The notes under the pieces: generated by a model | Database searches by the model: none | What the model saw: the letters and a program-made list of their open reading frames with translations, nothing else | What the model was told of the DNA's origin: nothing | Source: Gemmatimonadaceae bacterium | GTDB lineage: Bacteria > Gemmatimonadota > Gemmatimonadetes > Gemmatimonadales > Gemmatimonadaceae | DNA: 64,000 nucleotides | Direction of reading: 5' to 3' | NCBI GenBank assembly: GCA_035533015.1 | Contig: DATLUQ010000044.1 | Coordinates: 62,001-126,000 of the forward strand | Shown here: piece by piece, positions 1 to 64,000 of the stretch | How the letters are laid out: every line of letters begins with the position of its first letter | Numbering within the stretch: position 1 is the first letter of the stretch | Made by a program: the position numbers and the translations under genes

Positions 1-1
1 T

Positions 2-1768
2 CTGCGCGAGGCCGAGACCGCCGCCCAACTCAACCATCCGAACATCGTTCCCATCTACACGGTGGACGAGGTGCATGGGCTGGTCTTCTTCGAGATGGCG
101 TATGTGAGTGGCGACAATCTGGCCAAGCGCCTGCACGACCGCGGCGTGCTGCCGGTGGACGAGGTGCGCCACATTCTCCGCGACGTGGCCGACGCACTTG
201 CCTACGCCCACGAACGCGGGGTGGTGCACCGCGACATCAAACCCGACAACATCCTGCTCGATGCGGAGACTGGCCGTCCCATGGTCACCGACTTCGGCAT
301 CGCGCGTGCCGTGAGCGACGGAGACTCGCGACTCACCGCGACGGGCATGGCCATCGGCACGCCGGCGTACATGTCACCGGAGCAGGCGGCGGGCGAGCGC
401 GTGATCGACGGGCGCAGCGACATCTACGCGCTCGGCATCGTGGCCTACCAGATGCTGGCCGGTGAGCCGCCGTTCTCGGCGGGCAGCACGCCCGCCATGC
501 TGGTCAAGCATATCTCGGAAATTCCGGTCCCCGTGGAGCAGCGGCGGGCCGACGTGCCGCCCGACCTGGCGCGCGCCGTGTCGCTCATGCTCCAGAAGGA
601 TCCAGCCAATCGCTTTCCATCGGCGGGCGACCTGGTGAAGGCGCTCGACGGCGGCGTGATGCCGCTCCCGCCGTCGAACATCGTGCCGGGGGTCGTAGGG
701 TTACCATCGGCCGCGGCCAGCGCCGCGATTGCGACAGCCATCGGTGGTGTGCCGTCGCATCAGGGCGCTGGCTTCGACCCCGGCCTGTACGTGCCCACCG
801 CCGATGAACTGCGCCGCTGGGACGCGCCGCAGGTGCAGGCATTCCGTCGGCGGGTGTGGCCGTATCTGTACGTGAACGGCGTCATCGTGCTGATGTCGAT
901 TCTGTTCCGCTCGAACTTCACATTCTTCACGGTTATCTGGAGCATCTGGCTGGCGTTCAAGTACGCCAAGTTGTGGAGCGACGGCTACGATTGGCGCGAC
1001 GTGTTCCAGCAGCCGCGCGATCGCACGCTCATGGAAGTATTCGACGATTTCATGGAGCACGTTCGGGCGCTGTCGAGTTCTCAGAAGCGGCGCGCGCTGC
1101 TGGACGCGCGCCGCCAGCGCCGGGTGGCTCGGCGCGCGGGCGGTGTGCCGGCCGCGGGCGCCTTTCCCGGCCCGCGGCTGGACGATGGCACGCTGGCGCA
1201 ATCCGCCGGCCCGTACGCCAATACCGTTCGCCAGGCGATCGGCGACCGTGACGAGATCGTGCGCCTCATCGAGTCCCTGCCACCCGCCGATCGGTCTCGC
1301 GTGCCCGACGTGGTGCGCTCCGCGGTCGCCCTCCATGAAAAGGTGCAGGGGCTTGCGATCGGGCTCGCCGACCTCGACAGGCAGACACCTCCCGGGGGGC
1401 TCACCGCTTACGAGGCCGAGATTGCGCGATTGGAGAACGAGGCCAACCCACTGGATCACCGCGGGAGCGAGGAGCGAGTGCACCGGCTGGCATACCTCAA
1501 GCGCCAGCGCCGCGCGATCATGGACGGCGAGTCCAAGCGCGCCGCCACCGCCGCCCGCCTCGAGACCTGCGCTCTGGCGTTGCGCAACATGAAACTCGAC
1601 GTGCTGCGCCTGCGAGCCGGCATGCAGACGCACCAGCACATCACCACGCTTGCCATGAACGCGCTCAACCTGGCCGACAGTGTGGACAGCGCGGTATATG
1701 TAGCCGACGTGCTCGGGCGGGGCGCCCCCTCTTCCGCAGAGGCCCGCCCGGCGGCTGAGAAGAGGTGA
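2..1768 (+). CDS. Membrane-anchored Ser/Thr protein kinase, 5' end outside the window
   Basis: This is a Hanks-type Ser/Thr kinase whose N-terminus lies outside the window; 588 residues are visible. The first visible residues are the end of the N-lobe (FLRE-type helix, NHPNIVPIY). The catalytic loop VVHRDIKPDN, the DFG loop, the GTPAYMSPEQ activation segment and DIYALG follow. A proline-rich linker leads to a two-helix hydrophobic hairpin near visible residues 285-320, so the kinase domain should face the cytoplasm. The C-terminal part is helical, probably coiled coil. The stop overlaps the next kinase by GTGA, so the two are translationally coupled and share the same overall plan. The substrate is unknown. 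The kinase call is certain; the 2TM reading is from hydrophobicity. Confidence 0.95.
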   Translation: MREAETAAQLNHPNIVPIYTVDEVHGLVFFEMAYVSGDNLAKRLHDRGVLPVDEVRHILRDVADALAYAHERGVVHRDIKPDNILLDAETGRPMVTDFGIARAVSDGDSRLTATGMAIGTPAYMSPEQAAGERVIDGRSDIYALGIVAYQMLAGEPPFSAGSTPAMLVKHISEIPVPVEQRRADVPPDLARAVSLMLQKDPANRFPSAGDLVKALDGGVMPLPPSNIVPGVVGLPSAAASAAIATAIGGVPSHQGAGFDPGLYVPTADELRRWDAPQVQAFRRRVWPYLYVNGVIVLMSILFRSNFTFFTVIWSIWLAFKYAKLWSDGYDWRDVFQQPRDRTLMEVFDDFMEHVRALSSSQKRRALLDARRQRRVARRAGGVPAAGAFPGPRLDDGTLAQSAGPYANTVRQAIGDRDEIVRLIESLPPADRSRVPDVVRSAVALHEKVQGLAIGLADLDRQTPPGGLTAYEAEIARLENEANPLDHRGSEERVHRLAYLKRQRRAIMDGESKRAATAARLETCALALRNMKLDVLRLRAGMQTHQHITTLAMNALNLADSVDSAVYVADVLGRGAPSSAEARPAAEKR

Positions 1769-3750
1769 GCGACTACCTCCAGGATCGGCTCGTCGCGGCG
1801 GTGGGCGACCATTACTTGATCGAAGCGGAAATCGGACGCGGCGGCATGGCGGCCGTCTACCGGGCGCTCGATCTCCGGCTCAATCGCCACGTCGCGATCA
1901 AACTGCTGCCGCCCGACCTCGCGTTCAACGCCGACGTCAAGACACGCTTCCTGCGCGAGGCACAGATGGCGGCGCAGCTCAACCACCCCAACATCGTGCC
2001 GATCTACTCGGTGGACGAGCGCGACGGCGTGGTGTACTTCGTGATGGCCCTCGTTGAGGGCACGACGCTCGCCCTGCACCTCCACGAATCACCGCGGTCG
2101 AGCTTCGACGAGGTGCGCCGCGTGATCGGCGATGTGGCCGACGCCCTCGACTACGCCCACCACAAGGGCGTCGTGCACCGCGACATCAAGCCCGACAACA
2201 TCATGCTCGACCGGGGCAGTGGCCGCACGATGGTGACCGATTTCGGCATCGCGCGCGCCGCCGCTGGCGACTCCCGCCTCACCGTCACCGGGGTTGCCGT
2301 GGGCACGCCGGCGTACATGTCACCTGAGCAGGCATTGGGTGAACGTGATGTGGACGGGCGCAGCGACATCTATTCCCTCGGGGTCGTCGCCTACCAGATG
2401 CTCACCGGCGAGCAGCCGTTCAAGGCAGCCAACACCCCGGCCATGCTCGTCAAGCACGTGTCGGAAGTGCCGCGCCCGGTTCACGAGAAGCGTCCGGACG
2501 TACCAGCACCCATCGCCCGCGCCGTCGAGATCGCGCTCGCCAAGGACCCGGCGGCACGTTGGCCCACCGGCGCCGCCTTCCGCGACGCCATCCGAGCCGC
2601 CGCCGTGGCCGACGCGCCCGCGCCGCCGCCGCGCCTCGAGCAACTGTCGTCCACCGGTTACGTGAACTCCCCAGTCAGCGGTGGGCGACCGGGCACTCCG
2701 GGCGCCTCGGCTCCGCCACCGGTGGGAATACCCGGCTTCATCCTGCCGGCTCCCCCCATCAGCTACGACCGTGACGAGTGGCGCGATTGGCGCGATGAGC
2801 TGAAGGGGCGTGCCGTCGACTTTCGTGAGCAGCGCGCGGCGTGGCGCGACCAACGGCGCGCATATCGGCACGGGAGCATCGCCGAGTTCCGCGACGATCC
2901 GACGCGCTCGCTCGACGAACGCGTTGCCGGGTTCCGCCGCCGCCTCGTGGGAAACCTCACCACACTGTTGATGCTGTTCGGCATCAACATGCTCACCAGT
3001 CCCGAATTCTGGTGGTGGCTCTTTCCGGCGCTCGGCATCGGCATCGGCCTCGTGCGGCGCTGGGGCACTCTCTGGGCGGACGGGGCCACCCTCAAGCAAC
3101 TGTTCCGACGCGGCCAGCCGGGTCAGCCGCCGGCGGCACGGGGTGCCGTGGGGGACCGAGGGTCCGATTCGGCACCGGCCGCGCCGGGACGTTCGCTCCC
3201 CGCTCGTGCCGAGCCCGCCATGGCCAGCGACGTCGTCCTTGCCGGCCCACATGGGGCAGCCGTGCGCCGCGCCGCCGGCGACCGCATCGTCATCCGCGAA
3301 GTCCTCGCCGCGCTTACCCCCACCGAGCGCCAGATGCTGCCCGACATCGAGCCCACGGTGAACGCGCTCGGCGAACGCATCGGCACGCTCGCGAGCACAT
3401 TGCAGAGCCTCGACGCCGATGCCTCGGGCGCCAACCTCGGCGCGCTCGACCAGCGCATTGCCGACCTCAAGCGGGAACCAGAGACCGCGGAGCGCAACCG
3501 CCGCTTGAGTCTGCTCGAACGGCAGCGCACCACGGTGCACGATCTGCTCGAACGGCGGCGGGCGCTCCTTCCCAGGCTGGAGAGCGCCTGCATGGCCCTG
3601 CAGAATCTCAAGCTCGATCTCCTCAAGCTTCGCTCGGCGGGCCTCGACTCCGCGCTCGGTGACGTCACCAGCGCCACCCAGGAAGCGCGCACGCTGTCGC
3701 GCGACATCGGCCACGTGCTCGAGGCGGCGGAAGAAGTGCGGCGCCTCTGA
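1765..3750 (+). CDS. Membrane-anchored Ser/Thr protein kinase
   Basis: This 661-residue Hanks-type kinase starts with GTG inside the stop of the preceding kinase (GTGA overlap). The glycine loop GRGGMAAVY is at about residues 24-32, the ATP-binding lysine is in VAIK at 46, HRD at 138-140 and DFG at 159-161, so all catalytic residues are present. After a Pro/Ala-rich linker, two hydrophobic segments at about 392-432 form a hairpin like that of its upstream neighbour. The last 150 residues are charged and helical. The pair looks like a tandem duplication, since kinase, hairpin and C-terminal helix occur in the same order. No extracellular sensor domain is visible, so the signal may act on the cytoplasmic helices or between the paired kinases. 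Confidence 0.96.
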   Translation: MSDYLQDRLVAAVGDHYLIEAEIGRGGMAAVYRALDLRLNRHVAIKLLPPDLAFNADVKTRFLREAQMAAQLNHPNIVPIYSVDERDGVVYFVMALVEGTTLALHLHESPRSSFDEVRRVIGDVADALDYAHHKGVVHRDIKPDNIMLDRGSGRTMVTDFGIARAAAGDSRLTVTGVAVGTPAYMSPEQALGERDVDGRSDIYSLGVVAYQMLTGEQPFKAANTPAMLVKHVSEVPRPVHEKRPDVPAPIARAVEIALAKDPAARWPTGAAFRDAIRAAAVADAPAPPPRLEQLSSTGYVNSPVSGGRPGTPGASAPPPVGIPGFILPAPPISYDRDEWRDWRDELKGRAVDFREQRAAWRDQRRAYRHGSIAEFRDDPTRSLDERVAGFRRRLVGNLTTLLMLFGINMLTSPEFWWWLFPALGIGIGLVRRWGTLWADGATLKQLFRRGQPGQPPAARGAVGDRGSDSAPAAPGRSLPARAEPAMASDVVLAGPHGAAVRRAAGDRIVIREVLAALTPTERQMLPDIEPTVNALGERIGTLASTLQSLDADASGANLGALDQRIADLKREPETAERNRRLSLLERQRTTVHDLLERRRALLPRLESACMALQNLKLDLLKLRSAGLDSALGDVTSATQEARTLSRDIGHVLEAAEEVRRL

Positions 3751-3756
3751 GCGGTT

Positions 3757-3762
3757 TAGCTT
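3757..3762 (+). promoter_or_regulatory. Candidate -10 box TAGCTT of a leaderless promoter
   Basis: TAGCTT ends five bases before the ATG at 3768. There is no Shine-Dalgarno sequence. The placement matches six other TANNNT boxes in this window, so transcription probably starts at or next to the start codon. Confidence 0.4.
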
Positions 3763-3767
3763 ACAGG

Positions 3768-5018
3768 ATGATCGTGAACCGCCTTGCCCCGATCCTGCTC
3801 GCGGCACTCGTCTGCGGGTGTTCCGCGGATCGGTCCGCCGCGTCCGCCAAGGCGACGCCGGCATCCCGCCATGCCGCCGCCGTAGAGCACCGGCCGCCCG
3901 TTTCCGAGCGCAGGCTCGATTCCACGGCCGCGTCCGCCGGCGCATCCGAGGCGGACGATGCCGATCAGACTGAATCGGCTCCGTCACCGCGGCCACCGCG
4001 CATGCACCCGCTTGCGGTTCCCAACCCCGTCCGCGGTCTGTATGCGAATCGCGCCGCGGTCGAAGGGCGGGATATCTGGCAGCTCGTCGACCTCGCGCGG
4101 CACTCCGAGGTCAACGCCCTCGTCATCGACATCAAGGACGACCGGGGCCTGCTGCTCTACCCGTCGACCGTGGGGCTCGTGCATGCGATTGGCGCCGACA
4201 CTGCGCATCCCATGGCGGTGGCGCGGGTTCATGCGCTTCTGGATTCCCTGCGCGCCCACCGGATCTTTCCCATTGCGCGCATCGTCGTCGCCCGCGATCC
4301 GCTGCTCGCCGCGCGGCGGCCGGAGTGGGCGCTGCCCCGCGACTCGGGTGGGGGGTCCTGGGTGAACCCCGCGCGCCCCGAAGTCTGGGCCTACGCCGCC
4401 GATCTCGCGTCGGAGGCGGCGGCGCGCGGGTTCAGCGAGGTCCTGTTTGACGATCTGGAATACCCGGGCGCCACCGCCGCACCGCCGATGGACCATTCGC
4501 CGGGCGGGGCGCGGGCCCGCGCCCGGGTCCTCCGCAACGCGCTGAACTTCCTCCGTTCGCGGCTCGACATTCCGATCGCCGTCGGGATCGCCGGCGCCGC
4601 AGCCGGCGACACTACCGACCCGCAGTGGGAGACGATCGCCGAGCGTGCCGACGTCATCATGCCGGTCACGTTTCCCTCGGCGTTCGTGGACGGCTATGAT
4701 GGCGTCGCCGATCCCGCCGCACATCCATACGAGATAGCAAATCGCGTTCTCATGGCGGCGCGCCGGCGCAATGCGTCCATCCGCGGCGCTGCCGACATCG
4801 TCCCGTGGTATCAGGGGTTCACGCGCGGCGCGCCAACGTACGATTCCGCCGAGGTGCGGGCGCAGATCCAGGCGGGGTACGACAACGGCATTCACAGTTG
4901 GATGCTCTGGAATCCGGCCAGCACGTATCCCGCCGCCGCGCTGCATGAGCCCGTACGCCGCGATACGGCGAAGGCGAAGAAACCCCGGCCGGCCCGCCCG
5001 GCGCACCGCCGGCACTAG
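3768..5018 (+). CDS. Lipoprotein with glycosyl-hydrolase-like (DUF4015) domain
   Basis: The 416-residue protein begins with a lipoprotein signal (hydrophobic stretch then LVCGC), so it should be anchored on the outside of the inner membrane or in the outer membrane. A low-complexity Ala/Ser linker leads to a TIM-barrel-like domain of the putative glycosyl hydrolase family PF13200. It opens with VRGLYANR, followed by NALVIDIKDDRG, HRIFPIARIVV, the acidic FDDLEYPG loop and a final GIHSWMLWNP strand. The acidic residues in FDDLEY are plausible catalytic groups. Family members are thought to act on polysaccharide, but no substrate is established. It ends in a basic tail and runs convergent with the following hydrolase, with a 4-base overlap. 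Confidence 0.85.
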   Translation: MIVNRLAPILLAALVCGCSADRSAASAKATPASRHAAAVEHRPPVSERRLDSTAASAGASEADDADQTESAPSPRPPRMHPLAVPNPVRGLYANRAAVEGRDIWQLVDLARHSEVNALVIDIKDDRGLLLYPSTVGLVHAIGADTAHPMAVARVHALLDSLRAHRIFPIARIVVARDPLLAARRPEWALPRDSGGGSWVNPARPEVWAYAADLASEAAARGFSEVLFDDLEYPGATAAPPMDHSPGGARARARVLRNALNFLRSRLDIPIAVGIAGAAAGDTTDPQWETIAERADVIMPVTFPSAFVDGYDGVADPAAHPYEIANRVLMAARRRNASIRGAADIVPWYQGFTRGAPTYDSAEVRAQIQAGYDNGIHSWMLWNPASTYPAAALHEPVRRDTAKAKKPRPARPAHRRH

Positions 5019-5839
5019 TGGCGCGCCAACAACTGCGCGATCACCGCGCTCAATGCGGCCGGCGTGTCCTCGGGCAGGTAATGGCGCGCGCTCGGTACCA
5101 CGTCCAGTGTCGCGCCTGGAATCGCATCCCGCAGGCGCTCGCCCACCGAGACCGAGAAGAACGGGTCGCCCCGGCCCCAGACCACGGCCGTCGGGCAGGC
5201 GATCCGCCCGAGTTGCGGGACCAGCGCCTCGGTTTCGGCGTTGTCCATCGCGCGCAGGTGGCGCATCAGCGCGTCCCGCCCATCGGTGCCGGCGAACGCG
5301 CGCGCGTACAACTCGAGGGAGTGCGCTCCCCGTGAGCTATTAGCATATCCAGATTGCAGCGCAGTGCGCAGGATGGATTGCAGCCATGCCGGGGGCACGA
5401 GGCGCCCCAAAGGAGCCAGACGCCGCCAGAACCGCCCGCGGTGCGTGGGCCAGGCGTCGAACGCTGCGGCGCTCACCAGGCACAATCGCGACACCCGCGC
5501 CGGGAATCGCACGGCGATCGACTGCGCGACGGCACCCCCCAGGCCATGCCCCACCAGCGCCGCTTCGCGCATGCCCAGCGCGTCCATCAACGCCAGCACG
5601 CGATCGGCATGGGCGGACACGCCGAGGGCCGAAGGGCCCGGCCGGTCGCTGCGCCCATAGCCGAGCAAATCGAGCACGACCACGCGATGGCCCGGCGGCA
5701 GGAGCGGCACCACTTCACTCCACATGTGCCCCGAGGTGGGGAAGCCGTGCACGAGGACCACCGGCGCACCGGCGCCACGCGTTCCGGCCGCGTAGTAGTA
5801 CAGGCGAACACCGCCGACGTCGACGAATTCACCGCGCAT
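5015..5839 (-). CDS. Alpha/beta-hydrolase-fold protein lacking the usual nucleophile serine
   Basis: The 274-residue protein has a full alpha/beta-hydrolase frame: the oxyanion segment LVHGFPTSG, the strand VVVLDLLGYGRSD, the nucleophile elbow, the acid strand VVWGRGDP and the late histidine in SARHYLPED. The elbow reads GHGLGG, so residue 99 is Gly where Ser, Asp or Cys is normally the nucleophile. His and Asp are kept. It may therefore be a non-hydrolytic member, or use another chemistry. It starts at the ATG at 5839, and no clear Shine-Dalgarno sequence is seen. It is an ordinary-length family member, so the change is a substitution and not decay of the gene. Confidence 0.88.
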   Translation of the reverse strand: MRGEFVDVGGVRLYYYAAGTRGAGAPVVLVHGFPTSGHMWSEVVPLLPPGHRVVVLDLLGYGRSDRPGPSALGVSAHADRVLALMDALGMREAALVGHGLGGAVAQSIAVRFPARVSRLCLVSAAAFDAWPTHRGRFWRRLAPLGRLVPPAWLQSILRTALQSGYANSSRGAHSLELYARAFAGTDGRDALMRHLRAMDNAETEALVPQLGRIACPTAVVWGRGDPFFSVSVGERLRDAIPGATLDVVPSARHYLPEDTPAALSAVIAQLLARH

Positions 5840-5932
5840 GGCGGCCTGCGCTCAGGAACGGGCGGCGGGTGGGAAGCGGCATCGCGGCTCAAGATCGCCG
5901 CTCGCGCTCCGATCGGCCAGCATCAACGCATA

Positions 5933-5958
5933 CGGGCCGCCCCCGAAGGAGCGGCCCG
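5933..5958 (-). terminator. GC-rich hairpin, possible terminator
   Basis: An 8-base-pair perfect stem (arms 5933-5940 and 5951-5958) with a 10-base loop lies between two minus-strand genes. It has no convincing T tract, so a role in termination or mRNA end protection for the small secreted protein upstream is tentative. Confidence 0.3.
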
Positions 5959-5985
5959 CTGCGTCATGCGTGTTGCCCGGCGATG

Positions 5986-6381
5986 TTACACACCACCACC
6001 ACGACGACCGCGCATCGGCATGGCCGCGACGTTCGCGTCGAACACCTTCTGCTGATCCGGCGTCAGAACCGCACGCACGGCATCCTGATACTTCTTGTTC
6101 ATCGTCTGCATCTTGCCCATTACCTCGCTCCGATCACCACCGTTCTGCATTTCCTCGCGCAGGCCCTGCATGTCGGTGGTCATCGCGGTCTTGAGACTGT
6201 CGACCGTCTTCTGCTGATCGGCCGTGAGTGTGATGGCCGTGGGCTGGGTCAACACGCGATCGATCATCGAGCCGCGGCCGCCCCTGCCACCCATGCCGCC
6301 ACCACCGCCCTGAGCGGCGGCCAGCGAGGCCGTGCCGCCCAGACACATCACTGCCAGTGTCACCATCGCCAACTTACGCAT
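5986..6381 (-). CDS. Small secreted Spy/CpxP-like protein
   Basis: This 131-residue protein has a clear signal peptide ending in SLAAAQ. A Gly/Arg/Met-rich stretch follows, then a helical part containing LTADQQKTVDSL and LTPDQQKVFD, the paired LTxxQ motifs typical of the Spy/CpxP/LTXXQ family of periplasmic proteins. It ends in a second Gly/Arg-rich tail. Spy relatives act as ATP-independent chaperones or metal-stress sensors in the periplasm; which role applies here cannot be read from the sequence. A Shine-Dalgarno sequence AGGAG lies 7 bases before the ATG, unlike many leaderless-looking genes nearby. The upstream region 6385-6440 is unusually AT-rich and probably holds its promoter. Confidence 0.72.
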   Translation of the reverse strand: MRKLAMVTLAVMCLGGTASLAAAQGGGGGMGGRGGRGSMIDRVLTQPTAITLTADQQKTVDSLKTAMTTDMQGLREEMQNGGDRSEVMGKMQTMNKKYQDAVRAVLTPDQQKVFDANVAAMPMRGRRGGGV

Positions 6382-6444
6382 GAAACGCTCCTATAAAGAA
6401 TGGGATTCCAACACTCAAGTGACTGCCAGAAAATCACTTAGTAC

Positions 6445-7710
6445 GTGCCCTCTAGCGCATCACCCGAAAAACGCTATGCTTACGCGCCCGAAGTCTTGGG
6501 CGGTACGACATCGCCTTCCCACACTGTCTCCCGCGACGCCGTGACCCTGCCATCTACTACGCATCTTGAACCCGACGCTGGCCCAGACGTTCCGGCGCAG
6601 CCTCCTGCTCCACTGCCGCCACCCCCGCCGCAGCCCGTGCGCTTTCCGCTGGGCTGGCTGCTGGAACACGCTGCGCCGGCCATCCAGTACCGCTCCGTCA
6701 CCGATGTGGCGCGCCTGGAGCCGGCTGAGGGGCCAGGTCCCACGATACTCCCCTATACGTATCGACCCGCCGTGCTGTTGGCGCTGTCCCAAGCCGGGGA
6801 TGGCACCTGGTCCCATATGATGCTCACCCTCCCGTCAGCACGCGCGTCCGGGTTCGAAGGCGTGGGCACGATCAATGCGGTCCAGCGTCTGCTCGAGTAC
6901 GGCTGGGACAAGGAGTCGCCGCCGCTCATGCAGGCGCGCCGAGTACTCTTCCGACTGCTCGCGGAGGATGACGACCCAGAATTTCTATACGAATTCGGCG
7001 GCAGGGCCGCGCCCGACGAGGACACGGTCCACCGCGGCCGCACGATCCTGCGCGAGGCGGCGGCCGCCGCCCTGGCTCAGGCCGGCTATCAGGGCGACCC
7101 CCGCCTGCGCGGGGCCGCCCGGCGGATTCTCGACCGCATCAATGACTTCCTGCGGTCGCCGCTTGCCGAGAAGCCGTGGATCCGCGTGGGCAATCAGCAC
7201 CTCCTCGCTCCCGAGGCGGCCCCGCCCTCGATCTATGCGCTCACCATGCTCGCCTACATGCCGCTCTTCTGCACCGAGCATGCCGAGGTGATGGATCGCA
7301 TCTACTCGTGGCTCTCCCAGTCGCTGCCGCGCCAGGACGTGAAGCAGCTTCTCGGCCGCCGCGTCGCGGCCCAGCCCCACCTCGTCATGGGCGACCAACT
7401 GCCGCACCGCAACGCCGCCGACGCCGACGTGGTGAGTGCGCTCGCTTGGCTGGAATTGATGGCGCGGCTCGGCTTCCTCAAGGTCAATGACAACTGGTCC
7501 AGACTCTTCGATCGTTTTCTCGACGATCGCGATGCCGACGCCGTGTGGCATCCGCACAAGGGACTGCACGCCGTGAAGACCCCCAACCCCTTCGTCTGGG
7601 CCAGGTATCCGCTCGAGGACGAATTGGTCGACGACGCCCGATGGACCGACGTGACCTTCCGTCTGGGGCTCATTGCGCGATTGGCCGGGCGGCCGATCGA
7701 ATTCGTCTGA
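6445..7710 (+). CDS. Helical protein of unknown function
   Basis: I do not recognise this 421-residue protein. The first 60 residues are low complexity with a polyproline run. The rest is predominantly helical, with repeated LLxYGW, ILREAAAAAL and LAYMPLF segments, suggestive of an alpha/alpha barrel like prenyltransferase or squalene-cyclase repeats, but no diagnostic DxDD or QW motif is visible. No signal peptide or membrane segment is seen. The GTG at 6445 gives the longest frame; GTG 6541 is an alternative, since the residues between are of low complexity. The next gene follows directly and may overlap its end. Confidence 0.6.
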   Translation: MPSSASPEKRYAYAPEVLGGTTSPSHTVSRDAVTLPSTTHLEPDAGPDVPAQPPAPLPPPPPQPVRFPLGWLLEHAAPAIQYRSVTDVARLEPAEGPGPTILPYTYRPAVLLALSQAGDGTWSHMMLTLPSARASGFEGVGTINAVQRLLEYGWDKESPPLMQARRVLFRLLAEDDDPEFLYEFGGRAAPDEDTVHRGRTILREAAAAALAQAGYQGDPRLRGAARRILDRINDFLRSPLAEKPWIRVGNQHLLAPEAAPPSIYALTMLAYMPLFCTEHAEVMDRIYSWLSQSLPRQDVKQLLGRRVAAQPHLVMGDQLPHRNAADADVVSALAWLELMARLGFLKVNDNWSRLFDRFLDDRDADAVWHPHKGLHAVKTPNPFVWARYPLEDELVDDARWTDVTFRLGLIARLAGRPIEFV

Positions 7711-7754
7711 TCGCCGCTGCTGAGATCTACCCCGCACGCGAGCCCGGCATCGCC

Positions 7755-8564
7755 GTGCGCTTCGTCCCGGTGCACGACGGCGTGCGTTTGCGGGTGCTTG
7801 AAGCGGGGCTGCGCGAGGGCCGGCCGATCGTGCTGCTCCACGGCTGGGGGGCGTCGGTATATTCGTACCGCGCCGCTATTCCGCCGCTCGCGGCGGCGGG
7901 CTTCCGCGTGATCGCTGCGGACCTGCCGGGGCATGGGCTGAGCGACAAGCCACCCGAACTGGAGCAGTACACGCGCGAGGCGATGATCGCCGCGGCGAAC
8001 GCGCTTCTCGACGCGCTCGACGTGCGCGACGCCGTGGTGGTGGGGGTGAGCATGGGCGGCGCCATCGCCGCCGGGCTCGCCATCGAGCACCACCCGCGGG
8101 TGGGACGCGTGGCCCTCATCGATCCCGTAGGATTCGCCCCCGTGCGATTCGTGTCCGTGGCCCAGATGGTCGCGCCGCTCGCGCTGCGCGACTACGCGTC
8201 GTTCATCGTCGCCAAGCCGCTCGTGGGCTGGTTTGTCCATCTCGCCTACTGGGACCAGTCGCGCGTCACCGACGACGATGTGGAGCAGTACTGGGCCACC
8301 GCTGCGCAGCCCGGCTTCGGCGCGGCGGTCGGCGCGTGCCTGCACTGCTTTTCGTGGGAACCGTTCGCCAAGGAGCAGCTCGCCGGCGTGCGGTGCCCCG
8401 TGCTCCTCGTGCTCGGCACGCACGATCATCTCATCGTGGGCAGCGAAGCGCGGGCACGCCACATCCCGCACCTCACCGTCGTGTCGATGAACGGTGGGCA
8501 CGCCGTGAACGAGGAGCGCCCCGAAGAGACGAACGCCGCGCTCCTCGCCTTCGCGCGTGAGTAG
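7755..8564 (+). CDS. Alpha/beta hydrolase
   Basis: This is an intact alpha/beta hydrolase of about 269 residues. It shows LLHGWGASVYSY (oxyanion region), DLPGHGLSD, the nucleophile elbow VGVSMGGA with Ser, the acid strand LVLGTHDHLI and the catalytic His in NGGHAVNEE. This layout is typical of broad-specificity carboxylesterases or C-C hydrolases, and the substrate is not evident. The frame is open further upstream, but codons before about 7711 overlap the preceding gene. The GTG at 7755 directly before the conserved VRFVPVHDGV strand is my best start; ATG 7641 is possible. It lies tail-to-head with the preceding unknown gene. Confidence 0.85.
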   Translation: MRFVPVHDGVRLRVLEAGLREGRPIVLLHGWGASVYSYRAAIPPLAAAGFRVIAADLPGHGLSDKPPELEQYTREAMIAAANALLDALDVRDAVVVGVSMGGAIAAGLAIEHHPRVGRVALIDPVGFAPVRFVSVAQMVAPLALRDYASFIVAKPLVGWFVHLAYWDQSRVTDDDVEQYWATAAQPGFGAAVGACLHCFSWEPFAKEQLAGVRCPVLLVLGTHDHLIVGSEARARHIPHLTVVSMNGGHAVNEERPEETNAALLAFARE

Positions 8565-8584
8565 CGACCGGCGGTGCCTGACGT

Positions 8585-8590
8585 TAGGGT
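8585..8590 (+). promoter_or_regulatory. Candidate -10 box TAGGGT
   Basis: TAGGGT lies 10 bases before the ATG at 8601, with no Shine-Dalgarno sequence between. It resembles the boxes before other leaderless-looking starts but is spaced further away. Confidence 0.28.
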
Positions 8591-8600
8591 TCACCGAACA

Positions 8601-9770
<1,170 letters not shown>

Positions 9771-9848
9771 GCAAACGCGGGCTGCGGAGCGCCCCCGGTT
9801 GCGCCGAACAGGGGACCGTCGCCTAGACACCTCCCCGGGAAAACACGA

Positions 9849-9879
9849 CGGCTGGCCGCGCGTCGCGCGGCCAGCCGTT
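9849..9879. terminator. Bidirectional intrinsic terminator
   Basis: A 13-14-base-pair nearly perfect stem (arms 9849-9862 and 9866-9879) with a 3-base loop sits between two convergent genes. Reading plus it is followed by TTTCT, and reading minus by a GTGTTTTCCC stretch, so it can serve both the helicase and the facing operon. Confidence 0.8.
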
Positions 9880-9896
9880 TCTCCCGGATTGGGCGG

Positions 9897-11102
9897 TTAC
9901 TCGTGGACGACGAGCATCCCCACTTCGCCGTTGAACCCATCGCGCATCGTCGGCGTGCCAGGTGGGGGCAGCCACTTGCCGCCGTCAACACGGACATTGA
10001 TCTGGTGGACGCCATCGGCGATTGGCAGGAGGGCCTCCCAGAGGTCGCGTCCGCGCTGCACCATCTCCACCGGCTGCCAGTCCGTGAAGTCGCCCATCAC
10101 CTCCACGCTCTGCACGCCGGCGATGTGCACTTGCACCCGTTCCAGCGAGGGGCCCGCCGCGGCGACCGCGAACTTGCTGATCGCGCTGGCTCGTGCTTCG
10201 ATGGGCACCGCGCCGGCCGTCATCGCCGGCCAGGCTGCGAACATCATGCCTAGATTGGCGTAGTTGCGGGCCGGCAGTCCGCGTGCCGGGTTGGATGGCT
10301 GGCGACCGGCGCCGACCACCATCGCGACGTCACTGGTAAGCCAGACGACGGCATTCGCCGCCGCCCAACGCCGCGAGTCGGGCGTCACGTCGGTGGCGTC
10401 GCCGAACCGGTACCCCGATTGCGCGTCCAACTCCACGGGGCCCTTCTCGAAGTGCACCGACCCCTGCACGTCGCTGAAGTGCGACTGCCGCAGGCAGCGA
10501 CTGTTGTCGGTGGTTGCCACGCACGTCTGGAGCGAACTGGTCGAGTCGCTGGCGCTGGCGATGCGGGTGAACGCGAAGTTGGTATACGTCCCGGTGAGGG
10601 TTGCCGGGCCGACCTGCGTCCAGGCGCCGGCTCCCGCCACGTCCACCGCCGAGACCACTGCCACGCGCCAGGGCCGTGCCACGCCGGTCTCCAGCCACAT
10701 GCCGCCGGCCTGCGAGAACACGAGGTGTACGCGCGCTTCGGCGGCGACCTGCTGGTTCTGGTTGATCCGGTCGTAGTACGCCCGGCTGGCATTGGCCATC
10801 AGTTGGGCGCTCAGGTGGTGGCGCACTGGCGTGGTCACCGATCCCGAGAGCCGCGCGTCGGCGAAGTCCCACGAGTTGCCGTCGAGCCAGGCCGAACCAC
10901 GCGCCGAGAGCTTCACATTCTGCCCCTCGTAGCGCAGGTCGGGGGTGAGGCTGAGCGCGCTGGACGGCACGAAGCCCGGCGTCGAGCTGGTGACGGCCCC
11001 GGCTTCCAGCCGTGAGACGACCTGTGCCGAGGCTGCGCCCTGCGGTAGGCACAGGGCGGCGGCGACGGCAATTAGGACGGATGGTCGGTTCAGCGCGAAC
11101 AT
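9897..11102 (-). CDS. Secreted protein with C-terminal CBM48/AMPK-type glycan-binding domain
   Basis: The 401-residue product has a signal peptide ending in GAASAQ. Its middle is rich in alternating beta strands (RHHLSAQLMANASRAYYD, WTQVGPATLTGTYTN), resembling an outer-membrane or beta-rich surface domain. The last 85 residues form an Ig-like E-set domain: VQVHIAGVQSVEVMGDFTDW, then DGVHQINVRVDGGKW and PTMRDGFNG, the AMPK1-CBM/CBM48 pattern that binds glycogen-like glucans. It is the last gene of a minus-strand unit headed by an ECF sigma factor. The membrane partner two genes upstream carries the same domain. I chose ATG 11102 because it begins the signal peptide. The middle domain's function is unknown. 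Confidence 0.75.
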   Translation of the reverse strand: MFALNRPSVLIAVAAALCLPQGAASAQVVSRLEAGAVTSSTPGFVPSSALSLTPDLRYEGQNVKLSARGSAWLDGNSWDFADARLSGSVTTPVRHHLSAQLMANASRAYYDRINQNQQVAAEARVHLVFSQAGGMWLETGVARPWRVAVVSAVDVAGAGAWTQVGPATLTGTYTNFAFTRIASASDSTSSLQTCVATTDNSRCLRQSHFSDVQGSVHFEKGPVELDAQSGYRFGDATDVTPDSRRWAAANAVVWLTSDVAMVVGAGRQPSNPARGLPARNYANLGMMFAAWPAMTAGAVPIEARASAISKFAVAAAGPSLERVQVHIAGVQSVEVMGDFTDWQPVEMVQRGRDLWEALLPIADGVHQINVRVDGGKWLPPPGTPTMRDGFNGEVGMLVVHE

Positions 11103-11139
11103 CGCGATACGCGCTCGGCGTTCGGGAAACCGCGAGCCG

Positions 11140-11763
11140 CTATTCGGGGACCTTCGCTGGCGGCAGCCGTATCGGGATCGTTCGGGCACGGTTGACGAGT
11201 GCGTCACCCGGTGCGGCTCCCGATACTATGTCTTGTTCGACCGCCTTGGGCAAGCCCAACAGGTCGGCGTCCCCCGCCCCCCCCATCCACAGCTGCAGGA
11301 TGGTGTGTGATGCCATGTCGCGCGGCACGCCGCGCGTGACGAGATCTGCCAGCACCACGAGCGGCACCGTAATCGACTTCCCGTGACCGCTGGCCCTCAG
11401 GTCGGCGAGCGCGGATGCCGGGATTCCCGCCTGCAACGCCGCCGCCGCTGCCGTCAACTCGTCCCGGCTGGCTTTGGGGCCCAGGGTGTTGCGGGCCTGA
11501 CGCAGCGACAGGAAGACGGTACGCACGGCGCGGGCGATGGCTGGGTTGGGGGCGTGCTTGGCCACCCCCTCCTGCGCCTTGGACAGCACCGGCTCGCTTG
11601 GCAGCCCCTCGGCGCGCGCCGAATCGACCAGCGATCGCACCAGTGCCCGGCCGGCGGTGTCGAGCTTGGCCAGCGGGTCAGGGCCCTGTGCGAAGAGCGA
11701 TGGTGCAGCAGCGGCGAGTGCGATCAACGCGACCAGTCCGCGACGTCCGGCGAGGCGCTTCAT
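11140..11763 (-). CDS. Secreted protein of unknown function in the ECF/CBM48 operon
   Basis: The 207-residue protein has a signal peptide (MKRLAGRRG then a hydrophobic run to LFAQG) and a helical mature part with no motif that I recognise. It contains repeated Ala-rich helices and a stretch LPSEPVLSKAQEGVAKHAP, common in small envelope proteins of this lineage. Its ATG overlaps the stop of the upstream CBM48 membrane protein by ATGA, so it is translationally coupled. It probably works with the CBM48 proteins in the envelope, which is inference from position only. Confidence 0.72.
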   Translation of the reverse strand: MKRLAGRRGLVALIALAAAAPSLFAQGPDPLAKLDTAGRALVRSLVDSARAEGLPSEPVLSKAQEGVAKHAPNPAIARAVRTVFLSLRQARNTLGPKASRDELTAAAAALQAGIPASALADLRASGHGKSITVPLVVLADLVTRGVPRDMASHTILQLWMGGAGDADLLGLPKAVEQDIVSGAAPGDALVNRARTIPIRLPPAKVPE

Positions 11764-12371
11764 GTGGCCGACCCCTGTCCGATCAGCACCACGGAGTTCG
11801 CCGTACCGAATCCGTCGTCCGGCGCGCGCAACGCCGCCGGGTCGGGCACCCACTTGCTCCCTTTCGCCCCATCCACCACGAACGCATACACGTGGCGGCC
11901 CGCCGGCAGTTTGACCGTCACCGTCCACGCCGTGCCGTCGGCGCTCCGGGTCATCGGTGTGGCGGCCAGGCTCCAGTTGTTGAAGTCCCCCACCAGAGCC
12001 ACTCGCGACGCGTGTGGGGCCTCGAGTTCGAACCGATGCACCTGCAGCGTATCGTGAACCGGGAGCTGCGCAGTCGCAGCCACAGCGGTGGGCTGTTCGG
12101 TCGGCAGGCGACCGTCCCGGTTGGTCACGGCGAGTCCGAGCAGTAGCCCGATCCCGACCAGCCCCGCAGCGAGCAAAGTGCTGCCCAGCGGGGACAGCGC
12201 CAACGGCCTGGGGGCCGTGAGCCACCCCATCCCGCGGCGCGGCCGAACCGGTAAGGGCGTCGACCGCACGGCGTCCATCACGCGCGCGCGCACACCGGCC
12301 GACGACTCCACCGGCCGCCGCGCTTCACGCGCGATCCATTCGACGTTGGGATCCCTCTCGGACTCAGTCAT
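11760..12371 (-). CDS. Single-span membrane protein with CBM48 domain, candidate anti-sigma partner
   Basis: The 203-residue protein has a short cytoplasmic N-terminus, one transmembrane helix at about residues 60-82 and an external C-terminal CBM48/AMPK-type domain (VALVGDFNNWSLAATPM, then KLPAGRHVYAFVVDG, KWVPDP and DDGFG). It follows the ECF sigma gene with an 8-base overlap, the usual place of an anti-sigma factor. No HxxxCxxC zinc motif is visible. By position and topology it could hold the sigma factor at the membrane and release it when a glucan binds outside. That role is inference; the domain call is well supported. Confidence 0.78.
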   Translation of the reverse strand: MTESERDPNVEWIAREARRPVESSAGVRARVMDAVRSTPLPVRPRRGMGWLTAPRPLALSPLGSTLLAAGLVGIGLLLGLAVTNRDGRLPTEQPTAVAATAQLPVHDTLQVHRFELEAPHASRVALVGDFNNWSLAATPMTRSADGTAWTVTVKLPAGRHVYAFVVDGAKGSKWVPDPAALRAPDDGFGTANSVVLIGQGSAT

Positions 12372-12906
12372 GCTTGATCAACTCCCATCGCTCGCGCAGG
12401 CGATCACATGCGCGCTTGACTCTCATCTTCAACGCGGAAACGCCCACGCCGGTCAGCGCCGCCATCTCCTCGTAGCTCAACTCCTCGATGTACTTCAGCA
12501 GGAACGCCTCGCGCAGCAGTGGATCCAACTCGCTCAACACCCGCTGCACGAACTCCTCGTCCTCCCCCGTCCACCCGGCTTCCCGCTCATCCGCCGCATT
12601 GAGCAGCGCCGCCTCTTCGCGCACGAACACGCGCTCGTGCTGCGACCGCCGCGCCGCCAGGCTCCTGCACTGATTCACCAGGATGCGATACAGCCACGCG
12701 CTGAACTTGTCGCGCTCCTGATATCTGCCCAGCGCCCGATACGCCCGCAAAAACGTCGCCTGCAACGCGTCTTCCGCGTCATCGCGGTTTCCCAGCATCC
12801 GAACCGCGTACCGCGCGCATTGATCGTAGTATCGATCAACCAGCGCCGCGTATGCCTCAACGTCACCGCTGAGCACACGTCGGACGTCGGCCGCGTCGTC
12901 GGTCAT
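12364..12906 (-). CDS. ECF-family RNA polymerase sigma factor
   Basis: This 180-residue sigma-70-like factor has region 2 (YAALVDRYYDQCARYAVRML, DAEDALQATFLRAY and KFSAWLYRILVNQC) and region 4 (LSELDPLLREAFLLKYIEELSYEEMAALTGVGVSALKMRVKRA), with nothing between that would indicate regions 1 or 3. Such factors direct RNA polymerase to stress- or signal-responsive promoters and usually activate their own operon. It heads a minus-strand unit with a CBM48 membrane protein and two secreted proteins. A TGAT-N4-ATCA dyad at about 12957-12968 lies upstream of it, of unknown role. Confidence 0.93.
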   Translation of the reverse strand: MTDDAADVRRVLSGDVEAYAALVDRYYDQCARYAVRMLGNRDDAEDALQATFLRAYRALGRYQERDKFSAWLYRILVNQCRSLAARRSQHERVFVREEAALLNAADEREAGWTGEDEEFVQRVLSELDPLLREAFLLKYIEELSYEEMAALTGVGVSALKMRVKRACDRLRERWELIKHD

Positions 12907-13069
12907 CTCATGAGGAATAACTCACCCCCATCGGTGGACCGTCACATTTCTGCGTGATAGTGATCACGGTTGGCACCAATCCGTGACCTCGCGCGCGAAC
13001 GGCGGCAATCTAGCGCGGCCCCGGCGTGGGTGTCTCTCCTCCCGCGGGCACGGCGTACCCGCACTACCC

Positions 13070-13492
13070 CTACCGGCGGACGCGCCCCAGCCGGGACACG
13101 ACCAGCGTCTCCCGAGCTCGCCCGCGCACCACCACCACCGTGAGGTTCGCCCCACCGTGCCCCAGCCCCCGCCCGTCGTAGCTCATGGAGTCGCGACTGC
13201 TGCTGAACGCTACTCCATACAGTGACCCCACCGCCCGGGTCCGGGTTCCCGTGCCGGGTACTCGCAGGCGCACCATGCCGGCTACACTGTCGAACCGGAC
13301 CCACGCGCCGGCCCCCCGGGCCAGCGCCTCCGCACGCGCCTCGACGAACAGGGCCTCGATGTCCCGCGCCGCCGCGCGCACCGCCGCCCGGTCGGCCGAC
13401 GCGGCGGCCGGCGGCACAGCGAGCGCCAAGAGCGTGCCGATCATCGCCAGCACGAGCAGGAGTTCGGGGAGGGTCATGGCGGCACGGCGCAT
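13070..13492 (-). CDS. Type II/IV pseudopilin-like protein (GspH/FimT type)
   Basis: The 140-residue protein starts MRRAA followed by MTLPELLLVLAMIGTLLALA. This is a type III (prepilin) signal with Glu at position 5 of the mature part and a long hydrophobic helix. The residue before the cleavage point is Ala, not the usual Gly. The C-terminal part is beta-rich (GAWVRFDSVAGMVRLRVPG and GANLTVVVVRGRARETLVV), as in GspH/FimT minor pseudopilins. The start is ATG 13492; a start 24 bases earlier is also open. No other pilus or type II secretion gene is beside it, so it is an isolated minor pilin. Confidence 0.78.
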   Translation of the reverse strand: MRRAAMTLPELLLVLAMIGTLLALAVPPAAASADRAAVRAAARDIEALFVEARAEALARGAGAWVRFDSVAGMVRLRVPGTGTRTRAVGSLYGVAFSSSRDSMSYDGRGLGHGGANLTVVVVRGRARETLVVSRLGRVRR

Positions 13493-13632
13493 GCGGCAAC
13501 CTGCGTCGTCGACCATGGTTCCTCACCATCATCTGATTGCCACGCGCATCCGTCCCCCACCGGCGTCGGTCGGGGTCGACGCGCGGCGCATGCGGCCCCA
13601 TCTTCGGCGTACAACCTCAACTCCGACATCCC

Positions 13633-13884
13633 ATGCGCATCGCTCCATTCACCGCGCCCTTCGCCGCCCTGCTCGCCCTGGGGAGCTGCATGAGCCCCCG
13701 CGCCCAGACGAACATGGCCCAGACCGTGATGGACATGGGGACCGCCGTGCAGAACATGCAGGGCGATCTGCAGGACGCCATGGCCACGGTCGATTCCCTC
13801 AAAGCCGTGGTGGCGTACCAGGACACGCTCATCCAGCGCCTCGCCACACTCACCCACGTGCCCTGGCCCCCACCGCGCAATTAG
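13633..13884 (+). CDS. Small coiled-coil lipoprotein
   Basis: This 83-residue protein has a signal sequence ending in the lipobox LALGSC, so the mature lipoprotein begins at Cys 18. The rest is a single helix with heptad-like spacing (MAQTVMDMGTAVQNMQGDLQDAM, then TVDSLKAVVAYQDTLIQRLATL), likely a coiled coil, ending in a Pro-rich tail. No enzymatic motif is seen. It resembles Lpp-like small envelope lipoproteins in size and layout only. It lies just before the selenoprotein gene, 36 bases away. Confidence 0.65.
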   Translation: MRIAPFTAPFAALLALGSCMSPRAQTNMAQTVMDMGTAVQNMQGDLQDAMATVDSLKAVVAYQDTLIQRLATLTHVPWPPPRN

Positions 13885-13908
13885 CTGCCGCGGCCGCCCG
13901 GCGCTGGT

Positions 13909-13914
13909 TACAAT
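13909..13914 (+). promoter_or_regulatory. Candidate -10 box TACAAT before the selenoprotein gene
   Basis: TACAAT differs from the consensus TATAAT at one base and lies six bases before the ATG at 13921. No Shine-Dalgarno sequence is present, so a leaderless or nearly leaderless transcript is likely. No good -35 box is seen. Confidence 0.42.
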
Positions 13915-13920
13915 TCGACG

Positions 13921-14145
13921 ATGCACATCACGATCGAATACTGCACGGTTTGAAACTACGAGCCGCGCGCCGCCGGTCTGGCGGCCGAAATTCGCACCCG
14001 GCACCCGGACGCCGAGATCACCATGGTACCCTCACGTGGCGGCCGTTTCGAAGTGCTGCGCGACGGGCGTCCGTTATTCGAAAAATCTAAGCTCGGCCGC
14101 CACGCGCGGCCGGGCGAGGTCCTGGAACTGCTCGACGCCCCCTAG
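13921..14145 (+). CDS. SelW/SelT/SelH (Rdx) family selenoprotein with in-frame TGA as selenocysteine
   Basis: Read through one in-frame TGA (13951-13953), this is a complete 74-residue Rdx-family protein. It begins MHITIEYCTV-U-NYEPRAAGLA, has GGRFEVLRDGRPLFEKS in the middle and ends GRHARPGEVLELL, the standard SelW outline in order and spacing. The TGA falls exactly at the second position of the CxxC/CxxU redox motif (Cys8, Sec11), where family members carry Cys or Sec. A hairpin with the GGUCU apical loop known to bind SelB begins 15 bases after the TGA. Known Rdx proteins are thioredoxin-like redox proteins. Conventional gene calling would split or miss it. The gene lies between a small lipoprotein and phosphofructokinase. 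Confidence 0.92.
13966..13987 (+). promoter_or_regulatory. Bacterial SECIS-like hairpin
   Basis: A perfect 6-base-pair stem (13969-13974 with 13980-13985) closes a GGTCT loop at 13975-13979, extended by two more pairs past a bulged C at 13968. The loop matches the GGUCU of the E. coli fdhF SECIS, and lies 21 bases after the TGA compared with 18 in fdhF. It is inside the coding frame, as expected for bacterial SECIS elements. Confidence 0.82.
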
Positions 14146-14182
14146 CCGGCCCGCGCCCCCGCGCCATACCGCCCGCTTCCCT

Positions 14183-15262
14183 ATGCGCATCGCCCTGTCC
14201 ACCGGCGGCGGAGACGCCCCGGGTCTCAATGCCGTCATCCACGCCGCCGTCCTCTCGGCCCTCGACCGCGGGTGGGAGGTGCTGGGCATCAAGCGGGGCT
14301 ACTTCGGACTGCTCGGAGAGGACGATGTGGTCACCCTGAATGCCGATTCCGTGCGCGGCATCGCGCACCTCGGCGGAACGATCCTGCGCACGACCACTCG
14401 CGGCAATCCCTTCTCCTGGCCCATTCCCCAGCCGGACGGCTCGGTGATCGAGGCCGACCGCTCGTCCGAGCTCATCGAGAACGCCCGGCAACTCGGGATA
14501 GACGCCATCGTCGCCATCGGCGGCGATGGCTCGCTCCACCTGGCCCACAGGCTGCACGAGAAGGGCCTCCATATCGTGGGCGTCCCCAAGACGATCGACA
14601 ACGACGTGAGCGGCACGATCAGTACGTTCGGCTTCGACACCGCGGTCACCACGGCCCTCGAAGCGATCGACCGCCTGCACACCACCGCCGAGAGCCACGA
14701 CCGTGTGATGGTCATGGAGGTGATGGGCCGCCACGCGGGATTCATCGCACTGCACGCCGGCTTCGCCGGAACAGCCGACGTCATCCTCATCCCGGAGATC
14801 CCCTACGACATCGAGCGCGTGTGCGAAAAGATCCGCAGCCGCGACCGTGCGGGGCGTCATTTCTCCATCGTCGTGGCCGCGGAGGGCGCGTTCCCGCAGG
14901 GCGGCACCCCCTACGTGCGCGAACGCAGCGAATCGGGCGGCGAGGGCCGCTTGGGCGGCATCGGCGAAATCGTCGCCAGCGCCATTGAAGCGCGCACCGG
15001 CAAGGAAACGCGTTCGCTGGTGCTCGGCCACCTCCAACGCGGCGGCCAGCCCACCGGCTACGACCGCGTACTCGCCACCCGGTTCGGCGGCGCCGCCGTA
15101 GTCGCCGTCGCGAATGGAAAGTGGGGGCACATGGTCGCGCTCCAGTCACCCCATATCGTGACCATTCCCATCGTCGAGGCGCTGGCTCGACCCAAACGCG
15201 TGGAACTCGATCACGACGTGGTCCAGACGGCGCGAGCGACTGGGATCAGTTTCGGCGACTGA
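14183..15262 (+). CDS. pfkA: 6-phosphofructokinase
   Basis: The 359-residue protein is a phosphofructokinase that phosphorylates fructose 6-phosphate in glycolysis. It has the nucleotide loop STGGGDAPGLNAVI, the IGGDGS segment, the catalytic PKTIDND, MEVMGRHAGF and the substrate loop LGHLQRGGQPTGYDR. The phosphoryl-donor positions are mixed: GGDG is the ATP type, while Lys in PKTIDND is usual in PPi-dependent or mixed clades, where E. coli PfkA has Gly. The donor therefore cannot be settled by inspection. The ATG at 14183 is chosen because the conserved N-terminal strand starts there. It lies 37 bases after the selenoprotein gene. Confidence 0.93.
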   Translation: MRIALSTGGGDAPGLNAVIHAAVLSALDRGWEVLGIKRGYFGLLGEDDVVTLNADSVRGIAHLGGTILRTTTRGNPFSWPIPQPDGSVIEADRSSELIENARQLGIDAIVAIGGDGSLHLAHRLHEKGLHIVGVPKTIDNDVSGTISTFGFDTAVTTALEAIDRLHTTAESHDRVMVMEVMGRHAGFIALHAGFAGTADVILIPEIPYDIERVCEKIRSRDRAGRHFSIVVAAEGAFPQGGTPYVRERSESGGEGRLGGIGEIVASAIEARTGKETRSLVLGHLQRGGQPTGYDRVLATRFGGAAVVAVANGKWGHMVALQSPHIVTIPIVEALARPKRVELDHDVVQTARATGISFGD

Positions 15263-15415
15263 CCCGCCCGTTAACCCGGGTGAGATTGGGTTTAGGAGAT
15301 CGGCCGCCTGGACCGAACTCCGGTGCGAACCTCGGCCCCCAGTCCGTGTATGACTTGCTGCCCGGACGGTCGTCGTTCTGGTGCCGCAGTATTGAATTCG
15401 TCGTCCCCACAGTCC

Positions 15416-15901
15416 ATGAAGTCGCTGATCTCACCCCGCACCATCGCCATTGTCGTCGGCGTACTGATCGCGTCCTCCGCCCAGGCCCAGCGGCCCCGGT
15501 CGGACGGCCAGTCAGTGCCCGACAACCTGCGCCCCCCCGCCGGCATGTGCCGCGTGTGGGTGGACGGCGTCCCGCCTGACCGGCAGCCGGCACCCACCGA
15601 CTGCGCGTCGGCGCTGCGCAATCGACCCTCCAAGGGAAGGGTGCTGTTCGGCGACGACTACGTGCGCACCGACTCCAACCGCCACCGGACCCGCGCCGAC
15701 GATCCCGCCGCCGACTCGCCGCTCAAGGGCCTGGCACCGCTACCCAAGTCGCTCGAGCCCAAGTCGGCGGACGCCAATTCACCCGGCAAGCGGGCGGCCA
15801 ATGAAAAGAAGAATCCCGACGCCCACCGGCCGCCGGGCCACAAGCCCGACTCGACGGGCGTGATGCCCCCGAACGCCAGCACTCGCAAATCCACGGTCTG
15901 A
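15416..15901 (+). CDS. Secreted low-complexity protein of unknown function
   Basis: This 161-residue protein has a clear signal peptide (MKSLISPRTIAIVV to SSAQAQ). A short conserved-looking part with two Cys (MCRVWVDGVPPDRQPAPTDC) follows, then a Pro/Lys/Asp-rich tail with little predicted structure. The segment PAGMCRVWVDGVPPDRQP is seen in many small exported proteins of this lineage, but I know no function for it. The upstream frame is open further back, yet ATG 15416 starts the signal peptide. No operon partner is evident. Confidence 0.62.
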   Translation: MKSLISPRTIAIVVGVLIASSAQAQRPRSDGQSVPDNLRPPAGMCRVWVDGVPPDRQPAPTDCASALRNRPSKGRVLFGDDYVRTDSNRHRTRADDPAADSPLKGLAPLPKSLEPKSADANSPGKRAANEKKNPDAHRPPGHKPDSTGVMPPNASTRKSTV

Positions 15902-15950
15902 GCGCCCCCGGGGTTCCGGCGGAGCGCACCTGCGTGCAGCTTCCGCCTCC

Positions 15951-18632
15951 GTGACACGCCCCGTCCACGATCGCTCGCTCCCGCCCGATCACGACGCCTT
16001 CGTCCGCGCCGAGCCGCCCACGGGGCGGGTGATCATAATCGCGCCCACGCGCGCCGCCTGCGAGACGATCGAGATCGCGCTCGGCCTCCATATCCAGACG
16101 TTTCTCGAACAACACCACGGCGAGCGCGTGCGCGAACTGGCTCGCGCCCGCCGCGGATTCGGGATCGTCGCGGGCACGGGCACTGGCAAGACCCTTGCCG
16201 TGCGGCCGATTGCCGAGGAGCTGCTCGGCACCACGGAACTGCACGTCGGCGTGGTGAACCGAGAGCGCGAAGCGACCCCCGAAACGCCCACCTGGAACGT
16301 CGTGATCGTCACGACGGGCATCGCCCGCCGCTGGTTCGAGGCGGGGGACATCCTGGCCGGCGACACACTCGTCGTCGACGAGATCCACCAGACGTCGGCC
16401 GAGTTGGAGCTGTGCCTGGCACTCGGAAAACGCACGGGCTGCCGCTTCGTCTGGCTCTCCGCCACTGTCGACCCGTCGTTCTACGCGCACTACCTGGACA
16501 GTGCCGACGTGCTCGAGGTGTACGCGTTCGATCCCGACAAGGCGGCCGATGTGCGTGTCGTGAACCGGCGATTGCGCGATTTTCTGGACTTCCGGACGGT
16601 GCAGCAGTTCCAGAAGCAGCGGCGCGGCGTCGGTGTATTCGTGCCTACGCGGCGGGGGGTGGAAGAAGCCGCGGCGCGCGTTTCGGAACTCTCGCCGCGC
16701 ATGAACGTCGCCTTCTACCACGGCGGCGAGCCCATCCGCGTGATTCGACCGTTCCTCGACGGTAGCGAACGCAAGCCGTTCCTGCTCGCGATGACGGCGG
16801 CGGGCCAGAGCGCGCTCAACATCCATGGGCTGGACACGGTGATCATCGACGACGTGCGCTTTGCCAACCTGATCGACCGCGGGCGGAACGTGCTCACCCA
16901 ACGGCATCTGGGAGCCAACGAGATCCTGCAAATGGCGGGGCGCGTGCACGGTCGCGTGGCCGGCGGGCGCGTCTACATCCTGTCCGACCGCGACGTCGAT
17001 TTCGCCTCGCTGCGCCCCACCGAGCCCGAGTTCCAATTGGCCGGGGACTCGGAACGCGTGGCGATCACCTGCGCGGCACTGGGGGTGCGCGCCGACGAAC
17101 TCGACCTGCCCGTGCCGCTCGATCGCACCGCCTATCGGGAGGCCGTGGCGCTGCTCGAGCGCCGCGGCGTGGTCGAGCACGGGCGGCTCACGCCGTACGG
17201 CCGCGCGGTGGAGGCGATGCCGGTCGAACGGGCGTGGGCCGAACTGATCGTCAATGCGGAGGACGACCTCCTACCGTTCCTCGCCGTGATGAGTTCGGTG
17301 GAATCGCTGCACCGCATGACGCGCGAGGAGCGTGATCTGGCGGGCCTGGTGGTGGCCGGCAGCGACCACCTCACGGCATACAACGTGTACGCCGAGGCTT
17401 TCGCGCGGGCCGGATACGTGGGCGAGGTCTACGGGCTGCCGCGGCACCGCTTCGACGAGGGGGGATTGGAAGCGTGGGCCGACCGGCGCGGCGTGCTCGT
17501 CAAGTCGATCGAGGATGCCGCGCTGGGCATGGCCAGCGTGTATCGGTCGGTGGGCGTGGCCTTACCCGACCGCCTGCCTCGGGCCGGCGATGCCGTGCTC
17601 CGTCGGTTCCAGGAACTGCTGGGCCGGTTCATGCCGTTCACCCTCGTGATCGACGAGCGCACCGCGGCTGGCGACGAGGCCCGGGTTTCCAAGACGAGTG
17701 TGTGCGGCAGTTGGGGCGCGATCGCCGGGGAGCTGCGGTACTTCGCGGACAAGTTCGGCGTACCGCGCGCCGGCATCGAGGGCACGCAGATCCCCTCCGA
17801 TCTCATCCGGCAATACGCCACGCGCAGCGAGCCCGAACTGGCGTACGACCCACGTCACCGGCAGGGGACGCTGGTGCTCGTGCGCCGCGTGGACTACTTC
17901 GGTTTCGAGTTGGAACGAGACACCGAAGAGGTCGACGAATTTCCGCCCGCCTTGGCGGACCGCGCGCGGACCCTGCTCGCCGACGCGGTGGCGCGCGGCG
18001 AATCGCGGCATCCGGCGGCTCGGCGCAATCACGCGGCCATTGAGAGCGTACGCGAGGCGTGGCGCCGTTCGGGCGGCCGCACCCCGCGGCTGGGGCTGGC
18101 GGAGCTGACCGCGTTCTACGCCCGGCAGCTGGCCGACGTGCACGCGATGCGGGACTTTCAGCGCGTCCCGCTGCACCTCGACGCTGACGACTTTGTGAGC
18201 CCCGACGAGCGCCGGCGGCTGGCGGCGCTGCCGGCGCGCCTCGACTTGCGGGGACAGCCGGTGGAGATCCACTACGACGTGGAGGACGCGCCTGACGGCC
18301 CCCTGGGTGTGGCGCGCCTGCGCTTGCCGGAGAAGATGGCGCGCACGCTGGTGGCCGAGGAGCTGCCCATTCTCGACCGGCCACTGCGGTTCGTGGTCAC
18401 CCGCGGCAAGCGCGGAGCGGTGCGCGCGGCGTCGCTGGACGAGTTGCAGGAACTGCTGGCGCGGCCGTTCAGCCCCGGCGAGGATACATTCGCCCGACCT
18501 CGTACACCGGCAGGCGACCACGATATACGCCGTGAAGTGCGGCGCGACGACCGCCGCGATGGCGGGCGCCGCGGGGACGGTGGACGCAAGGGACGCGGGC
18601 GCCGCGGCGGCGGCCCGCGCCGGAGTCGCTAG
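15951..18632 (+). CDS. DEAH-family ATP-dependent helicase (HrpA/HrpB-like) with RG-rich tail
   Basis: The 893-residue protein is an SF2 helicase: Walker A GTGTGKT at 75-81, DEIH at 143-146 in place of DEAH, SAT at 170-172, then VFVPTRRG and the motif VI form QMAGRVHGR. A winged-helix/ratchet region and a long C-terminal domain follow, as in the HrpA/HrpB RNA helicases of bacteria. The last 45 residues are Arg/Gly/Asp-rich (RREVRRDDRRDGGRRGDGG and more), like RGG RNA-binding tails. The likely role is in RNA or RNP remodelling. It starts with GTG at 15951. Its end overlaps the convergent CGNR gene by 4 bases. Confidence 0.88.
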   Translation: MTRPVHDRSLPPDHDAFVRAEPPTGRVIIIAPTRAACETIEIALGLHIQTFLEQHHGERVRELARARRGFGIVAGTGTGKTLAVRPIAEELLGTTELHVGVVNREREATPETPTWNVVIVTTGIARRWFEAGDILAGDTLVVDEIHQTSAELELCLALGKRTGCRFVWLSATVDPSFYAHYLDSADVLEVYAFDPDKAADVRVVNRRLRDFLDFRTVQQFQKQRRGVGVFVPTRRGVEEAAARVSELSPRMNVAFYHGGEPIRVIRPFLDGSERKPFLLAMTAAGQSALNIHGLDTVIIDDVRFANLIDRGRNVLTQRHLGANEILQMAGRVHGRVAGGRVYILSDRDVDFASLRPTEPEFQLAGDSERVAITCAALGVRADELDLPVPLDRTAYREAVALLERRGVVEHGRLTPYGRAVEAMPVERAWAELIVNAEDDLLPFLAVMSSVESLHRMTREERDLAGLVVAGSDHLTAYNVYAEAFARAGYVGEVYGLPRHRFDEGGLEAWADRRGVLVKSIEDAALGMASVYRSVGVALPDRLPRAGDAVLRRFQELLGRFMPFTLVIDERTAAGDEARVSKTSVCGSWGAIAGELRYFADKFGVPRAGIEGTQIPSDLIRQYATRSEPELAYDPRHRQGTLVLVRRVDYFGFELERDTEEVDEFPPALADRARTLLADAVARGESRHPAARRNHAAIESVREAWRRSGGRTPRLGLAELTAFYARQLADVHAMRDFQRVPLHLDADDFVSPDERRRLAALPARLDLRGQPVEIHYDVEDAPDGPLGVARLRLPEKMARTLVAEELPILDRPLRFVVTRGKRGAVRAASLDELQELLARPFSPGEDTFARPRTPAGDHDIRREVRRDDRRDGGRRGDGGRKGRGRRGGGPRRSR

Positions 18633-19273
18633 CCCTTGCGGCGGGCCCGGTGGCGCGCTGCCTTGGCCCGATTGCCGCACGTCGCCATGTCACACCACCG
18701 GCGGCCGCGGTTCTTAGTGGCATCGTAGAACACGCGGCGGCATTGTGCGCCCGCGCATTGCCTCACGCGCGAGAACTCGGCGTGAATCAGCGAATCGGCG
18801 GCCGATTCGACGAGCGGGATCATGAGTCCGGCAAAGGCGTCGCCTCCCGGCACGAATGACCGCGCGAAAGTGCCGTCGCTGCGCATCTCGAGGCGCCGCG
18901 TGCCGGCACTTCGCCCCAGCACCCGGTTGATCTCACTCACGGCTTCGGCGCGCTCGCCGGGGACGCGGGCGCCGCCCTCAGCGAGCGTGCGGAGCGCGGC
19001 GCGCACGCGGCGGGCGTCGACCAGGGCGGCGGCTGCGCCGGCCGGCTGCTGCTGCGCACGGCGGCGCATTCCCGCCCCGCGGTCGGCGTCGATGACGCCC
19101 GCCCGTTCGAGCCAGTGCACCAAGCCTTCGAAGTCCTCGAGCGCGTCGGCATCCGTCGCGGTCGCTTCGGAATTCACGAAGTCGAGCCAGAGCCGCTCGG
19201 CCACGAACACGAACGCCTCGCCGCGAGCGGGAGGCGCGTGGGTAACAGGAGCGCGGGCGGACGGAGGGTTCAC
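18629..19273 (-). CDS. ABATE/CGNR zinc-finger transcriptional regulator
   Basis: About 214 residues. The N-terminal half shows the ABATE-domain opening (FVFVAERLWLDFVNSEA) followed by helices. The C-terminus is a CGNR zinc finger: RQCAGAQCRRVFYDATKNRGRRWCDMATCGNRAK, with four Cys ligands and the terminal CGNR signature, then basic residues. This family is predicted to bind DNA and to respond to a small ligand through the ABATE domain; few members have been studied. The GTG at 19273 is preferred over a TTG 30 bases earlier. It follows a truncated kinase gene on the same strand. Confidence 0.85.
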   Translation of the reverse strand: MNPPSARAPVTHAPPARGEAFVFVAERLWLDFVNSEATATDADALEDFEGLVHWLERAGVIDADRGAGMRRRAQQQPAGAAAALVDARRVRAALRTLAEGGARVPGERAEAVSEINRVLGRSAGTRRLEMRSDGTFARSFVPGGDAFAGLMIPLVESAADSLIHAEFSRVRQCAGAQCRRVFYDATKNRGRRWCDMATCGNRAKAARHRARRKG

Positions 19274-19374
19274 GGGGGCGGAACGGGCCGAATGACGGGA
19301 CAAACATGCGGGGGAAGGACCGGACGGGCAAGGAAGCGCGAGGCGACGAGGGACACGGCGATCGACCGCGCGGC

Positions 19375-19590
19375 CTATCGCGGCGCCGGCCCCTCGGCCA
19401 CGCGCGTTTCGCGCAGGAAGCGCTCGCGCAACTCCTCTCGGACGGCCAACTCGGGCGGGAGCACCTTGATCGCGACGGGGCGTTCGAGGCGGAGGTCCTG
19501 GGCGAGGTACACCGCACCCATGCCGCCCTTGCCCAACTCCCGTTCAATGACGTAGCGGCCGGCGAGGGCGGACTCGAGCAGTTCGCGCAT
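19375..19590 (-). pseudogene. Truncated Ser/Thr kinase N-lobe remnant
   Basis: A 71-residue frame holds only the start of a Hanks kinase: [36 protein letters not shown] and RFLRET. The sequence then diverges and stops. The glycine loop and Lys are intact but the catalytic loop, DFG and everything after are absent. The break comes where family members continue with the AAQLNHPHIV helix. This is best read as the remnant of a full kinase gene after deletion, and is not likely to make an active kinase. Confidence 0.78.
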
Positions 19591-19745
19591 GGGTCGACTG
19601 GATGAGGGCGCTCGATGCACGCGTCGGTGTTCGTGTCGGTCGTGACATCCGAGGTGCCGCGTGGGGGGATCGGCGCCACACACGACACGCCGGCGCCGAG
19701 GAGGAGAACACTGACGAGATCCGGCCCCAGCGCGCAAGTTTCGGC

Positions 19746-20315
19746 ATGCTGCCACGTGTCACGCCAGCGCCGCTCTCGACGGTCCACCGGGTTGCCGTCG
19801 GGTCCACGAACCCGGTGAAGATCAATGCCGTTCGCGCGGTGTTGTCGCGTGCCGGGTGCCAGGCCGCGGTCGACGGGCGCGCGGTGCCGTCGTCGGTGCG
19901 CGATCAGCCGGTGGGCGACGACGAGACCATTCGTGGGGCGGTGGCGCGCGCGTGCGCCGCGCTGGCGGCGGCCGACGCCGATCTCGGCGTGGGGATCGAG
20001 GGCGGGGTGGTGGAGGAGCCGGGCGGCGCCATGCGGACGTGCGCCTGGGCGGCCGTCGTTTCGCGGGACGGGCGCCGGGGGGTGGGCGGGTCGCTGGCGA
20101 TGCCGCTGCCGCCGGTGGTGGCCAACGCGGTGCGCGGCGGGCTGGAGTTGGGCCACGCGATGGACCGGCTCACCGGCGAGCACGACACCAAGCGCGGGGC
20201 CGGCGCGGTGGGGATCCTGACGGCCGGGTTGGTGGACCGGCAGGCGGCGTACGAGGCGCTCGTGGCCTACGCTCTGGCGCCGTTCCTCACGCCGGAATAC
20301 TGGGCGGCGGTCTAA
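19746..20315 (+). CDS. yjjX: Inosine/xanthosine triphosphatase (YjjX/NTPase I-T family)
   Basis: The 189-residue protein matches the DUF84/YjjX family: the opening [18 protein letters not shown] binds the triphosphate, followed by [13 protein letters not shown], a VGIEGGV strand and the GSLAMPLPP segment. The family hydrolyses ITP and XTP and so removes deaminated purines from the nucleotide pool. ATG 19746 leaves a short N-terminal extension of about 17 residues before the conserved strand. It lies back-to-back with the kinase remnant. The next gene, ispH, starts about 140 bases later after a short AT-rich stretch. Confidence 0.9.
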
Positions 20316-20443
20316 ACAATTAGGTTTTTGATATGGCGGGGTGGGTGCAGCCCGCCGGACGGCCGTGGCCGCCGCTGGCGGCTGCTGAAAACGGCATCGC
20401 AACCAAGCGTCGGGTCAGAATAGGCCCGGCTGCCGCGGCGTGC

Positions 20444-20449
20444 TAGATT
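20444..20449 (+). promoter_or_regulatory. Candidate -10 box TAGATT of a leaderless promoter
   Basis: TAGATT ends seven bases before the ATG at 20457. The intervening CTCC-rich bases are not a Shine-Dalgarno sequence. The position matches the other leaderless-looking starts here. Confidence 0.38.
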
Positions 20450-20456
20450 TCCTCCC

Positions 20457-21668
20457 ATGGGCACGCCCTCAGACGCTCCCACGTATTACCGGAAAGGCTT
20501 CGGGCTGAAGACCGAAGTCCTGGGCGATCTGGCGTCCGACTACGACGGCCGCCTCGTGGACTACATGCGCGCCCACGATTACACGCTGACGGTGGGCGAC
20601 GTCACGATCCGACTGGCCCGCGAATTCGGCTTCTGTTACGGGGTGGAGCGCGCGGTCGAATACGCGTACCAGACCCGCCGCAAGTTTCCCGACAAACGCA
20701 TCTACCTCGTCGGCGAGATCATCCACAACCCGCACGTCAACGCGCGCCTCGGCGAGATGGGGATCCAGATCCTGATGCCGGGCCCCGGCGGCTTCGACTT
20801 CAGCGGCGTGCGCGCCGATGACGTGGTGATCATGCCGGCATTCGGCGTCACGATCGGCGATTTCGAGGCGCTGCGCGCCGTCGGCTGCGTCCTCGTGGAT
20901 ACGACCTGCGGCTCGGTCCTCAACGTCTGGAAGCGCGTCGAGAGCTACGCGCGCGACGGATTCACGGCGCTCATCCATGGCAAGTACTTCCACGAGGAAA
21001 CCCGCGCCACCGCGTCGCAGGTGAGCAAGTACCCCGATGGCCAGTATCTGGTGGTGCGGAACATGGAAGACGCCCGACTGGTGTGCGGCTACATCGAGGG
21101 CTCCGTCGATGCGGCGACCATCGTGGATCACTTCCGCGCTTCGATCTCGTCCGGGTTCGATCCCGAGCGCCACCTGCAGCGCATCGGCGTCGCCAACCAA
21201 ACCACCATGCTGGCCCGCGAGTCGCTGGCCATCGGCGAGGCGGTGGGCGCCGCCATCGCACGGGCTCGCGGCGCCGACGCCCGTGAGCGCGACTTCCGTA
21301 CGTTCGACACGATCTGCAGCGCCACCCAAGAGCGGCAGGACGCCGTGACCGAGCTACTGAAGGAACCGCTCGATGCCATGGTCGTGATCGGCGGTTTCAA
21401 TTCCAGCAACACCATCTCACTGGCCGCGCTGTGCGCCGAGCGCGTGCCCACGTACCACATCGATACCGCCACCGGCATCGATCCCGAGGCGGGCACGGTT
21501 CAGTTCCGAACCGTCGGCATCCACCACCACGAAGCCGAGCGGGCCGGCTGGCTGCCCGGCGGTCCGGTGCGGGTCGGCATTACCGCGGGCGCCAGCACGC
21601 CGAACAATAAGATCGGCGAAACGGTGGCGCGCATCCTCGCCACACGCGGCCTCGTCGCCGAGGTGTGA
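20457..21668 (+). CDS. ispH: 4-hydroxy-3-methylbut-2-enyl diphosphate reductase
   Basis: The 403-residue enzyme makes IPP and DMAPP in the last step of the MEP isoprenoid pathway. Three Cys ligands of its iron-sulfur cluster are visible in REFGFCYGVERAVE, DTTCGSVLNVW and TICSATQERQ, with conserved His in EIIHNPHVN. It is longer than the about 315-residue E. coli type, and the N-terminal 45 residues and spacing fit the long cyanobacterial/plastid group. The C-terminal GFNSSNTISL and ITAGASTPN motifs are present. No other MEP gene is beside it. Confidence 0.95.
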   Translation: MGTPSDAPTYYRKGFGLKTEVLGDLASDYDGRLVDYMRAHDYTLTVGDVTIRLAREFGFCYGVERAVEYAYQTRRKFPDKRIYLVGEIIHNPHVNARLGEMGIQILMPGPGGFDFSGVRADDVVIMPAFGVTIGDFEALRAVGCVLVDTTCGSVLNVWKRVESYARDGFTALIHGKYFHEETRATASQVSKYPDGQYLVVRNMEDARLVCGYIEGSVDAATIVDHFRASISSGFDPERHLQRIGVANQTTMLARESLAIGEAVGAAIARARGADARERDFRTFDTICSATQERQDAVTELLKEPLDAMVVIGGFNSSNTISLAALCAERVPTYHIDTATGIDPEAGTVQFRTVGIHHHEAERAGWLPGGPVRVGITAGASTPNNKIGETVARILATRGLVAEV

Positions 21669-21705
21669 ATCGCCGCCGGCCCCGTCCGGCAGGGAGAACC
21701 TGCAC

Positions 21706-22470
21706 GTGGAGTTTGCCGAGTACGTCGCCTTGGGCGACGCGTTTTCCGGTGATGTCTTTCCGGCGCTCGATGCAGGCGCTACGAGTGTCGCAGTAGCGCT
21801 CGAGCGCGAGCCCCGAGCCGGCGACGTCGCACCCCTCGGCGCGGCGGCCCTGCTGTACCGGAACGACGACGATCGGTGGCCCGAGTTCGCCGGCCTCGAC
21901 CTCACGACGGTGAACCCTGACCTTGCATTCCACTCGCTCGTCGCGGAAAGCGCAACGATCGGCGATGTGTTCGGCGACCAACTCGCCATGGTCGCGGCGA
22001 GCGAAGCGCCCACGCTCGTCACCCTCACCATCGGCGCGGCCGATCTCATGAGCCTGCTCGTGCGCCGTCCGAGTCTCGCGATAGCGCGGAAGGCGGCGCA
22101 CGACATCGGCGAAGCCTACGAGTTCCTCGTCGATGCCATCCGCCGCGCGCGCCCCACGGGGATGCTCCTGCTGGCCACCGTCTGCGATCCCTCCGATGGC
22201 ACGGCCCTCATGCCGGGAGTGGATGCTGCCACGCGACCGGTGCCGCTCGCCGCGCTCGACGTCGTGAACGCCCGAATTCGCACGATCGCCGCCGGAACCC
22301 CCGGTGCTCGACTGGCAGACCTGCACTCCCACTTTCTGGGTCACGGCGCCAGCGCCGACGAGAAGGACCGCTGGTACTGGCGCCGCTCGCCGCTCGACCC
22401 CAACGCCGTGGGAGCGAGTGAGGTGCGGCGCCTCTGGCTGGACGCCATGGGATATGGGCCCGAGCCGTGA
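21706..22470 (+). CDS. SGNH-fold protein with all catalytic residues replaced
   Basis: The 254-residue protein is laid out as a GDSL/SGNH hydrolase, but the catalytic blocks are altered. Block I reads ALGDAFS (Ala where the nucleophile Ser sits), block III reads GAADL in place of GxND, and block V reads LDPNAVG where DxxHPN is expected. The fold core (TLVTLTIGAADL, GMLLLATVCDPSD, RLADLHSHF) is preserved with no frameshift, so it looks like a maintained pseudoenzyme and not a decaying gene. It starts with GTG 21706 after an AGGGAG ribosome site. Its stop overlaps the XdhC gene by GTGA, implying a joint role. Confidence 0.68.
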   Translation: MEFAEYVALGDAFSGDVFPALDAGATSVAVALEREPRAGDVAPLGAAALLYRNDDDRWPEFAGLDLTTVNPDLAFHSLVAESATIGDVFGDQLAMVAASEAPTLVTLTIGAADLMSLLVRRPSLAIARKAAHDIGEAYEFLVDAIRRARPTGMLLLATVCDPSDGTALMPGVDAATRPVPLAALDVVNARIRTIAAGTPGARLADLHSHFLGHGASADEKDRWYWRRSPLDPNAVGASEVRRLWLDAMGYGPEP

Positions 22471-23522
22471 CGCATCCCACGCTCGCCCGCTTCGACGAAC
22501 TCCGCCGCTGCGAGCCGCGGTTGGCCATGGCCACGCTCGTGTCGGCCACCGGGTCGAGTTCAAGCATCGTCGGCGCCAAGACCTTTGTTGGTGAGTCGGG
22601 ACAGATCGTGGGTTCGGTGACCATCGGCGGGTGTCTGGATGCGCGCGCCGCCGAGACGGCCGATCGTGTGCTGGCATCGAACTACGCCGAGTTGCTCGAC
22701 ATTCCGCTCGCTGACGAGGAAGCCTGGGATCTCGGGCTCGCATGCGGCGGAAATGTGCGACTACTCGTCGAGCCCGTGGGCAGCGGGTCGGCCACCGATC
22801 CGGTTGTCGTGGCGTACGCCGCAGCCGACCAGATGGTGGCCGCGGGCCGCCGCGCACTCGTCGTCCGCGCGCTCTCCGGCGATTCGGCACGGCTCGTGCT
22901 CGATGCCGATGGTAGCAGCCGAGGCTCGCTCGGCGACCCGGCGCGCGACGCTCGTCTCGCGTCGCTGGTGAAGGCCAGCGGTGCCCCCGCCGTCGTCGTG
23001 GACGAAACCGACGGCGCGGCTTACTTCGTCGAAGCATTCGCGCCGCCGCTCACGGTGGCTATTTTCGGCGCTGGCGAGGTGGCCGCGGTGCTCACGCGCG
23101 TGGCGGGGGATTTGGGGCTGCACACGGTGGTCGTGGACCCCCGGGCGCGGTACGCGTCGCGCGAGCGGTTCCCGGGCGCGAGCGAGATCCGGGTGGGCGA
23201 TCCCGGTGCGATCGCCGCTGAACTGCCGGCCACGGCCGACACTTTCGTGGTGATCGTGTCACACGACTACAAGTTCGAACTTCCGGTGCTGCGACACATG
23301 CTGCGCGCCCCGGTAGGCTACATCGGCCTCATGTCGAGCCGTAAACGCATAGCCGCGCTACGCGGATTCCTGGCCGACGAAGGGTTCGCCGCGGAGGAGT
23401 TGGATCGGATTCATGCCCCGATCGGCATCGATATTGGAGCTCGCACCCCGGCCCAGGTGGCGGTGAGTATCGCCGCCCAACTCGTAGCCATACGGGCTGG
23501 CCGCGACCCCACGGTACTGTGA
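22467..23522 (+). CDS. XdhC/CoxI-family molybdenum hydroxylase maturation factor
   Basis: The 351-residue protein has both XdhC parts. The N-terminal CoxI region contains GSSSSIVGAKTFVGESG, the GSVTIGGCLDAR cysteine motif and DLGLACGGNVRLLVEP. The C-terminal Rossmann domain contains VAIFGAGEVAAVLTRVAGDLGLHTVVVDPR and ends in the signature PIGIDIGARTPAQVAVSIAAQLVAIR. XdhC proteins bind and sulfurate the molybdenum cofactor and deliver it to xanthine dehydrogenase-type enzymes. It is coupled by 4-base overlaps to the SGNH-like gene before and the cytidylyltransferase after. No hydroxylase subunits are in the window. Confidence 0.92.
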   Translation: MTHPTLARFDELRRCEPRLAMATLVSATGSSSSIVGAKTFVGESGQIVGSVTIGGCLDARAAETADRVLASNYAELLDIPLADEEAWDLGLACGGNVRLLVEPVGSGSATDPVVVAYAAADQMVAAGRRALVVRALSGDSARLVLDADGSSRGSLGDPARDARLASLVKASGAPAVVVDETDGAAYFVEAFAPPLTVAIFGAGEVAAVLTRVAGDLGLHTVVVDPRARYASRERFPGASEIRVGDPGAIAAELPATADTFVVIVSHDYKFELPVLRHMLRAPVGYIGLMSSRKRIAALRGFLADEGFAAEELDRIHAPIGIDIGARTPAQVAVSIAAQLVAIRAGRDPTVL

Positions 23523-24097
23523 TCGCTGCCCTGGTGCTCGCCGCGGGCGCCGCGCGGCGGTTTGGTTCGCCGAAGCTGGTGCAGCCGGTGCGGGGTGAGC
23601 CGCTCGTGCGGGCGAGCGTCGAGCGGGTGCTTGCCGCCGGTCCCGAGCGCACGATCGTGGTGGTGGGGCATGGTGCGACAGCCGTGCGGCGAGCGTTAGC
23701 CGGGCTCGACGTCCAGATCGTGACCAACCCCCGGCCGGACGATGGGCTGAGTTCGTCGCTGCGCGCCGGCCTCGCGGCCGTGCCGTCGAACGCGGTGGCA
23801 GTGCTGATCGCGCTTGGCGACCAGCCAATTACACACGATGAAGTAATTCCGGCGTTAATAGCGCGTTTTGGTGGCACTGATGTTGCTATAGTGGCGCCAA
23901 AATACAGTGGAGATCAAGGACTTCCAGTTGTCTTTTCCAGGGCTGTGTTCCCGGAATTGGAGGCGCTCACCGGTGATCGTGGGGCCCGATCTGTGGTGGA
24001 AGCCGATCCCGCACGGGTCGCCTATGTGGAGTTCGACTTTCCCATGCCGCCGGACGTGGACACTCCCGGAGACCTCGAATTTCTGATGAATTCCTGA
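23519..24097 (+). CDS. Molybdenum cofactor cytidylyltransferase-like NTP transferase (MocA/MobA family)
   Basis: The 192-residue protein is a MobA-like nucleotidyltransferase: the opening ALVLAAGAARRFGSPKLVQPVRGEPLV, then GLSSSLRAGL, the metal site ALGDQP and the final DVDTPGDLEFL. MocA forms the CTP-derived dinucleotide cofactor of XdhC-dependent hydroxylases, and coupling to XdhC by GTGA supports that reading over MobA. Bases 23820-23960 are clearly AT-richer than the rest of the gene (runs such as CCAATTACACACGATGAAG), although the frame and motifs stay intact, suggesting a recombined patch. Its 3' end overlaps the convergent GntR gene by 76 bases. Confidence 0.86.
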   Translation: MIAALVLAAGAARRFGSPKLVQPVRGEPLVRASVERVLAAGPERTIVVVGHGATAVRRALAGLDVQIVTNPRPDDGLSSSLRAGLAAVPSNAVAVLIALGDQPITHDEVIPALIARFGGTDVAIVAPKYSGDQGLPVVFSRAVFPELEALTGDRGARSVVEADPARVAYVEFDFPMPPDVDTPGDLEFLMNS

Positions 24098-24489
24098 CGC
24101 TCGGGGTCTGGCTCGCGATTGCGGGCCCGCCTTTCGGCCCGGTCGAACGCAGCTGCGAGCTCGCTCGAGGTGAGGCCGTGGGCGAATGCGTCGCTCCGCG
24201 CACGCTCGGCCACGTCATCGGCCAGAACTCGGCGCTCTGCGTCACCCAGTGGACGGCTGTTTACGAAAGTGCCTACGCCGCGCCGACCTTTCACGGCACC
24301 TCCTGCGGCGAGCTCGCGGTAAGCCTGGAGGATCGTATTGGCGTGGACCCCGAACCGGGTGGCGAGCGTGCGGATCGGAGGCAGTGCATCGCCGGGCGCG
24401 AAGTCGCCGCAGGCAATGGCGGCACGAACCGCGTCGGCGACCTGGAGGAAGAGAGGGCGACGGTCGTTCGGATGGAGTTCGAAGTGCAT
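24022..24489 (-). CDS. YtrA-type GntR transcriptional regulator
   Basis: About 155 residues. The N-terminal winged helix is clear (RPLFLQVADAVRAAIACGDF, PGDALPPIRTLATRFGVHANTILQAYRELAAGGAVKGRRGVGTFV). The C-terminal tail is short and helical with no large ligand domain, which is the YtrA subfamily layout. YtrA members usually repress an ABC transporter or membrane protein gene and themselves. ATG 24489 is preferred to TTG 24495 because a TAGATT box lies 5 bases before it. A perfect dyad next to that box is the probable autoregulatory site. The membrane protein gene 24577-24987 lies upstream on the same strand. Confidence 0.9.
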   Translation of the reverse strand: MHFELHPNDRRPLFLQVADAVRAAIACGDFAPGDALPPIRTLATRFGVHANTILQAYRELAAGGAVKGRRGVGTFVNSRPLGDAERRVLADDVAERARSDAFAHGLTSSELAAAFDRAERRARNREPDPERQEFIRNSRSPGVSTSGGMGKSNST

Positions 24490-24494
24490 GTGCA

Positions 24495-24500
24495 AATCTA
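24495..24500 (-). promoter_or_regulatory. Candidate -10 box TAGATT of the gntR leaderless promoter
   Basis: On the minus strand TAGATT is followed by TGCAC and then ATG (24489). The box directly abuts the operator dyad 24501-24522, so repressor binding there would block RNA polymerase. Confidence 0.45.
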
Positions 24501-24522
24501 GTGCTCTAGGACACTAGAGCAC
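24501..24522. promoter_or_regulatory. Perfect inverted repeat, probable GntR operator
   Basis: GTGCTCTAG-GACA-CTAGAGCAC is a perfect dyad with 9-base arms and a 4-base centre, directly upstream of the gntR -10 box. Size, symmetry and position fit YtrA-type operators. It sits between the gntR gene and the upstream membrane protein gene. Confidence 0.72.
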
Positions 24523-24576
24523 AACTATTGCGCGGACCGGATTCTGCAACACCTCGCGGGGGCAAGCGGACGCTGC

Positions 24577-24987
24577 CTACGCGCGCTGGCGTCCGCTCTC
24601 GTCTCGCGCGGCGCCGCCGAGGGCAGCTCCCGCCAGCACAATGGCCATACTGGCGGCTGTGAACCAGAGCGGCTGCGCCGCCGCAGGAAACGCGAGGTTG
24701 GTCAGCGACGGCGGCGCGAGTTGCATCAGGAGCACGTACGATATCCCCACTGCCAGACCATGGGTGCGCGGACGCCGGCGGGCGAGGGCCGCCGCGGTGT
24801 ACCCGCCAGCGATGGCTGCTAGCCCATTCATCACCAGCAAGAACGCCGCCAGCGGCAGCACCGGGAGAGCCTCCGGCGGGCCCCCGTGGAACACCACGGC
24901 ATCAGCCATCGCGCTCAGCACGAAAGCCAGTGCGCACCCGACCGCGATTCCCGTCACCGTTCGCACCACGCCTCGCCTCCTGAGCAT
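24577..24987 (-). CDS. Four-helix integral membrane protein of unknown function
   Basis: The 136-residue protein is mostly hydrophobic, with about four transmembrane helices (VTGIAVGCALAFVLSAMADAVV, LPLAAFLLVMNGLAAIAGG, AVGISYVLLMQLA and ASMAIVLAGAALGGAA) joined by short loops with RRRP-type positive patches. I recognise no family. It lies upstream of the YtrA-type regulator on the same strand, separated by the operator. YtrA regulators often control membrane genes, so regulation through the dyad is possible, but the dyad lies after this gene in transcription order. The ATG at 24987 begins the first basic segment. Confidence 0.6.
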   Translation of the reverse strand: MLRRRGVVRTVTGIAVGCALAFVLSAMADAVVFHGGPPEALPVLPLAAFLLVMNGLAAIAGGYTAAALARRRPRTHGLAVGISYVLLMQLAPPSLTNLAFPAAAQPLWFTAASMAIVLAGAALGGAARDESGRQRA

Positions 24988-25071
24988 TCGCCTCAACTTA
25001 CGGACGAGGGCCGTTGGCAGAAAGCGCACTCCACGCCGCGCCCGCGCGTGGAAAGCGGCCTGACCCGGTGC

Positions 25072-25077
25072 TACATT
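25072..25077 (+). promoter_or_regulatory. Candidate -10 box TACATT for the potassium channel gene
   Basis: TACATT lies 49 bases before the ATG at 25127 and overlaps the start of the inverted repeat 25075-25102. Here a Shine-Dalgarno-like CAGGAGC precedes the start, so the transcript would have a normal leader. Confidence 0.33.
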
Positions 25078-25102
25078 CGGCCGATTCGCCAACCGGCCGA
25101 AT
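25075..25102. promoter_or_regulatory. Inverted repeat at the potassium channel promoter, candidate operator
   Basis: ATTCGGCCG, 10 bases, then CGGCCGAAT: perfect 9-base arms. It covers the predicted transcription start, which suits a repressor site, though an mRNA hairpin is also possible. Confidence 0.5.
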
Positions 25103-25126
25103 CTCACCACCCCAGGAGCTGAAGCA

Positions 25127-26203
25127 ATGACGACGGCCGAGCCACGTCTCACCGCGGCGGAGGAACCAAAGGATCTTGGGTTCGGGACCGTCGTCGGCCA
25201 AGCGAACACCCAGCGGCTGCTGAATCGCGACGGATCGTTCAACGTCCGGCGCGATGGATTGCCACGGCTGTCGTCGCTCAGCCTGTACCATGCATTGCTG
25301 GGGCTCAGCTGGCCGCAGTTCATCGGGCTGCTCGTGGGCGGCTACCTCGTGGTGAATGTGCTGTTCGCGTTGGCATACTCGGCGTGCGGGCCGGGCGCAT
25401 TGATGGGTACGGCGGCATCGACGATGGGTGGTGGGTTCTTGCGGGCGTTCTTCTTCAGCGTGCACACCTTTGCCACCATCGGCTACGGCAACGTGGTGCC
25501 GATGGGACTACCGGCGAATCTGCTGGTGACGCTGGAAACAATCGTCGGTCTGCTCGGGTTCGCGGTCAGCACCGGCGTCCTCTTCGCGCGGTTCGCGCGG
25601 CCCACGGCGCGGGTGCTATTCAGTGCGCGCGCCGTGGTGGCGCCGTATCGTGGCCGCACGGGCTTCATGTTCCGCCTCGTGAACGGGCGTTCCAACCAGC
25701 TCATCGAGCTCGATGTGAAAGTGCTGTTCAGCCGCATCGAAGAGCGACAGGGGGCGAGGCAACGAGTGTACGATCAGCTCAAGCTGGAGCGCACGCACGT
25801 CGTGTTCTTTCCATTGGCGTGGACAGTGGTGCACCCGATCGACGAATCGAGCCCGATGTGGGGGTTCACGGAGTCGGAGTTCCAGGCGTGCGAGACCGAG
25901 TTCCTGATCCTGCTGAGCGCCATCGACGAGACGTTCGCGCAGACCGTCCATGCCCGCACGTCGTACCGAGCCGATGAGATCGCAGTGGGAGCCAAGTTCG
26001 TGAACATCTACAATCCGCGGGCTTCCGATGGGTCCGAGAGCATCGACATCTCGCGGCTGAGCGAGATCGAGCGGGTAGCGAGGGACGCGGCCGAGATGCA
26101 CGACACCGCCACCTGGCACCACACGGGGCACTTCACGGGGTTCGCTCCCCCGGCGCCGCCGGATCGGCGTTCCGGAACGGCGGGCCCGCCGCCCGTGAGC
26201 TAA
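25127..26203 (+). CDS. Inward-rectifier (Kir-type) potassium channel
   Basis: The 358-residue protein has the KirBac layout: a cytoplasmic N-terminus with a slide-helix region (SLYHALLGLSWPQFI), outer helix M1 (LLVGGYLVVNVLFALAYSAC), pore helix and selectivity filter TIGYG in HTFATIGYGNVVP at about 118-122, inner helix M2 (VTLETIVGLLGFAVSTGVLFARFARP), and the large Ig-like C-terminal gating domain (GRTGFMFRLVNGRSNQLIELDV, ending near VNIYNPRASDG). Key filter residues are intact, so it should conduct K+. Its promoter holds a perfect inverted repeat. Confidence 0.95.
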   Translation: MTTAEPRLTAAEEPKDLGFGTVVGQANTQRLLNRDGSFNVRRDGLPRLSSLSLYHALLGLSWPQFIGLLVGGYLVVNVLFALAYSACGPGALMGTAASTMGGGFLRAFFFSVHTFATIGYGNVVPMGLPANLLVTLETIVGLLGFAVSTGVLFARFARPTARVLFSARAVVAPYRGRTGFMFRLVNGRSNQLIELDVKVLFSRIEERQGARQRVYDQLKLERTHVVFFPLAWTVVHPIDESSPMWGFTESEFQACETEFLILLSAIDETFAQTVHARTSYRADEIAVGAKFVNIYNPRASDGSESIDISRLSEIERVARDAAEMHDTATWHHTGHFTGFAPPAPPDRRSGTAGPPPVS

Positions 26204-26207
26204 TGCC

Positions 26208-26609
26208 TCAGAGTGCCGGGTTGGTGGGGAAGTCGGAGACCTGATCGGAATTGCCGGCGCGCTGCACTTCCTCGGCGCGTGCGGCCGACACGGGGAGCTT
26301 CTTGAGCACTGCGTCGCGGCACGCGGCGAGCACGGCCTCGAGCGCCTCGATGCCGTCGTCGGTGGCTTCGTAGAATAGATCGTTCACCGCAGACTCGGCG
26401 CGCTCCAGCTGCTGCACGAGTGCCTTGGCGTGGCCCCGGCTCGGCATCACGCCGCAGACCTTGGGCGTGGCGCGATTGCCGCACGCCTTCCGTAGGACGA
26501 TCACCGCGCCGCGCTTGCCCGGCTGCACGTAGTACGCAGAGCCCGCGCCCTTGGGCCGGGCCCGCTTGACGCCTCGCTTCTTCGCTGATTTGGGACGCTG
26601 TCTGGCCAT
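26208..26609 (-). CDS. Basic protein of unknown function
   Basis: The 133-residue protein begins with a very basic stretch (RQRPKSAKKRGVKRARPKG) followed by a compact part with two Cys (RKACGNRATPKVCGVMPSRG) and helices rich in Glu/Asp (AESAVNDLFYEATDDGIEALEAVLAACRDAVLK). No signal peptide is seen. The basic N-terminus could bind nucleic acid. I know no family for it. It is convergent with the potassium channel gene, 4 bases apart, and divergent from the GHL10 hydrolase gene. Confidence 0.55.
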   Translation of the reverse strand: MARQRPKSAKKRGVKRARPKGAGSAYYVQPGKRGAVIVLRKACGNRATPKVCGVMPSRGHAKALVQQLERAESAVNDLFYEATDDGIEALEAVLAACRDAVLKKLPVSAARAEEVQRAGNSDQVSDFPTNPAL

Positions 26610-26708
26610 ATCAGTGATCGGATCGTGGCGGAATTCCTGAACAATACTCTGGCGCTCCGCATGAACCTAGTCCGGGACATCGTGCGATGACAACCGGCGG
26701 TGGCGCGT

Positions 26709-26714
26709 TAGGTT
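26709..26714 (+). promoter_or_regulatory. Candidate -10 box TAGGTT of a leaderless promoter
   Basis: TAGGTT ends six bases before the ATG at 26721, with TGCACGC-type bases and no Shine-Dalgarno sequence between. Confidence 0.4.
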
Positions 26715-26720
26715 GCACGC

Positions 26721-28286
26721 ATGTCGAGAATCCGTACCGTCGCGATCGTGATTGGCGCACTGGTCGGCGCCGCCCCGCCGGTGGCGGGACAACGCAGTGC
26801 CGGGCCGTTGCCGGTCACCGCCGAGTGGTCCGCTACCACGACGGTCGCGCCACCGCCCGTGGCCCGCGAATTCCGCGGTGTTTGGGTGGCGACGGTGGGC
26901 AACATCGATTGGCCCTCGGCGCCGGGTCTGTCCACCGCGCAGCAGCAGGCCGAGTTGACGGCGATCCTCGACCGCGCGGCGGCGCTCCACCTCAATGCGG
27001 TGATCTTCCAGGTGCGGCCGTCGGCCGACGCGATGTATGCGTCGAGGCTCGAGCCGTGGTCGTCGTTCCTCACAGGCCGCATGGGCCGGGCCCCCGATCC
27101 CCCGTGGGATCCGCTCGCCTTCGCGGTGCGGGCCGCGCACGCGCGGGGGTTGGAACTCCATGCCTGGTTCAATCCATTTCGCGCTCGCTATCCCGGAGAC
27201 GACAGCCCTGCGGCGCGCAGCCACGTGAGCCGTCGCGATCCGCGCGTCGTCCATCACTATGGACGCTATCTGTGGATGGATCCCGGCAGTGTCGAGGCAC
27301 GGCACCAGGCAATTCGTGTGATCCTCGACGTGGTCAAGCGCTACGACATCGACGGCGTGCACCTTGATGACACCTTCTATCCGTACCCGGTGATGGAGGG
27401 CGGCAAAGAAGTGCCGTTCCCCGACGGGGCGACGTTCCGCGCGTATCGAGCACGCGGCGGCAAACTCGACCGCGACGACTGGCGCCGGCACAACGTCGAT
27501 CTGTTCGTGCAGCAGTTGTACGTCGCGGTCAAGCGCGAGAAGCGCTGGGTGAAGGTGGGCATCAGTCCATTCGGGATCTGGCGTCCTGGCAATCCGCCGG
27601 GCGTGCGGGGATTCGACGCGTACGCCAAGTTGTTCACCGATTCGCGTAAGTGGCTGGCCGAGGGGTGGGTGGACTATCTGGCACCACAATTGTACTGGCC
27701 CATCGCGCGGCCCCAGCAGAGCTACGCCGATCTGCTCGCCTGGTGGGTGAACCAGAACACGAAGAGCCGCAATCTGTGGGCGGGCAACTACGCGGCGCGC
27801 GCGGCGGGCACGGCCGGCGGAAGCGAAGTGTGGCCATCGGCGGAGATTCTCGATCAGATCCGGCTCACCCGTGAGGAGCCGGGTGCCTCGGGCGACATCT
27901 TCTTCAGCATGGCGGCCCTGTTGAGCGATCCCGACAGTCTCGACGAGCGGTTGCTCGCCGGTCCGTACGCCGCGCCGGCGCTCGTACCCGACTTTCCCTG
28001 GTTGAGCGCCGGCACGCCGGCACGCCCCGGTGTGATGCTGGCGCGTGCGCCGCGGACGGGAGCCCTGGTGGCACACCTGACGCCCGGGGGGAAGCGGGTG
28101 CCGTGGCAGTGGGTATTGCAGGCGCGCGTGGACGGTGCATGGCGGAGCGTCATCCTACCGGGCACGGCGCGCGAGTATACCTTGGCCGATGGCTTCGGGA
28201 ACGCCGATGCCGTAAGCCTGATTGCCGTAGATCGCGTGGGCGGCGAGAGTGCGCCCGCGGTGATCGTCCAGGCGACCGATTTCTGA
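26721..28286 (+). CDS. Exported glycosyl hydrolase-like protein, GHL10 (DUF187) family
   Basis: The 521-residue protein has a signal peptide ending in PPVAGQ and a GHL10 TIM-barrel domain: EFRGVWVATVGNIDWP at the start, LNAVIFQVRPSADAMY, LELHAWFNPFRARYP, YDIDGVHLDDTFYPYP with the candidate acidic residues, and a WVDYLAPQLYWPI strand. About 110 residues at the C-terminus form a beta-rich fibronectin-like part. E. coli YngK/DigH in this family cleaves denuded peptidoglycan glycan strands, so a role in cell-wall glycan degradation is plausible. It is preceded by a TAGGTT box just before the start. Confidence 0.92.
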   Translation: MSRIRTVAIVIGALVGAAPPVAGQRSAGPLPVTAEWSATTTVAPPPVAREFRGVWVATVGNIDWPSAPGLSTAQQQAELTAILDRAAALHLNAVIFQVRPSADAMYASRLEPWSSFLTGRMGRAPDPPWDPLAFAVRAAHARGLELHAWFNPFRARYPGDDSPAARSHVSRRDPRVVHHYGRYLWMDPGSVEARHQAIRVILDVVKRYDIDGVHLDDTFYPYPVMEGGKEVPFPDGATFRAYRARGGKLDRDDWRRHNVDLFVQQLYVAVKREKRWVKVGISPFGIWRPGNPPGVRGFDAYAKLFTDSRKWLAEGWVDYLAPQLYWPIARPQQSYADLLAWWVNQNTKSRNLWAGNYAARAAGTAGGSEVWPSAEILDQIRLTREEPGASGDIFFSMAALLSDPDSLDERLLAGPYAAPALVPDFPWLSAGTPARPGVMLARAPRTGALVAHLTPGGKRVPWQWVLQARVDGAWRSVILPGTAREYTLADGFGNADAVSLIAVDRVGGESAPAVIVQATDF

Positions 28287-28338
28287 GCGCAGGGCATGGA
28301 ATGCGCTCCACCTCACGTCAAGCAGGGAGAGTTTCGGC

Positions 28339-28860
28339 ATGAGCACCATCCAGCGTCCGGCCCCGGACGAGTTCGCGCCATTCTATGCCGGGTACGTGAA
28401 CGGCGTCCCCGACGGCGACGTGGTCGCTGTGCTCGAGCAGCAGGCCCGCGATCTCACGGCGCTGCTCTCGGGGTTGAGCGACGAACGGGCCGGGCATCGG
28501 TACGCGCCGGACAAGTGGAGCGTGAAGGAGGTGGTGGGGCACGTCGCGGACGCCGAACGGATCTTCGCGTACCGGGCGCTGCGCATCTCGCGGGGCGACG
28601 CGACGCCACTCGCCGGATTCGACCAGGACGCCTACGTCGCGCGGGGGCAGTTCGACCGGCGGGCGTTGAGCGATCTGTTGACCGAGTACGCGGCCGTGAG
28701 CGCTGCCACCGTCTCCCTGTTCCGCGCGATGAGCGACGAGGAGTCGCGGCGCGCCGGGTCGGCCAACGGCGTTCCGGTCACGGCGCGCGCGCTGGCGTAC
28801 GTGGCGGCCGGGCACGAACGGCATCATGCGCGCATCCTCCGCGAGCGCTACCTGCCGTGA
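28339..28860 (+). CDS. DinB-family metalloprotein
   Basis: The 173-residue four-helix-bundle protein has the DinB metal-ligand pattern: His in KEVVGHVADAERIFAYR and the pair in AAGHERHHARILRE. Its helix order and length are typical of DinB/YfiT proteins such as bacillithiol- or mycothiol-dependent transferases. The cofactor thiol is unknown here. An AGGGAGAG ribosome site lies 8 bases before the ATG. It follows the GHL10 gene by about 50 bases and could be co-transcribed with it. Confidence 0.88.
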   Translation: MSTIQRPAPDEFAPFYAGYVNGVPDGDVVAVLEQQARDLTALLSGLSDERAGHRYAPDKWSVKEVVGHVADAERIFAYRALRISRGDATPLAGFDQDAYVARGQFDRRALSDLLTEYAAVSAATVSLFRAMSDEESRRAGSANGVPVTARALAYVAAGHERHHARILRERYLP

Positions 28861-29007
28861 CATCAAGGGGATAGCGGCGAGGACCAGCCGCCGCTCGGCG
28901 GGGCCGAACACAAGTTCACCGTTTCCGTACTTGCTGCGGTTGCCCGAAACCGCGTAGAGTAGGAGGACGGCCCAGTGGCGCCCCGGGCGTAATGCACGGG
29001 AGGTCCA

Positions 29008-29709
29008 ATGATGCGGTTGTGGATGGCCACATATGCCGAGCCCTCGCGGCTCGCCAGCAGCGCAGCGGTGAGCGCCGCGGTCCACGGCGGAGTCATCTTC
29101 GCGGCGATCGTGAGCACGCTTGGCGCGCCGCAGCGGCTGAAGGAGAAGATCGCGCAGGAGGTGCAGTTCTTGCCGCCCCCCGACCGCATGCTTCCGGCGC
29201 GCGGCCCCACCGAAACACTCCACTTCGTGCTGTTGTCGCCCAAGGACAACATGGAATTTGCCAAGCCGCAGCCAAGCCGGCGGGCGGTCGCTGCGTTGCA
29301 GGACGCGGGTGACGGCCACAGGCCCGTGATCGTGCCGGTGAAAGAGACGGCATGGAATGAGGACTCCGTGGCATCGGCGTTGGACGTGGACTCGACCGTT
29401 CGGCGGTATCCGGAGAGTGCGGCGCCGGCCTATCCGCCGGCCCTCCTCGCCAAACACATTGAAGGATCGGTGGCGACCACCTACATCGTGGACACGACCG
29501 GGCTCGCTGACACGGCTTCGTTGGTGATCATGGGGGCCACGGATACGGGGTTCGCCCGATCGGTGCGCGAAGCATTACCATACATGCGCTTCCGTCCGGC
29601 CATCCGCTCCAATCGCAAGGTGCGGCAACTGGTGAGCCAGGTATTCCTGTTCAGAATCCTGCATCCGGCGCCGGACACCACCGCGATCAAGAAGTCGGGA
29701 AACGAGTGA
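29008..29709 (+). CDS. TonB-like energy transducer
   Basis: The 233-residue protein has an N-terminal single hydrophobic segment (LASSAAVSAAVHGGVIFAAI), a Pro-containing periplasmic linker and a TonB C-terminal domain: YPPALLAKHIEGSVATTYIVD, ALPYMRFRPA and a final VFLFRI strand. TonB proteins pass energy from the inner membrane to outer-membrane receptors, such as the TonB-dependent receptor at 54 kb. No ExbB/ExbD gene is adjacent. The linker is short compared with classic TonB. GGGAGGTCC before ATG 29008 is a good ribosome site. Confidence 0.82.
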   Translation: MMRLWMATYAEPSRLASSAAVSAAVHGGVIFAAIVSTLGAPQRLKEKIAQEVQFLPPPDRMLPARGPTETLHFVLLSPKDNMEFAKPQPSRRAVAALQDAGDGHRPVIVPVKETAWNEDSVASALDVDSTVRRYPESAAPAYPPALLAKHIEGSVATTYIVDTTGLADTASLVIMGATDTGFARSVREALPYMRFRPAIRSNRKVRQLVSQVFLFRILHPAPDTTAIKKSGNE

Positions 29710-30122
29710 GTCCTCATTTCAATGCGCCGCCGCCGAGTCGCGTGCGCCACATCGTGCGGCTAGCCGGTGTCGTGATCGGCTATTCGGAGTTGGAACTGGC
29801 GTGGCCGGGCGAAGGCCGGGCTCGCGGGACGTTCCGCCCCGGGATCGGGTACGAACTGGTGGAACCGGTGTTCCGCCTGTTCGCAGACGCGGTGCCGCCG
29901 GCCGAAGGCGCCGTGGCCGACGCCGTCAAGCTCGAGCGGTACCACCAATCACGCGACGCGCTGGGGCTGCGGCTCGAAGAAGCCGACGGGACGGTGGTGC
30001 GGACGGCGGCCATCCATATCGCCGACTACTCGCGTGAGGGCGGGCCTGCGGCCCGCCACCTGGACGTGCTGATTCCCGACGACGGCTACTGGGTGCGGCG
30101 CGCAGCTCGCGAGGGCGCGTAA
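29706..30122 (+). CDS. Small beta-rich protein of unknown function
   Basis: The 138-residue protein begins with GTG in a GTGA overlap with the TonB-like gene, so it is translationally coupled to it. The sequence reads like a compact beta domain (HIVRLAGVVIGYSELELAWP, GTFRPGIGYELVEPVFRLF, RLEEADGTVVRTAAIHIAD, LDVLIPDDGYWVRR). No signal peptide or known motif is visible. Its end overlaps the convergent radical SAM gene by 37 bases. Confidence 0.62.
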   Translation: MSPHFNAPPPSRVRHIVRLAGVVIGYSELELAWPGEGRARGTFRPGIGYELVEPVFRLFADAVPPAEGAVADAVKLERYHQSRDALGLRLEEADGTVVRTAAIHIADYSREGGPAARHLDVLIPDDGYWVRRAAREGA

Positions 30123-31174
30123 CCCGGGAGCGTGGCGTGTGCTTCCGCGGCCGGCGGGCCGGCCACCTCGTCACCGTCGCCGTAAGCCAGGCCGTGGCGC
30201 GCGCAGAGCACTCGCATCGTGGCCTTGAGCCCAGCGCGGTAGCGCGCGCCCAACATGTGAGAGCGGGCGAAGGTGGCACGGTAGCGCAGGGCGAGGGCGG
30301 GGAACTCCTGCTCGATGAACGGAAGGTACCGCTGCCGTGCCGTGGCGCGGAGCGCGAGCGAACCGGCCACGATCGAATCGGCGCCCGACGCCGTCACGCG
30401 CGCCACGAGCTCATCCAGTTGCGCAGTCCCGTCGGTGATGCCCGGCAACACCGGCATTGCGTTCACCCGCACACGGATGCCGGCCGCGTGCAGCCGCGCG
30501 ACGGCGCGCAGCCGCGCTTCCGGCGTCGGCGCCCGCGGCTCCAAGCGCCGGGCCAGCTCGCGATCCACCGTGATGAGCGATACGTGCACCTCGATCTGCG
30601 AGTGGCGGGCGACGCTGGCGAGAACGTCCACGTCGCGCGTGACCAGCGGACTCTTGGTGATGATGATGACGTGCAATCCGGGATGCTGCGCGAGGACCTC
30701 GAGGATTCCGCGCGTGATGCGGAACCGGCGTTCCGCCGGCTGGTATGGGTCGGTGGCCGTTCCGATGACGATGCGGTGGCCGCGCGCCAGGTCGGCCAGC
30801 CGTTCGGGGCCATGCCAGAGCGCGCGCGCCAGCACGTCGGGTGCGTTGCGCTTGACGACGATTGCCCGCTCGAACGCAAGCCACGGCGGCAGTTCCCGCG
30901 CCATGTGCTGGAGGGGGGGGTGCGACGGGTCGGCGGCAAGGGCGCGCTCGAGCACGTACCGGTGGGCGTAGCGGGCGTAGCAGTACGCGCACCCGAACGC
31001 GCAGCCCACGTAGGGGTTGATGGACCAGAACCCGTCGAAGCCGGTCGTGGTCGGATCGTTGAGCACCCTGCGTGCCCGGGTCGCGAAGTAGCGGATGTCG
31101 CTCTGCTGCCCGATGGCGGGAAGTACGCGCTCGCGCGTGAGCGCGTCGGGGAAGAGTGAGAGTTGGCGCGCCAT
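30086..31174 (-). CDS. Radical SAM protein (SPL-like/Rv2578c group)
   Basis: The 362-residue protein has the radical SAM cluster motif CxxxCxxC in YVGCAFGCAYCYARYAH, and a spore-photoproduct-lyase-like layout: GFWSINPYVGC, IVIGTATDPYQPAERRF, ILEVLAQHPGLHVIIITKS, EVHVSLITVD and a C-terminal part with HGLAYG. This matches the Rv2578c family of bacterial SPL-like proteins, whose reaction is not known. ATG 31174 is chosen because conserved sequence begins shortly after it (ARQLSLFPDA). It faces a small unknown gene. Confidence 0.88.
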   Translation of the reverse strand: MARQLSLFPDALTRERVLPAIGQQSDIRYFATRARRVLNDPTTTGFDGFWSINPYVGCAFGCAYCYARYAHRYVLERALAADPSHPPLQHMARELPPWLAFERAIVVKRNAPDVLARALWHGPERLADLARGHRIVIGTATDPYQPAERRFRITRGILEVLAQHPGLHVIIITKSPLVTRDVDVLASVARHSQIEVHVSLITVDRELARRLEPRAPTPEARLRAVARLHAAGIRVRVNAMPVLPGITDGTAQLDELVARVTASGADSIVAGSLALRATARQRYLPFIEQEFPALALRYRATFARSHMLGARYRAGLKATMRVLCARHGLAYGDGDEVAGPPAAEAHATLPGYAPSRAARRTQ

Positions 31175-31258
31175 GGCGGTGGGGTGATTGCGGAGATATA
31201 CCGAACAAAACCCGAAAAGGCAAGACGAATTGGTTCGGCTAATCGTCGTCATTGGCAT

Positions 31259-32857
31259 ATGTTTGTCGGCGTGAAGTTTCTCCTCGGTCTCAGTCGCGAC
31301 GCCACCACGATCTGGCGGAGTTCGCTGTTTGCCGTGCGCCTCACGGCGCTGGTCATGGCGAGTGTGGCCTTTTCGGGTGTGCTGTTCGTGACGGAACCGC
31401 CGGGTCCCGGCCTGCAGGAATCGTCGGCATCCTATCTGGGGGCCGCCGAATCGGTGGCGCGAGGGGACGGGTTCCGCGCGCCGGTGGCCCCCTGGTTCTC
31501 GGCCGACAGCAGTTCGAGCCTGGCGGGCTATCCTCCGGGCTATTCGGCCGCGCTCGCGCTCCCCGTGGCGATGGGGTTTCCTGCGGTGCAGGCGGCGCGG
31601 CTGGTCGAAGCGCTGTCGGCGTTCGTCGCCATGGCGACACTGATCGCGATGGTGGGGGATGCCGTCGGCGCCGGTGCGGCAGTTCTGCTCGGACTCGCCC
31701 TGCTGGTGACGCCTCCGTTGGTGAACGTGCACCTCTTCGTGTTGAGCGAACCGCTGTTCTTGGCGTGCCTGGCGTTGACCCTGGCGACCATGGTGGCGAT
31801 GCCGGAACAGCCGCTGGCCGCGGGGGTGTGCGCCGGTGCCGCCCTGCTGGTGCAGTACGCGGGTATCGGCGCGGTGATTGCCGTGGTGGTGTGGACGCTC
31901 GGGCGGCGGGGCACATGGCGGGTGCGCGTGAAGCACACGGCGCTCGCGATGCTTCCCAGCGTGCTGCTCGCCGCCGCGTGGTGTGTCTCGACGCACGGCG
32001 TCGGGGCAGCTATCGGACCGCGCCTGGGCGCATATCCGGGGCTGGCGCACGCCCTCGCGAATGGCGGCGCCACGCTGACGCGCTGGCTCGTGCCCAGGTC
32101 GCACGCGGTGTGGTGGGGGCGTTGGATCGCCCTCCTGGCGGCGGTCGGCGTGGTGGCGATGCTGGTGAGTGGAAGCCGCCGTGCCTATCGGCTGTGGCGC
32201 CTGCTGCCCGAGGGGCTGTCGACGCAGAGTTCGAGAACGGTTCCGCAGTTGATTGCAGCGCGCGTGCTCGCGGACTCGGCGCTCCTGGCCGGATCGTACG
32301 CTGCCGTGCTTATCGGGGCGCGGCTGTTCGCGAACGGTCAGATCGTGTTCGACTACCGGCTGTTGTCTCCGTTGGTGATGTTGGCGTCGGTGGCGTTCGC
32401 GGTGGCGGCGGCCAATTGGTGGCGTTTGGCGGTGCGCCCGGCGCGGGTGGTGTTGGCGGTGCTGCTGGTTGTGTGGGGCGGCGCGGCGGCGGCAGCGTCG
32501 TGGCGCCAAGCGCACGAAGCATTGGAGTACGGCGCGGGACTTGCCCATGAAACGTGGCGTCGCTCGGCGATGCTGGAGTGGACTCGCAACGACGGCGCGC
32601 GCTACGCGCTCTACTCCAACTGGCCCAGCCTGGGCTACTTCTACCTCGGGCGGCCGGCACGCGGCCTACCGGAGGCGGATGATCCGGCGACGTTGCGCGC
32701 CTTCGCTGATACGCTCGCGTCGCGCGGCGGCGTGGTGCTTGCATTCTCGGCGCGCAACGCCCGCTACCCGTTGCCCGACGCGCTCGTCCGCGCCGGGGGA
32801 TTGCGTGTGATCGCCACGTTTCCCAACGGCCGCGTGCTGGGACCCGCCGTGCCGTGA
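31259..32857 (+). CDS. Polytopic membrane protein, GT-C/PMT-like layout
   Basis: The 532-residue protein has about ten transmembrane helices. An extracellular loop after TM1 (PPGPGLQESSASYLGAAESVARGDGFRAPVAPWF and the GYPPGYSAALAL segment) recalls the first loop of GT-C glycosyltransferases related to ArnT/PMT. The C-terminal soluble part (ALYSNWPSLGYFYLGRPARGLPEAD) also fits. No decisive catalytic Asp pair can be assigned by eye. It may transfer a sugar from a lipid carrier outside the membrane; a general transporter cannot be excluded. ATG 31259 avoids the divergent radical SAM gene. A perfect hairpin lies after the stop at 32866-32885. Confidence 0.66.
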   Translation: MFVGVKFLLGLSRDATTIWRSSLFAVRLTALVMASVAFSGVLFVTEPPGPGLQESSASYLGAAESVARGDGFRAPVAPWFSADSSSSLAGYPPGYSAALALPVAMGFPAVQAARLVEALSAFVAMATLIAMVGDAVGAGAAVLLGLALLVTPPLVNVHLFVLSEPLFLACLALTLATMVAMPEQPLAAGVCAGAALLVQYAGIGAVIAVVVWTLGRRGTWRVRVKHTALAMLPSVLLAAAWCVSTHGVGAAIGPRLGAYPGLAHALANGGATLTRWLVPRSHAVWWGRWIALLAAVGVVAMLVSGSRRAYRLWRLLPEGLSTQSSRTVPQLIAARVLADSALLAGSYAAVLIGARLFANGQIVFDYRLLSPLVMLASVAFAVAAANWWRLAVRPARVVLAVLLVVWGGAAAAASWRQAHEALEYGAGLAHETWRRSAMLEWTRNDGARYALYSNWPSLGYFYLGRPARGLPEADDPATLRAFADTLASRGGVVLAFSARNARYPLPDALVRAGGLRVIATFPNGRVLGPAVP

Positions 32858-32865
32858 TGGTCAGC

Positions 32866-32885
32866 GCCCGTCGCACTCGACGGGC
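32866..32885 (+). terminator. Perfect GC hairpin after the membrane protein gene
   Basis: GCCCGTCG, CACT loop, CGACGGGC form a perfect 8-base-pair stem 9 bases after the stop. There is no T tract, so it may be a Rho-dependent or mRNA-protecting hairpin and not a full intrinsic terminator. Confidence 0.35.
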
Positions 32886-32996
32886 ATGTGGCGCATTACG
32901 TTGCCCCCGCCGGCCATTTCGCGAATCCGCCCGGATGCGTACTATCCGGAGACCCCGGCCGTGTGCGGTCGACCGACCGCACGGAGGAGAGGAGCC

Positions 32997-33275
32997 ATGC
33001 CCGAAAAGCTATCGGATGTCGAGATTCAGCGTGCGCTCGGCGCGATGCCTGGATGGTCCCGGCGCGGCGAAACGCTGGTGAAGAGTTACACGTTCGCACG
33101 GTTCGCGGACGGCATCGCCTTCGTGAACAAGGTGGCCGGCATCGCCGATGCCATGGACCACCATCCCGACATCGACATTCGCTACACCAAGGTGACGTTG
33201 ACGCTGGCCACCCATTCGGCGGGTGGCATCACATCGCTGGATCTCGACCTGGCGGGGAAGATCGAGAGACGGTAG
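32997..33275 (+). CDS. phhB: 4a-hydroxytetrahydrobiopterin dehydratase (pterin carbinolamine dehydratase)
   Basis: The 92-residue protein is a complete PCD/DCoH protein: KLSDVEIQRALGAMPGW, then FARFADGIAFVNKVAGIADAMDHHPDIDIRYTKVTLTLATHSAGGIT, with the catalytic His pair of MDHHPD and the later His. It dehydrates the 4a-carbinolamine pterin produced by phenylalanine hydroxylase, whose gene lies at 47 kb. A TACTAT box at 32940 and a strong GGAGGAGAGGAG ribosome site precede ATG 32997. The separation from the hydroxylase is unusual, because the two genes are often adjacent. Confidence 0.95.
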   Translation: MPEKLSDVEIQRALGAMPGWSRRGETLVKSYTFARFADGIAFVNKVAGIADAMDHHPDIDIRYTKVTLTLATHSAGGITSLDLDLAGKIERR

Positions 33276-33323
33276 ACAGCGAACCGTTGACGGCTCGCTG
33301 CCCACCACGGCCGGCGAGGGCCC

Positions 33324-34016
33324 TCAGCGCCGGTCGCGACCGCCGCTCACCAGGCTCAGCATGAACAGGAACAGGTTGAGCAGGTCGAGAAAGATCGTGA
33401 CTGCAGCGATGACGTAGTCCTGGTCGCTCAACTGCCCGGAGCGCGTGATACGCCAGGTGTCGAAGACGAGCAGGCCGGCGAACACGAAGACCCCTGCGCC
33501 GGCGATCCAGGTCGACCCGCCCACGCTAGGAAAGAAGACCCCGATGAGCATGGTGAGGAACAGCACCACCAACCCGACGGCAAAGAACCCGCCCCACGCG
33601 CTGAAGTCGCGCCGGCTGAACGTGGCGTACAGGGTCAGCGCACCGAAGGTCGCAAAGGTGAGCAGCCCTGCCTCGCCGATGGCTCCGGGCTGCATCTTGG
33701 CGTAGAACAGCAGGATGGGCGCGATCCACACGCCGATCACGAACGTGTAGAGCAACGTGAGAATGATGTTGCGAGGGAAGTTCCTCGCCTGCGACTGGGC
33801 CATGAACAACGGCGCCAGCGTGCAGAAGAAGCTGATGAACGGATGGGCCGCCACCGCGCTCAGCAGCGCCGGCTGCGTGAACGTGAACGCGGCGCCGATC
33901 AACGACACGACAATGCCCAGGAAGACCAGCCCGTACGTGCGGCGCACCAGTGTCGCGCGCTCGACACCCGAGAGAACGCGAGGGGTGGCAGCGACCGAGT
34001 ATCGCGAGAAACCCAT
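33324..34016 (-). CDS. Bax inhibitor-1/YccA-family membrane protein
   Basis: The 230-residue protein has seven hydrophobic helices and the BI-1/YbhL order: a basic N-terminus ending in RRTYGLVFLGIVVSLIGAAF, the middle HPFISFFCTLAPLFMAQSQ, IILTLLYTFVIGVWIAPILLFYAK, FGALTLYATFSRRDFS, and the final FDTWRITRSGQLSDQDYVIAAVTIFLDLLNLFLFML. The conserved Asp of the C-terminal pore region is present. Bacterial members are proposed to leak Ca2+ or protons and to be associated with FtsH; the role here is unknown. A CAGGAGT ribosome site precedes ATG 34016. Confidence 0.93.
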   Translation of the reverse strand: MGFSRYSVAATPRVLSGVERATLVRRTYGLVFLGIVVSLIGAAFTFTQPALLSAVAAHPFISFFCTLAPLFMAQSQARNFPRNIILTLLYTFVIGVWIAPILLFYAKMQPGAIGEAGLLTFATFGALTLYATFSRRDFSAWGGFFAVGLVVLFLTMLIGVFFPSVGGSTWIAGAGVFVFAGLLVFDTWRITRSGQLSDQDYVIAAVTIFLDLLNLFLFMLSLVSGGRDRR

Positions 34017-34124
34017 GATTCGATCCGACTCCTGAAAGAGAAAAGACCCTACCTCCAAGTTTACCCGGCAGCGGGTGCCGAGTGCCAGTGGTGGTAGGGA
34101 GTGGTGGCGGAACGCGAAGCGCAA

Positions 34125-34961
34125 TCAGTGCTTGCGCAGTTCGACGTTTCCGTTGATGGTGTGCATGACGATGCGCGGGCCGCCCTGGCCAAGCTGGGCG
34201 TGAAGATGCCGGGGATCGATATGCCCGTTCAGGGTGACCGGAAAGTCTGTCGTGAAGCGGCCATTCACGGTGCTCAGCTCGACGTCGGCGTTCACGTCGT
34301 TGGCCAACTCGACGATCACCGACCCGTTGACGCTCGTGAAGCGCATGCCTTCGGTGGGGTGATAGTGGAGTAGCGAGGCGTGGACCATGCCGTTGACGCT
34401 GCTGGCCGACACGGGCCCGCCGTCGGTCTCGACGTTCACGCTGCCGTTGACGGTGCCGACGCGTACCTCCGAGGTCACGCCGGTGACGGACACGTCGGAG
34501 TTGACGGTGTGCACGTTGACCTTCACGCCTGCCGGCACGGCCACCTGGAAGTCGACACGGATGTCGTTGTCGCGTCTGCGGCTGCCCCCCTCGGAGTCGT
34601 AGCCGGCGGGCGTGCAGCGGGCGTCGGGGCCCCAGAGCGCGCAGACGAGCACGTCCTGGTTGTCGGTCCCGTACCGTTGGACGTCGTACCGCACGTAATG
34701 CGGATCGCCGCGGCGCACGTGCATCGTGGCGCTGACCGTGACGCTATCGCCGGTTGCTTTCTGCACGACGATGCGGCCGTTGAGGTTGCGGATCGTGATC
34801 CAGCGCCCGTCGGGCACCTTCCACGCCCAATGCGCGGGAGTCTGGTCGGGCGCGCCCTGGGCCTGCACCGTGGCCGCGGACAGCCCGGCGGCGACGGCAG
34901 CGGTAATGGCGAGCAGTCGGCGCATATGGAGAATCCTACTCATCGGGAGATCATCTGTCAC
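34125..34961 (-). CDS. DUF4097 secreted beta-solenoid protein, third of three
   Basis: The 278-residue product has a signal peptide (MRRLLAITAAVAAGL to VQAQ) and a DUF4097 repeat domain built on strands such as VTGVTSEVRVGTVNGSVNVETDGGPVSASSVNGMVHAS, with TVNG and SVNG repeats in place of the SVSGDV of its neighbours. Near the start are two Cys (VLVCALWGPDARC) that may pair. The repeats suggest a right-handed parallel beta solenoid. It starts with GTG in a GTGA overlap (ATG 34943 and the next Met are alternatives). It is the last of three tandem DUF4097 genes below an ECF sigma unit. Confidence 0.8.
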   Translation of the reverse strand: MTDDLPMSRILHMRRLLAITAAVAAGLSAATVQAQGAPDQTPAHWAWKVPDGRWITIRNLNGRIVVQKATGDSVTVSATMHVRRGDPHYVRYDVQRYGTDNQDVLVCALWGPDARCTPAGYDSEGGSRRRDNDIRVDFQVAVPAGVKVNVHTVNSDVSVTGVTSEVRVGTVNGSVNVETDGGPVSASSVNGMVHASLLHYHPTEGMRFTSVNGSVIVELANDVNADVELSTVNGRFTTDFPVTLNGHIDPRHLHAQLGQGGPRIVMHTINGNVELRKH

Positions 34962-35776
34962 TTGGCGGAGCGCAGGCGCACGTCGCCGCTCACGGTGGAG
35001 ACGGAGAGCGTCCGGCCGCCCTTGCCGATGCGGGCGCTGATGTGGCGGCGCCCCATGCGGCCGCTGAGGGTGAGCGGGAAGTCAGTGTCGAGGTCGCCGC
35101 TCACCGTGGCCATGGAGAAGTCAGCGTCGAGCCCAGGCGGGACAGACACGGTGACGTCACCGCTCACGCTGCGGAACGTGAGATCCCCACTGCCCGACAG
35201 CGCGGTGATGCCGACGTCCACGTCACCGCTCACCGACGTGGCGCTCACACCGGTGGCAGCCAGGTTGCGTAGCGTGACGTCGCCGCTCACGCTGGCCGCC
35301 CGCACGTCGCCATGGGCGCCGTCAATGTGGATGTCGCCGCTCACCGAGTGGGCGTCGGCGAACATCGAGGTGGGGAGGTGCACCGTCACGTCGATCGTCC
35401 CGTCGTGGTCCGCGTGGCGGCCGTGCGAGTGCATCTGCGCGCCGTCCTCATCGCACGACGCGTCGCTGTCGCGATAGAGCACGCAGACCACGATGTGGTG
35501 TGAGTACTCCTTGACCGTGGCGTAGACGTCGTCGTCCGATCCGCCGTGGCGCCGCGTCGTGACCTCGACGGTGTTGCCGGCGGCCGGCAGATACGTCACG
35601 TCACCCGTGATGTCGTGCACCGAGACGACGGTGCCCGCGTCTTCGGCCTTGGACCATGGAAAGTCGGTGCGTTGGGCGCTGGCTGCGGAGGCGGTGAGGG
35701 CCACGAACGTGAGACCGAGGAGTGTGCGCATGGAGGGGACCGGTGAGAGGACTCGAGAGAACAGGTGGCGGCTCAC
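34958..35776 (-). CDS. DUF4097 secreted beta-solenoid protein, second of three
   Basis: The 272-residue product carries a signal peptide (MRTLLGLTFVALTASAASAQ, starting at residue 16) and repeats with the core SVSGDV/SVSGDI spaced 14-20 residues apart (ADAHSVSGDIHIDGAHGDVR, AASVSGDVTLRNLAATGVSATSVSGDVDVG). A His/Asp-rich loop (MHSHGRHADHD) and two Cys (IVVCVLYRDSDASC) precede the repeats. It starts with GTG overlapping the stop of the upstream gene by GTGA; ATG 35731 would also give a good signal peptide. DUF4097 domains are proposed adhesin or surface proteins. Confidence 0.82.
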   Translation of the reverse strand: MSRHLFSRVLSPVPSMRTLLGLTFVALTASAASAQRTDFPWSKAEDAGTVVSVHDITGDVTYLPAAGNTVEVTTRRHGGSDDDVYATVKEYSHHIVVCVLYRDSDASCDEDGAQMHSHGRHADHDGTIDVTVHLPTSMFADAHSVSGDIHIDGAHGDVRAASVSGDVTLRNLAATGVSATSVSGDVDVGITALSGSGDLTFRSVSGDVTVSVPPGLDADFSMATVSGDLDTDFPLTLSGRMGRRHISARIGKGGRTLSVSTVSGDVRLRSAK

Positions 35777-36340
35777 TTGCCGCCGCGGCGCCGGATGACG
35801 ACGTCGCCGCTGAAGGTCTGGGCGGAGATGCGCGCCGCGCCCCCGCCAATGGTGAACGTGAACCGCTTACTGGTGCCGGCGCCGATGCCGTGTTCGCCGG
35901 GCTCGAGCGTGATCGGGAATTCGCTGTCGATCGAGCCGTTCCAGGTGGACACGGTGAGCTGGGCGCTGGCGTCGGCCGGGATGGTGAGCGTGACGTCGCC
36001 GGAATGCGAGCCGAGGTCATAGCGCCCGTCGGCGGCGATGGCGCCGTCGAAGCCCACGTCGCCGCTCGTGCTCTGCGCGCTCACGCTCTGCGAGGTGACG
36101 CGTGACAGGGTCACGTCGCCGCTCACCGACGCGGCGCTCACGTTGCCGGTGACGCCGGTGAGTCTGATCTCGCCGCTCACGCTGCTCGCGCTCACGTCGC
36201 CCCGGAGATCGGAGGCCGTGATGTCGCCCGAGAGTGTACTGAGATCGACGTGGCCCGAAGCGTTCTGGACGGTCACGTCGCCGGTCTGGCTATGCACCGA
36301 GACGTCCCCGCCGGTGCCGCTCACCGAAACATCCCCGCCT
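35010..36340 (-). repeat. Coding repeats for SVSGDV-type units
   Basis: Within the first two DUF4097 genes the DNA repeats a GTGACGTCGCCGCTCACC-like word (plus-strand view) many times, encoding the SGDV strands. Near-identical words across two adjacent genes make recombination between repeats possible and would confuse assembly. Confidence 0.7.
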
Positions 36341-36705
36341 TGGGATTGCGACGACACGCGGGCGCCCAGCGGCACGGTGATGTCGAATCGCACGTCGCCT
36401 CCCAGGTCTGACGCGTCCACCGCCACTCGGTCGCGCGACGCGTCGAACCTGATGCGGCCCCGCTCCGCGGTGGCGTGCACGACGACGGTGTTTGCGGGGC
36501 CGGTGTGCACGCGGACATCGCCATGCCGCGTGGTGAGCGCCACCAGCCCGCCGCGGTCGAGGGTGACCGTCGTGTCGAGCCGTCCGCCGCGGTCGCGGTC
36601 ATAGAGGAGGCCGTCGTCGCGGCGCTGCTGCGCCGCAGCGGGCACTGCCGCGGCGAGCAGAAGGAACGCAACCAGAAGGGATGAACGCATGGGAATGGGT
36701 GTCAT
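35773..36705 (-). CDS. DUF4097 secreted beta-solenoid protein, first of three
   Basis: The 310-residue protein has a signal peptide (MRSSLLVAFLLLAAAVPAAAQ) and the longest SGDV repeat run of the three (GGDVSVSGTGGDVSVHSQTGDV, SGDITASDLRGDVSASSVSGEI, TGNVSAASVSGDV, TSGDVGF). It ends in a basic tail RRRGGK. It is the first of three DUF4097 genes, directly downstream of the zinc-finger anti-sigma gene, three bases away. Length and repeats suggest a beta solenoid exported across the inner membrane. The ATG at 36705 has AGGAC upstream. Confidence 0.83.
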   Translation of the reverse strand: MTPIPMRSSLLVAFLLLAAAVPAAAQQRRDDGLLYDRDRGGRLDTTVTLDRGGLVALTTRHGDVRVHTGPANTVVVHATAERGRIRFDASRDRVAVDASDLGGDVRFDITVPLGARVSSQSQGGDVSVSGTGGDVSVHSQTGDVTVQNASGHVDLSTLSGDITASDLRGDVSASSVSGEIRLTGVTGNVSAASVSGDVTLSRVTSQSVSAQSTSGDVGFDGAIAADGRYDLGSHSGDVTLTIPADASAQLTVSTWNGSIDSEFPITLEPGEHGIGAGTSKRFTFTIGGGAARISAQTFSGDVVIRRRGGK

Positions 36706-36708
36706 GTC

Positions 36709-37476
36709 CTAGGTGCTCGCGGGAAGCCCCGCGGCGATGCGCAGGAGCTGCACTTTCGTATCGAGCGATTGGCTGAGCGACCGCATGAGGTAACGGCTGG
36801 CAGGATCCTTGGTCAGCGCGGCCCGGCACTGCACGATGGCCGAGTCGATGACGGCGAGATTCTTCTCGATCACGGCCACCGTGGTCGTGTCGAGCTGACT
36901 GCGGCGCGCGTCGAGTATGGCGCGCAGACCTGAGATTTCGGAGTCGTACGATTCCTGCACGGCGGCCGGCGTGGCGTCGGCGGCTCGGTTCGCGGCGAGC
37001 ACGGCACCGCGCGACGGGGCCGGTGCGGCGGCGCCGTCGACCGGCCGTCGGACGTCGGGCACCGGCTGTTGCATTACAGGGCCAGCGGAAGCGGAAGGCG
37101 CACCCGGCTGCGGCGCGCCGCGCCGCGCGGTCTCGTAACCGAGCGCGGCGGCGAGCACCAACGCCGCCGCCAGGCCGGCGGTGACGATGCGTGGCGACCG
37201 CCAACTCAGTCGACGTGGAGCGAGCGGCACGACCGGCGCCTCGATGCGCGCCGCGATGCCGCTACCCCATAGATCACGCGACGGAGTGAGCGTGGGGAGC
37301 CGCGATGCCTCGGCGCTCAGGCGCCGCAGGTCGGCGAGGAGTGCGCCACACGCGGCGCATTGGCGCGCGTGCGCCTCGAGCGCGTTGCGGGGCGCCCCGT
37401 CCAGGTCGCCCTCCAGGAAATCCATCAGCCGTTGGCTGAAGACCTCGCAGGTGATGCTGGAACTCTCACCGGTCAT
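36709..37476 (-). CDS. Zinc-finger anti-sigma factor
   Basis: The 255-residue protein has an N-terminal ZAS domain with CEVFSQRLMDFLEGDLD and the metal motif HARQCAAC at about 36-43. A transmembrane helix at about 98-117 (IVTAGLAAALVLAAALGYE), a Pro/Ala-rich linker and a helical periplasmic part (SGLRAILDARRSQLDTTTVAVIEKNLAVID) follow. Such proteins bind their partner ECF sigma at the membrane and release it on a signal. It overlaps the sigma gene by ATGA and is followed three bases later by the first DUF4097 gene. The periplasmic part has no enzymatic motif that I can see. Confidence 0.87.
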   Translation of the reverse strand: MTGESSSITCEVFSQRLMDFLEGDLDGAPRNALEAHARQCAACGALLADLRRLSAEASRLPTLTPSRDLWGSGIAARIEAPVVPLAPRRLSWRSPRIVTAGLAAALVLAAALGYETARRGAPQPGAPSASAGPVMQQPVPDVRRPVDGAAAPAPSRGAVLAANRAADATPAAVQESYDSEISGLRAILDARRSQLDTTTVAVIEKNLAVIDSAIVQCRAALTKDPASRYLMRSLSQSLDTKVQLLRIAAGLPAST

Positions 37477-38042
37477 CGATTCAACGCCTCCCGCAGAAGG
37501 AGCCGGGCCCGGTGCAACTGGGCCTTGGTGGCTCCGGTGGTCACGCCGAGCATGTCGGCGATCTCCTCGTGCTTATACCCCTCCACGTCGTGCAGCGTGA
37601 AGACCCGGCGTGCGCCCGGAGGCAGCCGCGTCATCGCCTCTTCGAGGTCGAGCAGGTCGCCCGGCTGAAGGGTCGAGCCCACCACGCTGGCGTGGGCATC
37701 CATGCCGCAATCCTCGTCCTCCTCCTCGAACCGCGCCTGCCGTCGCGAATCGGTCCTGCGCTCGTTGAGCACGACGTTCACGGCCAGCCGGTGCAGCCAC
37801 GTGGGGAAGGAACTCTCCCCTCGGAAGAGATGCAGCTTCTCCCAAGCGCGGACGAAGACATCTTGTGTGAGTTCCTCGGCGCGAGCGCGGTTGGCGACCA
37901 TGCGCGCGCAGAGGGAGAACACCCGGTCGACGTGTTTCCGGTACAGCCTCTCGAACGCCGTCCGATCCCCCGCCGCGGCCTGGGCCACGTCGGCATCGGA
38001 CGGATTGGAATTCGGCGAGTCGAGTATGGCCACAGCGGTCAT
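37473..38042 (-). CDS. ECF-family RNA polymerase sigma factor
   Basis: The 189-residue factor has region 2 (AFERLYRKHVDRVFSLCARMV, AEELTQDVFVRAWEKLHLF, FPTWLHRLAVNVVLNERR), an acidic linker (FEEEDEDCGMDA) and region 4 (LPPGARRVFTLHDVEGYKHEEIADMLGVTTGATKAQLHRAR). It heads a minus-strand operon with a zinc-finger anti-sigma and three DUF4097 proteins. These are probable regulon members. A possible own promoter lies at 38074-38102. Confidence 0.93.
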   Translation of the reverse strand: MTAVAILDSPNSNPSDADVAQAAAGDRTAFERLYRKHVDRVFSLCARMVANRARAEELTQDVFVRAWEKLHLFRGESSFPTWLHRLAVNVVLNERRTDSRRQARFEEEDEDCGMDAHASVVGSTLQPGDLLDLEEAMTRLPPGARRVFTLHDVEGYKHEEIADMLGVTTGATKAQLHRARLLLREALNR

Positions 38043-38073
38043 GCGTCGTCGGTCTCCGTCCGTACGCTGGATG

Positions 38074-38102
38074 GGATACCTGACGGGAGCAAAAGGTTTG
38101 AA
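38074..38102 (-). promoter_or_regulatory. Possible ECF-type promoter for the sigma operon
   Basis: Read on the minus strand, TTCAAACCTTTT is followed 14-16 bases later by GGTATCC, about 30 bases before the sigma ATG. The AAACC element resembles the -35 of several ECF groups. The -10 match is weak, and this is a pattern guess. Confidence 0.3.
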
Positions 38103-38161
38103 CCCCGGACGGAAGGCGGTTTCCGGCCGGGTGGGTGCCGTGGGGCCTACGCCAGGCGGCG

Positions 38162-38830
38162 CTAAGGGGTTTCGGGGGAGGCCTCGAGGCCGGCCACGAG
38201 CGCCGGAAGGTCGGCCAACCGATCGGCAAAGAAGCGTGGGGCCGACGGGGCGAGTTCCTGTCGCGAGAACGGGCCCCAGAGCGCGGCCACGGTGCCGATG
38301 CCTGCAGCGTTGCCGGCGTGCATGTCGTGCAGCGAGTCGCCTACGAACAGCGCGCGATCAGCGCGACCGCCGAGGCGCTCGAGCGCCACGCGGACGGGCT
38401 CGGGATCGGGCTTGTGGCGCTCGGTGGAGTCGAAGCCGACGATCGTGTCGACGTAGCGGCGCAGGCCGACGTGAGTGAGGCCGCGTTCGGAGAGCTCCAC
38501 CGACTTGCTGGTCACGATGCCGATAGCGTGGCCTCGCTCGCGGAGCTCGGCAAGCGACGCGTCAGCGCCTTCGTAGGCGTGCACGAGGCGGTCGTGGTGG
38601 GCCAGTTGAAATTCGCGGTAGGCGGCGATGAAGCGCTCGACCTCGGTCTCATCGTCGGTGTAGCGCTGGAACATGGAGCGGAGCGGGGTGCCGATCCAGT
38701 TCAGCCACTCCCGGTCGGGTGGCGCGGTGAGCCCGCGCGCCTCGAACGCGTACGACTTGGAGCGCTGGATGAGTTCGATCGAATCGATGAGGGTGCCATC
38801 GAGATCGAACAGCAGGGTGAAGCGGGTCAT
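38162..38830 (-). CDS. HAD-superfamily phosphatase (phosphoglycolate phosphatase-like)
   Basis: The 222-residue protein shows all HAD motifs: FDLDGTLIDS with the nucleophile Asp, the helical cap including a WLNWIG segment, motif II in GIVTSKS, Lys in ERHKPDPEPV and motif IV in LFVGDSLHDMHAGNAAGI. It is close in layout to Gph/PpaX-type phosphatases acting on phosphoglycolate or pyrophosphate; the substrate is not settled. ATG 38830 is chosen because conserved sequence starts there. It lies downstream of the cold-shock gene and past its terminator. Confidence 0.92.
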   Translation of the reverse strand: MTRFTLLFDLDGTLIDSIELIQRSKSYAFEARGLTAPPDREWLNWIGTPLRSMFQRYTDDETEVERFIAAYREFQLAHHDRLVHAYEGADASLAELRERGHAIGIVTSKSVELSERGLTHVGLRRYVDTIVGFDSTERHKPDPEPVRVALERLGGRADRALFVGDSLHDMHAGNAAGIGTVAALWGPFSRQELAPSAPRFFADRLADLPALVAGLEASPETP

Positions 38831-38856
38831 AGGCGAATGCACGAGTGGCAACAAGA

Positions 38857-38891
38857 CAATGGCCGGCTCGGGTTACCCGGGCCGGCCATTG
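38857..38891 (-). terminator. Strong intrinsic terminator of the cold-shock gene
   Basis: The 35-base element is almost fully self-complementary (CAATGGCCGGC at one end, GCCGGCCATTG at the other, with a CGGG-TTA-CCCG core). Read on the minus strand it follows the csp stop by 26 bases and is followed by TCTTGTTGC, a modest T-rich tail. Confidence 0.72.
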
Positions 38892-38917
38892 TGGTGACGC
38901 CCGAAGGCGCCCTGGCC

Positions 38918-39130
38918 TTAGCGGCCGAGCTTGACGACGTTCTCGGCGGCCGGGCCCTTCTGGCCCTGGACGATGTCGAACTCGACGCGCTCACCCTCGG
39001 CCAACGACTTGAAGCCGCTGCCCTGGATGGCGGAGTGGTGAACGAAGCAATCCTTCTGGCCGTTCTCCGGCGTAATAAAGCCGAAGCCCTTCGCGTCGTT
39101 GAACCACTTCACGGTGCCGGTCGTACGCAT
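38918..39130 (-). CDS. Cold-shock-domain protein
   Basis: The 70-residue protein is a complete CspA-type cold-shock domain with RNP1 (KGFGFI) and RNP2 (CFVHHSAI; the usual VFVH has Cys here). It binds single-stranded RNA and DNA. AGGAGTACCG before ATG 39130 is a good ribosome site. Upstream, 39131-39413 holds no gene and includes a T-rich run near 39140; a long 5' leader with cold-responsive folding is possible but not shown. A strong terminator follows. Confidence 0.97.
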
Positions 39131-39413
39131 AACGGTACTCCTGTGTGTTGTTGTGGTCGGAGTCCGGTATGGCCGTACGTGCCGACGACAATCTTGTTCG
39201 TGACCAGAGCCCTCACGATGGGCGTTGTTCCCATATCGCCGGACACTTGCCGGACGCTACGCGCGATATCGGACGAAAAAAAGACCCAGCGAATGCCAGG
39301 CCCCAGGTCGTCCGTGGAACGTGCCCGCACCGACGGTGCGGAAATCGCTAGGGAATTCTACCCCCAGCCCGAAAAACGCGCAACGGGGAAACGGGGGGGC
39401 CGGCGAACGGCGG

Positions 39414-39692
39414 TCAGCCGCCCGGAGGGCGGGGGGCGGCCGGCTGACTGGCGCGGTCGGCCAGCAGTCGGGTGGTGAATCGCTGGCCTTCGGAGATCCG
39501 TTCGGTTTCGATGGCGATGGAGTCCACCGCCTGCTCGATGCGGGCCAGGCGCTCCTCGATCTGGCGCAACTCGGCGGGCGCCACCCCCTCGGAAGGGCGC
39601 CGGTTCACGAAGATCCGGGCGAGCGAGATGACGGTTCCGGCCACGATGGCAAGGCCGGCGAGGACGAATGGGAGATCGGGGTCGATGGCCAT
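39414..39692 (-). CDS. Small single-span membrane protein with coiled coil
   Basis: The 92-residue protein has one N-terminal transmembrane helix (LPFVLAGLAIVAGTVISLARIF) then a coiled coil (APAELRQIEERLARIEQAVDSIAIETERISEGQRFTTRLL) and a Pro-rich end. No motif is present. Such proteins are common as scaffolds in this lineage. No operon partner is evident. Confidence 0.6.
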   Translation of the reverse strand: MAIDPDLPFVLAGLAIVAGTVISLARIFVNRRPSEGVAPAELRQIEERLARIEQAVDSIAIETERISEGQRFTTRLLADRASQPAAPRPPGG

Positions 39693-39901
39693 GGGGTGGG
39701 ACGGGGTGGGGGCTGATCGGGCGAACGGGCGGGTGTGCTCCCTTTAAGGATACGGGGAGCGCCCGACAGGGGTGTCATGTCATGGAGGATGGCGAACGCG
39801 GGCCCCAACGACCCATAATACATATGGATTGCCAAGGCCCGAGGGGGTTGGGCCCGCGATGGACATGCGGGCCTGTCCGGGAAAACCATACGGAGGCGCG
39901 C

Positions 39902-40288
39902 ATGGCGCACCACACATCGTCCGATACGGCACGCGGGATTGACGCGTTTGCGGCGGACGGTCACAAGGGGTTCGCGGCCTCGGCCTCGCGCACCGTGGGT
40001 GTGGCCGTGGATCTGGTGTATGCCGCGTGGACCGATGACACGCGGCGGCGCGAATGGCTGCGCGACGACCAGTTGGTGGTGGTCGACACGACGTCGGGTG
40101 TATCACTGCACGGTGAGTGGGCCGGCACGCGGCTAAGGGTGTTCTTCATGCCACGTGGCAATGGGCGCGCTCATGTGATGGTGGACCATGACGGCTTGCC
40201 GACGGCGCGGCGCGCCGAGCAGATGAAGAAATTCTGGCAGGCGCGATTGGGACGTCTGGCCGCGCTGGTGGAACGGCCGGGTCGTTGA
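39902..40288 (+). CDS. SRPBCC/AHSA1-like protein of unknown function
   Basis: The 128-residue protein appears to be a small START/SRPBCC-fold protein: SASRTVGVAVDLVYAAWTDDTRRREWL resembles the start of AHSA1-type domains, and the final FWQARLGRLAALVE the long C-terminal helix. The middle strands LRVFFMPRGNGRAHVMVDHD fit. The ligand is unknown. GGAGGCGC before ATG 39902 acts as a ribosome site. It ends 7 bases before the DUF2156 gene and is probably co-transcribed with it. Confidence 0.62.
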   Translation: MAHHTSSDTARGIDAFAADGHKGFAASASRTVGVAVDLVYAAWTDDTRRREWLRDDQLVVVDTTSGVSLHGEWAGTRLRVFFMPRGNGRAHVMVDHDGLPTARRAEQMKKFWQARLGRLAALVERPGR

Positions 40289-40295
40289 CCGGCGC

Positions 40296-41390
40296 GTGAT
40301 CGGTCCGATCGCCGAGCCCGAAACGGCCCGGGCTCGGTTGTTGGTGCTCCGCCACGGCTGGAACGCCACGGCCTATCAGATTCTGAATCCGGGCATCGCC
40401 CACTGGTTTGCGGCGAGCGGCGATGCGGTGATCGGGTACGCCCGCTACCACGGTGTGTATGTGGTGGCGGGCGATCCGGTATGCGCCGCCGAGCGCGTGG
40501 CTGGGGTGGTGGACGAATTCGAGCATGAGGCGCGCGCCAACGGAAGCCACGTCTGCTATTTCGGCGCGGCCGAGCGTTTCGCGGGGACGTTGCGGGGGGA
40601 CACCGGGCGCGCGTTCGTGATCCTGGGCGGGAATCCTGTGTGGGATCCGGCGGCATGGTCGTCCATCGTGGCACACCGGGCATCGGTGCGCGCTCAACTG
40701 CACCGGGCAGTCAACAAGGGTGTGACGGTCATCGAGTGGCCGGCAGCCCGGGCCAACGGGCACGCGGATCTGTGGCGCTGTCTGCGCGAATGGGGGACCA
40801 CGCGCGGCCTGCCGCCGATGCACTTCCTGGTGGAGCCGCGCACGCTCGACCGGCTGGACGACCGCCGCGTTTTCGTGGCCGAGCGAGCAGGCCACGGGGT
40901 GGCGGGGTTCCTGCTCGCCTCGCCGGTTCCGCAGCGTCGGGGATGGCTGGTGGAGCAACTCATCCGTGGGCGCGGCGCGGCCAACGGCACCAACGAACTG
41001 CTGGTCGATGCAGCGATGCGCACGTTCGCGGCCGAGGGCGCGGCCTACGTGACGCTGGGGCTGTCGCCGCTCTCGCGGCGGTCGCACCTGGACGAGATGG
41101 TCAATCCGGCGTGGCTGCGCGTGGTGCTGTCGTCGGTCCGGGCGCACGGGCGTCGGTTCTACAACTTCGACGGCCTCGACGCATTCAAGGCCAAGCTCAT
41201 GCCGCAGGGCTGGGAGCCTGTTTACGCCATCGCCGATAACCGGCGGGTGCTGCCGCGTACGTTGTTCGCGGTCGCCGCGGCATTCAGCGGCGGATCGCCG
41301 ATCGCATTCGTAGCTCGGGCCATGCTGGGGGCGGCGCGCACCGAGGCGGCCTGGGCGCTGGGGAATGCGCGGAGCACCATTCGCCGATGA
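40296..41390 (+). CDS. DUF2156/MprF C-terminal-like transferase
   Basis: The 364-residue protein resembles the cytoplasmic GNAT-like domain of MprF (phosphatidylglycerol lysyltransferase): NATAYQILNPGIAHWFA, VIGYARYHGVYVVAGDPVCA, VCYFGAAERF, then RRGWLVEQLIRGRGAANGTNELLVDAAMRTFAAEGAAYVTLGLSPLS and FYNFDGLDAFKAKLMPQGWEPVYAI. The usual N-terminal flippase helices are missing. It may transfer an aminoacyl or acyl group to a lipid, but that is not established for stand-alone forms. It is followed by the symporter gene. Confidence 0.83.
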   Translation: MIGPIAEPETARARLLVLRHGWNATAYQILNPGIAHWFAASGDAVIGYARYHGVYVVAGDPVCAAERVAGVVDEFEHEARANGSHVCYFGAAERFAGTLRGDTGRAFVILGGNPVWDPAAWSSIVAHRASVRAQLHRAVNKGVTVIEWPAARANGHADLWRCLREWGTTRGLPPMHFLVEPRTLDRLDDRRVFVAERAGHGVAGFLLASPVPQRRGWLVEQLIRGRGAANGTNELLVDAAMRTFAAEGAAYVTLGLSPLSRRSHLDEMVNPAWLRVVLSSVRAHGRRFYNFDGLDAFKAKLMPQGWEPVYAIADNRRVLPRTLFAVAAAFSGGSPIAFVARAMLGAARTEAAWALGNARSTIRR

Positions 41391-41528
41391 CTTCCGCTGC
41401 CTCGAGCCGATGGTCGTGGACGCTGCCCGGCCGTGGCGGCGGTGCTGGACGCCGCCGGGCGGGTGGTGTTGATTCTCCCCGGTTCGCGCGGATCCGATCG
41501 TCACACCCGCCTCTCCGGTTCCATCCAC

Positions 41529-43316
41529 ATGCACTTCACGCGACTCGACTGGACCATCATCGCGGTATCGATCGTGGTGTCGTTCCTACCGGCCCTGTTC
41601 TTCTACAAACGCGCGGGGTCGAGCACCGCCGAGTTCTTCACGTCGGGGCGGGCGGCGCCATGGTGGCTGGTGGGCGTGTCGATGGTGGCCACGACGTTCA
41701 GCACCGACACCCCGAACCTCGTGACCAACATGGTCCGCCAGAACGGTGTGGCGGACAACTGGTTGTGGTGGGCGTTTCTGCTCACCGGCATGATGACGGT
41801 GTTCTTCTTTGCGCGCATGTGGCGGCGGTCGCGCGTGCTGACCGATCTCGAGTTCTACGAGTTGCGCTATTCGGGCAGGGCGGCGACGTTCGTGCGCGGG
41901 TTCCGGGCCGTGTACCTGGGACTGTTCTTCAACTGCGTGATCATGGCCACGGTGAATCTGGCGGCGGTGAAGATCGCCAGCATCGTGCTTGGCTGGCCGC
42001 CCTGGCAGACGCTGTCCATCGCCGCCGTGATCACCATTTTCTTCGCGTCGGTGTCCGGACTGTGGGGCGTGCTGGTGACCGACTCCATCCAATTCACGAT
42101 CACGATGACGGGCACGTTCGCCGTGGCGTATTTCGCGGTCAAGCAGCCGCAGATCGGCGGCCTGTCCGGCCTGATCCACAAGATCGATCCGAAAACGCTC
42201 AATTTGCTCCCCGACTTCGGCAACTGGCCGGTGGCGCTTTCGGTGCTGATCATCCCGGTGACCGTCCAGTGGTGGTCTGTGTGGTATCCCGGCGCCGAGC
42301 CTGGGGGCGGCAGTTACATCGCCCAGCGCATGCTGGCGTCGCGCACCGAGAAGGACGCGCTCACCGGCACGCTGCTGTTCAACGTGATGCACTACGCGCT
42401 GCGCCCGTGGCCGTGGATCATCGTCGCGCTGGCGAGCACGATCATCTACCCGGATCTGGCGTCCATCCAGCACACCTTTCCGGCGCTCGATCCCAAGCTG
42501 CTGGGCGACGACATCGCGTATCCCGCCATGCTGCGCTTCCTGCCGGCGGGATTCCTCGGACTGATGGTGGCGGGCATGCTGGCCGCGTACCGATCGACCA
42601 TCGAGACGCATCTCAATTGGGGGACGTCGTACCTGGTGCACGATTTCTACCGGCGGTTCATCAAACGCGACCAGTCGGAGAAGCACTACGTGTTCGTGGG
42701 GCGGCTGGTCACGGCGGGGCTCATGGTCTGCGCCGCGTTGCTGACGTTTGAACTGGACACGGCCAAGCAGGCGTTCGACCTGATTCTCTCGGTGGGGGCC
42801 GGCACCGGATTGATCTACCTACTGCGCTGGTTCTGGTGGCGCATCAACGCGTGGAGCGAGGTGTCAGCGATGGCCAGCTCGTTCCTCGTTGCGCTCGGCT
42901 TTTTCGCGGCCGGCAAGATGGGGCACCCGGTGCCGGCGGACGTCTCGCTCGTGATCACGGTGGCCACGACCACCGTGGTGTGGGTGGCCGTGACGTTTCT
43001 CACGGAGCCGCACGACCACGCCACGCTGCTCAACTTCTACAGACTGGTGCGGCCCGCAGGCCCTGGGTGGAAGCACATCCGCGACGAGTCGGGTCTGGGC
43101 GCGTCGCCCGACAGTTTGCCGCAGGCGATGCTGGGCTGGATGCTCGGCTGTCTATTCGTGTACTCGGCGCTGTTCGGCACGGGCAGCGTTCTCTATGGGC
43201 GGCGGCCGCAGGCGATCATGTGGATCGTGCTGTTCGTGATCAGTGGGCTCGGGCTGTGGCGGTTGGTGCCGCGTCTGTGGTCGGGCGCGGGATCGGAGGC
43301 GGCCGAAGGCTCATGA
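41529..43316 (+). CDS. Sodium:solute symporter (SSS family), likely for a sugar
   Basis: The 595-residue protein has about 13-14 transmembrane helices and the SSS family outline: FFTSGRAAPWWLVGVSMVATTFSTDTPN, DLEFYELRYSGRAATFVRGF, the large middle helices with a VLVTDSIQF segment, and FLPAGFLGLMVAGMLAAYRSTIETHLNWGTSYLV. Its C-terminal loops are soluble. The stop overlaps the nucleotidyltransferase gene by ATGA, which in turn overlaps a galactokinase-family gene, so the probable cargo is a monosaccharide. ATG 41529 begins the first conserved segment. Confidence 0.92.
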   Translation: MHFTRLDWTIIAVSIVVSFLPALFFYKRAGSSTAEFFTSGRAAPWWLVGVSMVATTFSTDTPNLVTNMVRQNGVADNWLWWAFLLTGMMTVFFFARMWRRSRVLTDLEFYELRYSGRAATFVRGFRAVYLGLFFNCVIMATVNLAAVKIASIVLGWPPWQTLSIAAVITIFFASVSGLWGVLVTDSIQFTITMTGTFAVAYFAVKQPQIGGLSGLIHKIDPKTLNLLPDFGNWPVALSVLIIPVTVQWWSVWYPGAEPGGGSYIAQRMLASRTEKDALTGTLLFNVMHYALRPWPWIIVALASTIIYPDLASIQHTFPALDPKLLGDDIAYPAMLRFLPAGFLGLMVAGMLAAYRSTIETHLNWGTSYLVHDFYRRFIKRDQSEKHYVFVGRLVTAGLMVCAALLTFELDTAKQAFDLILSVGAGTGLIYLLRWFWWRINAWSEVSAMASSFLVALGFFAAGKMGHPVPADVSLVITVATTTVVWVAVTFLTEPHDHATLLNFYRLVRPAGPGWKHIRDESGLGASPDSLPQAMLGWMLGCLFVYSALFGTGSVLYGRRPQAIMWIVLFVISGLGLWRLVPRLWSGAGSEAAEGS

Positions 43317-44143
43317 CCGATCCTCGGCCCGCGGTGGCCAAGGCCGTCGTGCTGGCGCGGGGGCTGGGCACGCGGATGCGAGCCGAGGACGGAACGGCGC
43401 TGCTCGACGACGCGCAGCGGGCGGCCGCGGCGCGCGGGATGAAGGCGATGATTCCCGTGGGCCGCCCGTTCCTGGACTACGCGCTGAGCGCGTTGGCCGA
43501 TGCCGGGTGCACGGAGGTCTGCCTCGTGATCGGCCCCGAACACACGGACGTCCGTGACTATTACATGCGCCAGGCACCGGCGAAGCGGGTGCGGGTGTCG
43601 TTCGCGGTGCAGGCCGAGCCGCGGGGCACGGCCGACGCGCTATTGGCGGCCGAAGGGTTCGCGGGCAGTGACCGGGTGTTGATGGTGAATTCCGACAACT
43701 ACTATCCGGCGCCCGCGCTGGCGGCGCTGCGCGCCCTGCCCGGCGCCGGGCTGCTCGGCTTCGAGCGCGCCGCGCTCATCCGGGAGAGCAACATCGAGGC
43801 CGAGCGGGTGCTCAAGTACGCGCTGATCGTCGTGCGCGCCGACGGAACGCTGGTCCGGATCGTCGAGAAACCGGACGCCGACATGGCGCGCGCCCTGGGC
43901 GCCGACGCGCTGGTGAGCATGAACGCTTGGGTGTTCACGCCGGCGATCTACGAGGCGTGCCGGCGCACCGTGCCGTCGGCACGAGGTGAGCTGGAACTCC
44001 AGGATGCCGTGCGGATCGCGATCGAGGAACTTGGCGAGCGGTTCACCGTGGTTCGCGTGGCCGCGGGCGTGCTCGATCTGTCGAGCCGGGCCGACATCGC
44101 GGCGGTCCGTGAACGCCTGGCCGGCGTGGACCCTCGCCCATGA
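43313..44143 (+). CDS. Sugar-phosphate nucleotidyltransferase
   Basis: The 276-residue protein has the nucleotidyltransferase fold: AKAVVLARGLGTRMR (activation loop, AR replacing the usual AG), then PVGRPFLDYALSALADAGCTEVCLVIGPEH, AEPRGTADALLAAEGF, the metal site NSDNYYP and VEKPD. It should activate a sugar 1-phosphate with an NTP. Residues 20-45 carry an extra loop with AEDGTALLDDAQRAAAARG. It is coupled by ATGA overlaps to the symporter before and to the kinase after, so it probably acts on the kinase product. Confidence 0.85.
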   Translation: MTDPRPAVAKAVVLARGLGTRMRAEDGTALLDDAQRAAAARGMKAMIPVGRPFLDYALSALADAGCTEVCLVIGPEHTDVRDYYMRQAPAKRVRVSFAVQAEPRGTADALLAAEGFAGSDRVLMVNSDNYYPAPALAALRALPGAGLLGFERAALIRESNIEAERVLKYALIVVRADGTLVRIVEKPDADMARALGADALVSMNAWVFTPAIYEACRRTVPSARGELELQDAVRIAIEELGERFTVVRVAAGVLDLSSRADIAAVRERLAGVDPRP

Positions 44144-45498
44144 GGTGGGACTATATTAATAGTTTAATAAACGCCGGAATGGCGCCGCCGGCCGCCGAAG
44201 CCAAAGCGCCGTTGTTCGCGGCGGCCGGCGCGGCGCTCGGATCGGGGGCGCGGGCAGCGGGGGACCCTGTCGCCCTGTTCGTGCCGGGCCGGATGGAGGT
44301 GCTGGGCAAGCACACGGACTACGCCGGCGGCCGGAGTCTGCTGTGCGCCGTGGAGCGTGGCCTCTGCATGCTGGTGTCGCCGCGGCCCGACGACATGATC
44401 CGGGTGGTGGACGCCCGCTCCGGCGGACAGGCGTCGTTCGCCTTCTCGCCCGACCTCGACCCAACGGTCGGCCACTGGTCCAACTACCCGATGACCGTGG
44501 CCCGGCGGCTGGCGCGCAACTTCCCGGAGTTTCGCGCCGGTGCCGACATCGCGTTCGCCAGCGACCTGCCGGTGGCGGCAGGAGTGAGTAGCTCGAGCGC
44601 GCTGGTCGTGGGCGTCTATCTGGCTCTCGACGCGGCGAACGAGTTCGAGCGCAGTGAGGCGTACCGGCGGGAGATCACCGGCCGCGAAACGCTGGCGGCG
44701 TACTTGGGGTGCCTGGAGAACGGCGAGAGCTTCGGCACGCTTGCCGGCGACCGCGGCGTGGGAGTGTTCGGGGGAAGCGAAGACCAGACGGCGATCCTCT
44801 GTTGCCGCCCGGGCAAGCTCAGCCGGTATTCGTTCTGTCCCGTGCGTGCCGAGGGCGAGGTGGCGGTGCCGCCCGGATATACATTCGTGATCGCCGACAG
44901 CGGCATCGTGGCCGAGAAGGCGGGCGCGGCCCGCGACGCGTACAACCGCGCATCGGTGGCGACGCGCGTGATCGTTCGGTTGTGGAACGCGGCGACCGGA
45001 CGCGACGACGCGACGTTGGCCGCCGCGCTGGCAAGCGGGAGCGACGCGGCCGACCGCATCCGCGCCGTTCTGGGAAGCGCTGCGCACGCCGAATATCCGG
45101 CGCACGTGCTGGTGCAGCGGTTCGATCAGTTCGCCGAGGAGAGCGGGCGCATCATTCCGGCGGCGCACGCCGCGTTGGCGGGGGGCGATCTGGCCGGGTT
45201 CGGCGCGCTGGTGGACGCGTCGCAGGTCAATGTGGAACGCTGGCTACACAACCAGATCCCCGAGACGATTGCACTGCAGCGCCAAGCGCGAGAGTTGGGC
45301 GCCGCGGCCGCGTCGGCGTTCGGCGCGGGCTTCGGCGGGAGCGTCTGGGCGCTGGTAGAGGATCGCGGAGCAGAGGAATTCGCACGCCGGTGGTTGACGC
45401 GATATCGTGAATTATTTCCCGCAGCAAGCTCGGGCGCGCAGACGTTCGTGACGGGCGCCGGACCGGCGGCGGTGCGGTTGGCCAATCTCCATTCGTGA
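44140..45498 (+). CDS. GHMP-family sugar kinase (galactokinase-like)
   Basis: The 452-residue enzyme has galactokinase motifs: VPGRMEVLGKHTDYAGG (signature GRxNLxGEHTDY, with Lys for Glu), the GHMP ATP loop PVAAGVSSSSALVVG and a final GAGFGGSVWALV. It would phosphorylate the anomeric carbon of a galactose-like sugar. The E-to-K change at a substrate-binding position and the length beyond E. coli GalK (382) suggest a different sugar, such as a derivative of galactose, arabinose or fucose. Coupling to a nucleotidyltransferase, not galT, supports a salvage pathway to an NDP-sugar. ATG 44140 lies in an ATGA overlap. Confidence 0.87.
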   Translation: MRWDYINSLINAGMAPPAAEAKAPLFAAAGAALGSGARAAGDPVALFVPGRMEVLGKHTDYAGGRSLLCAVERGLCMLVSPRPDDMIRVVDARSGGQASFAFSPDLDPTVGHWSNYPMTVARRLARNFPEFRAGADIAFASDLPVAAGVSSSSALVVGVYLALDAANEFERSEAYRREITGRETLAAYLGCLENGESFGTLAGDRGVGVFGGSEDQTAILCCRPGKLSRYSFCPVRAEGEVAVPPGYTFVIADSGIVAEKAGAARDAYNRASVATRVIVRLWNAATGRDDATLAAALASGSDAADRIRAVLGSAAHAEYPAHVLVQRFDQFAEESGRIIPAAHAALAGGDLAGFGALVDASQVNVERWLHNQIPETIALQRQARELGAAAASAFGAGFGGSVWALVEDRGAEEFARRWLTRYRELFPAASSGAQTFVTGAGPAAVRLANLHS

Positions 45499-45526
45499 GG
45501 CGCCCATCGGGACGGGTTGCAGGGAT

Positions 45527-45700
45527 TTCCTGATCAGGCAGAACGCCGTCGCGCTGGCGGTCGCCGTGGGGATCGGTGCCGCGTGGCATGCGGTCGGTCA
45601 ACGCGATCGTGAACGACATCATCCTGCCGGCCGTGCGGTTGATCTCGCCGACGGTGGCATGGTGTCCGAATGGCACGAGCCAGTGGTCGGCGGCCTGACG
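45527..45700 (+). pseudogene. Frameshifted MscL-like mechanosensitive channel remnant
   Basis: In one frame 45527-45585 encodes FLIRQNAVALAVAVGIGAA, the first-helix motif of MscL-type channels. In the next frame the downstream bases encode VNAIVNDIILPAVRLISPT, the expected continuation (NxIxxDIIxP). A single-base shift near 45586-45590 joins them. The rest of the channel, including the second helix, is missing and there is no start or ribosome site. It is best read as a decayed or truncated mscL-like gene just before the alkyltransferase-like gene. Confidence 0.52.
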
Positions 45701-46068
45701 GCGCGGCGGCTGTCGCCGTGAAGGCCGGAACCGCTCCGCCCGCGGGCGGCACGTACGCGCGCATCTACGCGGTCACGCGGAAGATTCCGCGCGGCCGCGT
45801 GGCGACCTACGGACAGGTGGCGCGGCTGGCCGGCCTCGCCGGTCACGCGCGGCAGGTGGGCTTCGCGATGGCGGCGCTCCGGGCCGGCGTCCGCGTGCCG
45901 TGGCACCGCGTGATCAACGCCGAGGGGCGCGTGAGCCTGCGGCGCGACGGGCCCGGCGCCGGCATCCGGCAGCGGCAGCTCCTCGAGCGTGAAGGCGTGG
46001 TGTTCAACGCGGCGGGCCGGGTGTCGCTCGTCCGCTATCAATGGCAGCCTCGCGTCCGCCCGCGGTGA
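45670..46068 (+). CDS. Alkyltransferase-like protein (ATL)
   Basis: The 132-residue protein has the DNA-binding domain of O6-alkylguanine-DNA alkyltransferases: YAVTRKIPRGRVATYGQVARLAGLAGHARQVGFAMAAL, then VPWHRVINAEGRVSLR. The catalytic PCHR cysteine is replaced by Trp (PWHR), as in E. coli Atl/YbaZ. ATL proteins bind O6-alkylguanine lesions without repairing them and hand them to nucleotide excision repair. The N-terminal methyltransferase half is absent, as is usual. GTG 45718 is an alternative start, since residues before it are low complexity. Confidence 0.9.
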   Translation: MARASGRRPDGAAAVAVKAGTAPPAGGTYARIYAVTRKIPRGRVATYGQVARLAGLAGHARQVGFAMAALRAGVRVPWHRVINAEGRVSLRRDGPGAGIRQRQLLEREGVVFNAAGRVSLVRYQWQPRVRPR

Positions 46069-46123
46069 GCGCTATCGTCAGGCGATCACGCGATCCTCTT
46101 CTCGATCGGGGGACTTCGGCCCG

Positions 46124-46603
46124 ATGATGGACTATTTCAAGCGGCTGTACACGCACGCGCAGTGGGCGGACGCGCGCACCCTGCACTCGATCGTCGACAG
46201 TGAGCATCTGCCAGCGCGCGCTCTGGAGTTGTTCGCGCACGTGTTGGGCGCCGAGCACGTATGGTTGAGCCGCGTGCGCGGCACCGCACCGCACGTCACC
46301 GTGTCGCCCACACTTTCGGTGGCCGAGTGCGATGCCCTGATGCACGAGAACCACGACGGCTATACCTCCCTGCTCGACCAGTTGGCTCCCGGTGACCTCC
46401 AACGGGCGGTCACCTACCGCAATTCGGCGGGCCACGAATTCACGTCCACGCTACAGGACATTCTCACCCAGGTCGCGATGCACGGGTCGTACCACCGCGG
46501 ACAGGTGGCGGCGCTCGTGCGCGCGGCCGGGGACACGCCACAGCCCACCGACTTCATCGCGTTCGCGCGCGGCGCGCCAGCGCCACCCCGCCAAGGACCA
46601 TAG
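46124..46603 (+). CDS. DinB-family metalloprotein
   Basis: The 159-residue four-helix protein has the DinB pattern: HAQWADARTL in the first helix, HVLGAEHVWLSRVRG with metal-ligand His, and VAMHGSYHRGQVAALVRAAG near the end with the second His pair. It is a paralogue of the DinB protein at 28 kb but closer to the DUF1572/DinB damage-induced group. The reaction is unknown. It follows the alkyltransferase-like gene by 55 bases. Confidence 0.88.
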   Translation: MMDYFKRLYTHAQWADARTLHSIVDSEHLPARALELFAHVLGAEHVWLSRVRGTAPHVTVSPTLSVAECDALMHENHDGYTSLLDQLAPGDLQRAVTYRNSAGHEFTSTLQDILTQVAMHGSYHRGQVAALVRAAGDTPQPTDFIAFARGAPAPPRQGP

Positions 46604-46610
46604 AGACCCG

Positions 46611-47060
46611 ATGCCGACCGATGACCCGGTAGAACCGCCCGCTCGCACTTCCACTCCCGCGCCGCCGCGAGCGGCCCCGGCCCGCGCGCCCCGCCGCCGG
46701 CATCACCGCTACACGCCGCTTCCGCCACGCGAGACGTTCTATCGCCATTTTGCCCGCAACGCGCTGATGGGGACCGCGATGGTCGGCACGGCATTGATGA
46801 TCGGTGTCGTGGGGTACCACGTCACGGCGGAACTCGGGTGGCTCGATTCTCTCGTCAACGCGAGCATGATTCTGGGCGGAATGGGTCCTGTGGATCCGGT
46901 CAAGCCGGTGGTGGGGAAGTGGTTCGAGTCGTTCTACGCGCTGTTCAGCGGTGTGGTGTTCATTTCCTCGGTGGGGGTATTCCTGGCGCCGGCGGCCAAG
47001 CGTTTTCTGCATCGGTTCCATCTGGACATCGAGGCCGACGACGACTCGGCCGATTCCTGA
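46611..47060 (+). CDS. Small membrane protein with two transmembrane helices
   Basis: The 149-residue protein has a Pro/Arg-rich cytoplasmic N-terminus (RAAPARAPRRRHHRY), a first helix (LMGTAMVGTALMIGVVGYHV), a loop LGWLDSLVNASMILGGMGPVDPVKP, a second helix (FYALFSGVVFISSVGVFLAP) and an acidic end (IEADDDSADS). The loop with GGMGP and the WFESFYALFSG segment resembles ion-channel-like DUF families with a P-loop, but no K+ filter is present. The function is unknown. It starts 8 bases after the DinB stop. Confidence 0.68.
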   Translation: MPTDDPVEPPARTSTPAPPRAAPARAPRRRHHRYTPLPPRETFYRHFARNALMGTAMVGTALMIGVVGYHVTAELGWLDSLVNASMILGGMGPVDPVKPVVGKWFESFYALFSGVVFISSVGVFLAPAAKRFLHRFHLDIEADDDSADS

Positions 47061-47067
47061 CCGACAC

Positions 47068-47096
47068 TTGACAAGTCAATGCTCGGTCGGCATTCT
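47068..47096 (+). promoter_or_regulatory. Sigma-70-like promoter of the phenylalanine hydroxylase leader
   Basis: A perfect -35 TTGACA (47068-47073) is followed after 17 bases by CATTCT (47091-47096), a moderate -10. The -35 lies in a short dyad TTGAC-AA-GTCAA. Transcription would start near 47103. Confidence 0.5.
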
Positions 47097-47151
47097 CACC
47101 TTCGATGACAACGCACACGCGCGCCTGGTATTGCTACTGGTATTCGACCTC

Positions 47152-47244
47152 TCACACGGGCCGAACCTGGGGGCGTGCGCGCAAGTAGTCTGACGCAGCA
47201 GTCAATCCGCAGGCGGTCCGTGTTTCACACGGGCCGCCTTTTTT
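47152..47244 (+). promoter_or_regulatory. Candidate transcription attenuator with antiterminator before phenylalanine hydroxylase
   Basis: A strong terminator hairpin (stem 47212-47223 with 47227-47238, 12 pairs, then TTTTTTATTT) ends 23 bases before the ATG at 47267. The 3' arm word TCACACGGGCCG (47225-47236) occurs identically at 47152-47163. That upstream copy can pair with the terminator's 5' arm instead, so two exclusive hairpins are possible. This is the classic layout of an attenuator or riboswitch. The alternative is simply the terminator of the upstream gene, with a chance repeat. Confidence 0.62.
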
Positions 47245-47248
47245 ATTT
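47212..47248 (+). terminator. Intrinsic terminator within the leader
   Basis: A 12-base-pair stem with a 3-base TTC loop, including one G-T pair, is followed directly by six T and ATTT. It is among the best intrinsic terminators in the window. Confidence 0.85.
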
Positions 47249-47266
47249 CCCGCACCAGAGGTCACC

Positions 47267-48028
47267 ATGCTGGACGTCACCCCGAACCCGCGAACCGACG
47301 AATCGCAGTTCATCGAGCAGCGTTGGCACGACTACACGGCCGAACAGCACGACGTGTGGCGCGTGCTGTACGAGCGGCGCATGGGAGACCTACGCGCGCA
47401 CGGCAGCGCCGTCTACCTGCGGGGTGCGGAGCGCATCGGGCTCTGTCCGGATTGCGTGCCGGATCTGGCCGTGGTGAACCAGAAGCTGGCACCGCTCACG
47501 GGCTGGCAGGCAGTGCCGGTAAGCGGATTCCTGCCGGCGCCCGAGTTCTTCCGGTGTCTGGCGGCGCGCCGCTTTCCGACCACGGTGAGCCTGCGGCCCC
47601 GCGAACAGCTCGACTACCTGCCCGAGCCCGACATCTTTCACGACGTGTTCGGCCACGTCCCGCTGCACGCCAGCCCGGCGTTCGCCGACTACCTGCAGCA
47701 ATTCGGGCAGATCGCCTGCCGTGCCGAACGCGAGGAACAGATCCAGGGCATGGCCCGCCTGTTCTGGTTCACCGTGGAGTTCGGTCTGGTCAAGGAGGAC
47801 GGGCAGGTGAAGGCGTACGGGAGCGGGCTGATCTCGTCGCACGCCGATTGCGCGAATGCCCTGGGCCCGAACTGCGAGCGGCGGCCGTTCTCGGTCGAGG
47901 CGGTGATGGGCCAGCCGGTCGAGATCGACCACGTGCAGGACGTGCTGTTCGTGATCGACACGTTCGGACTGCTCTTCCACGCGGCGCAAGAGGCGGCCGA
48001 CGTCCTGGGGATTCCGAATGCCGTGTGA
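47267..48028 (+). CDS. phhA: Phenylalanine 4-monooxygenase
   Basis: The 253-residue enzyme converts phenylalanine to tyrosine using O2 and a reduced pterin. It has the non-heme iron site DIFHDVFGHVPLH (two His) and Glu in FWFTVEFGLVKEDG, plus VSGFLPAPEFFRCLAARRFP and GSGLISSHAD. It is the compact bacterial form without the regulatory domain. The ribosome site AGAGG precedes ATG 47267. Its pterin recycling partner is at 33 kb. The leader upstream holds an attenuator-like structure, so its expression is probably conditional. Confidence 0.96.
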   Translation: MLDVTPNPRTDESQFIEQRWHDYTAEQHDVWRVLYERRMGDLRAHGSAVYLRGAERIGLCPDCVPDLAVVNQKLAPLTGWQAVPVSGFLPAPEFFRCLAARRFPTTVSLRPREQLDYLPEPDIFHDVFGHVPLHASPAFADYLQQFGQIACRAEREEQIQGMARLFWFTVEFGLVKEDGQVKAYGSGLISSHADCANALGPNCERRPFSVEAVMGQPVEIDHVQDVLFVIDTFGLLFHAAQEAADVLGIPNAV

Positions 48029-48046
48029 GCGTGGCATCTTGGCGGC

Positions 48047-48577
48047 ATGATGATCGGACGCATGAAGGACAGGGGGACACGGGCGGGGCCGGCGCTCGCG
48101 GCGTTGGCGCTGGTCCTGGTGGCGGCCTGCGACCATGGGCCGCCGCCCGAGCAAGTGCGCGCCGAGCAGGAGCAGGCGGCGCAGGCGGTGGCCAACGAGC
48201 CGTGTCCGCCCGACGGCAAGTGGAAGGAATGCAGCCTGGCCGAGCGGCTTCTTCGCTCCGGGCTCGTGGTACGGCGCGATTCGGCGCCGGCGCGTGAGGA
48301 CTCGGTGGCGATTCCGGGGGTGCTGTACCACATAGGGATCGCCAATCTGGAGGTGTTCTTCTTTGCCGATTCGATGGCGCGCAAGTCCGCCGTGGCCAGG
48401 CTGGACACGGCACGGTTCGTCGGCTACGACCAGTCGCAGACCAGCAAAGGCGAGCGATCGCTCATCCAATCGGCCAACCTGCTGGCCCTGCTCGACAGCC
48501 GCCGCGACCAGCAGCGCGAGCGCATCGGCGACGCCATCACGGCGGGTCCGCCGCAACCGCCGAAAGGCGCGAAGTAG
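48047..48577 (+). CDS. Lipoprotein of unknown function
   Basis: The 176-residue protein has a lipobox (ALVLVAACDHG), a charged linker with a Cys pair (CPPDGKWKEC), then an alpha/beta-looking domain (GVLYHIGIANLEVFFFADSMARKSAVARLD, VGYDQSQTSKGERSLIQSANLLALL). No family is recognised. It lies 18 bases after phenylalanine hydroxylase and could be co-transcribed. Its end overlaps the convergent helicase gene by 41 bases. Confidence 0.68.
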   Translation: MMIGRMKDRGTRAGPALAALALVLVAACDHGPPPEQVRAEQEQAAQAVANEPCPPDGKWKECSLAERLLRSGLVVRRDSAPAREDSVAIPGVLYHIGIANLEVFFFADSMARKSAVARLDTARFVGYDQSQTSKGERSLIQSANLLALLDSRRDQQRERIGDAITAGPPQPPKGAK

Positions 48578-50768
48578 GGACGAGGAGGAGCAGGGCGCGG
48601 ACTACCGGCGGCGTTCCGTGGTGGATGTCGCGCACGTGCAATTCGGCGAAGGTGCGCACGGCGGTGAGCCATGCGTCGTCTGGCATGCGGGCGTCGGCCA
48701 ATGCCTCGAGCACGCGCTCGGCGCCGGCCCCGAAGGTGGCGGTCGCGACGCGCCGCGCGTCGTGGGCCAGCGGCATCTGGCGCGCGCGCAGGTGCCGCGG
48801 GCTCCGCGATGCGATGGCATCGATGCGGTGCAGCAGGCGCCGGCGGGCGCGCGCGGCCCCGCCACTGGCCAGATCGAGCACGCCGAGCGCCTCGCCCTCC
48901 TCGACCCACGCGGTGATCCGGCGAATTGCGGCCTGCACGGCCGGCGTCTCGACGGGCGCCTCGGTCCCCTCGCCGAGGCGGGCCGCACCGAGCACGGCCT
49001 CGGGCGCATCGCTCGCGTCGTGGCCGACGTCGGCCACCAATTCGGCCCGGCCCTGACGCTCGACGAGCGCCAGCCATCCACCCGTCGCGGCATATACGGC
49101 GGCGACGCAGGGGCCGTCGGCAGGTTCGCCGGCCGAGCGGTCGCGCAGCCAACCCTCGAGCAAACGGTCGAGGCAAGCGCTGACGCGTTGCGGTGGGGGG
49201 ACGTGGAACGGGACGCCGGAGAAGAGGGCGGGCATGATAGTTCCTCGCACGCCGACCGCACGAGCGGCGGCCGCGAGCTTGTCGCGCAGCCGGCGTTCCA
49301 GACCGAGCAACCGGTCGGCCGGGGCCGGCGGGCGCAGCGCGTACACGTGCACTTCCGCGTGCGGCGAGGCAAGACGGCGCACGCGGCCCACGCGCTGCTC
49401 GAATCGCGCCGGGCTCCACGGCAGATCGGCGTGCACCACCACGCTCGCGTCCTGCAGGTTCACGCCCTCGCTCAGCAGGTCGGTGGTGATGAGCATCGAC
49501 ACGCGCTCGGCGGGCGCCGTGGTGGCCTGTCCCCCGGGTGCGAACCGGGCCAGTAGTTCGCGGCGCGTGACACGGCCGCCGGCCACGAATCCGCCGCGGT
49601 CGGTGAGCATGGCGATGCCGCCACCGGGACGCAGGCGAGCATACATCGCGGCCACGGTGGCGGCGAACTCGGCGAACACCACGATCCGAGCGCCGGGATG
49701 CGCGGACCGGATGCGCCGCAGCGCGGCGGCGCGTGCGGCGTCGGGATCGAGGCCCGACGGGAGCCGATGAAGGAACCCGGCCACCGCGTCGGCATGGCGT
49801 TGGCTGGCCCGCCGCAACCGCGCGGCGTGCACGGTGACCGTGTCGGAGGCGAGCTGGGGAAAGGCGAGTTGGAGCACGCCGTCGGCGTAGCTCCAGGCGC
49901 GTAGCTCCTGTCGCGACGGGTGACGGCCGGCGCGCAGCGCCTCGCCCAGGGCTTCGGCCTGGGCGAGCCGGCGGCGCAACGCGGCCCGCAGCGCCGCCCG
50001 ACTCGATGCCCATTGCCGCGCCAGCGAGATCGTGAGCAGGGCGCCGCCATCGCCGCCGTCGCGCGGCGGAAGGGGCGGCGGCAGACGGGTGATTGCCTCG
50101 AGCACGGCGGCGTCGTCGCCCACCTCCACCCAGCGCACACGGCCGAGCCGCGGCAATGCCGGCGCTCCATCTTCCGCGCCGCCGTCCGTGCTGTCGCGCT
50201 TCACGACGAAGTGCGCCAGTTCCTGCTCGTCGGCCGTCCACGCGCGGTGGCCGAGGAATAGCGCCAGTTCGGCGCGCAGGTCGTCGGTGCGGTTGTGAAC
50301 CGGAGTGGCCGAGAGGAGCAGGACGGGGGGGCGCGCACACAGCGCGGCGAGGGCACCGTACCGTTTGGTAGCGGGGTTGCGCGCGTGATGCGCCTCGTCG
50401 AGGATCACGAAGTCGGCGACGGGAGGAAGAGCGCCGCGGCTCAATGCCTGGTACGAGACGAATCGGGCGTGGACCCCCGCGGCGGCGAGGGCATCGTGCC
50501 ACATGGTGCGCAGACCGGCCGGCGCGACGACGACGAGTCGGGCCGAACCGCGTGCCACGGAGAGGGCCGTGTAGGTCTTGCCGAGGCCGACTGGATCGGC
50601 AAGGAGTGCCCCCCGCGCCTCACCGAGCAGCGTGCGCAGGCGCGCGGCGGCGGCGCGTTGGTGTGGGTGGAGAACGACCGTCCCGAGCGCGTCGCGACCC
50701 TGCGCACCGAGCCAGCGCCCGGCGATCGCGGCGCGCACTTCGGGCGCCGGCGTGGCGCGCCAGGTCAT
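48537..50768 (-). CDS. SNF2/DEAH-type helicase of a two-gene methyltransferase unit
   Basis: The 743-residue protein is an SF2 ATPase of the SNF2-like branch: PHQRAAAARL (Q-like motif at 35-45), Walker A ADPVGLGKTYTAL at 57-69, DEAH in FVILDEAHHARNP, SATP, then VVFAEFAATV, LLSEGVNLQDASVVVHADLPWSP and motif VI EQRVGRVRR. A C-terminal region of about 250 residues has no nuclease motif that I can see. Its ATG overlaps the stop of the methyltransferase gene by ATGA, so the two are made together. It may be the motor of a DNA defence system, similar in role to DrmD of DISARM, but no other DISARM gene is here. Confidence 0.88.
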   Translation of the reverse strand: MTWRATPAPEVRAAIAGRWLGAQGRDALGTVVLHPHQRAAAARLRTLLGEARGALLADPVGLGKTYTALSVARGSARLVVVAPAGLRTMWHDALAAAGVHARFVSYQALSRGALPPVADFVILDEAHHARNPATKRYGALAALCARPPVLLLSATPVHNRTDDLRAELALFLGHRAWTADEQELAHFVVKRDSTDGGAEDGAPALPRLGRVRWVEVGDDAAVLEAITRLPPPLPPRDGGDGGALLTISLARQWASSRAALRAALRRRLAQAEALGEALRAGRHPSRQELRAWSYADGVLQLAFPQLASDTVTVHAARLRRASQRHADAVAGFLHRLPSGLDPDAARAAALRRIRSAHPGARIVVFAEFAATVAAMYARLRPGGGIAMLTDRGGFVAGGRVTRRELLARFAPGGQATTAPAERVSMLITTDLLSEGVNLQDASVVVHADLPWSPARFEQRVGRVRRLASPHAEVHVYALRPPAPADRLLGLERRLRDKLAAAARAVGVRGTIMPALFSGVPFHVPPPQRVSACLDRLLEGWLRDRSAGEPADGPCVAAVYAATGGWLALVERQGRAELVADVGHDASDAPEAVLGAARLGEGTEAPVETPAVQAAIRRITAWVEEGEALGVLDLASGGAARARRRLLHRIDAIASRSPRHLRARQMPLAHDARRVATATFGAGAERVLEALADARMPDDAWLTAVRTFAELHVRDIHHGTPPVVRALLLLVPTSRLSAVAADPP

Positions 50769-53700
50769 GCTGCGGTCCAGGTGAGCAGCGCGGCCAGGTC
50801 GGAATGCTCCAGGCGGTAGGCGTGGAGCACTGCGTCGGTGAGCACGCTGTGCGGCACGTGCTCCCGTTCGGGTCGCTCCGCGATGCCGGCCGCCAGCGGG
50901 GCGAGCGTCCTGCGCGCGCGGAGCCAGTCGCGCGGCAGCGGCAGGCGGCCCACGGTCCAGGCGAGATAACGGCGGAATCCGCCGCGTGCCGGCTCGGCTA
51001 GCGCATTCAACCACGCGGCAGCGACGGCCGAGTTCAGGATCGCCGCCAGCGTGCGAGCGTCGTCGAGGTCCTGGCATCGCGCCACGTAACAGGTGTTGAG
51101 GGGCACGCGGCGGTCGCCGGCGTCGAGGATGACGGCGCGCGGACGGCGCCCGAAGTCCGCCCATACCACGCGCGGCCGATCGCACGCCGCGCCCTCGGTG
51201 CGAAACAGCGTCCACCAAAGCCGGGCGTTCCGGGCGTCGCTGCGCGCGCGCAGACGGCGCTTGTACCGTCCGAGCCAGCGGGCCGTGCGGGCGGGCAGTT
51301 CGGTCAGAGGCGCCCCCCGCGCATCGCAGGTCCAGACGATGTGGTCCATTCCCGTGTCGGCGCTCCAGGCGCGCACGGCTTCGCCGCGTATGGCGGGGCG
51401 AAGCAGCGCGGCTTCCACCTCTCCCGTCCGGCCGCCGGCGGCGCGGACGCAGGCCACGCCGCCACGGCGGTCCACGACCTCGACCACGAAGGCGTCATTG
51501 CACCCGCTCTTCACGCCGAGCAGCGGGCGACCCACCGCGGTTTCAAGAAATGGTATACCAACGGCCGCCAGGTAGTCGACGGCCTGGCGGACAGGCGGTG
51601 GCAACAACAGCCACGGGCTGCCGGGCGTGTGGTCGAGGGCGAGGGAGCCCGACTCGGCGCGCCACTGCACGACCGTCGCGCGCTTCCCCGCGGCGACGGT
51701 CACCGTGGGCGGGTGCTCGGTACCACGCTCCGGCGCCCGGGCTGCGACGATCGAGGGATACACCGCCGCGTCGAACAGGGCGGGGGCGTTGGAGAGATCC
51801 TCCACGTGGAGGAGCGAGAGCCGCTCGTGCAGCAGCCGTCGCACGCCGCCGCCGGCCAGCGAGCACCAGAGCTTGGCCGGTACGAGGAGCGCCAGCGCAC
51901 CCCCCGGGCAGAGGAGCGCGGCGCTGCGCTCTACGAACAGCGCTGATAGGTCGACCTGGCCCGCAAAGCCCGAGCCGGCGTGCGCGGCTTGGGCGCCGGA
52001 GGCCCACGACGCGTTGCGGAATACGGTGTAATTCCGCCGCAGGGCGGCCCGCTCGTGTGCCGGCACGCGATGAAGTCGCACCCATGGCGGATTGCCGACG
52101 ATCAGTTGAAAGCCTCCGTCCGCGGCGACATCGGCGAAATGGGCGCCGAACGAGAACGGCAATGCTCCGCCGTCGGCCAGCCGGCGGCGCTCGTGTCGCA
52201 ACGCTGCGGCGCGCGATCGCAGGTCGGTGAGCGTGCGGCGATCGTCGGCGGTCAGGCCACGTCGCTCACCGAACAGGTCGGGGCCGCGCCCAGCGAGTAC
52301 CAACTCGCGGCGCGCATGCTGGACCCCGGTGATCGCGCGATCGAGCATGGTGAGCGCTCGGGACCGCTCGGCGCGGTCCAACGCGCGGGCGAGCGCAGCT
52401 TTGTGGACGCCCGTGGCCCCGGCGTAGCGGCGCCGGGCCGTCGCGAGTTCCCCCGGTCGCGCGACCAGCGTGGCGCCGGCATCGAAGGGGGTTCCCGATA
52501 GCGCGTCACCCACGCGCACGTTGCGGTCGAGATTGGGCAAGGGCGCAACGGCCATCGGGTCGGCAACCTCGCTCTCGATCACCACGGACAGCCACAGCCG
52601 CAGCTCGCAGAGCCAGACCGCCATGGGATTCCGGTCCACGCCGAAAACGGAGCGCGTCAGCGCGTCGCGGCGGATCTCGCTCACCGACCGTGGATCGCCG
52701 AGCTGGGCGCGCAGGTCCGCGATGCGCTGCAGCGCATGAACGAGAAAGGCGCCCGAGCCGCAGGCCGGATCGAGCAGCGTGAGGCGACCGAGGCGGGTGA
52801 GCACCGCCGGCCGGTCGGCCCGGGTGACCTGCTCGCCGGCGAGCAGGCACGCGGTGTCGTCCTCGGCCAGCCCGGCGGTGCGCAGGGCTTCGCCGAGCGC
52901 GAGGTCGGTTACGCGGCCCACCAGGGACTGCGGCGTGAAGAACGCCCCGCTGTCGCGCCGGTCGTCCGAGGCCATGAGTGATTCGAAGGCGCGCCCCAGC
53001 ATTTCCGGATCCACCGCGGCATCGCTCCAGGTGGCGGATTCCTCGCGCGCGGTGAAGCGGTAACGGGCAAACAGATCGCCGAGCAACGCGCCCAAAGCAT
53101 CGTCGGCAAAGTGGAGCTCGCGGTGACGGCGCTCGAGCGGCGTGGGCGTGAACAGCCCGCCGTTGAGAAACGGCACGTGGCCGAAGGCGAGTGCGGTAGA
53201 TGCGCGACGCCCGCGAGGCGTGTTGAGCGTGCCGAAGAACAAGGGTCGCAGGGTGCGCGCGTGGAATCCGCCGCCGCGTCCCATGCGCTGGTCGAACAGG
53301 CGGGTCAGGAAGTTTCGGTGTCCGTCGAGCCAGCCCTTGGCTTCGAGAAACGCCAGAAAGAGGAGCCGCGACGAGTGGAGCAGGGCCAACTCCCGGCGCT
53401 CCGCCGCGGGTGCGGTGCGCGACGCCGAATCCGCGATGGCCGCCACGCGGCGCTCGAGTTCGCGATAGAAGCGACGCCCGAGCGCGTCGCGGCCGAGCAC
53501 CTCGCACCACCGCAGATGCAGGAGTCCGTCGTCGCCGCAGGCGGCGGCGGCGAGCGTGCACAGCGTTTCGGCGTCGCTGTCGATCACCCGCGCCCGGTCG
53601 ACGATGAGGGAGCGCACCCGCGGCGGCCGCCGGTCTCCGTTCCAGGCGGCGAAAGCGACGGCGCCGTCGCGATGGTCGGTGAGCGCGAGCAGCCAGAATA

Positions 53701-53977
53701 CGTGCGGGGCGCGCGACTGGAGTCGCGCGGCGATGCGCGGAATCTGTTCGCGTATGGGCGCGCCGTCCCGCACCCGAGCGACGAGCGCGCGGACGGCGCC
53801 TGGGCCGGCGGCCACGTGAACCTCACTCAACGTCGACGCGAGACCGATGGCCGATCGCTGGTCGGCATCGAGGGCGCGGGCCGGCCCGCGAACGCCGATC
53901 GCGTGGAGCAGTGTGGAGAGGGCGGCGGTGGAATCCGCGCTGGCGAGGAGGACCGCGGCCGTACGAAGCGTGAGCAC
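50765..53977 (-). CDS. Eco57I-type adenine-specific DNA methyltransferase
   Basis: The 1070-residue protein is a large N6-adenine methyltransferase: SGAFFTPQSLVGRVTDL at about 343-359, the AdoMet motif LTLLDPACGSGAFLVHAL (DPACGSG at 403-409), VFGVDRNPMAVWLCELRLWL and the catalytic NPPW at 629-632 in FQLIVGNPPWVRL. The C-terminal half is a target-recognition-like region (PFLETAVGRPLLGVKSGCNDAFVV). The first 150 residues resemble the N-terminal domain of type IIG/PglX-like enzymes, without a clear PD-ExK nuclease site. It starts with GTG 53977 and is coupled to the helicase gene. A DNA modification and defence role is likely. Confidence 0.87.
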   Translation of the reverse strand: MLTLRTAAVLLASADSTAALSTLLHAIGVRGPARALDADQRSAIGLASTLSEVHVAAGPGAVRALVARVRDGAPIREQIPRIAARLQSRAPHVFWLLALTDHRDGAVAFAAWNGDRRPPRVRSLIVDRARVIDSDAETLCTLAAAACGDDGLLHLRWCEVLGRDALGRRFYRELERRVAAIADSASRTAPAAERRELALLHSSRLLFLAFLEAKGWLDGHRNFLTRLFDQRMGRGGGFHARTLRPLFFGTLNTPRGRRASTALAFGHVPFLNGGLFTPTPLERRHRELHFADDALGALLGDLFARYRFTAREESATWSDAAVDPEMLGRAFESLMASDDRRDSGAFFTPQSLVGRVTDLALGEALRTAGLAEDDTACLLAGEQVTRADRPAVLTRLGRLTLLDPACGSGAFLVHALQRIADLRAQLGDPRSVSEIRRDALTRSVFGVDRNPMAVWLCELRLWLSVVIESEVADPMAVAPLPNLDRNVRVGDALSGTPFDAGATLVARPGELATARRRYAGATGVHKAALARALDRAERSRALTMLDRAITGVQHARRELVLAGRGPDLFGERRGLTADDRRTLTDLRSRAAALRHERRRLADGGALPFSFGAHFADVAADGGFQLIVGNPPWVRLHRVPAHERAALRRNYTVFRNASWASGAQAAHAGSGFAGQVDLSALFVERSAALLCPGGALALLVPAKLWCSLAGGGVRRLLHERLSLLHVEDLSNAPALFDAAVYPSIVAARAPERGTEHPPTVTVAAGKRATVVQWRAESGSLALDHTPGSPWLLLPPPVRQAVDYLAAVGIPFLETAVGRPLLGVKSGCNDAFVVEVVDRRGGVACVRAAGGRTGEVEAALLRPAIRGEAVRAWSADTGMDHIVWTCDARGAPLTELPARTARWLGRYKRRLRARSDARNARLWWTLFRTEGAACDRPRVVWADFGRRPRAVILDAGDRRVPLNTCYVARCQDLDDARTLAAILNSAVAAAWLNALAEPARGGFRRYLAWTVGRLPLPRDWLRARRTLAPLAAGIAERPEREHVPHSVLTDAVLHAYRLEHSDLAALLTWTAA

Positions 53978-54091
53978 GCGGCCACGCTACGGACCGGCCG
54001 GCGCGTGACCGCCACCAAGGCAACGCGGCCCGGCGCAAAAGGGCGCCGGGCCACAGGCTACATCGCCGGGGTGCCGTCGAGGCGGGCGACG

Positions 54092-56209
54092 CTAGGGCAG
54101 CGGGGAGGCGGTGAACGACACGACCAGCGACCGCGGCATTCCGGGTTCGAAGGCCAGCGGCACCCCGTTTGCCAGGTCGGGATTGAGGAACGCCGAACTG
54201 ATATATCGACGATTGGCGAGATTCTCCACGGTCACGAAGCCACGAAGCCCGATGCCGCCCGCGCGCAGTACCGGCTGCCGAGCCTCGATCGTGAGATTGA
54301 CCACTGTATGTCCGGGTATGGGGACCTGGTTGGCATCGTCGGCGTAGTAGGGCCCGGCGTGTTCGATGCCGAGCTTGAGGCGCAGCGCATGTAGCTCGTG
54401 CATTTCGACGCCGGCCTCGAGGTTGACCATGACGTCGGGTACGCCCATGACCTTGTGACCGCTGTAGTCCGCGGCCGCGCCGGGGGCGCCCAGGTAGATG
54501 GAGTCTACGACGTAGTCCACGTAGCGGTTGTGCGACCAGGTGACCGCGGCGCCGCCGAACAGGCCGCGCGGGCCCTGCGCGGTGAGGCCAAGTTCGGCTC
54601 CGCGCCGGCGGGCGCGGCCCGCGGTGAGGTAGAACCGCCCGCCGTTGTACGGCACGATTTCGTTGACGACCTCGGTATCGTACAGCGCGATGTCATACGA
54701 TATCCAGAATGGCACCAGTTGGGCCAGGGCCTGCTTGTACCCCACTTCGTAGGTCGTGGACCGTATGGGATCGAGCAGCGGGTTGATACCGGGGGCGGGG
54801 GATCCGGGTACGGGATCGGTCTCGTTGCCGGCCGGCACCTCGATGCCGCCGCCCACGCTTGCGTACAGGCTCGACGTGGCCGATACCCGCCAGGTCGCCC
54901 CCAGTTTGGGTGTCACCCCCACGAACGAGCGGCGGTCGTTGAGGGCGGGATCGACGAAGTTGTTCGCGTAATAGGTGACGTTGTCGAGGCGCGCGCCGGC
55001 CGACACGGTGAACCGGTCGTCGAGCGAGAGTTGGGCTTCGCCGAAGACGCCCAGATTATTGGCGCCCTCGCCCTTGTTGTCGCGCAATTCAGTGCCGCGC
55101 TGGCCGTCGACCAGCGAATAGAACAGGATGGCGCCGTCCTGGTAGGCTTCGTCGGCGCCGACGGCCACGCGCACGTCGTGCCTCGGGGCCAGCGCGAACG
55201 TGTGCCGTCCAACCACGTTGCCGCCCACGTGGTAGCGCGTGAAATCGCGGAACGTGTTACGCTCCGACCGCTGCAGGTACTTGGGACTCGCGAACACCAT
55301 GCCCGACACCGTCGTTGTCGAGTCGACATCGTGCTCCACCGTGGCGCCGAGTCGGGCGATGCGGTTGTAGCGCCGCTCGTCGTGCGATGCGTAGGTCGCG
55401 TTCGCCCGCCGGGGGTCGGCCTGCGCTTCGCCCCACGTGAGCGGGCCCGGAATGCGGAACAGATTGTTCGTCCCCGAGGCATAGAAACCGACCCGCGTGT
55501 TCGGGCCGACGTCGCCCACCAGGCCGGCGTTGAACAGTGCGCGCCGCGCCGCCGAGTGGTCACGCCAGCCGTCGAACGAAGTGTTCGTGAAGTTCACGAA
55601 CGCCACGCCCGTTCCGATCGGGCCCGAGGCCCGCGCCGCGTAGCGTGCCAGCCCGAACGCGCCGAACATCGACTGGACCTCGAGTGCCGGCGCAGTGGAT
55701 GCCGGGACCGTGCGCACGTTGATCACGCCACCCGCGGCGTTGCCCCAGTCGGCGGAGGCATTGGAGCGAATCACCTCGATGCCTTCGGCAGCGGCGAGAT
55801 CGATCTGGTCGAACGCCGTGCGTCCATCCGGTTCCGTCTCGGGAATCCCGTCTATGAGGACGCGCACGCCGCGTGACGTGCCGGCATTGGAGCGGTCGCC
55901 GGCCCCGCGCGCGCCGAATCCGCGGATGACCAGTCGCACGTCGCTCGTTCCATAGCGTGACTGGGCAACCACGCCCGGAACCAGGGTGAGCGCCTCATCG
56001 AGCCCGAATCCGCGCAGCCCCCTCAGTTCGGGTGCCGACACCGTGGTGATCGCGAGCGGCGTCTCGAGGATCAACGACGGCGCGCGGGTCGCCGTGACGG
56101 TCACGCCGGGGAGCGTCGCGGTGCTGTCCGGCGTCCGGGGTTTCTGTGCGGAGGCGTCGGGCGCGAACAGCGCGCCCAGGGCCGCCAGCCGCATGGCCAG
56201 CGATCGCAT
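54092..56209 (-). CDS. TonB-dependent outer-membrane receptor
   Basis: About 705 residues. A signal peptide (MRSLAMRLAALGALFAPDASAQ) precedes the TonB box region (LPGVTVTATRAPS) and the plug domain (PLAITTVSAPELRGLRG, VRLVIRGFGARG, RVLIDGIPETEPDG, IEVIRSNASADWGNAAGGVINVRT). The rest is a 22-strand-type barrel with alternating aromatic strands. It ends in RSLVVSFTASPLP, without the classic terminal Phe. It imports a metal chelate, vitamin or glycan; the substrate is not evident. The TonB protein at 29 kb may serve it. ATG 56209 begins the signal peptide. Confidence 0.92.
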   Translation of the reverse strand: MRSLAMRLAALGALFAPDASAQKPRTPDSTATLPGVTVTATRAPSLILETPLAITTVSAPELRGLRGFGLDEALTLVPGVVAQSRYGTSDVRLVIRGFGARGAGDRSNAGTSRGVRVLIDGIPETEPDGRTAFDQIDLAAAEGIEVIRSNASADWGNAAGGVINVRTVPASTAPALEVQSMFGAFGLARYAARASGPIGTGVAFVNFTNTSFDGWRDHSAARRALFNAGLVGDVGPNTRVGFYASGTNNLFRIPGPLTWGEAQADPRRANATYASHDERRYNRIARLGATVEHDVDSTTTVSGMVFASPKYLQRSERNTFRDFTRYHVGGNVVGRHTFALAPRHDVRVAVGADEAYQDGAILFYSLVDGQRGTELRDNKGEGANNLGVFGEAQLSLDDRFTVSAGARLDNVTYYANNFVDPALNDRRSFVGVTPKLGATWRVSATSSLYASVGGGIEVPAGNETDPVPGSPAPGINPLLDPIRSTTYEVGYKQALAQLVPFWISYDIALYDTEVVNEIVPYNGGRFYLTAGRARRRGAELGLTAQGPRGLFGGAAVTWSHNRYVDYVVDSIYLGAPGAAADYSGHKVMGVPDVMVNLEAGVEMHELHALRLKLGIEHAGPYYADDANQVPIPGHTVVNLTIEARQPVLRAGGIGLRGFVTVENLANRRYISSAFLNPDLANGVPLAFEPGMPRSLVVSFTASPLP

Positions 56210-56285
56210 TGTCGAATGGGTTGCTTGTGGGGGGACAAGCCCATGCATCCGAACCAGACGGATACGCGAATGATAATCGATGTGG

Positions 56286-57479
56286 CTAGTGAACGGTGTA
56301 CCTCCGCCCTTTCCACTCCACCCGCGGTCCGCGGGCGAGCGCCACCACTACTATATAGAGCACCACCGCCAGTCCCAGCGGATACAACAGGGCGTACCAG
56401 ACCGGCAGCTTGGCGAACCGGTAGAACCCGATCCACATCGGCAGCGAGGCGACGATGCCGAGCACGCCCCAGAGGGACGCGCCCGGCGAGACGATGCCGG
56501 CCAGCCCGGCGAGCAGGGCGGCCGCCGGCGCGAGGCCGAACAGTGGCCCGGCCACGAGGACCAGCGGAAACAACGCCCGTCCCCACGGACCTCCGGGCAC
56601 GGCCTCCCGTCCGCCCGCGTATACGTTCTTGGTCCACCCGCGTACGATCTCGCTCAGCGACGTGTACATGCGCGTGGAGAGCTGGTCGATGCCCAGCACG
56701 AGGGCGATGCGCCGCCGTTGCTCCACGAACCGCTGGGCGAGCGCCAGATCCTCCGCCACCTTGTCGCGCACGGCTTCGTGGCCCCCCGACGCGTCGTAGG
56801 CGTCGCGCCGAATGAAGATGCATTGGCCGTTGGCAATCACGTCGCTGGGATTCGTCGCCGCATTCACCCGCTCGGTGCCGCCGTAGCGGGCCACGAGCAG
56901 GGCGAAGAACTGCGGCTGCACCACGCGTTCCCAGAACGTGCCGAGTTCCTGTCTCCCCGCCACGGTGAGCAGTTCGGAGCCGCGCCCGCGCATGGCGTTC
57001 ACCGATCGCGGAATCAGGTCGGGGCCGTGCTCGGTGTCGGCATCGGTGAACAGCAGGATCTCGCCCGTGGCGATCGCGGCCCCCGTCGCGCAGGCCCACT
57101 GCTTGCCGAACCACCCTTCCGGCAGCGGCGGCGGAACGATCACCCGCACGCGCACATCGCTCTCGGCCACCGCGCGGGCGAGTCCGCCGGTGCCGTCGCT
57201 CGAGTGGTCATCCACCACGATCACCTCCAGCGCCGGATGCGAGGTGGCGAGGACGGAGCGCAGGCAGCGCTCAATGTTGCGCGCTTCGTCGCGGGCCGGG
57301 ATCACCACCGAGAGTAACGGCACCGGCGGCGCAACGACGTCGGACCACTCATCGAGCCGGCGGGAGTGACGCGCGCGCAGCACCATGACCAGCGGCGCGA
57401 TCGCCCATGGGAGCGCGGCGAGCAACGCGACGCCGAGACTCACAGGGCGGCGGTCGAGGGGGTAGGGCTGGGGGCCCAA
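56286..57479 (-). CDS. Family 2 glycosyltransferase with C-terminal membrane helices
   Basis: The 397-residue protein has one N-terminal helix, a GT-A domain (LLSVVIPARDEARNIERCLRSVLA, LEVIVVDDHSSDGTGGLA, GEILLFTDADTEHGPDL with the DxD, and a QRFVEQRRR acceptor helix) and three or four C-terminal helices. This is the layout of bacterial GT2 enzymes related to carotenoid glycosyltransferase CrtQ and HpnB. The acceptor is probably a membrane lipid. The frame begins at a TTG (57479); GTG 57443 is an alternative. No carotenoid genes are beside it. Confidence 0.87.
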   Translation of the reverse strand: MGPQPYPLDRRPVSLGVALLAALPWAIAPLVMVLRARHSRRLDEWSDVVAPPVPLLSVVIPARDEARNIERCLRSVLATSHPALEVIVVDDHSSDGTGGLARAVAESDVRVRVIVPPPLPEGWFGKQWACATGAAIATGEILLFTDADTEHGPDLIPRSVNAMRGRGSELLTVAGRQELGTFWERVVQPQFFALLVARYGGTERVNAATNPSDVIANGQCIFIRRDAYDASGGHEAVRDKVAEDLALAQRFVEQRRRIALVLGIDQLSTRMYTSLSEIVRGWTKNVYAGGREAVPGGPWGRALFPLVLVAGPLFGLAPAAALLAGLAGIVSPGASLWGVLGIVASLPMWIGFYRFAKLPVWYALLYPLGLAVVLYIVVVALARGPRVEWKGRRYTVH

Positions 57480-57664
57480 ATGCGGGGCGATGCGGGCACG
57501 CCCGAAAGGTGGGCGCTGCGCGCTGGTTGAGGAAAGGGGGCGCAGGCGCGTCCGGCGGCGTCAGATAGGATCGTTGATGCGTGGCGGTGTGCCGGCTCGC
57601 GTTGACCCCACAGCGCCAACCGTCTACGTTCGTCGTTCATGTGGCACTCCACTCGCGTCGCAGC

Positions 57665-58564
57665 ATGAGGCGCCCACCAGCGCTCGCCCCCGGGGCCCGT
57701 GTGGCGCTGGTGTGTCCTTCGGGGCCGCTCGCCGGGCCCGACGATCTCGACCGTGCCCAAGCCAACGCCCGCGCCATGGGGTGGGAGCCCGTCCCCGGCC
57801 AGTGGGTGCTCGCGCGCGACGGGTACCTCGCGGGTACCGATCAGCAGCGACTCGACGACCTCAACGCCGCGCTGCGCGACGACTCGATCGATGGCATCTG
57901 GTGCGTGCGGGGCGGTTACGGCTCCATGCGGCTGCTCGAGGGCATCGAATACAGTGCCTTGCGCCGCCGCCCTCGCGCCCTCATGGGGTATTCCGACATC
58001 ACAGCGCTGCACTCGGCCATCGGTATGCGTTGCGATCTGGTGACGTATCACGCTCCCGTGGCGCGGGGCGACCTGACGCCGTTCACGCGCGCGTCGCTGG
58101 AGCGGGCGGTGGTGCAGCGCGCCGATTCGTGCGGACGGGCCGACGGCGCCCGGACGCTGCGGGGCGGCCGGGTGCGCGGACGCGTGGTGGGGGGCAATCT
58201 CGCCTTGCTGGCGGCGCTGGCCGGCACCGCCTTCGCGCCCAACTACGATCGGGCGATCATCGTCATCGAAGACGTGAATGAGGACGTGTACCGCATTGAG
58301 CGCATGCTGCTCACCCTCCGTCTGGGCGACGCCTTCGCGACCTGCGTGGGGCTGGTGTTCGGGGCGTTCACCAACACGCCGGCTGAACGCCCCGACCACG
58401 GCGGCTCGCGGCCGCTCGATGCGGTGCTGCAGGAGATCGCCGACCAGCTGGGCATTCCGTGCATTTCGGGCGCGCCCGTGGGGCACATCGCCGACCAGTG
58501 GACGGTTCCGCTCGGAGCGGAGGCGGAGCTGGACGCGGACTCACAACTGATGGCAGCAGAGTAG
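57665..58564 (+). CDS. ldcA: LD-carboxypeptidase (peptidase S66)
   Basis: The 299-residue protein is a S66 muramoyltetrapeptide carboxypeptidase-like enzyme: ARVALVCPSGPLAG, IWCVRGGYGSMRLL, the catalytic Ser in LMGYSDITALHSAI, VVGGNLALLAALAG, the acid IIVIEDVNEDVYRIERML and GAPVGHIADQWTVPLG with the His. It removes D-Ala from recycled tetrapeptides in the cytoplasm during peptidoglycan recycling. ATG 57665 starts the conserved strand. A multi-unit hairpin repeat follows the stop. Confidence 0.93.
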   Translation: MRRPPALAPGARVALVCPSGPLAGPDDLDRAQANARAMGWEPVPGQWVLARDGYLAGTDQQRLDDLNAALRDDSIDGIWCVRGGYGSMRLLEGIEYSALRRRPRALMGYSDITALHSAIGMRCDLVTYHAPVARGDLTPFTRASLERAVVQRADSCGRADGARTLRGGRVRGRVVGGNLALLAALAGTAFAPNYDRAIIVIEDVNEDVYRIERMLLTLRLGDAFATCVGLVFGAFTNTPAERPDHGGSRPLDAVLQEIADQLGIPCISGAPVGHIADQWTVPLGAEAELDADSQLMAAE

Positions 58565-58632
58565 GAGGGTAGGAGCGTAGGACGGATACCTGCGAAACGC
58601 CGTCTACTCTCCTACTGTCCTACCGTCCTACC
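58560..58632. repeat. Inverted array of 8-base CCTAC-type units
   Basis: The left half repeats GGTAGGAG/CGTAGGAC-like units and the right half CTACTCTC, CTACTGTC, CTACCGTC, CTACC with an 8-base period. The two halves are mutually complementary, around a short unpaired centre (GATACCTGCGAAACG). It follows ldcA and may fold as a long hairpin, serving as a terminator or an interspersed repeat element. Confidence 0.75.
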
Positions 58633-58707
58633 ATTGACGATCGGGCTCGGTCTTACAACGGGGCCCCTGGGTCCATATTCTTCATCGAGTCCCCCACGCC
58701 ATCCGGC

Positions 58708-59064
58708 ATGAAGACAGGCCAACAACTCCTCGACGAAGTCAAAGGACGTATCAGCGAGACGTCCGTGGCCAGCGCGCTGGACAGCTACCGACGCCGCGAA
58801 CACATCGTGTTCCTTGATGTGCGCGATCCGAACGAAACCAGCCTCGGGCGCATTCCGGGTGCACTCGTGATCTCGCGAGGAAATCTCGAGTCGAAGGTCG
58901 AGGCTCTCGTGCCGCGCGGCGCGATGATCGTCGCCTACTGTGCCAACGGCAACCGGTCGGCGTTCGCCGCCGAGACCATGGAAGTGATGGGCTACCGGAA
59001 CGTGACATCGCTGCGCGAAGGCTTCCGCGGCTGGGTCGACGCCGGCGGCGACGTCGAGGACTGA
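58708..59064 (+). CDS. Rhodanese-domain sulfurtransferase
   Basis: The 118-residue protein is a single rhodanese domain: FLDVRDPNETSLGRIPGALVISRG, then the active-site loop VAYCANGNRS with the catalytic Cys, and GYRNVTSLREGFRGWVDAGG. It would accept and pass on sulfur as a persulfide. The loop has Ala-Asn-Gly-Asn, and not the CxxGxR of thiosulfate transferases, so the donor is uncertain. It may form a unit with the Nudix gene 18 bases downstream. Confidence 0.9.
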   Translation: MKTGQQLLDEVKGRISETSVASALDSYRRREHIVFLDVRDPNETSLGRIPGALVISRGNLESKVEALVPRGAMIVAYCANGNRSAFAAETMEVMGYRNVTSLREGFRGWVDAGGDVED

Positions 59065-59082
59065 GGGGCCGGAGGCGGTGCC

Positions 59083-59709
59083 ATGAAGCCGCTCGAGGCG
59101 CTGCTCGCGCACCGCGACATCGCGCGATTGGCCCGCGCCCTGGCGGCGCATCCCGGACGCGAAGTCGTACCCGAGGGGCACGTCCGGTACGCGGCCACTG
59201 CGGCCACGCTACGCATGGGCGCGTCGGAGCCGGAACTGCTGCTCATCCGCCGCGCCGAGCTGGAGCGAGACCCGTGGAGCGGCCACGTGGCGTGGCCCGG
59301 CGGGCGCATGGAGCCGGGCGACCCCGATCTCATGGCGACGGCGGTTCGCGAAACACTCGAGGAAACGGGGATCGATCTGGCGTCCGAGGGGCGGATGCTC
59401 GGCACGCTTGACGACATCCACCCGCGCACGCCGGCCCTCCCGCCCATCCTGGTGCGACCGTTCGTGGCCGTGGTGGCGGGTGAGGCGCGCCTCACCCCGA
59501 GTCGCGAGGTGGCCGGTCATGCGTGGGTGCCGCTGCCGGCATTGCTGGACGAGACCAATTGGGGCACGGCGCCGATCGCCATCCGCACGCTCGGCGTGCA
59601 GGTGCGGCCGGTGTTTCGCTTCGCCGGGCTGCAGGTGTGGGGGATGACCGAATACATGCTTCGTCAACTCGTCACGAGGTACCGCGAGACGCCGGGTGTC
59701 GACGGCTAG
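59083..59709 (+). CDS. Nudix hydrolase (CoA-pyrophosphatase-like)
   Basis: The 208-residue protein has a complete Nudix box GGRMEPGDPDLMATAVRETLEETGI. The preceding LLIRRAELERDPWSGHVAWPGG matches the NuCoA motif region of CoA diphosphatases (NudL type), where LLTxRxxxLxxHxGxVxFPGG is usual. It likely cleaves CoA or a related nucleotide diphosphate. GGAGGCGG before ATG 59083 is a strong ribosome site. Its end overlaps the convergent VOC gene by 4 bases. Confidence 0.9.
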   Translation: MKPLEALLAHRDIARLARALAAHPGREVVPEGHVRYAATAATLRMGASEPELLLIRRAELERDPWSGHVAWPGGRMEPGDPDLMATAVRETLEETGIDLASEGRMLGTLDDIHPRTPALPPILVRPFVAVVAGEARLTPSREVAGHAWVPLPALLDETNWGTAPIAIRTLGVQVRPVFRFAGLQVWGMTEYMLRQLVTRYRETPGVDG

Positions 59710-60095
59710 CCCCGCGGAAGCTCCGACATGATGGCCAGCGTGTTGTGGTCCAGGTCCTTGAAGAACGTCATCCAGAGATCGCCCTTGGGCATGGGCGCGA
59801 CGACGTGGGGTTCGTCCACGAATTGCACGCCGCGCGCCTTCAGCGCCTGATAGGCATCCCGCACATCGGGGACATCGAAGTAAAGAATCGACCCCGGATG
59901 ATCCTGCTCCGCGTTCTCGGGCCGGCCGAGCATGAGCCGGATGCCGCCGGCGTCGAAGAAGGCGAGGTTGGGGACCGCGAACAGGAGCTTCATGCCGAGC
60001 GTGTCGCGGTAGAAGGCGGTGGCCCGGTCGAGGTCGTGGACGGTGACCGCGATCTGGCCGATGCGGGAGAGGCCGGGGTCGTTGGGGATGGACAT
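59706..60095 (-). CDS. VOC-family (glyoxalase/dioxygenase-fold) protein
   Basis: The 129-residue protein has the paired beta-alpha-beta units of the vicinal oxygen chelate fold: GQIAVTVHDLDRATAFYRDTLGMKLLFAVPNLAFFDAGGIRLMLG and ILYFDVPDVRDAYQALKARGVQFVDEP, with FKDLDHNTLAIMSE at the end. The His after VT and a Glu near the end could be metal ligands. The substrate is unknown. ATG 60095 begins a short leader; an earlier Met at 60131 is possible. Confidence 0.86.
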   Translation of the reverse strand: MSIPNDPGLSRIGQIAVTVHDLDRATAFYRDTLGMKLLFAVPNLAFFDAGGIRLMLGRPENAEQDHPGSILYFDVPDVRDAYQALKARGVQFVDEPHVVAPMPKGDLWMTFFKDLDHNTLAIMSELPRG

Positions 60096-60280
60096 GGAAG
60101 CCTCGGGGAAGGCGGCGCGGAGTGGGACCATGCGCGCGGGTTGTCGCGGGCAGCGCACGGTGTGGTCGAGATACACTAACCAAAGGCCGATCATGCCGTC
60201 CAGACGGTCCCCGGCCGATGGCCTGCGGGACGCGCCGCCCAAGACCGCCGCTCGAGCGGGTGCTCCGGGCCGACCGGCGA

Positions 60281-60286
60281 TAGCTT
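60281..60286 (+). promoter_or_regulatory. Candidate -10 box TAGCTT of a leaderless promoter
   Basis: TAGCTT ends six bases before the ATG at 60293, the first gene of the ABC exporter operon. No Shine-Dalgarno sequence is present. Confidence 0.4.
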
Positions 60287-60292
60287 CCAAGC

Positions 60293-61141
60293 ATGCTGGC
60301 GCTCCTCGCTCCGCTGCTCGTGTTTCAAACCGCCATGCCGGCCGTCGCTTCGCGTGCGGCGGACGTCGGGGCAACCGGCGGACCGCGGATGATCGCGATT
60401 GACGAACGGCTGGCGGCCGACGAGCACCTGCGCGTGGGAGACCGGCTGGTGGTGCGCGCGACACCCACCGGCGTCGGCGACACGGTGGTGGTGGGGGCGA
60501 TCGTCCGTCGCGCTGCCGATCCGTCGGAAGTGGCCCGCGGTGAATACCGCGTGCTCCTGCACCTCGATCAACTGCAGGCGCTCATCGGCTACGGTGACCG
60601 CGTGGACCGCTTCGCGGTCGCCACGCGCGACAGTGCCGCGACCGACGGCGCCATGGCGCTGATCAACGACGCGGCATTCGGCTTCGAGGCCCACCGGTCG
60701 CGCGACATCGCGGTGGAGACGTCGCAGACGTTTCTCGTCGTCAGCCGTTTCCACCACGCGATCGGTGTGATCACGATCGTGGCGAGCGCCGTGTTCCTGC
60801 TCTGCATCATGCTGCTCAAGGTGGACGAACGGCGGCGCGACGTGGCGGCGCTGCGTCTCATGGGGATCTCGTCGGCGACGGTCCTCCAGTCGATCGTGCT
60901 CGAGGCCACGGCCGTCGCGGCGGTGGGGAGCGCCCTCGGCGTGGGGATCGGATGGGCGGCATCAGCGCTCGTGAACGAGCACTACCGCGGCGTGTACCGA
61001 ACGCCCCTGGCGTTCGCGATCCTCACGCCAGGCGTGGTGGCGTTCTCGGTGGCGCTCTCGCTTGTTCTGGGCGTGCTGGCCGGATACTTCGCGGCGCGGC
61101 GGCTCACCCGCGTCCATCCCCTCGTCCTGTTCGGGCGGTGA
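60293..61141 (+). CDS. MacB/FtsX-type ABC permease, first of the operon
   Basis: The 282-residue protein has an N-terminal hydrophobic segment, a short periplasmic part (RVGDRLVVRATPTGVGDTVVVGAIV) and then three helices with the FtsX permease pattern: VITIVASAVFLLCIMLLKVDERRRDVAALRLMGISSATVLQSIVLEATAVAAVGSALGVGIGW. The periplasmic domain is smaller than in MacB. It should pair with the second permease in a mechanotransmission-type ABC transporter. It is followed five bases after its stop by the next permease, with the ATPase further on. Confidence 0.88.
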   Translation: MLALLAPLLVFQTAMPAVASRAADVGATGGPRMIAIDERLAADEHLRVGDRLVVRATPTGVGDTVVVGAIVRRAADPSEVARGEYRVLLHLDQLQALIGYGDRVDRFAVATRDSAATDGAMALINDAAFGFEAHRSRDIAVETSQTFLVVSRFHHAIGVITIVASAVFLLCIMLLKVDERRRDVAALRLMGISSATVLQSIVLEATAVAAVGSALGVGIGWAASALVNEHYRGVYRTPLAFAILTPGVVAFSVALSLVLGVLAGYFAARRLTRVHPLVLFGR

Positions 61142-61145
61142 CCGC

Positions 61146-62326
61146 GTGCTACTGACGCTGGTCCGGGCTTCGCTGTCGCGCCGCCGCACCCGAACCGCGC
61201 TCGCCGTGGTGGGCGTGGCGGTGTCGGCGGCGTTGCTGCTCGACATGGTGATGCTGTCGAGCGGGATGCGCGAATCGTTCCGGTCGCTGCTCGAGGTGCG
61301 CGGGTTCCAACTGCGACTGGCCCCCAAGGGCACGCTGCCCTTCGACACCGAAGCGACGATCGACAGCGCCGGCGCCATCATGGCCCAACTCCGCGCCGAT
61401 CCCGACATCGCGGTGGTGAGCCCAGTGCTCGGTGCCCAATTGCACGTGCTGGGAGAGAAGGACGATGTAGCGGCGGTGGCGATCGGCATCGATCCCGCGG
61501 TGGAGGGAGACTACGAACTTCGCGCTGGGCGGGACATCCGCGGTCCCGATGACATCGTGGTGAGCGACGCGCTGCTCGCCGCCGCCGGCGTGCGCGTGGG
61601 CGACACGCTGCGTGCAGCGGGGGGCTACGACGCACAACTCCGTGTGTCGACGCACGAACGGCGGTTGGCGGTCGTGGGCACGGCCCACTTCATCTATACT
61701 CCGGCCAATCCGAAGATCATGGCGATGCACTTGCAGACGTTGCGGGCGATGACCGGAGCCCAGCGCGATCCGGTGTCGCTGTTCATGCTCCGCCTGCGGC
61801 CGGGTGCCAATGCGGCAGCGGTGCAGCACTGGGTGGAGCGGGCCGTACCGCGTGTCACCGTGGTGTCGACGGCGGCCGCGCTTCAGCAGGTGGACGAACG
61901 GCTGAGCTACTTCCGGCAGTTGGCGTTCATCCTCGGGTCGGTGAGCCTCACGGTGGGGCTGCTGCTCGTGACGACGCTGGTCACCGTGTCCGTGAACGAG
62001 CGGTTGGGCGAGATCGCGGTGATGCGCGCGATCGGCGTGTCCAGGCGCTCGATCATTGCGCAGGTGGTGGTGGAAGGGGCGATGATCATGCTTGCCGGCT
62101 CGGCGCTCGGCCTCGGCCTGGGGCTCGTGACGGCGCACTATCTCAACGGCATCCTGTCACAGTTCCCGGGGCTGCCGGCGGCGATCGATTTCTTCCTGTT
62201 CCAGCCGCGCGACGCGTGGGTGTCGCTGGGGCTGCTGGCCGGGTGCGGGGTACTGGCGGGGATCTATCCCGCGTGGCGCGGCGCCTCGCTTCCCATCGCG
62301 GGTACGCTGCGCGAGGAGGCGGTGGC

Positions 62327-62330
<4 letters not shown>
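61146..62330 (+). CDS. MacB/FtsX-type ABC permease, second of the operon
   Basis: The 394-residue protein starts with GTG 61146 and has the full MacB-like order: first helix TRTALAVVGVAVSAALLLDMVML, a periplasmic domain of about 220 residues (FQLRLAPKGTLPFD to SVERAVPRVTVV), then three helices with the FtsX motif VNERLGEIAVMRAIGVSRRSIIAQVVVEGAMIML. It overlaps the ATPase gene by GTGA. It forms a heterodimer candidate with the shorter permease upstream. Confidence 0.9.
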
Positions 62331-63022
<692 letters not shown>

Positions 63023-63025
63023 CCG

Positions 63026-64000
63026 GTGCTCGGCCTGCTGGCGTTCCGGCATCTGCTCCAGCGGCCTTGGCGGACGTTGCTCCTGCTGATCGGGTACGCG
63101 CTTGGTGTGGCCGTGATGGTAGTGCTCCTCTCGATTGGCACCGCCATGCTCACCCAGGCGCGGCGTGAGCGGTTGGTGGGGGGTGGCCAGATCACCGTAC
63201 TTCCCGAGGGCATCGATGTGGAGGTGATGAAGACGGGCGGGCTGGGCGGGATGTTCCTGTCCATCGACCACGCCCGGTTCATCTACCGCCAGTTGCTGGC
63301 TTCGCCGCGGCTGGCCCCCGAGGTGCGGGCCGCGGCACCGCAGATTGTTGGTAAACTCATATACATCACGACGCCGAGCGACCGCCAGGTGCCGGTGCTG
63401 GCGAGCGGCCAGATCCCGTCGCGCAACGCAGCCGTGGGGGCGGGACCGACCTTGGCCGCTGGCACGTGGACCGACGATACGCTCGACCGGCAGTGGCGCG
63501 ACCCCACGCCCTTCGAGCTACGCAACGAAATCGACCACTTCCACGTGCCACCAGCCTCGGCTGCGGGCGATCCGTCGTGGGCCGAGTGGCACTATTTCAA
63601 CGTGGTTTCGGGCGACGGTAGGCAGTGGGCGTTCATCTCGTACATCGTGGCGGGCCAGGTGGCGGATGGACGGTGGGGCGGCCAGGTGTTGGTGACGCTG
63701 CACGAACAGGGGGAGCCGGCGCGGCGGTTCGTGGCCGACGCGCCGGCGAGTGCGGTACGGTTCTCGACGACGAACGCCGACCTGCGCATCGGCCAGTCGT
63801 GGGTGAGCGTACTCCCCGACGGCCGGTACCGGTTGCGCGCCGTGGCGCGTGCCGAGGCGGACGGTGCACCCCTCACCCTGGATCTCGTCGTGTCGCCGGA
63901 GCCGGGGGCGTATTTTCCCGGGGCGTCGTTCACCAGCGACTCGCTCGTTTCGGGGTACGTCGTGCCGGCGTTGCGTGCCGAGGCGAACGGGACGATCTGC
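63026..64000 (+). CDS. Permease N-terminus fused to an AttH/CrtC lipocalin-like domain, incomplete at the window end
   Basis: 325 codons are open to the window edge. It starts with GTG 63026. A MacB-like first helix (LLAFRHLLQRPWRTLLLLIGYALGVAVMVVLLSIG) is followed by a periplasmic part (ITVLPEGIDVEVMKTGG). From about residue 170, a lipocalin-like AttH/CrtC domain follows: the signature WAEWHYFNVV (family EWWYFNG), QWAFISYIVAG and AVRFSTTNADLRIG. The AttEFGH system has the same gene set: ATPase, two permeases and AttH. Here AttH seems fused behind a permease-type membrane anchor. What follows the edge is unseen. Confidence 0.8.
   Translation, partial: MLGLLAFRHLLQRPWRTLLLLIGYALGVAVMVVLLSIGTAMLTQARRERLVGGGQITVLPEGIDVEVMKTGGLGGMFLSIDHARFIYRQLLASPRLAPEVRAAAPQIVGKLIYITTPSDRQVPVLASGQIPSRNAAVGAGPTLAAGTWTDDTLDRQWRDPTPFELRNEIDHFHVPPASAAGDPSWAEWHYFNVVSGDGRQWAFISYIVAGQVADGRWGGQVLVTLHEQGEPARRFVADAPASAVRFSTTNADLRIGQSWVSVLPDGRYRLRAVARAEADGAPLTLDLVVSPEPGAYFPGASFTSDSLVSGYVVPALRAEANGTIC

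Follow-up and report, generated by a model that had tools for sequence, protein, structure and literature searches.

Bacterial SelW-like selenoproteins with a CxxU motif were reported from the Sargasso Sea and Global Ocean Sampling data as the most abundant family there, and they are also covered in reviews (PMC1088965, PMC2398784, PMC1794560, PMC9312934). Very few Cys forms of these proteins were found in organisms that use Sec (PMC1794560), and the role of the bacterial proteins was described as unclear (PMC1088965). The features of the bacterial SECIS element have been described as well (PMC1088965, PMC9312934). Selenoproteins of this kind are thus long known, and the literature confirmed the statement of an earlier note on the DNA studied here that Sec-containing Rdx proteins occur in bacteria (PMC1088965, PMC1794560, PMC2398784, PMC9312934). 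The gene described below adds to them.

The gene was found in a stretch of 64,000 nucleotides from a Gemmatimonadaceae bacterium, which is referred to as the window. On the forward strand, the start codon ATG (13921), the TGC codon, the TGA codon and the stop codon TAG (14143–14145) are located in one frame (Table 1). Translation with TGA read as U gives the 74-residue product MHITIEYCTVUNYEPRAAGLAAEIRTRHPDAEITMVPSRGGRFEVLRDGRPLFEKSKLGRHARPGEVLELLDAP, with the CTVU motif at residues 8–11. This protein matched the Pfam family Rdx (PF10262) over its full length (E = 5.8e-18; 65.3 bits against a cut-off of 22.6), as well as NCBIfam NF041051 (91.3 bits, cut-off 88) and TIGR02174 (52.7 bits, cut-off 34.2), and the frame and the end-to-end Rdx match uphold the earlier claim of a complete Rdx protein that appears once the TGA at 13951 is read as Sec. 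The same claim placed Sec at the second position of the CxxU motif; this holds for the second of the two catalytic positions, but Sec is the fourth residue of the motif. An AlphaFold2 model built with an alignment of 40 relatives had a pLDDT of 96.8, and the top Foldseek matches of the model were SelW-related structures, the best of them being 2fa8 (TM 0.87). The protein is accordingly predicted to have the thioredoxin-like fold, with the CxxC/CxxU motif after the first strand, as is characteristic of PF10262. The Sec site aligns with Cys in the Cys-type SelW-related proteins of known structure, as the earlier note had proposed to check. No second copy of Rdx was found in the genome (3.03 Mb, 66 contigs). 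Taken with the evidence given below, these characteristics allow us to assume, with a probability of about 97%, that the stretch 13921–14145 encodes a real selenocysteine-containing SelW/Rdx protein.

Table 1. Features of the selW-like locus; positions are those of the window.
Feature	Position	Strand	Basis
Possible -10 element TACAAT	13909–13914	+	6 nt before ATG; weak, inference only
selW-like (Rdx) selenoprotein gene	13921–14145	+	TGA=U translation, 74 residues, Sec11, stop TAG
Cys8 codon TGC of the CTVU redox motif	13942–13944	+	Cys in 89/89 TGA-bearing relatives read
In-frame TGA as Sec11	13951–13953	+	TGA in 89/95, TGC in 6/95 Rdx loci
Bacterial SECIS-like hairpin	13966–13987	+	Stem CG+GCCGCC / GGCGGC+CG, bulged C 13968; fold and covariation
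pfkA, 6-phosphofructokinase (PFK_mixed subfamily)	14183–15262	+	TIGR02483, 437.8 bits, over the cut-off

If the TGA codon is read as Sec, the genome should also encode the Sec machinery, and all four genes predicted for it (selA, selB, selC and selD) were found elsewhere in the genome. The contig C58 contains the tRNA-Sec gene (7779–7871; 74.4 bits) with the anticodon UCA (TCA according to ARAGORN), the SelD gene (7966–8886; 377 bits) located 94 nt from it, and the SelB gene (320.6 bits joined), while SelA is encoded on the contig C47 (536 bits). Thus, SelA, SelB, SelD and tRNA-Sec are all present in the genome, as expected for a selenoprotein producer.

A hairpin with a GGTCT loop 21 bases downstream of the TGA, compared in the earlier note with the SelB-binding loop of E. 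coli fdhF, is indeed present at 13969–13985 and is conserved with compensatory changes. Its core stem GCCGCC/GGCGGC is formed by 13969–13974 and 13980–13985, and the loop at 13975–13979 begins exactly 21 nt past the TGA; the core GGTCTG is common to this hairpin and that of fdhF. The outermost pair, 13968–13986, is C.C in the window, and the fold shows a neighboring alternative pairing. A hairpin of this kind, immediately 3' of the UGA and with a G in its small apical loop, corresponds to the described bacterial SECIS. The Rfam search of the window gave no match. The folding energy of the single sequence was tried as a proof of the SECIS and was rejected, as it was not significant against shuffled sequences (z from -0.2 to -1.8). 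The GGTCT hairpin of E. coli fdhF, folded alone, was not the minimum either, so folding energy is a poor test here, and comparative tests were used in its place; it is the comparative evidence that sets the hairpin apart from shuffles.

In the alignment of 89 TGA-bearing genes, the loop codon was GGT, AGT or AGG in every gene, namely GGT in 34/34 genes with Gly, AGT in 43/43 with Ser and AGG in 12/12 with Arg, while these codons account for 11%, 2% and 6% of the Gly, Ser and Arg codons elsewhere in the same genes. The next codon was CTG or TTG in 88 of the 89. The stem was paired in 93.5% of cells, and both sides were changed in 33 cells compared with 8.2 in shuffles, a control that ignores kinship; the pairing collapsed when the partner was shifted by 1 to 3 columns. 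The third-position pair 13971–13983 was paired in all 89 sequences and occurred as C-G, G-C, U-G, U-A and G-U. The G-C form is shared by two different families (f1 and f8), which points to either an old origin or repeated emergence. One could suppose that the hairpin is conserved only through protein constraint (the AASLAAE helix) and codon bias, the SelB signal being elsewhere, since the stem lies within a conserved Ala-rich helix and GC-rich Ala codons pair easily. However, 13971 and 13983, both of them synonymous third positions, show covariation through five pair types, the loop codons run against codon usage, and in the Cys-bearing gene discussed below the loop codon is lost while the amino-acid pattern persists, which makes such an explanation highly unlikely. 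Judging from the fixed loop codons and the third-position covariation in the alignment, the hairpin is subject to selection at the RNA level.

To evaluate the distribution of the gene, 395 genomes of the phylum were compared, and Rdx was found in 193 of them; nearly every Rdx match, among the matches listed, contained exactly one TGA. Reading 95 Rdx loci base by base revealed TGA at the Sec site in 89 and TGC in 6. This agrees with the scarcity of Cys forms reported for Sec users (PMC1794560). Comparison of the gene with those of two genus members showed no in-frame stop past the TGA and gave a dN of 0.15–0.17 and a dS of 0.73–0.80 for this part (dN/dS of about 0.2); judged by these values, the sequence past the TGA evolves as translated sequence under purifying selection. 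A single TGC-to-TGA change, by mutation or by a sequencing error in the assembly, would turn a Cys-type rdx gene into exactly such a gene, and other bacteria commonly have Cys homologues. Nevertheless, a pseudogene disabled in this way is refuted by the conserved TGA and the intact downstream frame in relatives, and we consider it extremely improbable: the same TGA recurs at 88 further loci, from independent genomes of the phylum, the frame past it is under purifying selection, the hairpin carries compensatory changes and the Sec machinery of the genome is complete. The two findings that the earlier note named as fatal to a Sec-containing Rdx protein, namely the absence of SelB and tRNA-Sec from the genome or decayed homologues in close relatives, were both looked for, and neither was encountered; in relatives, the TGA is retained and the frame downstream of it is intact.

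SelA or tRNA-Sec was detected in 188/193 genomes with Rdx versus 116/202 without it (Fisher p = 5.5e-24), and every TGA-bearing genome checked contained some Sec machinery. Two TGA genomes (G038 and G348) lacked SelA and tRNA-Sec calls, yet both contained SelB, which makes gaps in the assemblies the likely reason. Five of the six TGC loci (L025–L029) belong to a different Cys subtype, of the CRW/RWLLRA type, like the proteins of known structure. SelA and SelB were absent from the Cys genome G052 and from G320, whose partial Rdx match had no stop; the tRNA-Sec match of G320 (47.3 bits) was at a level reached by ordinary tRNAs. The genus member G024 possesses SelA, SelB and tRNA-Sec, and Rdx was not detected in it, so the gene is either dispensable or absent from the assembly. 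When named genomes were scanned with a pattern demanding Cys at the Sec site, only Cys homologues were matched, in Nitrospira, Nitrospirales and Caulobacteraceae.

Several other observations were made in the same set of genomes. SelA or tRNA-Sec without Rdx occurred in 116 of the 395, so the phylum probably makes use of other selenoproteins. Two divergent Rdx genes with TGA, L115 (G196) and L116 (G116), encode proteins whose second half is longer or altered; in L116, the loop-closing pair is G-C in place of C-G and the AGT loop codon is kept. The locus L119 (G013) has an intact TGA and hairpin and an apparent internal deletion after approximately residue 32. The deletion is in frame and the gene still precedes pfkA; an error of assembly or incipient decay may account for it.

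The Rdx locus of G129 (L107) is of particular value. This genome is a single contig with 100% completeness, in which there was no match to SelA or tRNA-Sec and none to SelB above the cut-off. The gene has TGC at the Sec site (motif CVGC), is located directly before pfkA, as the Sec loci are, and falls in the pfkA tree within a supported clade of otherwise Sec-bearing relatives. Because of the absent machinery, this gene position and the nesting in a Sec clade, Sec was most likely replaced by Cys upon loss of the machinery in this lineage. The loop codon of L107 is GCG instead of GGT, AGT or AGG, with the amino-acid pattern kept, as would be expected where SelB binding is no longer needed. G129 is therefore a clean natural experiment in which the machinery is absent, the codon is that of Cys and the loop codon is lost.

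The UGA codon might have a meaning other than Sec, through near-cognate read-through, general reassignment (e.g., to Trp or Gly) or termination after a 10-residue peptide. Reassignment of UGA does occur in some bacteria, and Sec decoding is read here from computation. Against this stand Cys at the site in homologues, the presence of tRNA-Sec, SelA, SelB and SelD, the fdhF-like loop after the TGA and the Cys codon where the machinery is absent; moreover, TGA terminates genes elsewhere in the window, for example at 41388–41390 between genes of different families. We regard a meaning other than Sec as very improbable. The window contains at least 22 further read-through candidates, and three of these pairs were checked with Pfam as possible split genes. 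Five of the six pieces matched a family (two of the five below the Pfam cut-off) and the two pieces of a pair never matched the same one, so these three pairs showed no sign of split genes.

The pfkA gene begins 37 nt downstream of the selW-like gene. This arrangement, in which the selW-like gene immediately precedes pfkA on the same strand, was found at 65 of the 90 loci with this type of Rdx and in four families of the phylum (f1–f4); the median gap was 15 nt, and many of the gene pairs overlapped by 4 nt. No pfkA neighbor was found within 1.5 kb of the Cys homologues in Nitrospira and Caulobacteraceae. The gene order makes pfkA a probable operon partner of the selW-like gene, and its conservation suggests, as a hypothesis only, a functional link with glycolysis. 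It would go further, and is a guess that we hold to be rather unlikely, to see in the SelW-like selenoprotein of the phylum a protein dedicated to phosphofructokinase as its redox partner or regulator; if true, such a partnership would tie glycolytic flux to selenium and the oxidative state, and would explain the conserved and often overlapping gene pair. Upstream of the gene, TACAAT or TACACT was found at a similar place in the two other gene-bearing genus members (L055 and L056), and a promoter consensus scan found nothing. The three gene-bearing genus members had no clear Shine-Dalgarno sequence; several other relatives had GGAGG there. A -10 element so close to the ATG would leave the transcript without a leader, and a leaderless mRNA of the selW-like gene is possible in this genus.

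With Sec as the meaning of the codon, SelB loaded with Sec-tRNA(Sec) would bind the hairpin, which starts approximately 15 nt past the UGA, and deliver selenocysteine there. Ribosomes would then produce a thioredoxin-like protein with a Cys-x-x-Sec redox site, presumably a thiol/selenol oxidoreductase, and would stop at the TAG just before pfkA, with which the gene is probably co-transcribed.

Literature searches, with subscription journals mostly outside their scope, found no paper on selenoproteins of Gemmatimonadota and none that joins SelW with phosphofructokinase. The near-universal Sec form in the phylum and the conserved pfkA linkage are unreported in the literature searched. With these genes, the known SelW-like selenoproteins are extended by a set that spans a phylum; genes of this kind are truncated at the UGA in ordinary gene calling. 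The pfkA link offers a concrete hypothesis on the role of the bacterial proteins.

A comparison with known systems indicated that the gene is closest to the bacterial SelW-like (Rdx) selenoproteins of PF10262, with which it shares the family, the CxxU motif, TGA-coded Sec and a SECIS immediately after the TGA whose small apical loop contains a conserved G. However, the published proteins are from other bacteria and marine samples, whereas the form described here is nearly fixed as Sec across a single phylum, in most cases with a link to pfkA. The model NF041051 (SelTWH_Campy, SelT/SelW/SelH family (seleno)protein) is exceeded at its curated cut-off and likewise covers about 70 residues, but its name points to Campylobacter-type proteins and the present genome is from a different group. 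Agrobacterium Atu0228 and other Cys-type Rdx proteins (2fa8, 2ojl, 2obk) have the same fold according to the model (TM 0.87), 35% identity and an aligned redox motif, and differ in having Cys for Sec and a longer chain. Like the E. coli fdhF SECIS, the hairpin has a GGTCTG core and directly follows the UGA, but the fdhF loop begins 18 nt past the UGA instead of 21 nt and belongs to another protein, and the stem of the hairpin described here is GC-rich.
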